Shown here: one piece after another, positions 1 through 47,939 of the stretch | How the letters are laid out: every line of letters begins with the position of its first letter | Numbering within the stretch: the stretch's first letter is position 1 | From: Polyangiaceae bacterium | GTDB lineage: Bacteria > Myxococcota_A > Polyangia > Polyangiales > Polyangiaceae | Assembly (NCBI GenBank): GCA_029261965.1 | Contig: JAJDAH010000139.1 | Location: 1-47,939, forward strand | Direction of reading: 5' to 3' | Length of the DNA stretch: 47,939 nt | Notes under the pieces: model-generated | The model's input: only the letters and a program-made list of their open reading frames with translations | Database searches by the model: none | What the model was told of the DNA's origin: nothing | Made by a program: the position numbers and the translations under genes

Positions 1-80
1 TCGCGCGCTTGAATGCGACTCATGAGCGGCCGAAGCGCGCGGATAGCTTCGAGGGAAACCTGCTTCACTTCCAATGCCAT
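1..80 (-). CDS. four helix bundle protein (23S rRNA intervening-sequence protein family), 5' end only
   Basis: Only the first 26 codons are in the window. The frame starts MALEVKQVSLEAIRALRPLM, and a Shine-Dalgarno GGAGGT (complement of 85-90) lies 4 nt before the ATG. The N-terminus matches what I know of small four-helix-bundle proteins of the 23S rRNA intervening-sequence (S23/IVP) family, which are common in myxobacteria and related to the Avd accessory protein of diversity-generating retroelements. Their role as stand-alone genes is not established. The gene reads out of the left edge. A perfect 17-bp hairpin and a 1-kb repeat region lie directly upstream. The identification rests on a short N-terminus, so it is moderate. 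Confidence 0.6.
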   Translation of the reverse strand, partial: MALEVKQVSLEAIRALRPLMSRIQAR

Positions 81-97
81 CGTGACCTCCAAGGTGT

Positions 98-138
98 TTG
101 GTGAATGGGCCTTCACCCCCAGAAGGCCCATTCACCAA
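98..138. repeat. perfect 17-bp inverted repeat (hairpin)
   Basis: The arm TTGGTGAATGGGCCTTC (98-114) and its exact reverse complement (122-138) flank a 7-nt loop (accccca). There is no T-tract on either side, so it is not a classical terminator. It sits 18 nt upstream of the start of the leftward four-helix-bundle gene, where it could lie in the promoter or 5' leader, or be an end of a repeat element. Confidence 0.9.
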
Positions 139-301
139 TCGAAGCCCCACGGCGTGAAGCCCGCCCCTTTCCCAAGCTCTCGCCCCTCCATCTCCGTCCA
201 CCTCCTTCCCCGCGAGCCTGGAAGCGCCAGTGCTAGCGAAGCTGGCGCGCGCTTGCCCCGTGCCGATTCAACGGCGCGCTGCGCCGAACCGAAACTTCAC
301 G

Positions 302-414
302 ATCACCTCCACCGTCACGTTCACGTCACCGGCGCGTTCACCTTCACCTTCACCTTCACCTTCACCTTCACCGTCACCCTCACGCCCACCGTCGCGAGCA
401 CCCTCACCTTCGCC
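302..414. repeat. degenerate hexamer array (TTCACC)n
   Basis: Six exact TTCACC units run from 337 to 372. Degenerate units (GTCACC, CTCACG, CCCACC, CTCACC) extend the array on both sides. All frames read as low-complexity Ser-Pro, Thr-Phe or Gly-Glu runs, so the open frames here are artefacts. The region 139-610 holds no convincing gene. Confidence 0.85.
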
Positions 415-610
415 GGACGTCGCGCGGGCGCGCAGTTGCGTCTGCTCTTCTTCGCGCGAGTGACAACCGTTACCCGTCCGCCCTTGCGCGGTAGGCCCCG
501 ATGGCCGCGTCTTCAGTTGCTGCGCTATCTGTTCCCGACCTTCGAGGAGACGCGCCCGTTCCCTCTCCGTGGGCCCGGTCAGGCCCGGTCCCCCCTCCTG
601 GCGCGCGGCG

Positions 611-718
611 AAAAAAACATGTGCCCCTAAATCCAACTCAGCGTTGGATTTGATGGGGCTTGGACGTCCAAGTGGGTCGAAATCCAATGCTCAGTTGGAT
701 TTGGGCCGACATGTTTTT
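611..718. repeat. nested palindromic element A
   Basis: The outer arms AAAAACATGT (613-622) and ACATGTTTTT (709-718) are perfect inverted repeats. Inside are two hairpins that are near copies of each other: 629-651 (9-bp stem AAATCCAAC, loop tcagc) and 680-702 (8-bp stem AAATCCAA, loop tgctcag). At the centre is a perfect 14-bp palindrome CTTGGACGTCCAAG (659-672). The whole unit is one large imperfect palindrome with two side hairpins. No coding signal was found. Confidence 0.85.
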
Positions 719-729
719 CGTCCCGCGCT
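704..729. repeat. 26-bp direct repeat, copy 1
   Basis: The core GACATGTTTTTCGTCCCGCG recurs identically at 984-1009. Both copies are followed by a similar GC-rich spacer ending in GCTCGCCGGCGGGGG. The left part of this copy overlaps the right outer arm of palindromic element A. Confidence 0.9.
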
Positions 730-765
730 CTTTTCTCTCCGTGGGTGCGTGAGCTCGCCGGCGGG

Positions 766-873
766 GGGAAGCATGTGCCCTGGAATGTGACTGAGCGCGA
801 CATTTTGGGGGGCATGCCTACCCATGTGGTCTGAAATGTGGCGTTCGCTCTCATTTCATGCGGGATGCTTCCC
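766..873. repeat. nested palindromic element B
   Basis: It has the same plan as element A with different sequence. The outer arms GGGAAGCAT (766-774) and ATGCTTCCC (865-873) are perfect inverted repeats. The central palindrome is GGCATGCC (811-818). Inner hairpins lie at 784-804 (AATGT/ACATT) and 832-858 (TGAAATG/CATTTCA). Architecture is kept while stem sequences differ from element A, which suggests selection for structure. Confidence 0.75.
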
Positions 874-910
874 GTCGCCCGCGACGTGCAAACGACGGCC
901 GCTCCCGTTC

Positions 911-978
911 GTCACATCCACATCCACATCCAGGTCCACGTCCACATCCACATCCACGTCCACGTCCACGCCCACGCC
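911..978. repeat. degenerate hexamer array (RTCCAC)n
   Basis: About eleven hexamer units (ATCCAC, GTCCAC, GCCCAC) run in tandem. Translated, they give alternating Val-Asp, His-Pro or Thr-Trp runs typical of repeat artefacts. The array sits between palindromic element B and the second copy of the 26-bp direct repeat. Confidence 0.85.
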
Positions 979-983
979 CCTTT

Positions 984-1009
984 GGCCGACATGTTTTTCG
1001 TCCCGCGCT
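984..1009. repeat. 26-bp direct repeat, copy 2
   Basis: Identical to 704-729, with a 280-bp period. It is followed by a GC-rich spacer and then a left-half relative of the palindromic elements (about 1050-1090: GTGTGCCC, a short TCGA/TCGA hairpin, GCATGCC). That half copy ends at the stop codon of the leftward MBL-fold gene. Confidence 0.85.
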
Positions 1010-1090
1010 GGTTTCCTCGCCGGGGGCGCGTGGGCTCGCCGGCGGGGGAGCGTGTGCCCTCGACTGTGAGCGATCGAAGAAAGCATGCCG

Positions 1091-2260
1091 CTACGTCAAC
1101 AGGTGCCCGGTTCGGCACACGGGGACGGGGCCGGGATCCGCGGCCAAGCTGCGCTCGACGTAGTCTTCCGGTGGCATCGTCTCGACGCGAAACGTGATTT
1201 GCCTCGTGTAAGGCTCCTCTTCCAGCGTGAGGTACCCCTCGTCGGCCAGGCTACACAGCATGCCGAAGGTGTGACTCGGCGTGGAGATGGGGTGCGCGCC
1301 CGCCGTCGGAATGTAGGGATTGAGATCGCAGGCGCGGAACGGTTTTTCCCGCCAAGACCGCGATGTGTCGCCGAGAAAGTCCTCGAGCAACGCTCGGTAG
1401 ATCCCTTTGAAGTAGCCTTCGGCGAAACGAACCCACGCCATCGGCTCGGTGATGGCGAATCGGCCATGCGGAGGAAGGATCGCGCGCACGTTGTGCGTTT
1501 CGAAGAAGCGACGCAGCCGGCGAATCGTCAAGATGTATCGCTCATAAGCCATCGAGTGGCTCTGGCCGGCGACGGTGAAAATGGGGATGACGAATGCGTG
1601 GGTCTCGGGTTTGTCCGGCACTCCGGTGCAGATGATCGTGTCGCCCGGGATCGCCACGCCGAGGGCCGGATCGTAGTAGAGCACGCAATCGTTCGAGTGC
1701 CCGGGAGTCGGCACGCCGACGATGCCGTCGGGGATCTGCCCCTGATCGATGAAACGGAGCGCGCTCTTCGGGGTGCGCGCGAAGTAGCCCTGGAAGTGTT
1801 TGCGGATCTGATGCTCGACGAGATCCTGGTCGTTCAAGGTGCTGTAGTCGAGCAGCCCCCAGTGGGCCCGCGTGAGGAACAACTCGTAGGTTTCGTAGAC
1901 GAACGCCGCCTTCGGGTGGGTCAAGAACCGGTACCCAGCTGAATGCAGGTAGATCGGCGCGCGCTCCCCATCCGGCTGCCCGCGCTTGGAAACGACTCCG
2001 CAGCTGCCGGCGTGGTCGCCATGGCAGTGCGTGACGAGCAATGCGTCGAGCTTCTGCACGTTCCGTTCGTCGAGCGCCGCGTGGATGCTCGTGACGATGT
2101 CGTCGCGGGCGGCGCTGGACTCGAACAAGAACGTTCGGCCGCCGACTCTCCTGAGCACCAAGTTGATGTACTTCGGGCTCGGGTATCCGCTGAGCACGGG
2201 CAAAACCGAGACCTCGCCGTGGAGCCCGAGCTCACGAAGCGCTTCTTCGAAGGGGACCAT
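1091..2260 (-). CDS. MBL-fold metallo-hydrolase
   Basis: About 389 aa of a metallo-beta-lactamase-fold hydrolase that should bind two metal ions. The signature THCHGDHAG gives H78, H80, D82 and H83, followed by further metal-ligand motifs (TPGHSND and GDTIICTG). The C-terminal third (EEPYTRQITFRVE) resembles an added winged-helix-like domain seen in LACTB2-type proteins, but I cannot assign a substrate. I prefer the ATG at 2260. A TTG at 2278 would overlap the stop of the upstream helicase gene. It is the last gene of a leftward PilZ-helicase-MBL unit. Its stop codon touches the repeat region. Confidence 0.9.
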   Translation of the reverse strand: MVPFEEALRELGLHGEVSVLPVLSGYPSPKYINLVLRRVGGRTFLFESSAARDDIVTSIHAALDERNVQKLDALLVTHCHGDHAGSCGVVSKRGQPDGERAPIYLHSAGYRFLTHPKAAFVYETYELFLTRAHWGLLDYSTLNDQDLVEHQIRKHFQGYFARTPKSALRFIDQGQIPDGIVGVPTPGHSNDCVLYYDPALGVAIPGDTIICTGVPDKPETHAFVIPIFTVAGQSHSMAYERYILTIRRLRRFFETHNVRAILPPHGRFAITEPMAWVRFAEGYFKGIYRALLEDFLGDTSRSWREKPFRACDLNPYIPTAGAHPISTPSHTFGMLCSLADEGYLTLEEEPYTRQITFRVETMPPEDYVERSLAADPGPVPVCRTGHLLT

Positions 2261-2271
2261 TTCGGTGGACC

Positions 2272-4299
2272 CTAGCAAGGATTCGCGGGACCGGACGCGG
2301 GACTCTGCATCTGTTGCCAGAGGCGGGAGGCTTCTTGGATCGAGTCGACCCGACGAGCCGGCGGCAGGCTCTGCAACAGTTGTTCGCCGTACGCCCGACT
2401 GTGCACTCGCTCGTCGAGCAACGCGACGATGCCGCGATCGGCGCGCGTGCGGATCAAACGCCCGAACCCTTGTTTCAGAGTGATCGCCGCGGCCGGAACT
2501 TGAAATTCCAAGAACGCATTGCCGCCGCTGTCCTCGATCGCCTGAGCCCGCGCCTTTCCGACGGGATCGGTGGGCACCGCAAAGGGAATTTTCTCGAGCA
2601 CGACGAGGCGAAGCGCGCGACCGGGCACGTCGACGCCCTCCCAGAAGCTCATCGTCGCTACCAGAACGGAATTTCCTTCGCCCCTGAATCGACCGAGCAA
2701 GCTCGCTTTTGGACCTTCGCCCTGAATCAGAATGCTGCGCTCAGCCAGTCGTTGACGAAGCCCTCGTCCCAAGGCTCGCATCGATCGCAGCGAGGTCGTC
2801 AGAACGAACGCTCCGCCGTCGGTGATGTTCACGAGCTCGACGATTCGCTCGACCGCCCGCGGCAGGAACGCGACATCGTTCGGCGGCGGCAAGTCCTGTG
2901 GCGTGTAGAAAAGCGCGCTCGCCTCGAACTCGAAGGGGGACGCGACTATCGCCTCGTCCACGAGGACGTCGTCCCCGGCGAGCCCGACGCGGGAGCGAAG
3001 GTATTTGTACCCGACCGTGCCATCGGCGTCGGTACTCGCCAACGTGGCGCTCGTGAGCGCGACGGCGGGAACGCTCTCGAACAATCGGTCCTTGAGAATG
3101 TGCGACATGTCGACCGGCGACGACGACAGCGCCGGCGATCGGCCACTCGAATCGAACCACGTCACCCGTCCGGCCGATCCTTCGATCGCGGTCGCCAGGT
3201 CGTCGCGAGCCGATTGGGTGCGCCGCTCGACGAGATCCACGGCTTCGGCGATCGCCAGGGCTTTGGGGCCGCCGTCCTCACCGACGGCGCCGCGCTTGGC
3301 CCGAGCGAACTGAGAAAGCCCGTCGAGCGTGGAGTCGAGCGTGTGCCAGCTCGCTTCGAGCTCCCCCACCCAGATGTCTCGCTCGAGCGTCGTTCGTCCG
3401 TCGGGTCCGTTGACGGCCTTCGCGAGCTCTTTCCAGAACCCGATCGACGCCGCGCGGGCCGACTCGACGAGGCCCTCGCCACCCCCGAACAGAGGATCCG
3501 CCAGCCCGCTGGCGCGAAGGGCGCGCTCGGCATCGCGGAAGAGTGACTCGAACCTCGAGCGGGACACCCGCACGCCGAAAAAGTCGGTCGCGATGTCTTC
3601 GAGGCGGTGGGCTTCGTCGAAGATCACCGCGTCGTAGTCGGGGATCACCCGGGCCGGGTGCGGTCCGCGGAGCGCGAGGTCCGCAAAGAACAAGTGGTGA
3701 TTCACGATGACCAGCCGAGCGGCTTCCGCGTCGCGTTTCATCCGTGTCGCGAAGCATTCTTCGTAGTGCGGGCAACGAACGCCGATGCGGGTCTCGCTCG
3801 AGCTCGTCACTTCTCGCCATATGGCATCGCCCTCGGCGAGACTCGCCAGCTCGACGATGTCTCCGGTCTCGGTTTGCTGCGCCCAGCTTTCCACCGCACC
3901 GAGCGACCTGGCCCAGGTGGGGCGAAGCGACTCGGCGCTCGACCGAAATTCCTGAAACCGACGACGGCACAGATAGTTGCTCAGCCCCTTCATCACGGCC
4001 GCCCGCGGGTCGAGCCCGAGCACGCGTTGAATGAGCGGCAAGTCGTGCGAGGCTATTTGCTCCTGTAGCGCTCGTGTGGCGGTGGATACGACGACTTTGC
4101 GTCCGCTGAGGATTGCCGGCACCAAGTAGGCGAGCGTTTTTCCGGTTCCCGTCCCCGCTTCGCACAACAGAACGCGGTCCTCGGCGAGCATGCGCTCGAC
4201 GGCGTCCGCCATTTCTAGTTGCCCGGGGCGGGCTTCGTAGCCTTCGAACCGTTTTGCCAGCGGCCCATCCGGACCGAGAAGCTCGGACGCTCGGTTCAG
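2272..4299 (-). CDS. ATP-dependent DNA helicase, DinG/YoaA (XPD-like) family
   Basis: A superfamily 2 helicase of the Rad3/XPD group, expected to unwind DNA 5' to 3' in repair. It shows Walker A EAGTGTGKT, a DEAH box (VIFDEAHRLED), SATL, and the motif VI stretch GFGRLIRTRADRG. The first ATG (4212) would lose the conserved FEGYEARPGQLEM segment before Walker A. That segment is open in frame up to a CTG at 4297-4299, which overlaps the TGA of the PilZ gene (CTGA), so I start there (675 aa). Only three of the usual four iron-sulfur cysteines are visible (about C111, C176, C182). Confidence 0.92.
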   Translation of the reverse strand: MNRASELLGPDGPLAKRFEGYEARPGQLEMADAVERMLAEDRVLLCEAGTGTGKTLAYLVPAILSGRKVVVSTATRALQEQIASHDLPLIQRVLGLDPRAAVMKGLSNYLCRRRFQEFRSSAESLRPTWARSLGAVESWAQQTETGDIVELASLAEGDAIWREVTSSSETRIGVRCPHYEECFATRMKRDAEAARLVIVNHHLFFADLALRGPHPARVIPDYDAVIFDEAHRLEDIATDFFGVRVSRSRFESLFRDAERALRASGLADPLFGGGEGLVESARAASIGFWKELAKAVNGPDGRTTLERDIWVGELEASWHTLDSTLDGLSQFARAKRGAVGEDGGPKALAIAEAVDLVERRTQSARDDLATAIEGSAGRVTWFDSSGRSPALSSSPVDMSHILKDRLFESVPAVALTSATLASTDADGTVGYKYLRSRVGLAGDDVLVDEAIVASPFEFEASALFYTPQDLPPPNDVAFLPRAVERIVELVNITDGGAFVLTTSLRSMRALGRGLRQRLAERSILIQGEGPKASLLGRFRGEGNSVLVATMSFWEGVDVPGRALRLVVLEKIPFAVPTDPVGKARAQAIEDSGGNAFLEFQVPAAAITLKQGFGRLIRTRADRGIVALLDERVHSRAYGEQLLQSLPPARRVDSIQEASRLWQQMQSPASGPANPC

Positions 4300-4664
4300 C
4301 GCCCGTCCCCGTCATCCGGTGGCGGAGGCACGCTTCCTTCGATGTCGAGGAACTGAAGACCCACGATCTGACCGTCAGCTTCGTTTCGCACCCACACGAC
4401 ACGACCGGTTCGGACCGAGTCGTCGGACATGACCAGCTCGTAGTCCGATCCCGTACTGACGGGATCTTCGACGACGAGTCGGACCCCCCCGCGACTCATG
4501 TTCAGGGTCCACGCCGTCGTTTCGAAGCCTTCGGCACGAATGGTGATTCTTTCGGTCGCTTCTCGCCTCGCTCCACCCGTCTGACGCCGGGTTTGTGGCA
4601 GTTCCTGACCCTCAACCGACGGGGGTTGTATATCGGCTGTGGACGGAAGGCGGCGCCGGCTCAC
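4296..4664 (-). CDS. PilZ domain protein
   Basis: A 122-aa single-domain PilZ protein, expected to bind cyclic di-GMP. It has an R-x3-R type motif around RREATERI and the second motif NMSRGGVRL (N-x-S-x2-G), then a beta-barrel-like stretch ending in GLQFLDIEG and a Pro/Asp-rich tail. The GTG start (4664) lacks a Shine-Dalgarno but has TATCTT nine nt upstream, so the transcript may be leaderless. Its stop codon overlaps the CTG start of the helicase, suggesting translational coupling. Confidence 0.85.
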   Translation of the reverse strand: MSRRRLPSTADIQPPSVEGQELPQTRRQTGGARREATERITIRAEGFETTAWTLNMSRGGVRLVVEDPVSTGSDYELVMSDDSVRTGRVVWVRNEADGQIVGLQFLDIEGSVPPPPDDGDGR

Positions 4665-4673
4665 TGAGGTGCC

Positions 4674-4679
4674 AAGATA
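4674..4679 (-). promoter_or_regulatory. putative -10 box, leaderless start of PilZ gene
   Basis: TATCTT on the minus strand, 9 nt before the GTG at 4664. See the leaderless-promoter finding. Confidence 0.4.
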
Positions 4680-4714
4680 GCAGACCTTCTAGGTCAGGTC
4701 GCGATGATGCGCGC

Positions 4715-4736
4715 TTGACGGTCAAACCCGGGTTTG
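4715..4736. promoter_or_regulatory. possible operator with two adjacent palindromes
   Basis: TTGACGGTCAA (4715-4725, inverted repeat TTGAC/GTCAA) overlaps a perfect 14-bp palindrome CAAACCCGGGTTTG (4723-4736). TTGACG also resembles a -35 box for the rightward gene at 4798, with only a weak -10 after it. The site lies in the 133-bp divergent gap between the PilZ and 4798 genes, so a repressor site is plausible. Confidence 0.4.
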
Positions 4737-4797
4737 CGAACTTTCGTCCGCATCTCCGGCCGTCACGGCGCCGCGAGCGCCCTCGAAAGTGGCCGCA

Positions 4798-5220
4798 ATG
4801 AAACCCGCTGATCTCAAGAAGATTCTCGTTGCCCAAGGTTTCGAGATCTACCGAACGCTCGGTGACCGCATCATCTTGGCGGACCGCGTTCGAGACAATC
4901 TCATCATGGACAGCGGCGTCGCCGCCGTCGCGGGTGACCCACTCAAGGTTCAGCTGACCGCCCGGTCGCAATCCACGGACTTCCCCGGCGAGGGCCAAGA
5001 CGCTTTGTTCGACCGCGCCCGGTCGATCGCCCAGCCGCTCGTCGACCGCGGCTTCGCCGAGGTCACGACCAACGTCGTGCCCGTCCACGATCCCGGCGAC
5101 CGCACGAAGACGCTCGACACCTGGTACGAGGTCGAATTCCAGATGGAAGTCGCGTCCGCCGACGACATGGTCGAGCTGCTTCGATACGCGATGGGGCTCG
5201 AAAAGTCCGCGGCCCACTGA
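4798..5220 (+). CDS. conserved hypothetical protein, 140 aa
   Basis: An acidic soluble protein without a signal peptide or membrane segment. It has an alternating alpha/beta pattern and ends in a helix (DDMVELLRYAMGLEK). I do not recognise a family. A GTG at 4789 in the same frame is an alternative start, and neither start has a strong Shine-Dalgarno. It is the first gene of a rightward group with the prolyl isomerase and M16 peptidase, separated from them by a hairpin at 5242-5276. Codon use fits the neighbours. Confidence 0.8.
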   Translation: MKPADLKKILVAQGFEIYRTLGDRIILADRVRDNLIMDSGVAAVAGDPLKVQLTARSQSTDFPGEGQDALFDRARSIAQPLVDRGFAEVTTNVVPVHDPGDRTKTLDTWYEVEFQMEVASADDMVELLRYAMGLEKSAAH

Positions 5221-5241
5221 CACCCGCGCCACCTCGTGGAC

Positions 5242-5276
5242 CGGGGTCGCCCCGCGTGGTATTTCCGGCGACCCCG
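5242..5276 (+). terminator. 10-bp-stem hairpin between 4798 gene and prolyl isomerase gene
   Basis: CGGGGTCGCC (5242-5251) pairs exactly with GGCGACCCCG (5267-5276) over a 15-nt loop. There is no T-tract, so it may attenuate or stabilise message rather than terminate fully. Confidence 0.45.
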
Positions 5277-5302
5277 TCACCCGACAACGGCGGGCCCACG
5301 TC

Positions 5303-7006
5303 ATGCTCAGCTACTTCCGCAAGGGCGGCATCGCCCAAGTTTTCGCCGGCATCATCGTCGGTGCGATCATCGTCGTGTTCGTCATCCAGTTTCAGGGTGC
5401 CGGCGCACCGACGGGCTCACTGAATCAAGAATGCGCGATCAAGATCTACGACGACTGCGTCGGGCCGAAGGACTTCTTTGCGGCCTATGGTCTCATCGTC
5501 CCCCGAGGGATCCAGCCGAAGGCGATCCGCTCTCTCAAGCTGCGTGAGAAAGTCCTGCACGGGCTGCTCGAGCGCGAGCTGCTCCTGAGGGAAGCGCGAC
5601 GTGTGGGCATCGGCGTCGGGGACGAAGAAGTCGACGAAACGTTGATGCTCGGTCGCGCCCACGTCTCGGTTCCGGTGCAGGATTCCGCCTACCTCGGGTA
5701 CACGCTCGGCCTCGGCAACGAGATGGTTCGGCTCCTGCCAGTGCGCGACTTCAAGACGAAGAAGTTCGACTATCGGGTGTATCAGCGCGTCATCCGCAAT
5801 ACTGCGGGTCGAAGCCCGAAAGAGTTCAAGGAAATGCAGAAGGACGAGCTGATCGCCGCGCGGATGCGTGAGCTCGTCCGGTCGCGGGTGCGGGTGTCGG
5901 CGCAGGAAGCGAAGATGGCGTTCGAGCGCGATCGATCGAAAGCGGTCGTGCGCGTCGTCAGCATTCCTCGGGGCTGGTTCGAGCGATACGTGACGACGAC
6001 GACGGACGAAGTCGTAGACGCTTGGGCCGACTCGCACACCGCCGAGATCGACGGGGCATGGAAAGTCGCCGAAAAATCCTGGACGGCGGACTGCGCGCTG
6101 GCCAGCGAGATTTTCGTGACCGTCGCCGCGCAGGCGGACGACGACACCAAGGTCATACTCCGCAACAAGATCGACCAAGCCGCGAAGCTCGTGTCCGGCG
6201 GGGAGGCCTTCGCCAAGGTGGCGCGGGAAATGAGCGAAGGCCCGACCGCCGCCATGGGTGGCGAGCTCGGCTGTCTCAACGACGGCTACGGCGAGGGGTA
6301 CAAGACGCTGCTCGAGTCGATCGACGGACTCGAGCCCGGCGGGGTGTCACCCGTGCTCGAAACCAAGCGAGGCTTTCACCTCATCAAGTTCGCCGGCAAG
6401 CTCGCCAAAGACGAGGTCGAAAAAGTCGGGCGCCGGACGATCGCGCGTCGCTTGGCCGTCAGAAGCGCCGCCGACGCCGCCACCAAGGAGTTTGCCTCGA
6501 AGCTGCTCGCCGAGGCGAAGAGTGGCGCGAATCTCGAAGAAGCCACCAAGGCCCTGGCTCGCACGTTCGCCCTTCGCGCCTATGCCAAAGAACCGGACGA
6601 CGACGAAACCCTCCCCGCGTTAGTCGACCCCAACCATCCCAGAATGCAGGTGTCCGCCCCGTTTGCCCGAGGGGAAGGACGCCCGGTCCCCGGCGAGCTA
6701 CCGACGGGAACCCCGGCATCGACGCTGGCTTTCCAGCTCGACAAGGATGGCGACATGCACCCCGACCCGATCATGACCTTCGACGGCGTGGCGCTGATGC
6801 AGCTCAAGGAAAAGACGATCGCTAGCGACGAAGACTTCGAAAAGGACAAGGGCGAGGTCATGCGCCTGCTCTTGGGGCAGAAGCAGAACGACGCACTCGT
6901 TCGATACGTGGCGAGCCTCCGCAAGGCCGCGGATTCGCGAACCGAGATCGACCAGCAATTCGCGGAAGACCCGAAAGGGGACGACGGCTCGCCCGCCGGT
7001 GGATGA
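5303..7006 (+). CDS. membrane-anchored parvulin-type peptidyl-prolyl isomerase (PpiD/SurA-like)
   Basis: A 567-aa envelope folding factor. A single N-terminal membrane helix (about residues 10-30, FAGIIVGAIIVVFVIQF) anchors it with the bulk in the periplasm, as in PpiD. The middle has a SurA_N-like helical region. A rotamase domain follows at about 265-370, including FAKVAREMSEGPTAAMGGEL, LEPGGVSPVL and KRGFHLIKF, which are typical parvulin motifs. The C-terminal part carries a further helical arm. Its stop overlaps the start of the M16 peptidase gene (ATGA at 7003-7006), so the two are co-translated and probably both act in envelope protein quality control. Confidence 0.9.
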   Translation: MLSYFRKGGIAQVFAGIIVGAIIVVFVIQFQGAGAPTGSLNQECAIKIYDDCVGPKDFFAAYGLIVPRGIQPKAIRSLKLREKVLHGLLERELLLREARRVGIGVGDEEVDETLMLGRAHVSVPVQDSAYLGYTLGLGNEMVRLLPVRDFKTKKFDYRVYQRVIRNTAGRSPKEFKEMQKDELIAARMRELVRSRVRVSAQEAKMAFERDRSKAVVRVVSIPRGWFERYVTTTTDEVVDAWADSHTAEIDGAWKVAEKSWTADCALASEIFVTVAAQADDDTKVILRNKIDQAAKLVSGGEAFAKVAREMSEGPTAAMGGELGCLNDGYGEGYKTLLESIDGLEPGGVSPVLETKRGFHLIKFAGKLAKDEVEKVGRRTIARRLAVRSAADAATKEFASKLLAEAKSGANLEEATKALARTFALRAYAKEPDDDETLPALVDPNHPRMQVSAPFARGEGRPVPGELPTGTPASTLAFQLDKDGDMHPDPIMTFDGVALMQLKEKTIASDEDFEKDKGEVMRLLLGQKQNDALVRYVASLRKAADSRTEIDQQFAEDPKGDDGSPAGG

Positions 7007-8304
7007 AAAAAAACGCCCTCGACGTTCTCGAGCCCCGTAGCCACCGGCTCGCCAACGGCCTCGAAATCACGGTGGTACCGATGCCGGCGGTTCATCGCGT
7101 CGTCGTCGAGGCCAACCTGCGTGTCGGCCCGCGCTACGAATCCAAGAAGCAGAACGGCATCAGCCACTTCCTCGAGCACATGCTCTACCGGGGAACGCCC
7201 CGCCACCCCTCGTCCCACGCTCAGGCTTTGGCGTTCGAACGACTGGGTGGAACGCTGGTCGCGGCCACCTACGCCGACCGCGGCTCGATGGCGATCTCGA
7301 CTCCTCCCGAGAGCTTCGCGGAGGTGCTCGAGCTGTTTTGCGAGGTGTACCGCGAGCCCATCCTCGAAGGCATCGACGTCGAGAAAGGCATCGTTCGCGA
7401 GGAAATCAACGAAAGCCTCGACGAAGACGGACGCGAAATCGACCCGGACAATCTGATTCGTGCGCTGGCCTTCGAGGGACACGCGCTCGGCTTTCCGATC
7501 GTGGGCACGAGCAAGCTGCTCGAGAGCTTCGATCGAAAGCTACTCGCGTCTCACCACGAAGCTCACTACACAGGTCCCTCGACGGTCGTTTGTGTCGCCG
7601 GCCCGGTCGACGCCGACGAGGTGTTTCGCCTTCTCGAGACCCATCTCGGCGGGCTGGCGACCGGAGTACGTGCCCAGGCGACCCCACCCGCAGCTCAGCA
7701 CGAAACGCGGTTTCGGTACGTGAAGCACAAGTCGTCGAGCCAGACGGACGTGCGTCTGGCTTTTCACGCGCCCGGCGAACGCGACCCACTCGAGCCCGCC
7801 GTGGAGCTACTGCTTCGCACCATCGACGATGGGTTGTCGACGCGGCTCTACGAACGGATCTGCGACACTCGCGGGCTCTGCTACGACGTCTCAGCGGGCT
7901 ACGAAGCCTACGAGGATGTGGGCATGGTGGAAATCGCCGCCAGCTCGGTGCACGCGACGGCGGGCGAGGTCGTCGAGGAGCTAGTCAAGCTCGTCGACGA
8001 GCTTCGTGACGACGGCCCGACCCAGGCCGAAGTCGACAAAGCCAAGGTCCGGCACCGATGGCAATTGACCGAAATGCTCGACGACCCCGGGGCGGTCGCC
8101 GCGTTTTTTTCGTATGGGCGTCTCTCCGGAGCCCTCGGCACCCCGGCCGATCGGTGTGAAAAAATCGACGCTGTGCGTCGAGAACAAGTGCAAACGGTCG
8201 CGCAGCAAATCTTCGCGCGGGAACGCCTCTCGGCAGTCGCGGTGGGCCTGCAGAAGAACAAGGCTCGTCGGGCTCTGGAAGAGCTCGTCGCCGGCGCCAG
8301 TTAG
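7003..8304 (+). CDS. M16 family zinc peptidase
   Basis: A 433-aa insulinase/processing-peptidase-type protein. The inverted zinc motif HFLEH gives H55, E58 and H59. The downstream third ligand lies in VREEINESLDED (about residues 131-141). The second half (RLYERICDTRGLCYDVSAGYE) is the usual M16 C-terminal domain with the Arg/Tyr region used in substrate binding. There is no signal peptide, as is common for cytoplasmic M16 members. The ATG overlaps the stop of the upstream prolyl isomerase gene. Confidence 0.93.
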   Translation: MKKNALDVLEPRSHRLANGLEITVVPMPAVHRVVVEANLRVGPRYESKKQNGISHFLEHMLYRGTPRHPSSHAQALAFERLGGTLVAATYADRGSMAISTPPESFAEVLELFCEVYREPILEGIDVEKGIVREEINESLDEDGREIDPDNLIRALAFEGHALGFPIVGTSKLLESFDRKLLASHHEAHYTGPSTVVCVAGPVDADEVFRLLETHLGGLATGVRAQATPPAAQHETRFRYVKHKSSSQTDVRLAFHAPGERDPLEPAVELLLRTIDDGLSTRLYERICDTRGLCYDVSAGYEAYEDVGMVEIAASSVHATAGEVVEELVKLVDELRDDGPTQAEVDKAKVRHRWQLTEMLDDPGAVAAFFSYGRLSGALGTPADRCEKIDAVRREQVQTVAQQIFARERLSAVAVGLQKNKARRALEELVAGAS

Positions 8305-8316
8305 TTGGCGCTGCGG

Positions 8317-8341
8317 CCCGCGCCTTCGCTCTTGGCGCGGG
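8317..8341. terminator. hairpin between convergent genes
   Basis: CCCGCGCC (8317-8324) and GGCGCGGG (8334-8341) form an 8-bp GC stem over a 9-nt loop. It fills the 37-bp gap between the M16 peptidase and the leftward lipoprotein gene, so it could serve both directions. Confidence 0.6.
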
Positions 8342-9067
8342 TTACTGCACGGCCCACACGACTCGACATCGGCCCAGCTCGCAATCGGCGATGGCGTTCG
8401 ACGGCGGCTGGGGCTGGCACAGCGCGCAAGCCATCAGCGCGTCGCAGACGAGCTCGGAGAAGTCGCTTTCTCGGCCCACGTTGACCGCGATCAGGCCCTC
8501 CATGCCCTGGTCGCCGCCGCACTCGCAACAGTCGCGGGTCCTGAGCCGGCAGTCGCTCGCATCGCTACACTCGGTGACCTGATGCTCGCGAAGGTCGACG
8601 ACCTCGCAAGCTCCCGCGTTGCACGTCGCAATGAGCGTCGGATCTTGCGGCATGAAGCAACCGGGGCACGCCGGATTCATTCCGCAGACCTGCGCGGTGT
8701 ACGCGTTCACGTCGTCCCGATGCAGCGCGATGCTGTCGCTGGGCGTCGCGGCACCACACTGACCACAGCACGATGCCGGGATGAGCACGCAATCGGACGG
8801 CTCGCTGCAGCCCATCACGGGGCCTCCACCAGCCCCTCCGCTACCGGCGCCGCCGCCCGCTCCAGAGATCCCACCCGAGCCCGGTGCGCCGCCGGTGGCC
8901 GGTGCGCCGCCAGTGGCCGGTCCGCCGCCGGTGGCTGGTCCGCCGCCGGTGGCTGGTCCGCCGCCGCTGCCCGTGCCGGCATCGTCGTCTTCGAAGGTCG
9001 CCCCACCGCAACTCTGGCCTAGAAACAAGAGCGCGCCCACACCCACCACCCAACCGAATCGCCTCAT
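8342..9067 (-). CDS. Cys-rich secreted lipoprotein with GGxPAT repeats
   Basis: About 241 aa. The N-terminus MRRFGWVVGVGALLFLGQSC looks like a signal peptide ending in a lipobox-like cysteine, though GQSC is a poor lipobox. A low-complexity linker follows, with about five copies of GG[GA]PAT. The mature part has many cysteines (CSEPSDCVLIPASCCGQCG, later CRLRTRDCCECGG and CDALMACALC), suggesting a disulfide-bonded extracellular domain. The open frame extends to 9286, but the signal peptide places the start at 9067 (or ATG 9079). Function unknown. The general design is common in myxobacterial surface lipoproteins. Confidence 0.8.
   Translation of the reverse strand: MRRFGWVVGVGALLFLGQSCGGATFEDDDAGTGSGGGPATGGGPATGGGPATGGAPATGGAPGSGGISGAGGGAGSGGAGGGPVMGCSEPSDCVLIPASCCGQCGAATPSDSIALHRDDVNAYTAQVCGMNPACPGCFMPQDPTLIATCNAGACEVVDLREHQVTECSDASDCRLRTRDCCECGGDQGMEGLIAVNVGRESDFSELVCDALMACALCQPQPPSNAIADCELGRCRVVWAVQ
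8872..8965. repeat. 18-bp in-frame tandem repeat in lipoprotein gene
   Basis: About five imperfect copies of an 18-bp unit (TCCGCCGCCGGTGGCTGG on the plus strand) encode the hexapeptide GG[GA]PAT. The copy number could vary by slippage without shifting frame. Confidence 0.75.
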
Positions 9068-9129
9068 AGCCTCCAACATACCGCGCCTGCGCGCCCGTGC
9101 ACACGAGACGCCCTCGCCAAAGTATCCGC

Positions 9130-9789
9130 TCAGCGCGACAGCTGGGGCGTGCGCGCCGCGTGGTCGCCGATTTGGTAAGCCTCGAGACTCGGCAGCACCC
9201 TGTCCGAGAACAGAACGAGGCGCTGCCCAATCGCCATTTCCGCACCCGGACCCCGCGCCCGCGTCGTGAAGATCACCGCCAGGCACCGGCGAGCTTTGGC
9301 CCCGAAGGCGAGCGAGTAGCCTTCGATGCCATCCGGTACCTCACGCACCCCCACGATGACCTGGGTGTCGTAGCCATCGGGTTTGCCGAGGTCGATCATG
9401 TCGACGAGGCTTTCGGGGGTCGGCTGAGGGATCCGGTCCGCGCCTAGGGCTCGCGCCGAGGCTTCGCAATCCCGACCGTTCACGGCTTCGTCCGCGCGCC
9501 ACGCCCGGAGTACGAGCGTCGATTCGCTCGGCGCATGCTCGGCGGCGAACCAGGTGGTGGCTTTCTCGTCGACCCTCCAGCGCGCCGCGTCGGGCAGCCG
9601 AAAACGAAGCAGGAACCGCGGAGCGACCAGAGTGTCCCAGCCTGAGCTGGGCAGCGCTTCTTTGCTGGCTGGCGCCACCTTGGGCGGCGGTGGCTCCGGC
9701 TGGGGCGGCGGCGGTGGCGCCGACGCGCACGCGGCCAGAGCAGGCACCGAACCAACGAGGGCTAGTGCCGCGTTTCCGAGACGATGCAC
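9130..9789 (-). CDS. hypothetical lipoprotein
   Basis: About 219 aa. The signal peptide ends PALAACASA (lipobox LAAC) and is followed by a Pro-rich linker (PPPPPQPEPPPP). The mature part is a single domain with no motif I recognise (GWDTLVAPRFLLRFRLPDA, GYDTQVIVGVREVPDGIEGY). I choose the GTG at 9789 because it overlaps the TAG of ilvE (TAGTG) and gives a clean signal peptide; the upstream GTG at 9807 lies inside ilvE. It is translationally coupled to ilvE but is unlikely to share its function. Confidence 0.75.
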   Translation of the reverse strand: MHRLGNAALALVGSVPALAACASAPPPPPQPEPPPPKVAPASKEALPSSGWDTLVAPRFLLRFRLPDAARWRVDEKATTWFAAEHAPSESTLVLRAWRADEAVNGRDCEASARALGADRIPQPTPESLVDMIDLGKPDGYDTQVIVGVREVPDGIEGYSLAFGAKARRCLAVIFTTRARGPGAEMAIGQRLVLFSDRVLPSLEAYQIGDHAARTPQLSR

Positions 9790-10712
9790 TAGACGCGGGC
9801 GAGCCACTCGGGGTGCGAGGTGTCGCTACCGCGCACCACGTCGAAGTAGCGCTCCTGCAAGCGGCGAGTCACCTCGCCCACCTGGCCGGTTCCGACCGCG
9901 CGCCCGTCAACCTCGCGCACGGGAGTGACCTCGGCCGCGGTACCAGTGAGGAAAACTTCGTCAGCGAGGTACAGCTCGTCTCGTGTGATTCGTTCTTCCT
10001 GGAGCGGCGTGCCGTCCTCACGCGCCAGGGTCATGACCGTGTCGCGGGTGATGCCGGCGAGAATCGACGAAGACAGTGGCGGCGTCGTGATGCGCCCCTT
10101 CTTCACGATGAAGATGTTTTCTCCGGATCCTTCGCTGACGTAGCCGTTGACATCGAGCAGAATGGCTTCGTCGTACCCCGACGCGATCGCTTCGTGTTTG
10201 GCGACGACCGAGTTGATGTACTGCCCGGTGAGCTTGCCCTTCGCGAAACCCACATTGATGTGGTGTCTCGCATACGAAGCGATTTTGCAGCGAATCCCTT
10301 TTTCGAGACCCTCCTTGCCGAGGTAGGCGCCCCACTTCCACGCGATCACGTACGTCTCGATCGGATTGTCCGGAGCGTGAATGCCCATGGCCCCCTCGCC
10401 CATGATGGTGATGGGCCGCAGGTACCCCTCTTCGAGCTCGTTCTGGCGCAGGACGTCGAGGCAACCCTCGTGGACCTGCGCGCGCGTGACCCGTGGCTCG
10501 ATCATCACGAGCTTGCACGAATCAAACAATCGGTCGACGTGTTCCGTCAGCCGGAAAACGCACGTGGCGCCGTCCGCGCGCTTGTAGGCGCGAATGCCCT
10601 CGAACGCCCCGACGCCGTAGTGAAGCGTATGGGTGAGCAGCGACGTGTGCCCGCCCTCGTCGAACCCAACGACCTTGCCGTCTTTCCAGATTTTCTTGCC
10701 GAACTCGACCAT
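9789..10712 (-). CDS. ilvE: branched-chain amino acid aminotransferase
   Basis: A 307-aa fold-type IV PLP aminotransferase that transfers the amino group between glutamate and the keto acids of valine, leucine and isoleucine. The PLP lysine should be K160 in AKGKLTGQYINS, aligned with the KAAGNY motif of the E. coli enzyme. The family signature GYDEAILLDVNGYVSEGSGEN and the early FEGIRAY motif are intact. The ATG at 10712 has a strong Shine-Dalgarno GGAGGT 8 nt upstream. Length matches the family. Confidence 0.97.
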   Translation of the reverse strand: MVEFGKKIWKDGKVVGFDEGGHTSLLTHTLHYGVGAFEGIRAYKRADGATCVFRLTEHVDRLFDSCKLVMIEPRVTRAQVHEGCLDVLRQNELEEGYLRPITIMGEGAMGIHAPDNPIETYVIAWKWGAYLGKEGLEKGIRCKIASYARHHINVGFAKGKLTGQYINSVVAKHEAIASGYDEAILLDVNGYVSEGSGENIFIVKKGRITTPPLSSSILAGITRDTVMTLAREDGTPLQEERITRDELYLADEVFLTGTAAEVTPVREVDGRAVGTGQVGEVTRRLQERYFDVVRGSDTSHPEWLARV

Positions 10713-11146
10713 CTTGCCGACCTCCCTTGGGGTCGGAGGGGTCGAACCATACTCTTCGGAATCGGGGAGAGCGAGCCCAGCGCGGCACGCCTTCGAGCCT
10801 GGTCACGTCGGGCGGATGGACACATTCTGCGCTGACGTCGCAAGATTTTCGCGGCCCTCGGCACCTCCAGCAGCCGATTTTTCCAAGCGAACATCTGGAC
10901 TTCGGACGCCAGGGGCGGTGCGAGCGCGACTACGCACCCCGCCGGGCGGCGCTCGGGTGACCCGAAAATTGCTCGCCCCACCGAGGGCGTGTGGTATGGC
11001 TTTGTTCACGTGAGGGCGCGTTGGGGAGCGCGTCTGTCTCGCCGCAACCGCGGCAGGAGAAGCAGGGCCCGAGAGCTCTGACCACCCCAACGCCACTGGG
11101 CCTTTGGGCCGACGCCGGCACAGCACCGAGCGAGGGAACTGTAGAG
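10713..11146. other. 434-bp intergenic region between divergent genes
   Basis: It holds the leader of ilvE and presumably its promoter, and the promoter of the rightward 11147 gene. Open frames crossing it have no Shine-Dalgarno and read as Arg/Pro-rich shadows. I see no convincing promoter, RNA or repeat. Confidence 0.6.
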
Positions 11147-11749
11147 ATGGAAGGACGACGCCAGAAGTCTGGCGGAGGCCGACGCAGGCGAAGGAAAGCC
11201 AAGGCCGAGAAACGGCCGGCGGTAGAGCCGGTGACGATCGCGGCCCGTCGGCCCAACTCGCCCCGGCTCACCAAGCCCAATGGTCGCAGCGTGATCGCCG
11301 CCTCCGCAACGCCAGTCACTCGGAACCGTCCGGACGAGCCCGCGGGAGCGGAGGGGGTGGAGCCCCAAGCTTCCGCCAAGCCCCAGCGACGGTCGGCTCG
11401 CATCATCCAGCTGTCGCGCGGGGACGCCGACGCCAAAGAGCAAGAGCGCCTGCGGCTCTTGGACCGGCTGATGACCTGCGAGACACGCGGAGCGATCAGC
11501 CGCTGTGCCGACACGTACACCGATGCCGGCTTCGAGTTCCCGGAAGAGCAAGAGGTGCAGCTGCAGCTCCTGGAGCACTTCGACGACGAGCACGCTGGTC
11601 TAGCGGTGGAGGTGCTCAACCGAATCCTGGAGACCGAGCCGCCGCTCAAACGCCCGATCCTCGACCAACGCCTCAAGCGACTCGAGGAAGGCTCCGACGA
11701 CGCTGGCACGCGCGAAGCGGCCGCAGAGCTGCGCCGCCGAATCCGCTGA
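11147..11749 (+). CDS. hypothetical protein with very basic N-terminus
   Basis: About 200 aa. It begins MEGRRQKSGGGRRRRRKAKA, a strongly basic, likely disordered tail that could bind nucleic acid. The C-terminal 110 residues look folded and helical (ERLRLLDRLMTCETRGAISR through LKRLEEGSDDAGTREAAAEL). The frame is open to a GTG at 10991, but the extension is Pro/Thr-rich and unlike a real N-terminus. The ATG at 11147 follows a purine-rich GAGGGA. Family unknown; the helical region resembles HEAT/TPR-like helices. Confidence 0.7.
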   Translation: MEGRRQKSGGGRRRRRKAKAEKRPAVEPVTIAARRPNSPRLTKPNGRSVIAASATPVTRNRPDEPAGAEGVEPQASAKPQRRSARIIQLSRGDADAKEQERLRLLDRLMTCETRGAISRCADTYTDAGFEFPEEQEVQLQLLEHFDDEHAGLAVEVLNRILETEPPLKRPILDQRLKRLEEGSDDAGTREAAAELRRRIR

Positions 11750-11754
11750 CCGGT

Positions 11755-11783
11755 TTTTTGCGCTGACCGCGCATTCTTGTAGC
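11755..11783 (+). promoter_or_regulatory. putative sigma70-type promoter for CxxC-ladder gene
   Basis: TTGCGC (about 11757-11762), a 16-nt spacer and TAGCCT (about 11779-11784), upstream of the 11827 gene. Moderate match only. Confidence 0.35.
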
Positions 11784-11826
11784 CTCGGCAACCGAACCCC
11801 GATGCGACGAGCAGGGGCGCCGGCCG

Positions 11827-12240
11827 ATGGACAAGCGAGAGTTCGAGAATCGCCATCGAGAGCTTCTGGCGAGCCTGAGCCAGAAAAACGAGAACCAAGG
11901 GTGCATCGAATGCGTGGGTTGCACGGCATGCAATCGCTGCACCTTTTGTCGGCATTCCGACCGCCTGCTTCGATGCCACTACTGCGTGCGATGTGCGATG
12001 TGCTCGGACTGCTCCCACTGTCGGGGATCTCGCGGCCTCGTCTCGTCGCAGCACTGTGTCGAATGTGAGAACTGTACCGCCAGCGCCTACCTCGTTCGAT
12101 GTGTGTCGGTGTCCGGTTCGACTTATTGCTTCGGTTGCGTGGGGATATCCGGAGCGGACTTTCATATCTTGAACGAACCCCACGAACGTTCGGAGTACTT
12201 CGAAATCACCCGACGCTTGAGCCGCGAGTTGGGGCTCTGA
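11827..12240 (+). CDS. CxxC-ladder cysteine-rich protein
   Basis: 137 aa with 18 cysteines. Most fall exactly every third residue: C26-29-32-35-38-41, C50-53-56-59-62-65 and C77-80-83, followed by C92, C101 and C104. No signal peptide is present, so the protein is probably cytoplasmic and the cysteines more likely bind metal than form disulfides. A conserved-looking tail (DFHILNEPHERSEYFEITRRL) follows. I recall related myxobacterial proteins carrying a CaiB/BaiF label, which the sequence does not support. Start ATG 11827 follows AGGGG. Its stop overlaps the start of the next gene (TGATG). Confidence 0.85.
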   Translation: MDKREFENRHRELLASLSQKNENQGCIECVGCTACNRCTFCRHSDRLLRCHYCVRCAMCSDCSHCRGSRGLVSSQHCVECENCTASAYLVRCVSVSGSTYCFGCVGISGADFHILNEPHERSEYFEITRRLSRELGL

Positions 12241-12572
12241 TGACGGCGTCGTTGGCCGACACGTTGTTCGAGGCGCTCTGGAAGAAGGTCATCGACGACT
12301 GGGACAACGACACTGCCCACGGGGCGTTTCTGCAGCACTGCCAGGACCACGGGCAGCTGGCCGAAGCGGCTGCGCGCTATCGCGGCATGTCCGGCGATCG
12401 AGAACGTGGGCCGAGCGCAGAAAAGCGCCTTCAGGCCGTCGCCATGTTGGCGATGACCAACCTCGAGACGCATCGAACGGCGCGGACCAGCCGAACCCCG
12501 ACCGCGGCCATCGCCCTCATGCTTTTCTTCGCGTTGAGCGCCGGGTTCCTGCTCTACCTCTTTCACGAATGA
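12240..12572 (+). CDS. small tail-anchored hypothetical protein
   Basis: 110 aa. A soluble helical N-terminal part (LADTLFEALWKKVIDDWDND, ARYRGM) precedes one C-terminal membrane helix (AAIALMLFFALSAGFLLYLF) and HE at the end, so it is probably tail-anchored in the inner membrane. The ATG overlaps the stop of the CxxC-ladder gene, which suggests the two work together. I do not recognise a family. Confidence 0.8.
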   Translation: MTASLADTLFEALWKKVIDDWDNDTAHGAFLQHCQDHGQLAEAAARYRGMSGDRERGPSAEKRLQAVAMLAMTNLETHRTARTSRTPTAAIALMLFFALSAGFLLYLFHE

Positions 12573-12756
12573 GCTCGCCGAGGCCCCCCCGCGAAACGGC
12601 CATGTCGGCAGAATTTTTTGTCATTCCGCGGCCGACCGGGAATCCAATGAAGACTCGCGGTGTTAGCTCCGCTGGTTTCGGAGCGTTCTTACTCGGAAAG
12701 CTCCGCGCGAGCGCCAATCCGCGTTAAGAAGACGCCAATTGTTCCAGGAGGTTCGG

Positions 12757-13308
12757 ATGAATCGCTTCCAGATCGTATCGCTACTGGCCGTGTCCCTCGC
12801 GGCCGCCGCCTGTGGCTCCGACCCCAAGCCGCCCCCCGCGGCCCCGAGCGGGGGGACCGACGAGCCCACCGCGGCGCCGGCGCCGGCACCCGCCGCCGAG
12901 CCCGCACCCGCGAAGGACAAGGATCCCAAGCGCGCCACGCTGAACATCTCCGAAGAGATCCAGAAGGCCTGCGGGATCACCGCCTCCGACGCGCACTTCG
13001 GGTTCGACTCGTCGAACATCCGCGCCTCGGACCACGCGGTGCTCGACAAGCTCGCCAAGTGTTTCATCAGCGGACCTTTGGCGGGTCGCCGGATGCGGTT
13101 GGTGGGTCACGCCGATCCGCGAGGAGCGGACGAATACAACATGGCGCTCGGCGGCGACCGCGCGGAGAACGTGAAACGGTTCGTCGTCTCCAAGGGCCTC
13201 GCTGCGAACCGGATGGAAACCTCCTCTCGCGGCGAGCTCGAGGCCACGGGTACCGACGAAGCGTCGTGGTTCCGCGACCGACGCGTCGACATCATGCTGG
13301 CGGACTGA
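12757..13308 (+). CDS. pal: peptidoglycan-associated lipoprotein (OmpA domain)
   Basis: About 183 aa. The signal peptide with lipobox LAAAAC is followed by a Pro/Ala-rich linker and an OmpA-type peptidoglycan-binding domain with AHFGFDSSNI, GHADPRGADEYNMALGGDRA and the RRVDI terminus. Pal tethers the outer membrane to peptidoglycan and binds TolB. The ATG at 12757 has AGGAGG 5 nt upstream; an earlier ATG (12739) would disrupt the signal peptide. It heads a pal-tolQ-tolR-tolA-tolB cluster, while in E. coli pal comes last. Confidence 0.92.
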   Translation: MNRFQIVSLLAVSLAAAACGSDPKPPPAAPSGGTDEPTAAPAPAPAAEPAPAKDKDPKRATLNISEEIQKACGITASDAHFGFDSSNIRASDHAVLDKLAKCFISGPLAGRRMRLVGHADPRGADEYNMALGGDRAENVKRFVVSKGLAANRMETSSRGELEATGTDEASWFRDRRVDIMLAD

Positions 13309-13320
13309 GCCGAGTAGCCC

Positions 13321-14055
13321 GTGCAGGAATCGCCGTCCGCCGCCAAACCCGAGGCCCTCGACCCGATGAGCCTCGTGCTCGACGCGTCGGGGGTCGTCAT
13401 GGCCGTCCTGGTCTTTTTGGTCATCGCGGCCACAGGGGTCTGGATCATCTGGATTCTGAAGACGATGCAGCTCGGGCGGCTCCGGGCGGCTCACCACCGT
13501 TTCGAGCGGGCCACCGAGACCATCGATGGGGCCTCCGAGCTCATCGGCACAGCGCTCGAGTACAAAGACACGCCGGGCGCACGCGTCGTCATCGAGCTCG
13601 GCAAACGCCATCATCAGCGCAACATTTCCACCGAGCTCATGATGGCGGTCGCCAAGCGCGCCATTGCGGACGAAGCGCAGCGGGCGTCTTCACTCATGCC
13701 CACTCTCTCGAGCATCGCCAGCTCGGCCCCGTTCATCGGTCTCTTCGGCACCGTCTGGGGCATCATGGACGCCTTCATCAAGATCGGCATCGAGAAGAGC
13801 GCGTCGCTCCCGGTCGTCGCCCCGGCCATCGCCGAGGCTTTGATCGCGACCGCGGTTGGCCTGTTCGCCGCGATCCCCGCGACCATCGCCTACAACTACG
13901 TGGACCAGCGCATCGGCGATTTCATGAGCGAGCTCGAAGCGTCGAGCGAGTCCTGGGCGCAAACGATCGCCGGAGATCCCGCGGCGCCATCTTCCGCGAT
14001 GCCTCTCGTGCGCCAAAGCGACCGCCCGCCGCCCCAACCCGTGTACGGGGGCTGA
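13321..14055 (+). CDS. tolQ: TolQ/ExbB/MotA-family proton channel protein
   Basis: 244 aa with three membrane segments: about residues 23-47 (VVMAVLVFLVIAATGVWIIW), 130-150 (the ASSAPFIGLFGTVWGIMDAF signature) and 165-190 (IAEALIATAVGLFAAIPATI). It forms the inner-membrane proton channel with TolR and energises TolA. It starts at GTG 13321, 12 nt after pal. An internal ATG at about residue 16 is an alternative. Confidence 0.92.
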   Translation: MQESPSAAKPEALDPMSLVLDASGVVMAVLVFLVIAATGVWIIWILKTMQLGRLRAAHHRFERATETIDGASELIGTALEYKDTPGARVVIELGKRHHQRNISTELMMAVAKRAIADEAQRASSLMPTLSSIASSAPFIGLFGTVWGIMDAFIKIGIEKSASLPVVAPAIAEALIATAVGLFAAIPATIAYNYVDQRIGDFMSELEASSESWAQTIAGDPAAPSSAMPLVRQSDRPPPQPVYGG

Positions 14056-14058
14056 AAC

Positions 14059-14523
14059 GTGGGCGCGGCGTTGCCCAAGCGCGGCCGGGGGGGATTTCGA
14101 GAAATCAACGTCACCCCCTTCGTCGACGTGATGTTGGTGCTGTTGATCATTTTCATGGTCACCGCCCCGCTCTTGACGACGGGCTTGCGCATCAACCTGC
14201 CGGAAGTGAAAGCCGCTGAAACTCCGGTCGAGGACGCGCGCCTGCTGGTCACCGTGACCAAAGAAGAGCGAATCATGTTCGGAGACGAAGACGTCACCGG
14301 CAGAATCGCCGAGGCGCTCAAGGAGGACGATCGAGTTCAGGTCGAACGTGAACTCTACATCCGCGCCGACAAGGACGCGCGCTACGGGGTCGTCGCGACA
14401 GTCGTCGCCGCTGCCCGTAACAGTGGCGTGGAATCCCTCAACTTGCTGGTGCAACCCGAAATCGAAGAGTCCCCGAAGGAAGAAGACGAGCCCAAGAAGG
14501 CGGGCGGAGCCAAGAAGAAGTGA
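14059..14523 (+). CDS. tolR: TolR/ExbD-family protein
   Basis: 154 aa. One N-terminal membrane helix carries the conserved aspartate (NVTPFVDVMLVLLIIFMVTA), then a periplasmic domain (INLPEVKAAETP onward) and a charged Glu/Lys-rich tail. It pairs with TolQ in the proton channel. Start GTG 14059 is three nt after the tolQ stop. The stop overlaps the tolA start (GTGA). Confidence 0.93.
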   Translation: MGAALPKRGRGGFREINVTPFVDVMLVLLIIFMVTAPLLTTGLRINLPEVKAAETPVEDARLLVTVTKEERIMFGDEDVTGRIAEALKEDDRVQVERELYIRADKDARYGVVATVVAAARNSGVESLNLLVQPEIEESPKEEDEPKKAGGAKKK

Positions 14524-15320
14524 CTGCGACGTTTCTGCCGCAAGAGCTCGGCGTGGCAGTGATTTCGAGCGTGGCGGTGCAGGCTGTCGCGGTGTTGTCG
14601 ATGCTCTACACCTCGCTCGATTCCGAAACGCCCCCGCAAGCGGAAGTGAAGAAGTCCGTGCCAATGGCCGTCAAACCGATTCTGGACATGACTCCGCTTC
14701 TGAAGCTCGGCAGCCAGGCCAAAGCGAAGCTGCCCGACATGTGGGTCAAGCAGAAGCCGATCAAGCGAGTCGAACAAACGAGCGCCCCGTCGCCCGATGC
14801 AAAGAAGACTCCCGAGGCGATCCCGTCGAGCAAGCTCGCGCCGCTCGACGCGGCGGCGCCTCCGCCGGACGCACAAACGGCGAAGGAGGTCGACGACGAC
14901 ATTCTGAGGATGGACGCCACTCCGGAAACCGTCGACCCCAAGCTCGCGGAAAAGGGCACGGAGGACGGACACAAAGATGGGACCGAGACCGATCCGTTGA
15001 AGGGACGAGCCGTGAGCATCTATCGCGGCAAGATCATCGCGTGGTTCAACCGACGGTTTCAGGTGCCCACGGGAACCGTGCCTTGCGACCAGCTCAAAGG
15101 CTTGAGCGCGGCGGTGACGGCGAATGTCGGCGGCGATCGAACGGTAACGGGTTACTCGCTGACCAAGCCGAGCGGGAACGCCGCCTTCGATGGCCGGGTT
15201 CGAGCAGCCATGGATTCGGCCGTGGGCCAACAACTGCCACCACCACCACCCAATTACCCCGACATTCTGGATTCCGCCGTCTACGCGGCGTTCTCCGGAG
15301 GAGGTCAGAAATGCGAATAG
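14520..15320 (+). CDS. tolA: TolA/TonB-like energy-transducing protein
   Basis: 266 aa. It has an N-terminal membrane helix (about residues 10-30), a Lys/Pro/Ala-rich linker and a C-terminal TonB/TolA-like domain (about 165-266: YRGKIIAWFNRRFQVP, FDGRVRAAMDSAVG). It should link the TolQR motor to Pal/TolB. It is shorter than E. coli TolA (421 aa), with no long repeat helix. The name comes mainly from its position between tolR and tolB. Start GTG 14520 overlaps the tolR stop. Confidence 0.8.
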   Translation: MTATFLPQELGVAVISSVAVQAVAVLSMLYTSLDSETPPQAEVKKSVPMAVKPILDMTPLLKLGSQAKAKLPDMWVKQKPIKRVEQTSAPSPDAKKTPEAIPSSKLAPLDAAAPPPDAQTAKEVDDDILRMDATPETVDPKLAEKGTEDGHKDGTETDPLKGRAVSIYRGKIIAWFNRRFQVPTGTVPCDQLKGLSAAVTANVGGDRTVTGYSLTKPSGNAAFDGRVRAAMDSAVGQQLPPPPPNYPDILDSAVYAAFSGGGQKCE

Positions 15321-16630
15321 CTGCTGGCGCCCTCGCCCTCGTCGCCGGGATGTTCTGTCCCGCGCTCGCCCAAGCGCAGAGCGGAACGGCACCCCCCGCG
15401 GACGAGAGCGTGCTCGGCGTGCTTCCCATCACGGGAACTGCGGAAGAGCACGTCACCACGCTCGCGGTTTTGCCTTCGCTGTCCCCCGACCGCGCCGACG
15501 TCGACGTACGCAGCATCGTGCGGCGCGATCTCGAGCTCACCGGCCTGTTCAAGATCGTGCCCGAACGAAATGCCCCAGTCGGCACCTACGGATTCGACGA
15601 CCCCGTCGACGTGCCCGAATGGACGAAGGTGGGAGCCGAAGTAATCGTCAAAGCCGCAGCGAAGACCGACAGCAAGACGGGCAAAGTGACGGTTTTCGGT
15701 TTGGCGTACTTCCTCAACGTCGGCAAAGACCCGGTCTACGAAAAGAAGCTCGTCGTCGACAAGAAGGACATTCGGGTCACGGCCCATCGAATCACCGACG
15801 CGCTGCTCGGTGCGCTGACCGGCCGCAACGGCGGCTTCGCGAGCCACATGACCTTCGCGAAGAAATGGGCTCGCAACATGCGAGTCTTCACGATGGACGC
15901 TGACGGCAACGAGCTCAAACCCGTCAGCGACGAGAACCACACCGCGATCGGTCCCGCCTGGGGACCCAACGCGGAGCTGTTCTATTCGTTCAGCAAGAAC
16001 TACGCGCCGTTCAAGGTGTTTCGTCACCCGAACGCGTTCCCATTGCCCTTCAGCGGCTCCGTCTACGGAATCGCCTTTTCGAGCGACGGCAAACGAATGG
16101 CCGCCGCCGTGTCCGAATCGACCGGCAGCTCCATCTACGTCGGAAACGCCGATGGGACTGGTTTCAAGAAAGTCTCGAACACGCGTATCTCGACACACCC
16201 CGTGTTCAGCCCGTCGGGCAAGCTCGCCTGGGTAGGAGGTGGCGCGGGCTCCGGTCCGCAACGCGTCTACCTCGACGGAAAAGCCGTCTCGCCGGGCGGA
16301 TTCCGCGCCGCCGCGCCAGCATTCTGCGACACCGAAGACGGGATCCGATTGGTCTATTCCGTCGCCGTCGGCGGCGACCGCGAGGACTTGGTGACGAGCG
16401 GCGAGAAAGGAGGCGGCACGGTCCGTCTCACCCAGAACCAGGGCTCGAACACGTATCCTGCGTGCAGCCCGGACGGCAGAATGTTGGCCTTCTTCTCCAC
16501 GCGCCGAAAGAGCAAGGGCCTCTACGTGATGAGCCTGAAGCGGTGGAAGACACAGAAGGTGAACAGCCAGCACGGACAATCACTACGATGGGATCCGCTG
16601 CCGCCCGCGCCGAAGAGCCAGATGCCGTGA
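15311..16630 (+). CDS. tolB: Tol-Pal system protein TolB
   Basis: 439 aa, matching the family length. The signal peptide ends PALAQAQS. The N-terminal TolB domain (VRSIVRRDLELTGLFKIVP) is followed by WD40-like propeller blades (FTMDADGNELKPVSDENHT, FSSDGKRMAAAVSESTGSS, YVGNADGTGFKKVSN, CSPDGRMLAFFSTRRKSKG). It acts in the periplasm with Pal and TolA. Start ATG 15311 has GGAGGAGG upstream and overlaps the end of tolA by 10 nt. Confidence 0.95.
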   Translation: MRIAAGALALVAGMFCPALAQAQSGTAPPADESVLGVLPITGTAEEHVTTLAVLPSLSPDRADVDVRSIVRRDLELTGLFKIVPERNAPVGTYGFDDPVDVPEWTKVGAEVIVKAAAKTDSKTGKVTVFGLAYFLNVGKDPVYEKKLVVDKKDIRVTAHRITDALLGALTGRNGGFASHMTFAKKWARNMRVFTMDADGNELKPVSDENHTAIGPAWGPNAELFYSFSKNYAPFKVFRHPNAFPLPFSGSVYGIAFSSDGKRMAAAVSESTGSSIYVGNADGTGFKKVSNTRISTHPVFSPSGKLAWVGGGAGSGPQRVYLDGKAVSPGGFRAAAPAFCDTEDGIRLVYSVAVGGDREDLVTSGEKGGGTVRLTQNQGSNTYPACSPDGRMLAFFSTRRKSKGLYVMSLKRWKTQKVNSQHGQSLRWDPLPPAPKSQMP

Positions 16631-16766
16631 GGTCCTGCTCGGTACCGGGCCAGACCCCTCCGAGAGCGCTGTCGACGGTTCGAGCCCGCTGGGCGGGGTA
16701 AACCCCATTGTTCCGCCGGCGCTCCTGCGACTAAGGTGTGCCGCGCGTTCTGGAGCGGGAGATTTG

Positions 16767-18122
16767 ATGGGAGTTCGCAAGCAATTCGTGGGGGCGGCGG
16801 TCGTCAGCCTCTTGGGCATGTCCTCACCGGCACGCGCTCAATCGACGGCCTCCGAAGGCTGGGCGCTGGACATCTACGAGCCCACGCCAGCGGGCGACGC
16901 GCTTTTCACCGTTCCCTCGGCCACGGTGCCCAAAGGACTGACTTACTCGGACAAGCTCGTCGGATCGTTGTCCTATCGGCCGACCCTGCGGCGCCTGGCC
17001 ACCAACGGCGACCGCGTCGAGATCGTGTCGTCTGCCTTTTACCTGCACGCCAGCAGCTCGCTCGCCATCGCGGACCGATTCCTCGTCAATCTGAACGCAC
17101 CGTTCGCCCTCGTGCAGTCGAGCGATCTCGACGGGTCCGCGGCCCCGGGGTTCGCGTTCGGGGATCTTCGACTCACCGGTCGAGTCAACGTGCTGGGCGA
17201 GGCCCACGATGCGTTTTCTCTCGCACTGATGCAGTCGCTCTGGCTGCCGACCGGGAGCGAAGACGATTTCACTGGCGACGGCAGACTGCGGTCCAACGCC
17301 GAGGTGGTGATGAACGGCCGGGTGGGGCTGTTCTTCTACGGCGTCGACGTCGGCTACCTCTCGAGGAAAACCATTTCCGACACGGTCGACATCGGGGGCG
17401 GGCTCACCTTCGGCGCCGGCGCCGGCGTGCTGCTGCTCGAAGATTCTCTGCAAATCGCGCTCGAAATGAATGGCACGGCGGTCATCCCGTCCGGCAGCTC
17501 CGATCGGAGCATGTTCGGTTCTCTGACGACACCGGTCTCCGGACTTCTCGGAATCAAATACCGCGTGAAGCAGTTCGTTTTCGGCGTCGCGACGGGTCCC
17601 GGCATGTCCGAGAGCCCGGGGGTGTCGCCGCACGTCGCTTTCAGCATCGCCTACGCGCCGAAGGGCGACGACGAGGCGAGCTCCACGGCCCGGGACAGCG
17701 AAGAAGCACCCGTCTCCGAAACTCCGGCTCCGGCGGCAACGATGGAAACGCCCCCAGCGGCCCCCCCGACGCCGGCGGATGCGCCAACCCCCGCGTCGGC
17801 ACCGACACCAGCGCCCCCAGTGCCGGCACCGGCGCCGGCCGAGTCCGAAGAAGAAAAGACAGCGCGCGCTCGTGCCCTCTTCCACGAAGGGGTGTCGCAC
17901 TTCGATGCGCGACGATACGAAGAAGCTCGCAAGGCGTTTGCTGCCGCCTACGATCTGCGCCCTCACCCCACCGTTCTGTTGAACCTGGCTCAGAGTGAGC
18001 TCGACAGCGGACACCACGCCGACGCGTGCAAGCACTTCAAGCAGTGGCAGACCGAGCAGCTGGATCCGCCCAAGGAAAAGCTAGAGGCGGTCAAAGCGGG
18101 AATCGCCGAAACGTGTCGGTGA
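16767..18122 (+). CDS. outer-membrane beta-barrel protein with C-terminal TPR region
   Basis: 451 aa. The signal peptide ends SSPARAQS. Residues about 30-300 look like an outer-membrane barrel: alternating strands with repeated aromatic-ended segments (SLSYRPTL, GLFFYGVDVGYLSRKT, HVAFSIAYAPKG). A long Pro/Ala linker (TPADAPTPASAPTPAPP) follows. The last 90 residues carry a TPR-like region (ALFHEGVSHFDARRYEEARK, LLNLAQSELDSGHHADACKH). In similar myxobacterial barrels I would expect an OmpA-type domain at this place. The ATG at 16767 follows GGGAG. Confidence 0.8.
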   Translation: MGVRKQFVGAAVVSLLGMSSPARAQSTASEGWALDIYEPTPAGDALFTVPSATVPKGLTYSDKLVGSLSYRPTLRRLATNGDRVEIVSSAFYLHASSSLAIADRFLVNLNAPFALVQSSDLDGSAAPGFAFGDLRLTGRVNVLGEAHDAFSLALMQSLWLPTGSEDDFTGDGRLRSNAEVVMNGRVGLFFYGVDVGYLSRKTISDTVDIGGGLTFGAGAGVLLLEDSLQIALEMNGTAVIPSGSSDRSMFGSLTTPVSGLLGIKYRVKQFVFGVATGPGMSESPGVSPHVAFSIAYAPKGDDEASSTARDSEEAPVSETPAPAATMETPPAAPPTPADAPTPASAPTPAPPVPAPAPAESEEEKTARARALFHEGVSHFDARRYEEARKAFAAAYDLRPHPTVLLNLAQSELDSGHHADACKHFKQWQTEQLDPPKEKLEAVKAGIAETCR

Positions 18123-18126
18123 GCCG

Positions 18127-18741
18127 CTAGACGAACACCGCGCTCAGTGCCATGGCGATCTGAAGGTTGCCGCTCATCTTGATCTTGCCGCTCATGGCGA
18201 GCTGCACCGCCTGTTGACGGCCCGCCGTCATGTCGACGAAGTCGTCCATCGTGCACTCCAACCGACACTCCGGGCTCTCCACGTTCGGCTCTGCGCTTCC
18301 TGGCGTCATGGTGATTCGACGCGCCTCGCCAGCGTCGGTCACGACAAAAGCCACGTTCCCGACGATCTTGCGAACGGCGTCCGCCAACTGCTCGTCGATC
18401 GTCAGCGCCTTGAACGCCAACACCTGCTTTTGCACATCGGGCACCTCGTCGCCTTGGAGTCGGGCACCGCTCACCACGATGGGACCGAAATCCGCTTCGG
18501 CCATCGTCACTCGAATGATGACGTCGTCGGCGACCCCGTCATTGACGACTAGCTTGCCGTCGCGCAGCCTCAAGCTCCAATCGCCGACTCCAGTGACGGA
18601 GAAAACCATGCATCCGGCGCTCGACTTTCCAGCCACGCTCGCTTCGAGGGGCGCAAACCGGGCGGGAACGAACTCCGTGAAGAACTCCACGGGACTTTCG
18701 GGGACATCCACCATCTCGGGGGCTCGTTCTGCACCAGCCAT
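18127..18741 (-). CDS. SCP2 sterol-binding-domain protein
   Basis: 204 aa. It resembles the sterol carrier protein 2 family, which binds lipids in a hydrophobic cavity: VFSVTGVGDWSLRLRDGKLVV, then ADFGPIVVSG, and a C-terminal MSGKIKMSGNLQIAMALSAVF, the typical SCP2 end motif. The open frame runs to 19719, but the extension overlaps the 18817 lipoprotein gene and is Arg/Ala-rich. The ATG at 18741 is the first sensible start. The gene is convergent with the 16767 gene, with a gap of only 4 bp. Confidence 0.8.
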   Translation of the reverse strand: MAGAERAPEMVDVPESPVEFFTEFVPARFAPLEASVAGKSSAGCMVFSVTGVGDWSLRLRDGKLVVNDGVADDVIIRVTMAEADFGPIVVSGARLQGDEVPDVQKQVLAFKALTIDEQLADAVRKIVGNVAFVVTDAGEARRITMTPGSAEPNVESPECRLECTMDDFVDMTAGRQQAVQLAMSGKIKMSGNLQIAMALSAVFV

Positions 18742-18802
18742 GCACCGGCGTCGACCCTCGAGTCGCGCAGGCAAAGGACGGGCTCCGACTCGCTCGCTCC
18801 GG

Positions 18803-18808
18803 TATGCT
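18803..18808 (+). promoter_or_regulatory. putative -10 box, leaderless start of 18817 gene
   Basis: TATGCT lies 8 nt before the ATG at 18817. No Shine-Dalgarno is visible. Confidence 0.4.
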
Positions 18809-18816
18809 GGAACGCG

Positions 18817-19575
18817 ATGAGGTCGTTCCTCGCCGTGGTCTTCCTGGCTGGCCCGCTCACCGGGTGCGGTGAGTCGAGCGAAGAGCAACCAGACGCCGGT
18901 CGCCCCATCGACCCCGTCATTCCGTCGGCTCTGCTCGACGGTGGCGGCGGGGTCCCGATCCCGGAGAACGGCGAGCTCAGTTGCCCGATGGGCGCCTGCA
19001 ACTATCAGTCCGGCACAGGCTGTGGCCCGGGCGAGGCTTGTCGCCCGACGGCGAACGGCAACCTGGTTCGGCCGGCTTGCGTACCGGCGGGAAGCAGCCA
19101 GGAGGGCGAGGCGTGCGCGGCCGACGGCGATTGCGCGGCGCTCCATTTCTGTGCCTCGCGCGTGTGTCGACGCATGTGCTGCGGCGACGACTGGACGGTC
19201 TGCCCCGACGGGCGGAGCTGCTTCGTCGACCGCAACGTTTCGCTCGACGGCTCCGCGGTTCCAACCGGCGCCGCCACCTGCGCTCCGTCCGGAGAGTGTG
19301 ACCTTCTCGAACCCGAAGCCGGCTGCGAAGCGGGGTCGGCGTGCTTGGTGGTCGACTCTCGTGGCGCGGGAGCGTGCCTGCCTCCGGGAGACGGTGAGGC
19401 GGCGGACCCCTGTCCGTGTGCCGGTGGTTTCGTTTGCGCCACCGGAACCTGCCGCCGGCTTTGTCGTGCGGGCGGCGACGGCGGCGGTCCGTTCTGCCCG
19501 CCCGGAGAAGGCGTTTGTGTTCATTTCGACCGCAACGCGGACGGGGTCGGCGAATGCACCCCGCTTCGACGGTGA
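18817..19575 (+). CDS. Cys-rich secreted lipoprotein
   Basis: 252 aa. A short signal peptide (MRSFLAVVFLAGPLTGC) has the lipobox LTGC. The mature protein has about two dozen cysteines in repeats of the form C-x-PG-x-C (CGPGEACRPT, CVPAGSSQEGEACAADGDC, CPCAGGFVCATGTC), an EGF-like or disulfide-knot pattern common in myxobacterial surface lipoproteins. Function unknown. It is divergent from the SCP2 gene (75-bp gap) and convergent with the PilZ gene (5-bp gap). Confidence 0.82.
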   Translation: MRSFLAVVFLAGPLTGCGESSEEQPDAGRPIDPVIPSALLDGGGGVPIPENGELSCPMGACNYQSGTGCGPGEACRPTANGNLVRPACVPAGSSQEGEACAADGDCAALHFCASRVCRRMCCGDDWTVCPDGRSCFVDRNVSLDGSAVPTGAATCAPSGECDLLEPEAGCEAGSACLVVDSRGAGACLPPGDGEAADPCPCAGGFVCATGTCRRLCRAGGDGGGPFCPPGEGVCVHFDRNADGVGECTPLRR

Positions 19576-19580
19576 CGGTC

Positions 19581-19883
19581 TCAGTGCTTCATGATCTGCG
19601 CGATGGCATGCGTCTCGCGAGCGCCCAACAAGCCGAACTGGATCCCGATTCCGCGGGGCTTCACCCAGCGTACGACCCCGGGCAAAGTGAGGTCTTGCTC
19701 GGCCGCGGGGAGCCGGCAAGTCAAGCTCACCTCCTGTGCGAAATCGAAAGAGCTTTCGATTTCGATGAACATGCCCCCCATGCTGATGTCTTTGGCCGTA
19801 CCCGTGCTCGCGTCCCCGGATCGCGGCGTCACCGTCACGTCGACGTTGAGGGGAACTCGTTGATGTGCGCGTTTCTCTTCCAC
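19581..19883 (-). CDS. PilZ domain protein
   Basis: 100 aa. It carries both PilZ cyclic di-GMP motifs: RAHQR (R-x3-R) near the N-terminus and DISMGGMFIE (D-x-S-x2-G), with the closing strand GIGIQFGLLG. The frame extends to 20318, but the GTG at 19883 has a good Shine-Dalgarno (GAGG, 6 nt upstream), gives a single clean PilZ domain and avoids overlap with the divergent 19911 gene. Confidence 0.85.
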   Translation of the reverse strand: MEEKRAHQRVPLNVDVTVTPRSGDASTGTAKDISMGGMFIEIESSFDFAQEVSLTCRLPAAEQDLTLPGVVRWVKPRGIGIQFGLLGARETHAIAQIMKH

Positions 19884-19910
19884 GGATTCCTCAGCGAGTA
19901 GGGGACCGGA

Positions 19911-20864
19911 ATGGACCTCCGACAGAGCGAAGGTCGATCCTGGGTAGCGGGGCCCGCGCGTGTCAAGCATCGCGCGGGGCCGAACCGAAGCGAATGGAAG
20001 CGTCATCTCGAAGGCTGGCAGGTGGGGGTTTTCCTGGTGGCCTCCGGACTTCTCGCCGCGGCTTTTGCCGCTCCGCGGCCGGTGGAGCCCGACGCCATCC
20101 CTCTGCCGGAGGTCGACCGACTCAGCCAGCGCCGAGAAAACGAAGTCGTCGACGACTACGCCGCTCAGGCCCGTGCTCGGGGATTGCCCTACGACGTCCG
20201 CGCAGTGGGCGAGATGATTCGCCGATTCGGACGGGCTGCGGTCGAAGGCAATGGCACGAGCGGTTCGCGCGCTCTGGCAACGCTCCGCAACCTGGCACCA
20301 GCCGCGGCGAAAAAGCACACCGAAGAAATGCTCATGCTACGCGCTTTTCAAACCCATTCGTTCTTGAACGGTCTCGAGCAGCTACAGCTCGAAGGAACCG
20401 CGAACGACGACCTGCTCGAGTTGGGGGGCCGCTTTCTCGCCAAAGCGCGCAGCAGCGGATGGATCGATCCGCAGCACCAACTGACCCTCAGCCGCGCGGA
20501 CGTCACCGTCCTGTTCAAGATCCGATGGTGCGAGCTCACCGGTCTCAGCAAGGAGACCCCTTTGGCGCCGTCCCTCGACGACTGGCGCGCCTACTACCGG
20601 ATTCTGCTCCAGCATCCGGCCGATGCGGCGGGGTCCCCCGATACGAAGCGCCTCGCCTACGTCGAAGCGCTCGAGAAATACGACAGTGACTATCTCGGGG
20701 CTCTAGCGCGCGGGGTGCTCTACTATCGGCTCGGGGCGCACCGTCGCGCGGCAGAAGCGTTCCAAGCGCACCTCAATTTCCATCCCAATGGAGCGTGGAC
20801 TCTACGGGCGCAGAACTACCTGGCAGCAGCCAATTCGAAACTCGCCGCCACCGAGACCCGATGA
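19911..20864 (+). CDS. hypothetical membrane-anchored protein with TPR-like C-terminus
   Basis: 317 aa. A charged cytoplasmic N-terminus is followed by one membrane helix (about residues 36-54, WQVGVFLVASGLLAAAFA) and an extracytoplasmic region that is mostly helical. The end looks like TPR helices (DYLGALARGVLYYRLGAHRR, AFQAHLNFHPNGAWT). I recognise no family. Its start is only 27 bp from the divergent PilZ start. Its stop overlaps the mfd start (ATGA). Confidence 0.75.
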   Translation: MDLRQSEGRSWVAGPARVKHRAGPNRSEWKRHLEGWQVGVFLVASGLLAAAFAAPRPVEPDAIPLPEVDRLSQRRENEVVDDYAAQARARGLPYDVRAVGEMIRRFGRAAVEGNGTSGSRALATLRNLAPAAAKKHTEEMLMLRAFQTHSFLNGLEQLQLEGTANDDLLELGGRFLAKARSSGWIDPQHQLTLSRADVTVLFKIRWCELTGLSKETPLAPSLDDWRAYYRILLQHPADAAGSPDTKRLAYVEALEKYDSDYLGALARGVLYYRLGAHRRAAEAFQAHLNFHPNGAWTLRAQNYLAAANSKLAATETR

Positions 20865-23800
20865 ACGACCTGTTGCCGACCGACGGTCGCATCGCGACCG
20901 CCGCATCCGTCGCGAGCGAATCGGCGGGCCCGGGCATCGTGCACGTCCAGGGCGTCAGCGGATGCGCCGCTCCGCTGGTCGCGAACGCGATCGCCTCGGG
21001 CTCGCGGCGGGTTCTGTTCGTGGCCTCGGACTTGGACGCCGCCGAGCGCGCGGCGTCCGACCTCGCCTTCGTCGCCGCGGGCTCTCACCTCGGCGACGCG
21101 GTCCCGGCGCCGCGACCTCTCTTGTACAGCCCGGCCGAAGCCGGTCCCTACTCCGACGCCCACCCCGACCGTCGCGCCGCGATGTTGCGTGCGGCCACGC
21201 TGTTTCATCTCGCCCGAGACTTGCCCTGGCAGTTCCTCGTCACGACCGCAGCCGGGCTCGCGCGCCGAGTCGCGCCACCAGACGCCTTGAAAGTCGGCGG
21301 GACTCGTCTGGAAACCGGGCACCAGCTCGACGTTTCCGAGCTTCAGAACCACTTGAGCGCGTCCGGTCACCTGCGCGTTCCACTCGTCGAGGATCCCGGG
21401 ACCTTCGCGATCCGTGGGGGCATCATCGACGTTTGGTCGCCAGCGGCGAACCTCCCGATCCGCGCCGAGATGGACGGGGACGTGCTCTGCTCCCTCCGCA
21501 GGTTCGACCCGGAGACTCAGCGAGCGAAAAAGGAGCTGCCCAGCGCATGGCTCCCCCCGGCGCGCGAGACGACGCTCGACCCGGACACGCAAGCCCGCGC
21601 GCGCGAGCTCCTGCGGTCGCTGTGCGATGCGGTCAACCTGCCTTCAACCAAGGCGCGGCAGCTCGTCGACGACGTCTGCGACGGAAAAACCTTCTTCGGC
21701 GCAGAGGGCTATCTTCCGGCGTTCTTCGACCTGGTTCCGCTTTTTTCATGCGTTCCGAACGACACGGTCATCGTCGTCGAAGATCCACCAGCCGTCGTTC
21801 GTGCGTTCCACGGCGAGCTAGAGAGCGCGAGGACCGCCCTCGCCGCTCGGGAGGACTCACCGCACTTTCCGCTCGACTCGCTCTACGTCGACGCGCCGGC
21901 TCTCGGCGATGCGCTCGCTGGGCTTGGCGTCGTGTGCGCTCATCGCGAGGTCGTCACTGGTGTCGGCTCCGGGTCACTCGACTTCCTCGAATCGGCTCCC
22001 GCCGACTGTCCCACCTTGGCCATACGCGACCACGCCGACCTCGCGCGCGAGATCAAGGGAGCCCGCTCCTCTGGCGGCAAGGGTCAGGCACTCGACCCGC
22101 TCGTCGATCGCATCGACTCGTGGACCGAATCCGGACTTCGGGTAGTCATCACCGCCCGCGCCCAGACTCAGGCGGAACGCATCGGCTCGCTGTTGGCGCA
22201 TCGCGGCATCGTCAGCGCCCCGGGATCCGACGGCGACGGGCCGCAGGTCAACATCGTCACCGGGACGCTCGCGCGAGGTGCCGTTGCGCCGGCCGAGGGC
22301 TTTGTCCTCGTCACCGAAGAGGAAATCTTCGGCTCCCGAGCGCGGCGCAAGCCCATGCGTGCGAGGTCGATGCGCGCCGTGCTCGAGGATCTGCGGGCGC
22401 TGGAGCCCGGTGACCACGTCGTTCACGCCGAGCACGGCATCGGCCGCTACCTCGGCCTCGAGCACAAGTCGATCAACGGCGTAGTCGTGGATCTACTCGT
22501 CGTCGAATACTCGGGCGGCGACAAACTTTTCCTCCCGGTCTATCGCCTCAACCAGGTTCAGAAGTACTCCGGCGGCGAAGGCTCCCCGAAAATCGACCGC
22601 CTCGGCGGTCAGTCGTTCACCAAGGCGAAGAACAAGGTCAAGCGTCGCGTCCGGGAAATGGCGGATCAGCTTCTCCAGCTCTACGCCGAGCGCAACTCCG
22701 TCGAGAAGGAACCGCTCGAGCCCCGGGACGACGAGTACGCTGCGTTCGAGGCGACGTTTCCCTACGAAGAGACCCGCGACCAAGCAGCCGCCATCTCGGA
22801 GGTGATGGTCAATCTCGAGAGCAAACGTGTCATGGACCGACTCGTTTGCGGGGATGTGGGCTTTGGCAAAACCGAGGTCGCGCTCCGGGCGGCGTTCCGC
22901 GTGGCGGCGGCAGGCCGCCAGGTAGCGCTTTTGTGTCCGACGACCGTGCTCGCCGAGCAACACTTTCTGACGTTTTCGAGCCGCCTTGCCGACTACCCCA
23001 TCGAGGTCCGCGTGCTCAGCCGTTTTCAGACGAAAACCGAGCAGCGGCAAACGGTGAGCGAGCTCAAGTCCGGAAAGGTGGACGTCGTCATCGGCACCCA
23101 CCGAGCGCTTTCGAAAGACGTGCACTTCAAGAACCTGGGCTTGCTCATCGTCGACGAAGAGCAACGATTCGGAGTCACCCACAAGGAGCGCATCAAGCAA
23201 CTGAGCGCTGCGGTCGACGTGCTCACCCTCAGCGCCACGCCCATCCCGAGAACGCTTCAACTCGCGATCGGCGGACTCCGCGAAATGTCGCTCATCACGA
23301 CACCTCCGGTAGACCGTCGCTCCATCCGCACAATCACGACACGCTTCGACCCGACGCTGCTCTCCGAAGCGCTCGAACGCGAGCTCAGCCGAGGTGGGCA
23401 GGTGTTCTACGTCTACAACCGCATCGAGGACATTCACGAAAGGGCCAGCCGCGTCGCGGAGATGGCGCCGCGGGCTCGCATCGCGGTGGCTCACGGACAG
23501 ATGAGCGAAAACACGCTCGAGAAGACGATGCTCGACTTCGTCGACGGCAAGTACGACATCCTGGTGTCGACCGCGATCATCGAGAGCGGCCTCGACATTC
23601 CTCGCGCGAATACGATGATAATCGACCGCGCGGACTTGTTCGGTCTGGGGCAGCTCTACCAGCTGCGCGGCCGCGTCGGTCGTTCGAGCGAGCGGGCCTA
23701 CTGCTATCTGGTGGTTCCTCCACCGAGCAAGCTGAGCGACATCGCCCGCGCCCGCGTCGAGGCTCTCCAGCGCCACACCGATCTCGGGTCGGGGTTCCAC

Positions 23801-24412
23801 ATCGCGAGCCTCGACCTCGAGCTGCGCGGCGGGGGGGATCTGCTCGGGGCGGAGCAGAGCGGTTTCGTCGCCAGCGTCGGCTTCGAAATGTTCTGCCAGA
23901 TGCTCGAAGAAGCCACCCACGAGCTTCAGGGAAATACGAGCGCGCACGAGGTCGACCCCGAGCTCAGCCTCGATGTCGAGGCCCTCTTGCCCGAAGACTA
24001 CGTCGAGGAGGTCGGCGTCCGACTCTCGCTCTACAAGCGATTCGCGGGCGCCGCCGACGAAAACACCGTTCAGGACCTCGCGGGTGAGATGGAAGATCGT
24101 TTCGGAAACCCGCCGGTGGAAGCCCGAAAGTTCGTCGACCTCATGCGCCTCAAGACCGAGCTCCGCACGCTGAGAGTGCTCGGTTGCGAAGCGAGCGCGC
24201 GGAGCGTCACCCTCCATCTGCGAGAGGACACTCCGCTCGACCCAGTCGCCGTCGGTCGCTTGGTCGGAAAGAAGAGCCTCGGCTATCGCCTCACGCCGGA
24301 CATGCGACTCTCACGCCGAGCCCTCGAATCGGAGTCCATCGCCGACGGACTCGAGCTCGCAGACAAGATGCTGTCGGAGATCCAAGGGTGCATGAAGACC
24401 CAGGAAAACTGA
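20861..24412 (+). CDS. mfd: transcription-repair coupling factor
   Basis: 1183 aa, the usual length. Mfd releases stalled RNA polymerase and recruits UvrA. Order seen: UvrB-like N-terminal domains (about 1-350), RNA-polymerase-interaction CarD-like domain (LEPGDHVVHAEHGIGRYLGL, about 520-590), helicase motor with Walker A CGDVGFGKTE, DEEQ box (IVDEEQRFGV), SATPIPRT and GRVGRS, and the C-terminal TRCF domain (LPEDYVEEVGVRLSLYKR). The ATG at 20861 overlaps the upstream stop; the earlier in-frame ATG (20795) lies inside the upstream gene. Confidence 0.97.
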   Translation: MNDLLPTDGRIATAASVASESAGPGIVHVQGVSGCAAPLVANAIASGSRRVLFVASDLDAAERAASDLAFVAAGSHLGDAVPAPRPLLYSPAEAGPYSDAHPDRRAAMLRAATLFHLARDLPWQFLVTTAAGLARRVAPPDALKVGGTRLETGHQLDVSELQNHLSASGHLRVPLVEDPGTFAIRGGIIDVWSPAANLPIRAEMDGDVLCSLRRFDPETQRAKKELPSAWLPPARETTLDPDTQARARELLRSLCDAVNLPSTKARQLVDDVCDGKTFFGAEGYLPAFFDLVPLFSCVPNDTVIVVEDPPAVVRAFHGELESARTALAAREDSPHFPLDSLYVDAPALGDALAGLGVVCAHREVVTGVGSGSLDFLESAPADCPTLAIRDHADLAREIKGARSSGGKGQALDPLVDRIDSWTESGLRVVITARAQTQAERIGSLLAHRGIVSAPGSDGDGPQVNIVTGTLARGAVAPAEGFVLVTEEEIFGSRARRKPMRARSMRAVLEDLRALEPGDHVVHAEHGIGRYLGLEHKSINGVVVDLLVVEYSGGDKLFLPVYRLNQVQKYSGGEGSPKIDRLGGQSFTKAKNKVKRRVREMADQLLQLYAERNSVEKEPLEPRDDEYAAFEATFPYEETRDQAAAISEVMVNLESKRVMDRLVCGDVGFGKTEVALRAAFRVAAAGRQVALLCPTTVLAEQHFLTFSSRLADYPIEVRVLSRFQTKTEQRQTVSELKSGKVDVVIGTHRALSKDVHFKNLGLLIVDEEQRFGVTHKERIKQLSAAVDVLTLSATPIPRTLQLAIGGLREMSLITTPPVDRRSIRTITTRFDPTLLSEALERELSRGGQVFYVYNRIEDIHERASRVAEMAPRARIAVAHGQMSENTLEKTMLDFVDGKYDILVSTAIIESGLDIPRANTMIIDRADLFGLGQLYQLRGRVGRSSERAYCYLVVPPPSKLSDIARARVEALQRHTDLGSGFHIASLDLELRGGGDLLGAEQSGFVASVGFEMFCQMLEEATHELQGNTSAHEVDPELSLDVEALLPEDYVEEVGVRLSLYKRFAGAADENTVQDLAGEMEDRFGNPPVEARKFVDLMRLKTELRTLRVLGCEASARSVTLHLREDTPLDPVAVGRLVGKKSLGYRLTPDMRLSRRALESESIADGLELADKMLSEIQGCMKTQEN

Positions 24413-24452
24413 GGCGCACGGTTCGCGGGACCACGGTTCGCTGGAGCATTGC

Positions 24453-24458
24453 TACCCT
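24453..24458 (+). promoter_or_regulatory. putative -10 box, leaderless start of 24468 gene
   Basis: TACCCT lies 9 nt before the ATG at 24468. No Shine-Dalgarno is visible. Confidence 0.3.
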
Positions 24459-24467
24459 ACCCGCGAC

Positions 24468-25460
24468 ATGAGCAATCGAATTCAAACCGTCACCGGCCCC
24501 ATCTCACCGGACGACCTCGGGACGACCTTGGTTCACGAGCACCTGCTCATCGGTTGGCCGGGTTGGGAGTCGGACACCATCCGTCCGGGCCCCGGGCGCT
24601 CGGAGACGGTCAGCATCTGCGTCGACAGGGTAGCGGAGATGAAAGACGTGGGCGTCACCGCGATGATCGACCCTTGTCCGAACGACCTCGGCCGCGATGT
24701 CGAGCTCATGGCCGACGTGGCGTCGAAGACGGGTTTTCAGATCATCTGCGCCACTGGACTCTACAAGGAGGACCTCGGCGGGGCCCCGTACTGGAAGTTC
24801 CGGCAAAGCTCCGGGGGCACGGCCAACGAGATCGCCGAGCTCTACATTCGCGAGCTGACCGACGGCATCGGCAGCACGGGTGTCAAGGCGGGCATCATCA
24901 AGGTCGCCACCGGCGCTCCGAAGATCACCGACTACGAGCTCATGCTGCTCGAAGCGGCGGCCATCGCGGCGAAGGAGACCGGGGCACCCATCATCACGCA
25001 CACCGACGAGGGCGTACTCGGCGACGAGCAGCAGGCGGTGCTCAGCAAGCACGGCGTGCCCCCCCATCGAATGATCATCGGCCACTCCTGCGGCTCGAGC
25101 GACCACGACTATCACATGCGTATCATCGACGGCGGCTCCTACATCGCGTTCGATCGCTTCGGAATCGCCCTCTTTCAAAGCGACGAGCAACGAGTCGCCT
25201 CGCTGCTGAAGCTCCTGAAAAAAGGCGCGGCGTCCCAGGTGGTCGTTTCGCACGACTCGGTCTGGTGTTGGCGTGGTCAGCCGTTTCCCAACCCCGAAGC
25301 CATGGCTCCGCTCTTGGAGGTGTGGAACCCCAGCCACTTCCACAAACGTGTCATCCCCATGCTCGAGGAGGGCGGCGCCACCGCCGAGCAGATCCGAACG
25401 ATGCTGGTGGACAACCCCCGCAGATTCTTCGCCGGCGACCCGCTTCCCGCCCTCGGATGA
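24468..25460 (+). CDS. phosphotriesterase-family metal hydrolase
   Basis: 330 aa of the amidohydrolase superfamily, phosphotriesterase/lactonase branch. Binuclear metal ligands are all visible: H23 and H25 in LVHEHL, the carboxylated lysine K145 (GIIKVATG), H178 (ITHTDEG), H206 (IGHSCGSSD) and D263 (VSHDSVW). Members hydrolyse lactones or phosphotriesters; the substrate here cannot be told. There is no signal peptide, so it is cytoplasmic. Confidence 0.92.
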   Translation: MSNRIQTVTGPISPDDLGTTLVHEHLLIGWPGWESDTIRPGPGRSETVSICVDRVAEMKDVGVTAMIDPCPNDLGRDVELMADVASKTGFQIICATGLYKEDLGGAPYWKFRQSSGGTANEIAELYIRELTDGIGSTGVKAGIIKVATGAPKITDYELMLLEAAAIAAKETGAPIITHTDEGVLGDEQQAVLSKHGVPPHRMIIGHSCGSSDHDYHMRIIDGGSYIAFDRFGIALFQSDEQRVASLLKLLKKGAASQVVVSHDSVWCWRGQPFPNPEAMAPLLEVWNPSHFHKRVIPMLEEGGATAEQIRTMLVDNPRRFFAGDPLPALG

Positions 25461-25537
25461 AGCCGCCGTTCAGCCCCCGCGCGGACCGGGGCGAGCCCAG
25501 TTGACTCGCGACTGAAAAGTGGTTCAGTTCCCCCCCG

Positions 25538-26257
25538 ATGAACCTGCACCAGTTTCCAGGGTCGTTTGGCCTCCCCAACGCGAGCCCCTTTTGCATGCGG
25601 GTCGAGACCTTCTGCAGGATCGCCGGGATCGACTACGAAGTCGTGGACCAGCCGGACCCTCGGAGCGCACCCAAAAAAAAGCTGCCGGTCATCGACGACG
25701 GCGGCAAGATCGTGCCGGATTCCGGATTCATCGTCGACTACCTGAGCAAGAAACACGGTGTCGACCTCGATGAGAAACTGACCCCGGAGCAAAAGGCGTT
25801 AGCCCACGCGCTCACGCGCATGCTCTGCGAGCACTACTACTGGGTGATAGTTTATTACCGCTTCAAGCACGAACCAACCTGGGGAGTCGTGCGTGAGGGA
25901 TTCAAAAACATGATGCCGGCAGTGATTGGTGGCTTGGTGCTGAAAATGGTTCGCAAGCAGACCATCAAGCAGTGCGAGCAAGCCGGCGTTGGCCGACACT
26001 CCGAACCCGAAGTGGCAAAGATCGCCGAAGCCGACATCGACTCCCTCGCGGCTTGTCTCGGTGACAAACAGTTCTTCTTCGGCGCCGAGCCGACGAGCTT
26101 CGACGCGACGGCGTTCGCTTTTCTGGCGAACACACTCTGGGGGCCGGGCGATCCTCCGATTCGCGGCGCCGCGGCCAAACACCAGAACCTCGTCGCCTAC
26201 ACGAAGCGCATGCGAGACAAGTACTTCGCCGACATGGAGGCCGGGAAGACGAGCTGA
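25538..26257 (+). CDS. glutathione S-transferase-like protein (Fax/metaxin type)
   Basis: 239 aa. The N-terminal thioredoxin-fold domain has SPFCMRVE (C19) and LPVIDDGGKIVPDSGFIVDY, typical of the glutathione-binding site. The C-terminal helical domain has the FFFGAEPTSFDATAFAFLA motif of the failed-axon-connections/metaxin GST branch. Role unknown, possibly detoxification. It lies 21 nt upstream of the hydroxylase gene and is probably co-transcribed with it. Confidence 0.85.
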   Translation: MNLHQFPGSFGLPNASPFCMRVETFCRIAGIDYEVVDQPDPRSAPKKKLPVIDDGGKIVPDSGFIVDYLSKKHGVDLDEKLTPEQKALAHALTRMLCEHYYWVIVYYRFKHEPTWGVVREGFKNMMPAVIGGLVLKMVRKQTIKQCEQAGVGRHSEPEVAKIAEADIDSLAACLGDKQFFFGAEPTSFDATAFAFLANTLWGPGDPPIRGAAAKHQNLVAYTKRMRDKYFADMEAGKTS

Positions 26258-26278
26258 GCGCTTCCCGAGAACCACCGC

Positions 26279-26953
26279 ATGTTCGAGTTCTATTCGATCG
26301 TCGCCGCGGCGATGGTGTTCGACGTCGTCGTGCTCGCCATTCTGGTGTGGGCGTTCGCTTCACCGCGATTCGCTGCCCAGCGAATCAGCCAAGCCCCGAC
26401 GATGAAGGTGTCCCGGAGCGCGCGACTCGAGAACATCGCCGTCAGTAGCACTCTCTCGCTTCTTACCGTCGTCGGCGGGACCTACGCACTGTTCGACGTG
26501 CTGTTTCATCAGCGCGAGACGCCGCTCTGGCTCATCGCGCTCCAGGGCGTGGGTATCCTCGTCGTCTACGATTTTCTCTACTATTTCATGCACCGGGGCA
26601 TGCACAACAAGAAGGTGATGCGGTTCGTGCACGGCGTGCACCACCGAGCCCGCAACCCGTCTTCGCTGGAAAGCTTCTACCTGCACCCGGCGGAGCTCTT
26701 CGCCGGTCTAGCTTTGCTCATGCTCTGCACGTTCATCGTCGGGCCGGTGCACATCTACTCGTTCGGCGCCGCATTTTTCATCTACTCGCCGCTCAACATC
26801 GTCATTCACTGCGGGCTTCGTTTCAAAAATCCGTTGCTCGCACCGATCACCTTCCTGACCAAAAAGCACCACGTGCATCACATGGATGACTTCGGTCGGA
26901 ACTACGCGTCGCTCACACCGCTGCCCGACTTGGTCTTCCGTACCTACGGCTGA
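26279..26953 (+). CDS. fatty acid hydroxylase/sterol desaturase superfamily membrane protein
   Basis: 224 aa diiron membrane enzyme. Several hydrophobic segments surround the histidine boxes: H105-x3-H109 (HRGMH), H118-x2-H121-H122 (HGVHH) and HHVHH (197-201). They would bind two irons and hydroxylate or desaturate a lipid. Substrate unknown; the family includes sterol desaturases and alkylglycerol monooxygenase relatives. It follows the GST-like gene closely. Confidence 0.9.
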   Translation: MFEFYSIVAAAMVFDVVVLAILVWAFASPRFAAQRISQAPTMKVSRSARLENIAVSSTLSLLTVVGGTYALFDVLFHQRETPLWLIALQGVGILVVYDFLYYFMHRGMHNKKVMRFVHGVHHRARNPSSLESFYLHPAELFAGLALLMLCTFIVGPVHIYSFGAAFFIYSPLNIVIHCGLRFKNPLLAPITFLTKKHHVHHMDDFGRNYASLTPLPDLVFRTYG

Positions 26954-27043
26954 GGCAGTGCGTCATGAAGTAAACATCATGATCGAGGGGGATTGCCGTG
27001 AACTATCGTTGTCCAACACCTGGCCTCGCGATATGAGAAATGC

Positions 27044-28906
27044 ATGGCCTCAATCGCACTTCGTTTCGGCACCAGCATCGTTCTAGGCGGCGCGCTCCTC
27101 GCCGCATGCTCTTCGAGCGGCGGGTCCGGGAATCAGAATCCGTTCGGCGGTACGGGCGGCGGGGGCGGCGGTGGCGGAATCGGAACCAGCACCTGTGGCA
27201 CCTGCTCGCTCACCGGAAGCTACGTGCCGTGCGACGCGAACGGCAACCCGACGGCGCCGGTGGCGTGCGACGACATTTGCACGCCCATGGTGGGTTGCAC
27301 GGACTGCACACCCGGCGGCCGCGGTTGCATGGGCAACGAGATCCGGGACTGCAATCCCGACGGCACCCTCGGCAGCAATGTGATCGAAACCTGCGACGTC
27401 GGGGCAGGTCTCACGTGCTCCGAAGGCATGTGTCGAAACGGTTGCGAAGTCGCCGAAGGGCAGCCGTCGAACATCGGGTGCGAGTTCTGGGCGGTGGACC
27501 TCGACCAGCAAGACGCCATCAGTGATCCGGCCAGCGCGCCTTGGGGCGTCGTGCTGTCGAACACCGGACAGTCTCAGGCGAACGTGACCATCGAAATCAA
27601 CCAGGCCCCGCAGGGGTCACCAATTCAAACGATGGTGGTGCAGCAGATCTCGGTGGCCCCGGGCGCACTCCAAGCCGTGGGTCTGCCCACCCGCGAGCTC
27701 GACTGCGGCGTCATGCCGAACGACTACCGATCTCCGGGCACTTGTTTGTCGTCGAACGCTTTCAGGATCACATCGTCTTCGCCACTCGTGGTCTATCAGT
27801 TCAACGTCTTCGAGAACGCCTTCTCGAACGACGCATCGCTGCTTCTTCCGTCGAACGCGCTCGGCAAGGTCTATCGCGTGCTCAATTGGTCCGCCGGGCA
27901 TGCCACGGACCCCTTCGCCCTCGGGATCCTCGATCGCTCCTACGTCACGATTGTCGGCACCCAGCCCAATACCACCGTGCGGGTGAAACCCACCTGGCGC
28001 GTCCGCGGCAACCCCCCCATCATGCCGACCAACGCCGGAGACATCATCGAAGTCCAAATCGGCCCGTTCGACGTGCTCAACCTCGAGACCGACGACGCCA
28101 CCCTCGCTGAAGCCTCTTTGCCGTTGGTCGCCGACTTCAGCGGAACCGGAATCGACGCGAGCGCCCCGATCGCGGTGTTCACCGGCGTCGAAAGCACCTC
28201 GGTGCCCTACCACGTCGACATTCCCACCTACCCCGGGTGGATGGATGAGTCGTGCTGCTTGGACCATCTCGAGGAGCAGCTCTTTCCGCTCGAATCGGTC
28301 GGCCGTTCTTTCGTGATCACCCGCAGCCCCATCCGCTCCACCGGCAGCTACGTCGAACCCGACGTACTCAGGTTCGTCGGCGGCGCCGCGCCGAGCACCC
28401 TCTCGACGAGCCTTCCTCCGCCGTTCGACAACTTCACGATCCAGCCAGGCGAGGTGCGCGACACCTGGACCGACAAGGACATCACCGTCAGCGCGACCGA
28501 GCCGGTGCTGATCGGACAACTGCTCATCAGCCAGGGCTACATTCAAGGAACGTTGATCGGTGATCCGGCGCTCACGATGTTCCCACCGGTGGAGCAGTAC
28601 CGCACGGAGTACGTGTTTCTCACGCCCAACTCTTGGACCGAAAACTGGGTCGTCATCTCCGCGCAGGTCAACGGCTTGGTCGGCATCGATGGGCTCGAAC
28701 CTTCGAATTGCACCATCACGCCCGCCGGCAACCTCGACGGCGTGGAGTACGAATCTCGGCGATGTCCCCTGGGAGAAGGCGTTCACCGAATCTCGGGGGA
28801 TCTGCCCTTCGGTGTCGTCGCCTATGGGTACGGCAGCGCCGGAAGCTACGCCTTCGCCGGCGGCGCCGACGTGAAGCCGATCTACGAGCCGCCCCCCGTT
28901 TTCTGA
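27044..28906 (+). CDS. IgGFc-binding-type surface lipoprotein
   Basis: 620 aa. The signal peptide has lipobox LAAC, then a Gly-rich linker and a Cys-rich region (about 50-150: CGTCSLTG, CTDCTPGGRGC, CDVGAGLTC). The bulk (about 150-615) resembles the IgGFc-binding N-terminal domain: FRITSSSPLVVYQFNVFENA, YVTIVGTQPNTTVRVKPT, FPPVEQYRTEYVFLTPNSW, FGVVAYGYGSAGSYAFAGG. In myxobacteria such proteins are cell-surface or secreted and of unknown role, possibly adhesion. The start follows the nearest ATG; no Shine-Dalgarno is clear. Confidence 0.82.
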   Translation: MASIALRFGTSIVLGGALLAACSSSGGSGNQNPFGGTGGGGGGGGIGTSTCGTCSLTGSYVPCDANGNPTAPVACDDICTPMVGCTDCTPGGRGCMGNEIRDCNPDGTLGSNVIETCDVGAGLTCSEGMCRNGCEVAEGQPSNIGCEFWAVDLDQQDAISDPASAPWGVVLSNTGQSQANVTIEINQAPQGSPIQTMVVQQISVAPGALQAVGLPTRELDCGVMPNDYRSPGTCLSSNAFRITSSSPLVVYQFNVFENAFSNDASLLLPSNALGKVYRVLNWSAGHATDPFALGILDRSYVTIVGTQPNTTVRVKPTWRVRGNPPIMPTNAGDIIEVQIGPFDVLNLETDDATLAEASLPLVADFSGTGIDASAPIAVFTGVESTSVPYHVDIPTYPGWMDESCCLDHLEEQLFPLESVGRSFVITRSPIRSTGSYVEPDVLRFVGGAAPSTLSTSLPPPFDNFTIQPGEVRDTWTDKDITVSATEPVLIGQLLISQGYIQGTLIGDPALTMFPPVEQYRTEYVFLTPNSWTENWVVISAQVNGLVGIDGLEPSNCTITPAGNLDGVEYESRRCPLGEGVHRISGDLPFGVVAYGYGSAGSYAFAGGADVKPIYEPPPVF

Positions 28907-28978
28907 GCCCGGCGGTCCGTCGCCATTGCTCCAGGCAGCTCCTTCCCCTCTTCCAAAGCCGTCACGCGACCTGTCCGC

Positions 28979-28984
28979 TATACT
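28979..28984 (+). promoter_or_regulatory. putative -10 box, leaderless start of 28994 gene
   Basis: TATACT (five of six match TATAAT) lies 9 nt before the GTG at 28994. No clear -35 is seen. Confidence 0.45.
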
Positions 28985-28993
28985 GGCGGGACC

Positions 28994-30070
28994 GTGGAAA
29001 AATTCGCTAGAGAGCACAGGCGCCAGTTCGGTCAATTCGAAGTCCTCGACTTCGTCGACGAGGACGAGATCGCCCGGGTCCGCACGAACCTCGACGTGAA
29101 GAACCCGACGTCGATCCGCTGGAACGCGTGGGAGTACGGCAGCGAAGTCGCGGAGCTTCGGCGGCTCTACGAAAAAGGCAAGACCGCTCAGTGGAATGCC
29201 ACCTCCGACATCGACTGGAGCATCCCCCTGTCGGACGAGGAGTGGATCGGCGTCCCCGACGCGTCGCTGCTCGCCAACATCTGCAAGCTGATGGGCAAAG
29301 ACGAAAAGACGCAAAAGGCGGCCATGTTCGACGAAGTCGCTTGGCTCCTGAGCCAGTTGCTTCACGGCGAGCAGGGCGCGCTCCAGATTTGCGGGCAGCT
29401 CACCAACCTCTGCCCGACCACCGACGAGAAGTTTTACTCCGCCAGCCAGGTCGCCGACGAAGCTCGGCACACCGAGGTCTTCGCCCGGCTTTTGAGCGAC
29501 AAGTTCGGCACCATCTATCCCATCAGCCCGGTAGCCAAGACCCTTCTCGACGCCCTTCTCACCGTCGACGGCTACTACATGAAGACCCTCGGCATGCAGA
29601 CGCTCTTCGAGGGTTTTGCCATGGGTCTGATGGATCTCCTGCGGACCAACCTCCGTCACCCACTTTTGCTCGACGTGCTCAAGCGAGTCATCGTCGACGA
29701 AGCGCGTCACGCCGCGTTCGGCGTCCTGACCATGCGGCGAGTCGTGAACGAGGTCGGCGAAGAAGAGCGCTATCGCATGGAGGACTGGTCGTTCTCCGTT
29801 TTGGAGGCACTCAACGCCAATCAAAACCTGGCGATGCTGCGCCAAGTGGGGCCCAAGTACGGTCTGGATCCGGACGCAGTCACCCACGGCATGCTGGCCC
29901 AACCCACCTGGGCGGAGATGAACAGCATGGTGTTCATGCACACCGTCGTGCCGAACTTGGTTCGCCTCGGACTCATCAGCGAGCGCACACGGACGAAGTG
30001 GGAGAAGCTCGGAATGCTCACCGACATCCGCAAAGCCGAGCAAGGTCCCACGCCCCCCGACGTGGACTGA
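28994..30070 (+). CDS. ferritin-like diiron protein
   Basis: 358 aa, soluble and mostly helical. The diiron four-helix-bundle ligands appear as E126 (HGEQGA), E156-x2-H159 (DEARHTEV), E206 (LFEGFAMG) and E236-x2-H239 (DEARHAAF). This is the pattern of ribonucleotide-reductase-like or AurF-like oxygenases, which activate O2. Substrate unknown. It starts with GTG at 28994 and is convergent with the leftward 30108 gene. Confidence 0.82.
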   Translation: MEKFAREHRRQFGQFEVLDFVDEDEIARVRTNLDVKNPTSIRWNAWEYGSEVAELRRLYEKGKTAQWNATSDIDWSIPLSDEEWIGVPDASLLANICKLMGKDEKTQKAAMFDEVAWLLSQLLHGEQGALQICGQLTNLCPTTDEKFYSASQVADEARHTEVFARLLSDKFGTIYPISPVAKTLLDALLTVDGYYMKTLGMQTLFEGFAMGLMDLLRTNLRHPLLLDVLKRVIVDEARHAAFGVLTMRRVVNEVGEEERYRMEDWSFSVLEALNANQNLAMLRQVGPKYGLDPDAVTHGMLAQPTWAEMNSMVFMHTVVPNLVRLGLISERTRTKWEKLGMLTDIRKAEQGPTPPDVD

Positions 30071-30071
30071 A

Positions 30072-30091
30072 CGGCGAGAACGGCCTCGCCG
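30072..30091. terminator. small hairpin between convergent genes
   Basis: CGGCGAG (30072-30078) pairs with CTCGCCG (30085-30091) over a 6-nt loop, directly after the stop at 30070. There is no T-tract. Confidence 0.4.
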
Positions 30092-30107
30092 ACTTCACGT
30101 CCGTCGC

Positions 30108-30725
30108 CTACAGCACCCCGGCGCCGAGGATGCATCGAATCGTCCCGACGATGAGCCCGATCGAGCCCACGACGATCGCGGCGATGTAGATCCCCGAGTC
30201 CTGCGCTTGCCCTTGCACGTCTTTCGGTCCGGAAGTGAGACCCACGATGCCGATGACCGCACCGCCGCCATTGAGGGGCACGCCAAACCAGTTGATCCAG
30301 CCCAAACAAGGAAACAGCCCCAGAATGCAGAGTGCCGCGCCGAGGATCAAAAGTACGAGCGCAGCCGTCTTCATGCCCTGCGCTTGCTGTTGCGCTCCGG
30401 CGCTCATGTTTTGGATCGGCGCGCCGAGGTTCGGCGGCGTCATGGGCCGCGGAGCACCGGGGGGCGGTTGAAACCCTCCGCCATGACCACCGCCTCCGGG
30501 AGGAGGACCGTAGCCGGGTGGGCCGCCGTGTCCGGGTGGGCCGCCGTGTCCGGGCGGGCCGCCGTACCCAGGAGGGCCTCCGCCGGGAGGTCCGCCGTGC
30601 CCCGGAGGTTGTCCACCGGGTGGGGGACCGTAACCACCGGGAGGCCCCTGTCCTCCACCTCCCCCGGCGGGTGGTCCGTAACCGCCAGGCGGTTGTTGGC
30701 CGAGCTCATGCAGCGAATCGATCAT
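30108..30725 (-). CDS. Gly/Pro-rich membrane protein
   Basis: 205 aa. The first 100 residues are a low-complexity tail of GGPPGYG/GGPPGHG repeats. Two or three membrane helices follow (AALVLLILGAALCILGLFPC, WFGVPLNGGGAVIGIVGL, IYIAAIVVGSIGLIVGTI). Such a tail is usually cytoplasmic and disordered. Start ATG 30725 overlaps the stop of the upstream DUF2752 gene (ATGA). The frame is open further, but that part overlaps the upstream gene. Function unknown. Confidence 0.78.
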   Translation of the reverse strand: MIDSLHELGQQPPGGYGPPAGGGGGQGPPGGYGPPPGGQPPGHGGPPGGGPPGYGGPPGHGGPPGHGGPPGYGPPPGGGGHGGGFQPPPGAPRPMTPPNLGAPIQNMSAGAQQQAQGMKTAALVLLILGAALCILGLFPCLGWINWFGVPLNGGGAVIGIVGLTSGPKDVQGQAQDSGIYIAAIVVGSIGLIVGTIRCILGAGVL

Positions 30726-31084
30726 GCGAGCAGTCTTTCCGGAGCAATGAAGAAACGCGGCGGCGACATCCAAAGTCGGTAGACGCCCACCGCGGAAACG
30801 ACGAACAGGACGACGAACAACGGCCAGATCACGGCGACGCCGGCGTGAAACCCGACGGCCGCCGAAAGATCTCCGTGTGACCAGGCACTGAAAGCGCGTG
30901 AGAGACCGCAGAGCGCGCATCCCGGGCACTCCGCCAACTCGAGCCCCAGCCAAACCAGATGATCACGCCTCGCGATCTCCACAGGATCGAACGCCACAGA
31001 AATCGCGAGGCAAGCGGCGGCAAACGCCCCCGGGGCCGCGACCAGTAGCTTCAGAAGCGCGCCCATTAAGCGTTCCGCCATCAC
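30722..31084 (-). CDS. DUF2752 family membrane protein
   Basis: 120 aa with about three membrane segments and the DUF2752-type motif CPGCALCGLSRAFSA (family pattern CPxCGxTRA), followed by GDLSAAVGFHAGVAVIWPLF. Role unknown. It starts with GTG 31084 or the next codon, ATG 31081. TAACAT lies 10 nt upstream. It is coupled by overlap to the Gly/Pro-rich membrane protein gene. Confidence 0.8.
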   Translation of the reverse strand: MMAERLMGALLKLLVAAPGAFAAACLAISVAFDPVEIARRDHLVWLGLELAECPGCALCGLSRAFSAWSHGDLSAAVGFHAGVAVIWPLFVVLFVVSAVGVYRLWMSPPRFFIAPERLLA

Positions 31085-31094
31085 GCCCGGCGGG

Positions 31095-31100
31095 ATGTTA
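31095..31100 (-). promoter_or_regulatory. putative -10 box, leaderless start of DUF2752 gene
   Basis: TAACAT on the minus strand, 10 nt before the GTG at 31084. Confidence 0.35.
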
Positions 31101-31141
31101 GCGCGGTTTGCGCCGCTCGGGACGATTCGAAGGGGAGCGCT

Positions 31142-32179
31142 TCAGTTGCCGGGCAACATGCTCGGATCCGGGCGAAACCCGCGCGCGATCCCGTCCTCGT
31201 CCGGCGTCACCATGATGCAAATCTGCGGTTGAACCTCGTCCCCCTCGTTCTCGACCCACCACTGGCCGAACAGAATGCACATCTCGTCGGTCGCCTTCGA
31301 TCCGAAGCGCAGTGGGGCATCGGTCGTATTGTTGAAGTCGCATTGAAAGCGGAAGCCGGATCCTTCACCCACACGCATTGGTGTGTCGAAGACGTAGTCG
31401 TTTTCGCCGTCCCAGTCGGTGCTCGTCCAAATGTGCTCGCCGTCCTTGTCGCCGCCGGCGTGCCAAACGGAAAAGTCCGTTCCCCACCGGTGGGTGTGGC
31501 GGGTGATCGAGCCGAGCATGGCACTTTGACCGAGCGCACACTCGCCGACGAAAGATGCCTGCGACCTCGCGGGCGTGTCGATGCCCAGGTTCACGAACGC
31601 CATCGTTTGCGCGACCTTGCGAACGCGATCCTCCGTCGTCAACCGCACGTTGAGTGCGTGCGCAGCTGGAATCGGGTCGGTCGACGTATTGAGGTAGTGA
31701 TAGTCGAAAATGATCTTGGTCCCCCCGGTGACGATCTTTCCGATGCCCTCGGGGTAGGTGTACGACTTCGAGCGCTCCTGCGAGCCGGCAAAGCTCCTAA
31801 CGTCCGCGAAGCTCGCAATCGAGTGCGCCCCCGTGCACGCCACGTTCTGGCCGACGACCAGCTCGCTCTCGCTCTCGCTGCCGGGAGCGACGGTGTTGAC
31901 GAGCAGGTGATGACTGAACTCCGTCATCATGACGTCGAAACCCTCGACGTAGTAGATGTCGTCGGAGTTGCCCGGGACCTCGAGCACCTCGCAGAACTCC
32001 ACGTCTTCGCCCGGGTGGATAGTGCGGCCCACCGTCCGAAGCTGAAATCCGTTTTCCGGCGGCGACAGCGGCAAGAGCTCGTCCTCCTCGATCGCTGGAC
32101 CCGATTCTTCAGGGTCCGACGATCCACAACCCACGACGAGCGAAGCCATCAAAACGGACAGAGCGAAGTTCAGTTTCAT
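31142..32179 (-). CDS. copper type II monooxygenase-like lipoprotein
   Basis: 345 aa. The lipobox VVGC gives lipidated C18. The mature part resembles the peptidylglycine/dopamine monooxygenase (PHM/DBM) fold with candidate copper ligands H90-H91 (FSHHLLVNT), H161 (DYHYLNTS), H228 and H230 (RHTHRWG) and M300 (DEMC). It would act at the cell surface on an unknown substrate, with copper and a reductant. The ATG at 32179 has GGGAGG 8 nt upstream. Confidence 0.8.
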   Translation of the reverse strand: MKLNFALSVLMASLVVGCGSSDPEESGPAIEEDELLPLSPPENGFQLRTVGRTIHPGEDVEFCEVLEVPGNSDDIYYVEGFDVMMTEFSHHLLVNTVAPGSESESELVVGQNVACTGAHSIASFADVRSFAGSQERSKSYTYPEGIGKIVTGGTKIIFDYHYLNTSTDPIPAAHALNVRLTTEDRVRKVAQTMAFVNLGIDTPARSQASFVGECALGQSAMLGSITRHTHRWGTDFSVWHAGGDKDGEHIWTSTDWDGENDYVFDTPMRVGEGSGFRFQCDFNNTTDAPLRFGSKATDEMCILFGQWWVENEGDEVQPQICIMVTPDEDGIARGFRPDPSMLPGN

Positions 32180-32361
32180 GACGAGAGCCTCCCAGGGACC
32201 AAGTCAGGAAAATACAGGAAATTCCGCGACTTCTCCACCTGGTAACCCAGTGGGGCCGGGTCCGGAATGCGCTCGTTTCGCCACGTGCCGGAACATGCAG
32301 CGCTTTGCCCGAACGCCAGCGTCCGATGTCGACGAAGAAATCGCGCTCCGACCGCCGACGA

Positions 32362-33174
32362 TCAGAGGCCCGCGGCGGAGACGGCGGCCACGCCGATGAA
32401 CAACAGGCCCACGAGCACGACCGTCGCGGTGATGAACCATGCGATCCGCACCGAAGACTTCGCGTCGGCGAGAGACAACTTGTGAGCGCCTCGCGCGTAG
32501 GCGCGTGGTGCTTTTCTGGGAACACGCACCGCCGCTTTCAGCGCGTCGACGGCTTTCGCCGGGCCGTCCGCGAGAGTGAGCGCGATGAAACCGAACGGTG
32601 ACGTGACCAGGTCCCATCCGCAGGAGTACGCGGCAAAACGCAGTCCGCGTTTCCAGCTCGGTTTACCCCCGACGCGACGTACGCCGAGCTCGAGCGCGAG
32701 GCCCCAGACGACGTGGAGGGCGACCATCGCGGCGGCGGCGGCGGGAATGCCCGCGACGACCATCGACACCAAAGTGCGTCGCGCGGCCGGGGCCGCCCAG
32801 ACGGCTTGCCAAAAGTCCGGCGCTAGCGCGTAGATCACCGGCGCCCAGAGCACGGCCAAGCTCGAGATCGCCAGGAGCTCGACGAGCATGGCGAACTTCA
32901 TCGCCTTCGAAACCTCGCCGCCTGGCAGCGAGCCGAACAACGAGTCAGCGTTGAGCGTCGAGAGGCGCGCGGTGGAAATCATGCGCGCCATGGGAGTGGC
33001 CCCCGGACGCTCCCAGGGAATCACCGCGACGACACCCGAGGCCTGCGTCGGTTCGTCCACGTCCACGCATCCCGGGCATTCCGGGTCGCCGCATTGGGCA
33101 CAAACGACCGCCGCGGGAACCTCGACCAGCTCGAGCGCATCCTCGTCGAGCTGCTCCTTTCGGGCGGCGTTCAT
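32362..33174 (-). CDS. membrane protein with N-terminal CxxC...CPGC motif
   Basis: About 270 aa. The N-terminal cytoplasmic part has CAQCGDPECPGC, a zinc-ribbon-like cluster. Five or so membrane segments follow (FAMLVELLAISSLAVLWAPV, TLVSMVVAGIPAAAAAMVAL, IAWFITATVVLVGLLFIGVA), in a Yip1-like arrangement. Function unknown. I take ATG 33174; the frame extends to 33237 with a charged N-terminus. TATGCT lies 12 nt upstream of 33174. Confidence 0.75.
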   Translation of the reverse strand: MNAARKEQLDEDALELVEVPAAVVCAQCGDPECPGCVDVDEPTQASGVVAVIPWERPGATPMARMISTARLSTLNADSLFGSLPGGEVSKAMKFAMLVELLAISSLAVLWAPVIYALAPDFWQAVWAAPAARRTLVSMVVAGIPAAAAAMVALHVVWGLALELGVRRVGGKPSWKRGLRFAAYSCGWDLVTSPFGFIALTLADGPAKAVDALKAAVRVPRKAPRAYARGAHKLSLADAKSSVRIAWFITATVVLVGLLFIGVAAVSAAGL

Positions 33175-33249
33175 GCCGAACCGGGTAGCATACTCGCTAC
33201 TTTTAGGCGACATACGGCGCCCAACCCGGCACGACAATCAGGGGGTTAG

Positions 33250-33536
33250 CTAGGGCTGGTTGCAGGAGAAGTAGCCTGGCGGGAGCCTGCCTTCCGGCTG
33301 ACACGTTTCCCCGGGCTCGCTACACGCGACGCCGTCGAGCGGATGGCACAAATCGTCGCGATCGACCGTGATGTCGTTGTCGCAGGTGCGGTCGGGGGAA
33401 GCTCGGGTTCGTCGGGAACCGCGACCGGGGGCACGTCGGGAGTGGTTCCGCCGCAAGCGGACACCGCGAGAGTCAGGACGACCGAGACGGCTACGACCTC
33501 GCGAACGAACCAAGACGCCGTGCGAGGAACCTGCAT
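33250..33536 (-). pseudogene. small lipoprotein gene with a one-base frameshift
   Basis: The ATG at 33536 opens a typical lipoprotein signal peptide (VVLTLAVSAC, then GGTTPDVPPVAVPDEPELPP). That frame then turns Ser/Thr/Arg-rich. The next frame at the same place gives a convincing Cys-rich end (CDNDITVDRDDLCHPLDG, then ACSEPGETC and YFSCNQP) stopping at 33250. The switch falls at a run of five G on the plus strand (33394-33398), and one more base there would join the frames. It is either a real frameshift mutation, phase variation or a sequencing/assembly error. Confidence 0.7.
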
Positions 33537-33575
33537 GGGGTTGGATCCTCTCTCACCCGAACGCCCAACGCAACG

Positions 33576-34175
33576 TCACGAGCGGCTTTCGGTGGCTTCG
33601 AAGAGCGGCGCTTGCTCCTCCGGCGCCGGCTTCCAACAGCGTCGACATCGCGCTTCATAGCTCTCGGATCCCCCGACGACGACCTGCGCTTCGCGCTCGA
33701 TGAGGCGCTGAGAACGGTTCGCGGGGTTGCCACAGCGCGTGCAAATCGCCAACGTCTTGGTGACGTACTCGGCCACCGCCATCAGATGCGGCATCGGCTC
33801 GAAAGGCCGCCCCATGTAGTCCTGGTCGAGACCCGCGACGACGATCCTCTTTCCGGTGTCCGCGAGACGCTCGGCCGCCGCCACCAACTCGGCCCCGAAA
33901 AACTGGGCCTCGTCGATGCCCACCACATCGACATCCGTCGCCTGCTCGACAATTTCAGAAGGTTGATCCACCACCTGCGCCGCCAACTCCTGACGCGAGT
34001 GGCTCACCACGTTGTCATCCGAATACCTCGCGTCGATTCGCGGCTTGAAAATGACCACGCTCTGTTTGGCGTAGCGCGCCCGGCTGAGCCGGCGAATCAG
34101 CTCTTCGGTCTTCCCGCTGAACATGCAACCGGTGACCACCTCAATCCAACCGGTGTTCTCGGGGAGGTGCTGCAC
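33576..34175 (-). CDS. tdk: thymidine kinase
   Basis: 199 aa. Salvage enzyme that phosphorylates thymidine with ATP. P-loop GCMFSGKTEELIRRL (residues 16-30), the DEAQFF Walker B-like motif, the lasso zinc site with CTRCGNPA and CRRCW, and YEARCRRC are as expected for the bacterial/poxvirus-type family. It starts with GTG at 34175 and has TATCGT 6 nt upstream. It lies 34 nt downstream of the kinase-ATPase gene on the same strand. Confidence 0.95.
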   Translation of the reverse strand: MQHLPENTGWIEVVTGCMFSGKTEELIRRLSRARYAKQSVVIFKPRIDARYSDDNVVSHSRQELAAQVVDQPSEIVEQATDVDVVGIDEAQFFGAELVAAAERLADTGKRIVVAGLDQDYMGRPFEPMPHLMAVAEYVTKTLAICTRCGNPANRSQRLIEREAQVVVGGSESYEARCRRCWKPAPEEQAPLFEATESRS

Positions 34176-34181
34176 TCGTCG

Positions 34182-34187
34182 ACGATA
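34182..34187 (-). promoter_or_regulatory. putative -10 box, leaderless start of tdk
   Basis: TATCGT on the minus strand, 6 nt before the GTG at 34175, in the short gap after the kinase gene. Confidence 0.3.
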
Positions 34188-34208
34188 CTCGTCGAGCTCG
34201 CCGAGCGT

Positions 34209-37200
34209 CTACCGTTGTCGACGATTGGCGATGTCGAGCGCCTCACGCAACGTCATCGTCGCCGTGGACGGTGCCGTCTCGGCGTCTCCCTCTTCGTAGA
34301 GGCTCTTCGCGATCGATTCGAGCAGTGCCTCCGGTGGCGCCCGCAACGGTTCCGCACCGCGAAACAATGCAGCCGCGGCTACCGGCGGCGTGCGATCGCC
34401 GCGCCTCGTCACGAGAACGAGCGGATGCCAGCCTCGGCCGTCGGTGGTTCTCAGCTCGCCGAGCGGCGTCTTGAAGAGGTCGTCGTTACCGAAATTGCGC
34501 GTCGACCCGAGCAGCTCTCGTGCCAGACCGCTCGGTGGCTCGCTACCATGCAACGGCGCCGCGAGCTCGATGCGACGCGCGTTGACCATGAAGAAGAACC
34601 CCGTCGAGGCGCCCGTCGTCGACAAAAGCAGCTCCAACGCCGCCTGGGCGCGCTCCTCGGGCGTGACGCACTGGCTGAGCACGGAGTGAGCCGTTTCGCC
34701 GACGTCGACTTTACCGATCTGCGTCGCCACGTCGTCCGTGACCGGCGGGCGCTCCTCGCTCGCTTCCAGCCGGGCCAGCCGTTCGTAGCGAGCCACCAGC
34801 ACGGGATTCTGGGTGGAACGAAAGAACGCCTTGACCTTCGCCAGGTGATACGAAAACAGCGCCGGGTCTTCGGCCAAGAGCGACACACGAGCCGCCGCCT
34901 CGTGTGCCGAACCCAGCGCCACCGGGTTTTCGACGGCCTCCGCGTCGACGATGACGCGTTGCAGGATCTTCTCGGCTTCCTCGGTCCGTCCGCGCTCCGC
35001 TCGGGCCACCGCGATGATCGCGTCACAGCGGAGTCGGCAGAGAATCTGCGCGTACTCGGGGTTCGCCGCGTGATCGCGACCCTTGGTGGCGACGAGCTCG
35101 GCGTGCTCGAAGTCCTCCGCGTCCAGGAGCGTCTCCGCGAGGGCGGTCAGTGCGGAAGGTCGCATCATCCCTTCGCCCTCGGGCATGAGGTCGAGGGTTC
35201 GCTCGAGCACCTGTCGCGATTCATCGAGCTCCCCCCGCAGTCGCAGATACGCCCCGCGAGCAACGCCGAGGTGTTGCTGGTAGCTCAGACCCTGGTCGAC
35301 GAGACGCGAGAGCGTCGCGATGCAGCGCTTCAGCGCGAGCATGTCGCCGACGTAGGCGTGACTAGCAGCGCCCGTGGAGTTGAGCGTGGCTTCGAGCTGC
35401 CACAACGAGCCGAGCCTGACGAAATCCAGCTCGGCCTCTGCCCATATCCTCGTCGCTTCCTCTTCGCTGCCGCGCCACTGGTGATAAATCGAGCGAAGTT
35501 GCAGCGCGCCCATGTCCCAGAGCCGCGAGTCGAGCGCTTCGAGTCCCTCGATTTCGGCGAGTGCTTCTTTACTGCCGGATCGCACCGCCATGAGCCCACG
35601 CTGGTAACGAGCACCGCCGACACCGACGTTCATTTCCGCTTCGTTCACTTCGCCGCGGGCCTCCTCGACGCGTAGCAGGCCTCGGTCCGTCGCTTCCTTC
35701 ACGGAACGAAACCGCCCGAGATTGAAATCTCTCAGGTTCGTCACGAACCTGAGGATGTCGTGAATTTCCTGCCGCGGCAGCGTGGCGAGCGGGTCGAAAC
35801 GTTCGACGGCCCATCGAAGACCCTCGGTGTCGTACGAAAACGCCGAGGCGCCCGTCGAGTAGGCCAAGCACCTGAGGTACATTTCGATCGCGACGACTGG
35901 TCGGGGGCCACGCTTGGCTTTCGCCTTCGTCCAGTGCAGCACGATGGCCAGTACGAGCCCGATCATCATGGCGAGGCGACCGGGGAGCACTCGACGAAGA
36001 CGCCGGGCTCGATTGATCCCCGCGTAGTGCCCGACGAGCTCGATGGCCGGGTCTCGATGCCGCAAAGCACAGGCTCGATCGCTGAAAAAACCAGCCATCA
36101 CGAGCATCGCGGACAGCTCCACGCGGTCGAGGTTGTGATCGGGCCGGCGGTTGTACACGTCGAGAGCCGCTTCGAGCGGCAGAATGGCGTCGCTGAAGGA
36201 CGTTGCCTCGACCAGCCGCCGCCCGGCTCGCGCGAGTCGCTCCGCACCCGCATCCTCGTCCCCGCCGCGGAGCAGATGCCAGCCGACCCGGGCGTCATCC
36301 TCGGGTCCGATGTCACCACGTTCTACGAGCACTCGGCCGACACGGAGCTCGAGCGCCGGTCGCTCGTCTTCGGAAACCCCGCGAACTAGCGCTTCGCGAA
36401 GGCCTTCCTGCCGGAAGCGGTGGCGGCCGCCCGATCCAACGAGAATCTGCTCCCCGACCAACTCGTCGAGCGCCGCAAAAACCGCCTCGTGCTCGTCGGT
36501 GCCCGCCAGCGCAACGCACGTCTCGAGCTCGACTTCGCCACCGTGCACGGCAAGCACTCGCGCGAGCTCGAGTGCCCGGGGACCCAAGCGATCGACGCGG
36601 GCGTCGAGGGTCCGACGCGTGCCGCGGGGCAAATCCGTGTCGTCGAACTTCTCCGGCAACACCCACATCCCGTCGACGTAGCGAATTTGACCCCGGTCGA
36701 CGATGTGGCGAGCGACCTCGGTCAGACGAAGAGGACTACCGCCAGCGACGTCTCGCATCCAGCTCGCCAATAGCTTCGAGTTCGGAACTTCACCGAACAT
36801 TTCGCGCACCAGGCGTTCGACGTCCGCCGCAGCTAGTCCGCGAGCTCGAATCGCGAGAGAGCTCTCACGAAGCTTGGCGACGGCGCCGGCGGCGTGCACC
36901 TGCTCGTCCGTCCTGAGCGCGCTCATCAGGAGCACCCGATGCCTGCGTGCCTCGTGGGCGATCGTCGTGAGAACCGCCGCCGACGCTTCGTCACAACGCT
37001 GCAAGTTGTCCACCAACAGGACCAAGGGGCGCGCGAGGGCAACGTCGAACAGCCACCCGGTGAAGGCGCGCTGGACGGCCAGCCGCTCTTCCCGTGCATC
37101 GCCGCGTGGATTGACTACATAGGCGCTCACTTTCAGGTCGAGCTTCTCTGCCAGGTCGGGAATGGCTCGGGTGAGCAACGGGGCACGGGACTTCGCCGAC

Positions 37201-38330
37201 GCCCGCGATTCCTCGGGCGCGTTCGTGATGAGATCGAACGCGAGCTCGCGCATGACGGCGTACGGACCGCCAGCCTCGCCGGGCGAACGGGCGAGCACCG
37301 CGCCGCCGAGCTTGGCTTCGAGACCGCTCTCGTCCAAAAGCCGAGTTTTGCCCGACCCCGTGCGCCCGCGAACGACGATCGAGCGTCCTTTGCCTTCAGC
37401 GGCTTTCGCCACGCGCTTTCGGATCACGGACATTTCCCGTTCGCGACCCACCATCGAAGCGCTCTGCACGTAGCCCTGCGCCACGTCGTCGAGTTCGGGC
37501 ACGCGGTCGAGAGCGCCAATCGCACTGACACGATCGATGACTTCGGCGGCCGTTGCCGGGCGCCCGAGCGGATCCGCGCTGACGAGCGAAAGTATGAGAT
37601 CGTCGAGAGCCGGCGGCACAGCCTTGTTGATCGACGACGGGGGCGCCGCCTGGCGTTGACCCCGTGTGATGAGATCCTCCATGCTCCGAACCCTCTGAGC
37701 GTGGCGCCCGGTCAAGAGCCAGTAGCCGAGAGCGCCGAGCCCGAAGAGATCCGACCGTTGGTCGAGCGGCACGCCGAGCAGAGTCTCCGGTGCGATGCAG
37801 GGCAAAGTCCCGACTACCTCGTTCGATACGCCCATCGTCGCCATGACGCCGAAGTCGAGCAGCTTCGCGCGGCCATCGCTCGTCGAGCGAACGTTGCGCG
37901 GAGCCAAGTCGCGGTGCAAGAGCCGACGCGAGTGCAGAAACGCCAGGGCGGAGGCGACATCGCGAAGCAACCGGCAGACTTCGATGGGCCCGACCGGAGC
38001 GAGGTCACGGAAGTCCTGCCCGTCGAGAAGCTCCATCGTGTAGTACGGGTCGCCGTCGTCTACGCCGAAGTCGTAGACCTCCACGATGCGTGGATGGATG
38101 AGCCCAGCGAGGGTGTGAAACTCGCGTCGGAACCGCAGCCGATCCCCCGGATGTTCCTTCTGCTGGGAGAAACGCTTGAGCGCAACGTCCTTCCCCGTCG
38201 ATTCGTCCGTGACTCGGTACACCGCGCCCATGGCGCCGTGGCCGAGCTTCGCCTGGACGCGATAGCGCCCCCCGACGAGACGAGCTTCGCCCCCCACCCA
38301 CGAATCCTGCTCGGCGGCAGCGCCGGCCAT
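34209..38330 (-). CDS. Ser/Thr protein kinase fused to ATPase (AAA/STAND-like) and TPR region
   Basis: 1373 aa. An N-terminal Hanks-type kinase has the G-loop LGHGAMGAVYRV, K52 (ALKRF), HRD (139-141), DFG (159-161) and APE. Then comes an AAA/STAND-like ATPase with Walker A RGRTGSGKT (about 321-329) and Walker B LVLLVDNLQRCDE. The rest is a long helical TPR-like region with a possible GAF-like end (GFFFMVNARRIELAAPL). This is the plan of PknK-type signalling proteins and may sense a ligand through the TPR region. I use the ATG at 38330, with TATTGT 8 nt upstream; a TTG at 38342 is an alternative. Partner and target are unknown. Confidence 0.92.
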   Translation of the reverse strand: MAGAAAEQDSWVGGEARLVGGRYRVQAKLGHGAMGAVYRVTDESTGKDVALKRFSQQKEHPGDRLRFRREFHTLAGLIHPRIVEVYDFGVDDGDPYYTMELLDGQDFRDLAPVGPIEVCRLLRDVASALAFLHSRRLLHRDLAPRNVRSTSDGRAKLLDFGVMATMGVSNEVVGTLPCIAPETLLGVPLDQRSDLFGLGALGYWLLTGRHAQRVRSMEDLITRGQRQAAPPSSINKAVPPALDDLILSLVSADPLGRPATAAEVIDRVSAIGALDRVPELDDVAQGYVQSASMVGREREMSVIRKRVAKAAEGKGRSIVVRGRTGSGKTRLLDESGLEAKLGGAVLARSPGEAGGPYAVMRELAFDLITNAPEESRASAKSRAPLLTRAIPDLAEKLDLKVSAYVVNPRGDAREERLAVQRAFTGWLFDVALARPLVLLVDNLQRCDEASAAVLTTIAHEARRHRVLLMSALRTDEQVHAAGAVAKLRESSLAIRARGLAAADVERLVREMFGEVPNSKLLASWMRDVAGGSPLRLTEVARHIVDRGQIRYVDGMWVLPEKFDDTDLPRGTRRTLDARVDRLGPRALELARVLAVHGGEVELETCVALAGTDEHEAVFAALDELVGEQILVGSGGRHRFRQEGLREALVRGVSEDERPALELRVGRVLVERGDIGPEDDARVGWHLLRGGDEDAGAERLARAGRRLVEATSFSDAILPLEAALDVYNRRPDHNLDRVELSAMLVMAGFFSDRACALRHRDPAIELVGHYAGINRARRLRRVLPGRLAMMIGLVLAIVLHWTKAKAKRGPRPVVAIEMYLRCLAYSTGASAFSYDTEGLRWAVERFDPLATLPRQEIHDILRFVTNLRDFNLGRFRSVKEATDRGLLRVEEARGEVNEAEMNVGVGGARYQRGLMAVRSGSKEALAEIEGLEALDSRLWDMGALQLRSIYHQWRGSEEEATRIWAEAELDFVRLGSLWQLEATLNSTGAASHAYVGDMLALKRCIATLSRLVDQGLSYQQHLGVARGAYLRLRGELDESRQVLERTLDLMPEGEGMMRPSALTALAETLLDAEDFEHAELVATKGRDHAANPEYAQILCRLRCDAIIAVARAERGRTEEAEKILQRVIVDAEAVENPVALGSAHEAAARVSLLAEDPALFSYHLAKVKAFFRSTQNPVLVARYERLARLEASEERPPVTDDVATQIGKVDVGETAHSVLSQCVTPEERAQAALELLLSTTGASTGFFFMVNARRIELAAPLHGSEPPSGLARELLGSTRNFGNDDLFKTPLGELRTTDGRGWHPLVLVTRRGDRTPPVAAAALFRGAEPLRAPPEALLESIAKSLYEEGDAETAPSTATMTLREALDIANRRQR

Positions 38331-38338
38331 CAACCCAC

Positions 38339-38344
38339 ACAATA
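38339..38344 (-). promoter_or_regulatory. putative -10 box, leaderless start of kinase gene
   Basis: TATTGT on the minus strand, 8 nt before the ATG at 38330. Confidence 0.35.
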
Positions 38345-38398
38345 GCAGGCTTTAGGTGTCACGGAACCAGCGCCCAAGCCGCACGAGGGGGAGGGGCG

Positions 38399-39568
38399 TC
38401 AGCCCCGCCCAGGGCCGAGCGCGCCGGTTTGGCCCTTCCACCGTAGCCAGTGGTCCGCCAACACCAAGGCGACCATCGCTTCACCCATCGGAATGAAGCG
38501 CGGAAGCAAACACGGATCGTGGCGACCCTTGGTCTGAATCGTCGTCGGTTCCCCCGCGGTCGTCACCGTTTTTTGCTCGATCGGAAGACTGCTCGTGGGT
38601 TTGATTGCCGCCCTGACGACGATAGGCATGCCGGAGGAAATACCCCCGAGCATTCCCCCGTGGCGGTTCGTCTCGGTCGATATCGCCGCGACGGTCTCGA
38701 CTTCGGGCTCGCCGAGACTCGGTTGATGCGACGCCCCGTCGGAGACGAACACGTCGTTGTTCTCGCTCCCGCGAAGAGTCGCGCAAGCGAAACCGACGCC
38801 ATACTCCACGCCCAGCACCGCCGGCAGACTGAAAAGCGCCTTGCCGATGTCGGCCTTCAGCTTGTCGAACACCGGCTCGCCGAGCCCCGCGGGGACCCCC
38901 GTGGCCACGATCTCCGCGACGCCGCCGATGGAGTCTCGCTCCTTTCGCATCCGCTCGATCAGAGCCACCATCTCCGCGGCCTTTTTCGGATCCGGACAGC
39001 GAACGATGTTCCGCTCACCGTCCGGGGTGTGCTCGACTTGCTCGAGGGTGACCGCCGCCGGATCCGGGACGTCCCCGACGATGTCGCCCACCTGCTTCAC
39101 GTACGCGAGCACCCGGCCGCCGAAGGCCTCGGCGATCAACTTCTTGGCGATCGCACCAGCAGCCACGCGAGCAGTGGTTTCCCGCGCGCTCGATCTTCCC
39201 CCTCCACGGTAGTCTCGAAAACCGTACTTCGCATCGTAGGTGTAGTCGGCGTGGCCGGGACGATACTTTCGGCGGATGTCCTCGTAGTCGCGGGAGCGCT
39301 GGTCCTCGTTGCGTATCAACACGGCAATGCTGGTGCCGGTGGTCCGACCATCGAACACACCCGACAAGATCTCGGGTTCGTCGGATTCCTGACGCTGGGT
39401 GACGATCTTGCTCTGCCCGGGTCGCCTCCGCGCGAGATCCGGTTTCAGGTCGTCGACTCCGAGCGGCAACCCGGGCGGACACCCATCGACGATGACGACG
39501 TTGCCCGGACCGTGGGACTCCCCAGCCGTGGTCACACGAAAGCTCTGGCCAAAAGTGTTTCCCGCCAC
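38399..39568 (-). CDS. aroC: chorismate synthase
   Basis: 389 aa. It converts 5-enolpyruvylshikimate-3-phosphate to chorismate with reduced FMN, the last step of the shikimate pathway. Signatures include GESHGP near the start, the RPGHADYTYDAKYGFRDYRG segment and GGRSSARETTARVAAGA, and a C-terminal DPCLLPRFIPMGEAM. The GTG at 39568 gives the usual MAGNTFG start. TAGAAT lies 9 nt upstream. The C-terminus (TGALGPGRG) is slightly extended. Confidence 0.97.
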   Translation of the reverse strand: MAGNTFGQSFRVTTAGESHGPGNVVIVDGCPPGLPLGVDDLKPDLARRRPGQSKIVTQRQESDEPEILSGVFDGRTTGTSIAVLIRNEDQRSRDYEDIRRKYRPGHADYTYDAKYGFRDYRGGGRSSARETTARVAAGAIAKKLIAEAFGGRVLAYVKQVGDIVGDVPDPAAVTLEQVEHTPDGERNIVRCPDPKKAAEMVALIERMRKERDSIGGVAEIVATGVPAGLGEPVFDKLKADIGKALFSLPAVLGVEYGVGFACATLRGSENNDVFVSDGASHQPSLGEPEVETVAAISTETNRHGGMLGGISSGMPIVVRAAIKPTSSLPIEQKTVTTAGEPTTIQTKGRHDPCLLPRFIPMGEAMVALVLADHWLRWKGQTGALGPGRG

Positions 39569-39577
39569 GGCCCGGTG

Positions 39578-39583
39578 ATTCTA
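39578..39583 (-). promoter_or_regulatory. putative -10 box, leaderless start of aroC
   Basis: TAGAAT on the minus strand (five of six match TATAAT), 9 nt before the GTG at 39568. No Shine-Dalgarno is visible. Confidence 0.5.
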
Positions 39584-39719
39584 GTGTCGCGCCTCGAGAG
39601 TCGCGAAGGGAATTCGGGCGGCGCGTATTCTCGCAAAGCTCTGGATTTCGGCGGGAGACGCGGCACTCGCGGTACGAGGCACCGCCAGGAAACAGGAGAA
39701 GGGTCTGTCTCGTCCGCGG

Positions 39720-40940
39720 CTATCGGGGCGGCTCGATGGGCACACAAGTCGACGAGTCCGCCCCGACCACGCGGATGGGCCCCTCGGCGACGATCGTCTC
39801 GAGGATGCGTCCGTTGCCTTCGCTATTGTCGAAGTCGAGCTTGGTTACCTTGCTCGTGCGGACGGTTGCCGCAGGAAAGCAATCCGGACCGCAAGTCACG
39901 AACACACAATCGATGACCGGCTGAGGCAAGAGTCCGCCGCAATCGTCGGTGACGTTGAATTGCGCGAAGGCGCAGTCCAGCTCTGCCTTGCACATCGGAT
40001 CCGCCTGACAAGTGTCGAACTCGGTCTGGCAGGTGTTGCTGATGCACGAGTCGCATGCGACCGGCGTTGCCTCGGTGAAAAAGTAGATATCTCCACCAAA
40101 AAAAGCGAACGCGGAGGCGTTGGTCTTGCTGAACCCCGTCAAGGCGACTTCTTCGATGACCGCGCCCGTGGCCTTGTCGTACTCGACGAGCTTCGCGGGA
40201 TCCGGACCGGCAAACGCGAACAATCTACCGTCGCCGGTGCCCGCGAGCTCGCCACCGTCGAAGTCGATGGGCGACACGACGACGGGCTTGGGGTCACGCG
40301 GGTCCATCGACGCGAGGTCGCCGAGATCCGGCCCCTCCTCGAAGGGCCCCTGGCCACTGTAGCTGTACAAGTAGGCTTGCACGCAGGGATCACTCGCGCT
40401 GTTCGCGGAGAACGTCATGCCGAAGAGTCCGAAGTCCCCGGCGGCAAAACCCGGGTCCTCGCAGTTCATCGGATCGTTGACATCGACCATCTGCAGATCT
40501 TCGTTCGACACCAAGAGCACCCATGCGCGCCCGATGGGATCGACGGCGAGCGTGAACGTACGCGGGTTCGCGGCGCACTCGACGTTCGCGATCCTCTGGA
40601 ATCCAACGGTCGCCGGGTCGAAGCTCCAAATCTCGGCGGTGTCACTGAGAAGAATGATTCGATCGTTGTGTATGCCGGGAGCGCAGCTGCAAAACGGGTC
40701 CGACATCTGCCCATCGACGTTCACGGTGGCGTCGGTGCCGGTCATGCCGCCGCCTGCGTCCACCGACCCTGCCGTTCCGCTCGAGCCGTCAGCGACGGGG
40801 CCGCCACCGCTGCCGCCGAATCCGCCACGTCCGCCGCCAGTTCCCGCTTCCGCTTCGATAGGATCACTCGAGGCGGAGGCGCACGCGTACGCCACCACCG
40901 CGACTGCAGCCAGTGCCAGTCGACGCAAAGGAAAAGCCAT
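39720..40940 (-). CDS. secreted lipoprotein with Gly-rich linker and Cys-rich tail
   Basis: 406 aa. The signal peptide ends VVAYAC (lipobox-like). A Gly/Ser/Asp-rich linker (GGRGGFGGSGGG) follows, then a region that could be a beta-propeller (TAEIWSFDPATVGFQRI, TFTLAVDPIGRAWVLL, GDGRLFAFAGPDPAKL). A Cys-rich insert comes next (CDSCISNTCQTEFDTCQADP, CGPDCF), close to a motif found in many myxobacterial lipoproteins. Function unknown. ATG 40940, with TACACT 10 nt upstream. Confidence 0.82.
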   Translation of the reverse strand: MAFPLRRLALAAVAVVAYACASASSDPIEAEAGTGGGRGGFGGSGGGPVADGSSGTAGSVDAGGGMTGTDATVNVDGQMSDPFCSCAPGIHNDRIILLSDTAEIWSFDPATVGFQRIANVECAANPRTFTLAVDPIGRAWVLLVSNEDLQMVDVNDPMNCEDPGFAAGDFGLFGMTFSANSASDPCVQAYLYSYSGQGPFEEGPDLGDLASMDPRDPKPVVVSPIDFDGGELAGTGDGRLFAFAGPDPAKLVEYDKATGAVIEEVALTGFSKTNASAFAFFGGDIYFFTEATPVACDSCISNTCQTEFDTCQADPMCKAELDCAFAQFNVTDDCGGLLPQPVIDCVFVTCGPDCFPAATVRTSKVTKLDFDNSEGNGRILETIVAEGPIRVVGADSSTCVPIEPPR

Positions 40941-40950
40941 GCCGCAACCA

Positions 40951-40956
40951 AGTGTA
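40951..40956 (-). promoter_or_regulatory. putative -10 box, leaderless start of 40940 gene
   Basis: TACACT on the minus strand, 10 nt before the ATG at 40940. A TTTTGA lies 17 nt further upstream as a weak -35. Confidence 0.4.
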
Positions 40957-41028
40957 GTTCAAAAACGTGCGGTTCAAAATCCGCGGGCGACACATTCGGC
41001 CGTCTAGCCGGGTCTGAAGCGACGGCGA

Positions 41029-41559
41029 CTATCCGGCGAGCAACTGTTCGAGCTCGAGCAGCTCGGGTTCGTCGAGGTTGGGACTCATGCGGCGGAGCTT
41101 CTGGAGGAGCCCGTGCGCGCCGAGGAACTCCGCCGCGCACTTGGCGTGGATGAAGCTCTTCGATCCCATCGACGGGAAGTCTTCGTCTTCGCGCTCGAAC
41201 GCGACCCGGAGCGACTGTTTCTCGATCGTCTCGCGGCAGTGCTGACAACGAGCGCGACCCGTCGGCGCCCGTTCGGCGCGCCGAACTTGGCGGAGCTTGG
41301 TGTTCTGGACACCGTCGTCGATGACTCGGTCCAGCGCGTCGCGGTCGGGCACGTCGTCGGACAGATCGGATAGCACCGCGGCGAGCTTTTCGGGTCGTTT
41401 CTCGGCGCCGCAGGCGAGATGGAACCAGTACGTCGCTTCGCCGTCGCCGAAGGGGTTCGGCACGCGCTCACCGAACCGAAGCGCGCCCTTGTCTATCTTT
41501 TCGCCGCACCATCGACACTTGGCTCGTCCGCTCGCTGCGGGCTCGATGACGTCCGGCAT
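41029..41559 (-). CDS. protein with two PARP-type zinc fingers
   Basis: 176 aa. Two repeats have the C-x2-C-x(28-29)-H-x2-C spacing of PARP-type DNA-nick-sensing zinc fingers: C15, C18, H47, C50 (CRWCGEKIDKGALRFGE, FHLAC) and C105, C108, H138, C141 (CQHCRETIEKQSLRVAFE, IHAKC). A helical segment joins them and the C-terminus is acidic and Leu-rich. No catalytic domain is present. The family in eukaryotes binds DNA breaks; a DNA-damage role here is an inference. I start at ATG 41559; the frame extends to 41595. Confidence 0.75.
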   Translation of the reverse strand: MPDVIEPAASGRAKCRWCGEKIDKGALRFGERVPNPFGDGEATYWFHLACGAEKRPEKLAAVLSDLSDDVPDRDALDRVIDDGVQNTKLRQVRRAERAPTGRARCQHCRETIEKQSLRVAFEREDEDFPSMGSKSFIHAKCAAEFLGAHGLLQKLRRMSPNLDEPELLELEQLLAG

Positions 41560-41642
41560 GGCCGAAGCAGGCCGCAAATCAGCGCCGAGCGTCAAGGGCG
41601 AAATCCCGTGTCAACACCCCTCACCTCGAGCCGTCGCCGGGA

Positions 41643-41648
41643 TATCCT
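41643..41648 (+). promoter_or_regulatory. putative -10 box, leaderless start of 41656 gene
   Basis: TATCCT lies 7 nt before the GTG at 41656. Confidence 0.35.
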
Positions 41649-41655
41649 CCGACGG

Positions 41656-42669
41656 GTGAAGCGACGACGGATCGCGTGGCTCTTGTTCGGTGTGCTCGTC
41701 TCCCTCGGGTGCAACGAAGAGAAGGCGCTCATCGACGAGGCTCGAGCCCAGCACGACGAGGGCGAGCTCGACACGGCGCTCGCCTCGCTCGAGCGTGTGT
41801 CCCGCAACAAGCCCGACACCGACGTCGACCGGGAGGCGCGGAAGCTGGCGGCGACGTGGCTCATCGACGCGGCCGACGCCGATGCCAATCCGCACGCCGC
41901 CAGGGTGCGCCTCGTGCAAGCCCTCGAACAAGACCCGACGAGCGGGCCAGCGCAAGCTCGGCTCTGCCGCCTGTTCCTTCGAACCAAACAATACCCAGCG
42001 GCGAAGCAATGCATCAGCGGAGGTCTCGAAGGCAAGAAGGATGCGCCGGCTGCCATCGTCGACGAGGTCGAGGCCGCCCTGGCTGCGCACGATGACGCCA
42101 GCTCGAACGCCGAGCGAAAAAAGCTCCTCGCCAGTCCGAGCTCGCATCATTGGAAGGCGCTCGTCGAGCGCTACCCAGACTCTCAGGAAGCCAAAGCCGC
42201 GAAGGAGCGGCTACTCAGGTTCGATTCGCTCTGCGACGACCTCGATCGATTCCTGGTCCCGCTGAGAAAGGAGATCGAGCGGCAAGCCGCGATCGCTGGG
42301 CCAATTGGAGCGGCGGCGATGAAGAAGGGCCGCGATGGTCGGATCGCCACGTACGAAGCCATTGCCGCGGAGGCCGAGAAGAAAGCCAAGCTGATGAAAA
42401 ATGCGGCAGTCGATGCCGACGTTCACGCCGCCAAGAAGGACGAAGAGCCGGCAAAGAAGCCGCTCCACGCCGCCCTCTGGGCGCTCTCGGACTCGGCGGC
42501 CTCACTCGCGGAACAGCTCGAAAGGAACGCCGTGGAGAATCTCGACTCCTACGACGCGAGCGCGACCGCCGCCCTGACGCGATGGTCGACCGGTTTCACC
42601 GGCGTGAGAGATCGAGTCGAGAAGCAGGTCGCCGCGGTAGAAGAGACCTGCGGAACGAAGAGAGACTGA
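41656..42669 (+). CDS. lipoprotein with TPR-like helical repeats
   Basis: 337 aa. The signal peptide with lipobox SLGC is followed by a helical, charged protein with TPR-like helices (ALIDEARAQHDEGELDTALA, ARLCRLFLRTKQYPAAKQCI). The C-terminal half is rich in Ala, Lys and Glu and probably coiled-coil. Start GTG 41656 matches the signal peptide; the frame extends upstream without a sensible N-terminus. It lies 8 nt upstream of the FHA-activator gene, so the two likely form an operon, perhaps a surface sensor and its regulator. Confidence 0.8.
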   Translation: MKRRRIAWLLFGVLVSLGCNEEKALIDEARAQHDEGELDTALASLERVSRNKPDTDVDREARKLAATWLIDAADADANPHAARVRLVQALEQDPTSGPAQARLCRLFLRTKQYPAAKQCISGGLEGKKDAPAAIVDEVEAALAAHDDASSNAERKKLLASPSSHHWKALVERYPDSQEAKAAKERLLRFDSLCDDLDRFLVPLRKEIERQAAIAGPIGAAAMKKGRDGRIATYEAIAAEAEKKAKLMKNAAVDADVHAAKKDEEPAKKPLHAALWALSDSAASLAEQLERNAVENLDSYDASATAALTRWSTGFTGVRDRVEKQVAAVEETCGTKRD

Positions 42670-42677
42670 CCAGCGGC

Positions 42678-44069
42678 GTGACCCAGGCAGAGCAAACACT
42701 CGAAGCGCCGATCGCCCAACTCGGGGGACCGCGAGAGGTCGGTCCAGTGCTCATCGTCGCGCTCGAGTGCGATCGACCGCTCGCCCTGTCGAGCCGGCAT
42801 CGACTCCACGGGGTGGACGAGGTCTTGCTCGGGCGAGGCAAGGAGCGGATGGCCACGCGTGGCTCGCGGCTGGAAGTTCGGGTGCCGGACAAGTGGATGA
42901 GCTCGACTCACGCCACGCTCACCCACACTTCCGCCGGTTTCGTTCTCGAAGACCGTGGGTCGCGCAACGGGACGCGGGTGGGTGGCGTCACGACGGAAAA
43001 ACATCTCGTCTCGGATGGCGACCTCATCGAGCTGGGCCACACGCTGTTTCTTTTCCGAGAAGAGCAGCCCATCGACGGTCCCGAGGACCTCGACGTCGCG
43101 AGCGCGCGGCCGGAGGTGCCTGGGATTCTCACCCTGGTTCCCAGCTTCGCCGCGGAGCTGGCGAAAATTCCGAAGCTGGCGCCGTCCAATGTGGCGATGC
43201 TGCTTTTGGGGGAGAGCGGTACGGGCAAAGAGGTGCTCGCGAGGGCCGCCAGCCAGCTGTCTGGGCGACGCGAGTTCGTCGCCGTCAACTGCGGGGGCCT
43301 GCCGGCGACGCTCATCGAGAGTGAGCTCTTCGGGTACAAGAAGGGCGCGTTCTCCGGCGCCGACGAAGACCGCCGCGGTCTCGTTCGGGCCGCGGACGGC
43401 GGCACGCTGTTTCTCGACGAAATCGCCGACCTTCCCGCCGCCTCTCAAGCCACCTTGCTTCGCGTGCTCCAGGAGCGCGAGGTTCGACCGGTGGGTTCGA
43501 CGCAGGCCGTCAGTGTCGATATCCGGCTGATTTCGGCGACTCACCAGGACCTCGAAGACAAGGTCGAGGCGGACGCGTTTCGCCGAGACCTCTACGCGCG
43601 GATCTCCGCTCATCAGATCACGTTGCCACCGGTGCGTGAACGCATGGAGGACTTGGGGATCCTCGTCGGCACGTTGCTCGCCCGGTTGGTACCGAGCGTC
43701 GACGTCACGTTCGACCTCGGCGCCGCGCGAACGCTTTTCCGACACCCTTGGCCGCTCAACGTGCGGGAGCTCGAGAACTGCCTGGCCACGGCGGTTGCGC
43801 TCGCCGACGGTAAACCCATTGCCCGCGAGCACTTGCCGGAGACGATTCGCGCTCCCCGGACCAAATCGGCGCCCGCGACCGACGACACGCCGAGCGATGT
43901 CCCCGCGCTGTCTGGCGAGCAACGGGAGCACCGGGAAGAGCTCGTCGCGCTATTTCGAAAACATCGGGGCAACGTCAGCGCCGTCGCTCGGGCGACCGGA
44001 AAGGCGCGCACCCAGATTCAGCGCTGGCTCAAACGCTACGCACTGGACCCGGAGTCTTATCGACGCTGA
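42678..44069 (+). CDS. FHA-domain sigma54-dependent transcriptional activator
   Basis: 463 aa bacterial enhancer-binding protein. The N-terminal FHA domain (about 30-125, LGRGKER, SSTHATLTH, SRNGTRVGG) binds phosphothreonine, replacing the usual receiver domain. The AAA+ domain has Walker A GESGTGKE (178-185), the sigma54-contact loop GAFSGA (223-228, a variant of GAFTGA) and Walker B FLDEIADLP. A C-terminal Fis-type helix-turn-helix (NVSAVARATGKARTQIQRWL) follows. It would be switched by a Ser/Thr kinase. Start GTG 42678. Confidence 0.92.
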   Translation: MTQAEQTLEAPIAQLGGPREVGPVLIVALECDRPLALSSRHRLHGVDEVLLGRGKERMATRGSRLEVRVPDKWMSSTHATLTHTSAGFVLEDRGSRNGTRVGGVTTEKHLVSDGDLIELGHTLFLFREEQPIDGPEDLDVASARPEVPGILTLVPSFAAELAKIPKLAPSNVAMLLLGESGTGKEVLARAASQLSGRREFVAVNCGGLPATLIESELFGYKKGAFSGADEDRRGLVRAADGGTLFLDEIADLPAASQATLLRVLQEREVRPVGSTQAVSVDIRLISATHQDLEDKVEADAFRRDLYARISAHQITLPPVRERMEDLGILVGTLLARLVPSVDVTFDLGAARTLFRHPWPLNVRELENCLATAVALADGKPIAREHLPETIRAPRTKSAPATDDTPSDVPALSGEQREHREELVALFRKHRGNVSAVARATGKARTQIQRWLKRYALDPESYRR

Positions 44070-44084
44070 GCCGCGGGCGGCTCA
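44067..44084. terminator. hairpin that contains both stop codons of convergent genes
   Basis: TGAGCCGC (44067-44074) and GCGGCTCA (44077-44084) form a perfect 8-bp stem. The TGA of the FHA activator is its left end and the TGA of the leftward gene (44082-44084) is its right end. Confidence 0.5.
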
Positions 44085-44597
44085 GGCCGCAGCGGGGGCG
44101 GGCGCGGGGGCCGGCGCCGAGGCGAGGCGAATCGCGGGAAGGTCCTCGACCGGCACGGGGACGGCCGAGCCCTGAGCCACCTCGAGCTGCACCGCCTCGC
44201 CGGGGAGACCGAGCTGCAGTGTCAAAATGTCGTTCAGCGCGCTGACGTGCCGCCGAGCGTCGTCGTCGGTGGCGTTGACGCTGACGATCATTTCCGGCTG
44301 GCGGCTCGCCTGAGCGCGAAGCATACGAACCGCGATGAGTGAGCGGGCTTCGAGCACGTCGTCGTCGGTGGAAGGGCCAGCCGCGATGACCCCGAGCTCG
44401 ACAGGGCAGCGCGCCTCGAGCGCCGCAGCTCGGCGAATCACGCGACGCGCGAGCATCGCGGGTGACTCGTCCGGCTGTTGGGCGATCAGGACCACGTCGC
44501 GCGCGTTGAGGCGGGCATTCTCGAGGCGGCCAGGCCAGCGGCCTCCGCGTTCGACCACCACGAGAGCGGCTCCTGAATTTTGCGAGCTGAGAGACAT
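44082..44597 (-). CDS. hypothetical protein under a likely sigma54 promoter
   Basis: 171 aa, soluble. It looks like an alpha/beta protein with a possible Rossmann-like pattern (AALVVVERGGRWPGR, DVVLIAQQPDESPA, VELGVIAAGPSTDD, EMIVSVNATDDDARRH). The C-terminus is Ala/Pro-rich (ASAPAPAPAPAAA). I recognise no family. The gene is convergent with the FHA activator. Start ATG 44597, or GTG 44600 just before it. Confidence 0.75.
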   Translation of the reverse strand: MSLSSQNSGAALVVVERGGRWPGRLENARLNARDVVLIAQQPDESPAMLARRVIRRAAALEARCPVELGVIAAGPSTDDDVLEARSLIAVRMLRAQASRQPEMIVSVNATDDDARRHVSALNDILTLQLGLPGEAVQLEVAQGSAVPVPVEDLPAIRLASAPAPAPAPAAA

Positions 44598-44600
44598 CAC

Positions 44601-44873
44601 GGCTTCGACCCAAACGAATGCACCTTGCGTGCCAACGGATCTCGCCTTCTGGGCCGGTCTTGTGGATAAGCTGTGCGACTTTCTGAACCCTTAAGTTACA
44701 GGGGTTTACGGTCGCTAGGATTATCGGGGCGGGGGCGGCACCCCGCGGGCCTAGCGTATCCAGGTGCAACAGGGTGCCACGGATGTGACACGCCTCGACC
44801 CCACAGCGCGTCCGCCAACGACAGCAGTGTCGTGCGGAGACTGCGCTCGGTCCGGGGCGCGGCGGAGAATGGG
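44601..44873. other. 273-bp intergenic region
   Basis: It holds the sigma54 promoter at 44619-44635 and, at 44661-44669, the motif TGTGGATAA, an exact complement of the DnaA-box consensus TTATCCACA. Only one such box is seen. The rest, up to the amidase stop at 44874, shows no gene. Confidence 0.6.
44619..44635 (-). promoter_or_regulatory. sigma54 (RpoN) -24/-12 promoter
   Basis: On the minus strand TTGGCACGCAAGGTGCA matches TGGCACG-N4-TTGCW at all but one base, with GG and GC exactly 10 nt apart. It reads toward the 44597 gene. The start codon is about 10 nt after the predicted transcript start. Confidence 0.6.
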
Positions 44874-46415
44874 CTAGTGCTCGACGGTCGCCGCTCGACC
44901 CACTGAGGTCACGCCCGAAATCGCCGGCGGCACCCATCCACCAAACGCCCGTTCGAGCTCGAGGGCGAGCGCGAGCGTGACGTGATCGTTGCCTGGCCGG
45001 GACACGACCTGCACGCCGAGGGGGAGGCCCTCGTGGTTCAGCCCGAGCGGCACCTGGGTCGCCGGGAAATGGAGCACGTTGAAGATACCCTGGTGCGCGA
45101 ACGGTAGCGCCAGTCGTAGGGCTTGCCGAACCGGGACGCCGTGCCGAGGCGCCACAGTCGGGTAAGTCGGATACAAGAGCACGCCGTCTTCGCCGAGGGC
45201 TTCGAGCATCTCCTCGCGCAGACGATCCTTCAGTGCGACGAGTTTTTTGCCGACCGACGGAAAGTACTTGGGCAGCGGATCGACCGCCGCCAGAATGTTC
45301 GCCATGGGGGTGTGCTGCGATCGACCGAACAAGCCTTTGAGCAGATCTAACCCAGGTCTGACCTTGTTTCCCTGACCGAGGAGCTCGCCGAACGTTTCGC
45401 CCCCCGCATCCTCTTGAGCCTTCGCCATCATCGCCGACCAGATGTCGGCTTGATGCTTCAACGCTCGAAAGCGCCGGCGCTCGACGATCATCCCGCGATC
45501 TTCCAAGGCACGGGCGACTCGCTCTTGCGCCGCTCTCATGTCCGGGCTGACGTCGAAGTCGCCATTGTCCGGGACGTCGATGACCCGACGCCCTTCGAGC
45601 CGCACTCCGGACTCGTCGCCGATTTTCATCGGCTCGCAGCCGGCGTCCTTTCCGTCTGGGCCGGCCAAAATGCGCAAGATCGGCATCATGTCTTCGGCCT
45701 GGCGGCACATGGGCCCCGACGTCAGAAACTTGAGCGCGGCACCTACCGCGAGGGGGTACTGCCCGGTGCCCGGCACGAGTCCGCCGGTCGCCTTGTGGCC
45801 AAAGATTCCGTTGAAGAAACACGGTCCGCGTATCGATCCACCGATGTCGGAACCCAGCCCGAACGGTGAAGCCGCCGCAGCGATGATCGCTCCCTCGCCG
45901 CCCGAGCTGCCCCCGACGATGCGCGTCTGATCGTAGGGGTTGTTGGTTCGACCATAGACGTGATTGTCGGACTCCATCCACATGCACAGCTCGCTCGTGT
46001 TGGTGACCCCGAGCGGGATGGCGCCGGCCCGGCGCAAGCGCGCCACCGCAGTCGCGTCGCCGTCGGCGACGATGTGGCTCCGTCGCACCAAACCCGAGGC
46101 GTTGGGCATTCCGGTCAGCGCGAAGCATTCCTTGATCGTGCAGGGCACACCATGAAGGGACGGCAGATCCTTCGAGCGCGCTCTGAGGTCGTCGGCGGCG
46201 TCCGCCTCGCGGCGCGCCTCGTCGTAGCGGTCCTTGACGACGGCATTGATCTTCGGGTTGACGCGCTCGATCTGCGCGATATGGGCCTCGACCGCATCGC
46301 GTGACGTGATGTCCCCGCTGCGGATGAGCTCTGCGATGCGGGTCGCTGACAGAAGGCGCAGGTCGGTCACGGCTCCGGGCCGCGTACCACGACCCCCGGC
46401 CCGCCCGGGTTTCAT
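44874..46415 (-). CDS. amidase (amidase signature family)
   Basis: 513 aa. The Ser-cisSer-Lys triad elements are visible: the lysine in TIKECF, GGSSGGEGA and DIGGSIRGP. This is the fold of fatty-acid amide hydrolase and many other amidases; the substrate cannot be told. There is no signal peptide, so it is probably cytoplasmic. I start at ATG 46415 because the frame beyond it (to 46478) has no Shine-Dalgarno. Confidence 0.92.
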   Translation of the reverse strand: MKPGRAGGRGTRPGAVTDLRLLSATRIAELIRSGDITSRDAVEAHIAQIERVNPKINAVVKDRYDEARREADAADDLRARSKDLPSLHGVPCTIKECFALTGMPNASGLVRRSHIVADGDATAVARLRRAGAIPLGVTNTSELCMWMESDNHVYGRTNNPYDQTRIVGGSSGGEGAIIAAAASPFGLGSDIGGSIRGPCFFNGIFGHKATGGLVPGTGQYPLAVGAALKFLTSGPMCRQAEDMMPILRILAGPDGKDAGCEPMKIGDESGVRLEGRRVIDVPDNGDFDVSPDMRAAQERVARALEDRGMIVERRRFRALKHQADIWSAMMAKAQEDAGGETFGELLGQGNKVRPGLDLLKGLFGRSQHTPMANILAAVDPLPKYFPSVGKKLVALKDRLREEMLEALGEDGVLLYPTYPTVAPRHGVPVRQALRLALPFAHQGIFNVLHFPATQVPLGLNHEGLPLGVQVVSRPGNDHVTLALALELERAFGGWVPPAISGVTSVGRAATVEH

Positions 46416-46601
46416 CGATTGAGGGCAAAGCCCCCGCTCCTCATGAACTCGAATGATTCCGACTGGTTCAGGCCGCACGATTCGCGTCAGATCGCCCTTG
46501 CCATGCGGGCCGTGGCGACCAAAGCTATTCAGAGGCTGCGGTCCTCACCGCAAGCCCACGACCGGCGAGCTCCGCGCTCGCCCCAGGAGGACGATTCCGA
46601 G

Positions 46602-47309
46602 ATGAACCAACGATATCCGAACGCCTACGCTGCTCCGGCCGCCGTCGGCGCGAGCACCGTCGACCGACGCGCCCGATTCATCGTGCGCACCTACAACCAT
46701 CTGTTCGGCGCCATCCTGCTGTTCATCGCGATCGAAATCGGGCTTTTCTACTCCGGGGTCGCCGAGACGCTCGCTAGCGCCATGCTTGGCACGAACTGGC
46801 TGTTCGTCCTGGGCGGCTTCATCGTCGTCAGCTGGCTGGCCAGCCGTACGGCACACCAAACCGAGAGCGTGGCGCTTCAGTACGCCGCTCTCGGTGGATT
46901 TGTCGTCGCCGAAGCAATCATCTTCGTCCCGCTCTTGTTCATTGCCGACCGCTTCGCACCCGGAGCCATCCAGAGCGCGGGCATCGTCACCATGCTCGCC
47001 TTCGCCGCCCTGACGGGCGTGGCGTTCTGGACGCGGAAGGACTTTTCGTTCCTGGGTGGCGTGCTGCGATGGGCGTTCATCCTCGCCCTGCTCGCCATCG
47101 TCGCCGGCGTCATCTTCGGCTTCAACCTGGGGATGTTCTTTTCGGTGGCGATGGTCGGCCTCGCCGGCGCCGCGATTCTGTACGACACCTCGAACGTCCT
47201 TCATCACTTCCCCGAGGACCGACACGTCGGCGCAGCGCTCGAGCTGTTCGCCTCGGTTGCGATGATGTTCTGGTACGTGCTCAGAATCTTCATCTCCTCG
47301 CGCGACTGA
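46602..47309 (+). CDS. Bax inhibitor-1/YccA family membrane protein
   Basis: 235 aa. A short charged N-terminus is followed by seven membrane segments (from FGAILLFIAIEIGLFYSGVA to SVAMMFWYVLRIFI). The C-terminal YDTSNVLHHF segment carries the aspartate typical of the TMBIM family. Members are calcium-leak or protease-linked (YccA) proteins; the role here is unknown. ATG 46602, with AGGAGG about 14 nt upstream. Confidence 0.9.
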   Translation: MNQRYPNAYAAPAAVGASTVDRRARFIVRTYNHLFGAILLFIAIEIGLFYSGVAETLASAMLGTNWLFVLGGFIVVSWLASRTAHQTESVALQYAALGGFVVAEAIIFVPLLFIADRFAPGAIQSAGIVTMLAFAALTGVAFWTRKDFSFLGGVLRWAFILALLAIVAGVIFGFNLGMFFSVAMVGLAGAAILYDTSNVLHHFPEDRHVGAALELFASVAMMFWYVLRIFISSRD

Positions 47310-47338
47310 GCCGAGAGGTCTCGCCTCGGCTCGGTGGG

Positions 47339-47373
47339 AACGGCCAGACGACATCGTCTGGCCGTTTTCGTTT
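47339..47373 (+). terminator. Rho-independent terminator
   Basis: AACGGCCAGACGA (47339-47351) and TCGTCTGGCCGTT (47354-47366) form a perfect 13-bp stem followed by TTCGTTT. It ends the Bax-inhibitor-1 gene transcript and is the clearest terminator in the window. Confidence 0.9.
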
Positions 47374-47449
47374 GCTGAGCCGTGTGCAGACTTGGTGGAG
47401 AAACCGAGGAGCCCGGGGCCGACCGGGGATCCTTCGCCCGAACCGCGCG

Positions 47450-47455
47450 TAGAAT
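47450..47455 (+). promoter_or_regulatory. putative -10 box, leaderless start of 47462 gene
   Basis: TAGAAT lies 6 nt before the ATG at 47462. Confidence 0.4.
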
Positions 47456-47461
47456 CGCGAC

Positions 47462-47939
47462 ATGCTCGGTGCTTCGTTCTTCCAAAAGCGTGCCGCCCTC
47501 GCGATCGCTCTAGTGACCTTCCTGGTAGCGCTCTGGCAGCTTCCTCACCGAGTCTGCGCCCGCGACGCTCGGGATTGGTACGAGGGCTCGGCGGAGCTTC
47601 AGCACTCGCTCGCGCGGTCCGTTGCCCGGTGGGTCGACAAGTCGAGCAGCGACAGCTTCGCGACCGGAAGCGAGCGTTTCGACGGAGAGTGGCTGTTCGG
47701 CACTCACATGATGGCCTCGATGGGGTTCGGACAGGTCGCGCTCGAGCACCCGAACCTTCGCGAGGAAATGGTGCGCCACATGGACGCGGCGCTCGACGCC
47801 TCGCTGTCACCGGCGGCGCGTCGCTTCGACCGGGCGGCCTGGGGCACGGATGCTCTCGAGAGTCTCGAGAGCGCCGAAGGACACGCGGCGTACCTCGGCT
47901 ACACCAACCTCGCACTCAGCCTTCATCGAGTACTGGTGC
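47462..47939 (+). CDS. hypothetical signal-anchored protein, 5' end only
   Basis: The frame stays open to the right edge (159 codons). The N-terminus MLGASFFQKRAALAIALVTF looks like a signal anchor. The following part (GEWLFGTHMMASMGFGQVAL, GHAAYLGYTNLALSLHRVLV) has the look of an alpha/alpha-barrel protein, perhaps in the linalool-dehydratase-isomerase-like superfamily, but I cannot be sure from the part seen. It starts 95 nt after the terminator. Confidence 0.8.
   Translation, partial: MLGASFFQKRAALAIALVTFLVALWQLPHRVCARDARDWYEGSAELQHSLARSVARWVDKSSSDSFATGSERFDGEWLFGTHMMASMGFGQVALEHPNLREEMVRHMDAALDASLSPAARRFDRAAWGTDALESLESAEGHAAYLGYTNLALSLHRVLV

Follow-up and report, generated by a model that had tools for sequence, protein, structure and literature searches.

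Why do two 108-bp palindromic elements with one plan and different stem sequences lie side by side next to a gene of the S23/IVP family? The question is raised at the left edge of the window (the whole stretch analysed, 47,939 nucleotides), where an earlier note had described two elements, each with inverted arms at its ends, a pair of inner hairpins and a palindrome at its centre, together with a half copy, 26-bp direct repeats and two hexamer arrays. It had suggested a mobile, recombinational or structured-RNA system, possibly tied to the four-helix-bundle gene at the contig edge. The elements, here called A and B, are probably non-autonomous, dispersed double-hairpin mobile elements with a REPIN-like layout, whose mobility we infer.

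Layout of the locus

Positions, inverted repeats, folding and covariance-model (CM) matches agreed in placing two 108-bp elements with the plan described (Table 1). The CM matches covered 612-719 (A) and 766-873 (B), the inverted arms were detected at 603-651/680-728 in A (I1, 80%) and 755-805/834-884 in B (I2, 73%), and both elements folded far better than shuffled sequences on the + strand (z of -9.5 and -5.8 respectively). The two hexamer arrays were located, as were the 26-bp direct repeats with a 280-bp period (704-729 and 984-1009). These repeats belonged to a stretch of about 90 bp duplicated locally (701-790 to 981-1069, about 86%) and comprising the right end of A, the spacer and the left end of B, so the “half copy” ending at 1090 was not an independent half element: related sequence was present there, but as a degenerate partial duplicate of 701-790.

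Module M, a second dispersed repeat, showed no unusual folding; it flanked elements on one side or the other, or stood by itself (C150, C388 and C63:1602). Two things account for the 26-bp repeat and the hexamer arrays: a patch duplicated locally and another family of repeats. Since the flanks of several A-type copies share the hexamers and module M, yet M and the element also occur separately, the window is a mosaic of at least three kinds of repeat at a contig edge.

Table 1. Coordinates of the features in the window and of two genes near elements at other loci
Feature	Position	Strand	Remarks
S23/23S rRNA IVP-like gene, 5' end (26 codons), cut by contig edge	1..80 (coding 80..3)	-	Outside the element
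CTTCAC-type hexamer array	295..383	+	
Module M, second dispersed repeat	395..605 (approx.)	+	17 genome matches, some without element
Element A, 108-bp double hairpin	611..718	+	A-type stems AAATCCAAC...GTTGGATTT; R1 CM 120.8 bits, E=1.3e-28
Element A, outer inverted arms	618..720 (approximate span)	+	ACATGTGCCCC left, GGCCGACATGT right; inverted repeat I1
Element A, hairpin 1	629..651	+	Sequence; family covariation
Element A, central palindrome CTTGGACGTCCAAG	659..672	+	Sequence; helix 3 of the covariation plan
Element A, hairpin 2	680..702	+	Centre 51 bp from hairpin 1; sequence and spacing measurement
Element B, plan as in A, other stems (GAATGTGAC...)	766..873	+	R1 CM 98.7 bits, E=1.5e-22
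CACGTC/CACATC hexamer array	913..976	+	
Degenerate partial duplicate: A right end, spacer, B left end	981..1090	+	981-1069 vs. 701-790, 86%
DUF559 genes near elements	L066 429-785 (own C219); L145 2684-3226 (G081 C373)		

The family in the host genome

The host assembly (9.6 Mb, 480 contigs) was searched with blast and covariance model R1, built mainly from A-type copies; a second model, R2, was built from 28 own copies. R2 detected 30 full-length loci in this assembly, almost every one of them exactly 108 bp long, and beyond these a poorer copy (C187:528, detected with R1) and a single half unit (C463:4446) were found. The stems ranged from AAATCCAAC/GTTGGATTT (A-type) to AAATGTT/AACATTT, GAATGTGAC and others, and two copies stood in tandem at C313 (119253/119389).

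Copies were mostly intergenic (65 of 70 outside ORFs) and lay in 22 tandem, 16 convergent and 9 divergent gene contexts with no significant excess at the 3' side of genes, counts which are approximate because genes were called by a crude codon-usage score. The neighbours of copies elsewhere in the genome were unrelated genes for metabolism, transport and signalling, and among the neighbour genes examined no transposase, recombinase or other shared gene was found beside the copies. Several A-type copies had long flanks in common, up to about 700 bp and including hexamer arrays and module M, so some of the spread took place through larger segmental duplication; other A-type copies (C277, C339 and C42) had the element alone in common. 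Many copies lay close to contig ends, a few hundred bases away at most (C45, C437, C187, C63, C277, C42 and others in the host), probably because the repeats break the assembly. Several of the genomes are incomplete drafts or MAGs, in which copies at contig ends may be undercounted.

Distribution among relatives

R1 matched none of 58 relatives, and R2 gave weak matches in three. Model R3, which combined the own copies with these weak matches, detected multi-copy families in 4 of 193 relatives: G023, G081, G068 and G184 (elements of 109, 106, 105 and 108 bp respectively), the last of which belongs to another order and was outside the training set of the model. The stems were GAATCACAC/GTGTGATTC in G023, AAATGCTCAC/GTGAGCATTT in G081, CGAATCG-type in G068, and GATCACAC/GTGTGATC and AACGAGACG-type in G184. 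The second stem type of G184, AACGAGACG...CGTCTCGTT (L120, L124, L125 and L127), had the same plan as the GATCAC type. The distribution was patchy: the remaining relatives (about 190) gave 12 matches only, single and weak (E from 3e-4 to 0.04), which is close to the count that chance would give at E <= 0.05.

The copies of G184 matched one another by plain blastn, and blastn similarity within a genome was confined to the element in G184 and mostly so in G023. Identity among the copies of one genome, in four genomes, fell from 0.54-0.76 inside the element to 0.29-0.35 outside, and no target-site duplication above background was detected at any boundary shift. The element is a discrete unit of about 105-109 bp, dispersed to unrelated sites. 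At two loci (L140, 2535-2643; L149, 2498-2602) a third tandem unit followed the element copy, suggesting that the unit of about 51 bp can form longer arrays in G023 and G068.

A DNA pattern scan of 84,980 genomes gave one match, in a Clostridia MAG, which was taken as chance; the locus had no R1 match. The same scan of viral contigs gave no match, the plasmids and phages searched contained no element, and a partial literature search found no description of such elements in myxobacteria.

Conserved geometry and covariation

The spacing between hairpin centres, measured on copies with both hairpins well formed, was 51.0 bp in the host, 52.0 in G023, 50.0 in G081, 51 in G184 and 50 in G068; both length and spacing were fixed within each genome. 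Two pairing schemes were compared: a four-helix plan (outer stem, hairpin, central palindrome, hairpin) and a single giant foldback. For the 28 own copies, each scheme exceeded all 500 shuffles in covariation score and in cells paired. With ten representatives drawn from several stem types, the plan with four helices fitted somewhat better (74.3% paired, covariation 0.519, two-sided change in 40 of 45 base pairs) than the giant foldback (69.9%, 0.457 and 39 of 49 pairs respectively), pair counts which lean towards structure because the members from other genomes were found with a model that contains it. Control values, against 0.519 for the plan, were 0.215 for shuffled sequences and 0.12-0.19 with the partners slid; the blast-level repetition within each genome is independent support. 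The median folding z over the copies was -5.6. Pairing was conserved through wholesale change of the stems, both among the own copies and among the ten representatives, which supports the earlier proposal that structure is kept while stem sequence changes.

Nature of the elements

Of the systems suggested beforehand, a mobile or structured element remains the likeliest class, the RNA reading being weaker. Each element is composed of two palindromic units of about 51 bp in tandem, with a junction palindrome and inverted outer ends. An enzyme acting in trans would copy the element without target duplication, recognising its folded, probably single-stranded hairpins, as suggested by analogy with REPINs (PMC3116915) and with TnpA-REP chemistry (PMC8266576); the stem sequence may drift or co-evolve with a genome-specific enzyme, with the geometry held. 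The tandem copies at C313 and the half unit at C463:4446 resemble the behaviour of REP doublets (PMC3116915) and support mobility, while about 30 copies are few for a REP family, which argues against it.

Two candidate drivers were rejected. The host genome encoded three Y1_Tnp genes, with no element within about 1.5 kb of them, which speaks against a RAYT/Y1 driver. In two genera, DUF559 (Vsr-like) endonuclease genes lay close to an element, at distances of 43 and 68 bp; 30 DUF559 loci were scanned and only the one at C219 had an element, and such genes were abundant in the element-free genomes G012 and G008 and absent from the incomplete G184, a mismatch in distribution from which the adjacency is probably due to chance.

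More tentatively, the family may represent a class of mobile DNA defined by structure: double hairpins of fixed geometry (length 105-109 bp, centre spacing 50-52 bp) able to spread inside a genome and also among distantly related genomes belonging to one class. A non-RAYT enzyme would recognise them by shape and spacing, leaving the sequence free to change completely.

Three other explanations are weaker than mobility. It is rather unlikely that the copies are protein-binding arrays in double-stranded DNA (gyrase or nucleoid-protein sites, as in some BIMEs) retained for chromosome structure. Dyads 25.5 bp apart and hairpin centres about five helical turns from each other would let dimers bind in register, and the centre spacing of 50-52 bp in all five genomes fits this, as do AT-rich motifs with a periodicity of roughly 10.4 bp, weakly above a symmetric null (160/5000); but stems wholly different between and within genomes are unlike a fixed protein site, and the elements were present in only about 5 of 194 genomes.

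Strong folding and covariation would also be expected of a transcribed structured RNA (a 3'-UTR element or small RNA) under selection at the RNA level, and G-U exceeded A-C mispairs in 21 copies vs. 5. That excess is expected from a G-rich strand alone, so this asymmetry, confounded by G-richness, was discarded as a test of RNA versus DNA. The element is nearly symmetric, with the reverse strand folding almost equally well in most copies, no significant 3'-gene excess was seen in the contexts given above, and no Rfam match reached the gathering score; a function as RNA is therefore unlikely.

All four arms differ in concert when A-type and TGTT-type copies are compared, with local and long-range pairing both preserved. 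This is what arm-to-arm correction predicts, in which quasi-palindrome template switching during replication, and not function, keeps the arms of old neutral repeats complementary. Such repeats would not keep total length and spacing constant over dozens of copies, nor recreate one plan in five genomes, which makes this origin quite improbable.

The S23-like gene proved to be an occasional neighbour. Its 26-codon fragment had no Pfam or NCBIfam match of its own, and its assignment follows from 58% identity over 36 amino acids to a full-length protein of the relative G007 which is a clear PF05635 member; the adjoining S23/IVP gene of the earlier note is in this sense real, but only its 5' end is within the window. 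A paralogous 5' end was found at C42:23285-23569 (a contig end), where the element is truncated. A perfect 17-bp inverted repeat with a 7-nt loop (98-138 in the window) lies immediately upstream of the gene and is kept nearly identical at the C42 paralogue, suggesting that this hairpin belongs to the leader of the gene. Among about 30 copies genome-wide, only the window locus and the C42 contig end had an S23-like neighbour. Co-occurrence with four-helix-bundle genes, which the earlier note had put forward as a check, was contradicted by the unrelated neighbours of the other copies, and with it the functional tie; no systematic adjacency, as expected of an S23/Avd or DGR-associated class, was found. 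That the elements belong to a four-helix-bundle (S23/Avd) or DGR-like system, an idea first suggested from the S23-like 5' end about 530 bp from element A, is hardly credible, given some 29 other copies with no such gene seen nearby and the single other PF05635 match in the genome, a weak one (C182, E=5.7e-5), on a contig lacking elements.

For mobile double hairpins, the mover, if found, would be an enzyme that recognises shape; if there is no mover, the question becomes how arm symmetry and length can persist over such a time. In both cases the family can be searched for with the covariance model.

Comparison with known systems

Integron attC sites, recognised as folded single strands, conserve structure while their sequence varies, and have one hairpin and fixed core sites. 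The likeness to the elements described here is structure over sequence and the difference is two hairpins instead of one; no integrase or cassette array was noticed, and the three-palindrome plan makes membership of attC unlikely. The mitochondrial double-hairpin elements of Allomyces are smaller than the 108-bp family. As far as the papers citing them describe them (PMC5910586, PMC2800124), they are similar in having two adjacent hairpins, in being dispersed and in a suggested mobility with unknown driver, and different in being organellar.

MITEs and small intergenic repeats such as ERIC (RU-1, 127 bp; PMC2759123) are likewise short (about 100-130 bp), non-coding and dispersed, with inverted ends. 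The family described here has the inverted ends but lacks a target-site duplication, no candidate parent transposon sharing its ends was found, and the conservation of structure extends beyond the ends to the interior.

The closest likeness in layout is to REPINs or REP doublets (BIME-like; PMC3116915, PMC3733652): two palindromic hairpins that can fold back together over about 100 bp, a scattered and mostly intergenic distribution, genome-specific sequences, tandem copies and singlet remnants. Unlike REPINs, the units were longer (about 46 bp, with centres 51 bp apart) and in direct orientation, a conserved run of G lay 3' of the hairpin, there were about 30 copies instead of hundreds, and the plan was conserved across an order boundary despite different stems. 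No RAYT/Y1 HUH transposase flanked by the element was found in the host genome. The unpaired GTAG or CGTC tetranucleotide at the palindrome end was also lacking as a family feature: GTAG was present in 0 of 26 own copies and had no fixed position elsewhere, and only 7 of the 26 had CGTC at a constant place at the end. Sequence, as tag plus stem, is what defines the bacterial palindromic repeats known so far, and a RAYT usually goes with them; here plan and spacing survive in five genomes while about eight stem types replace one another, a turnover that would leave programs searching for repeats by sequence with nothing, or with small families that look unrelated.
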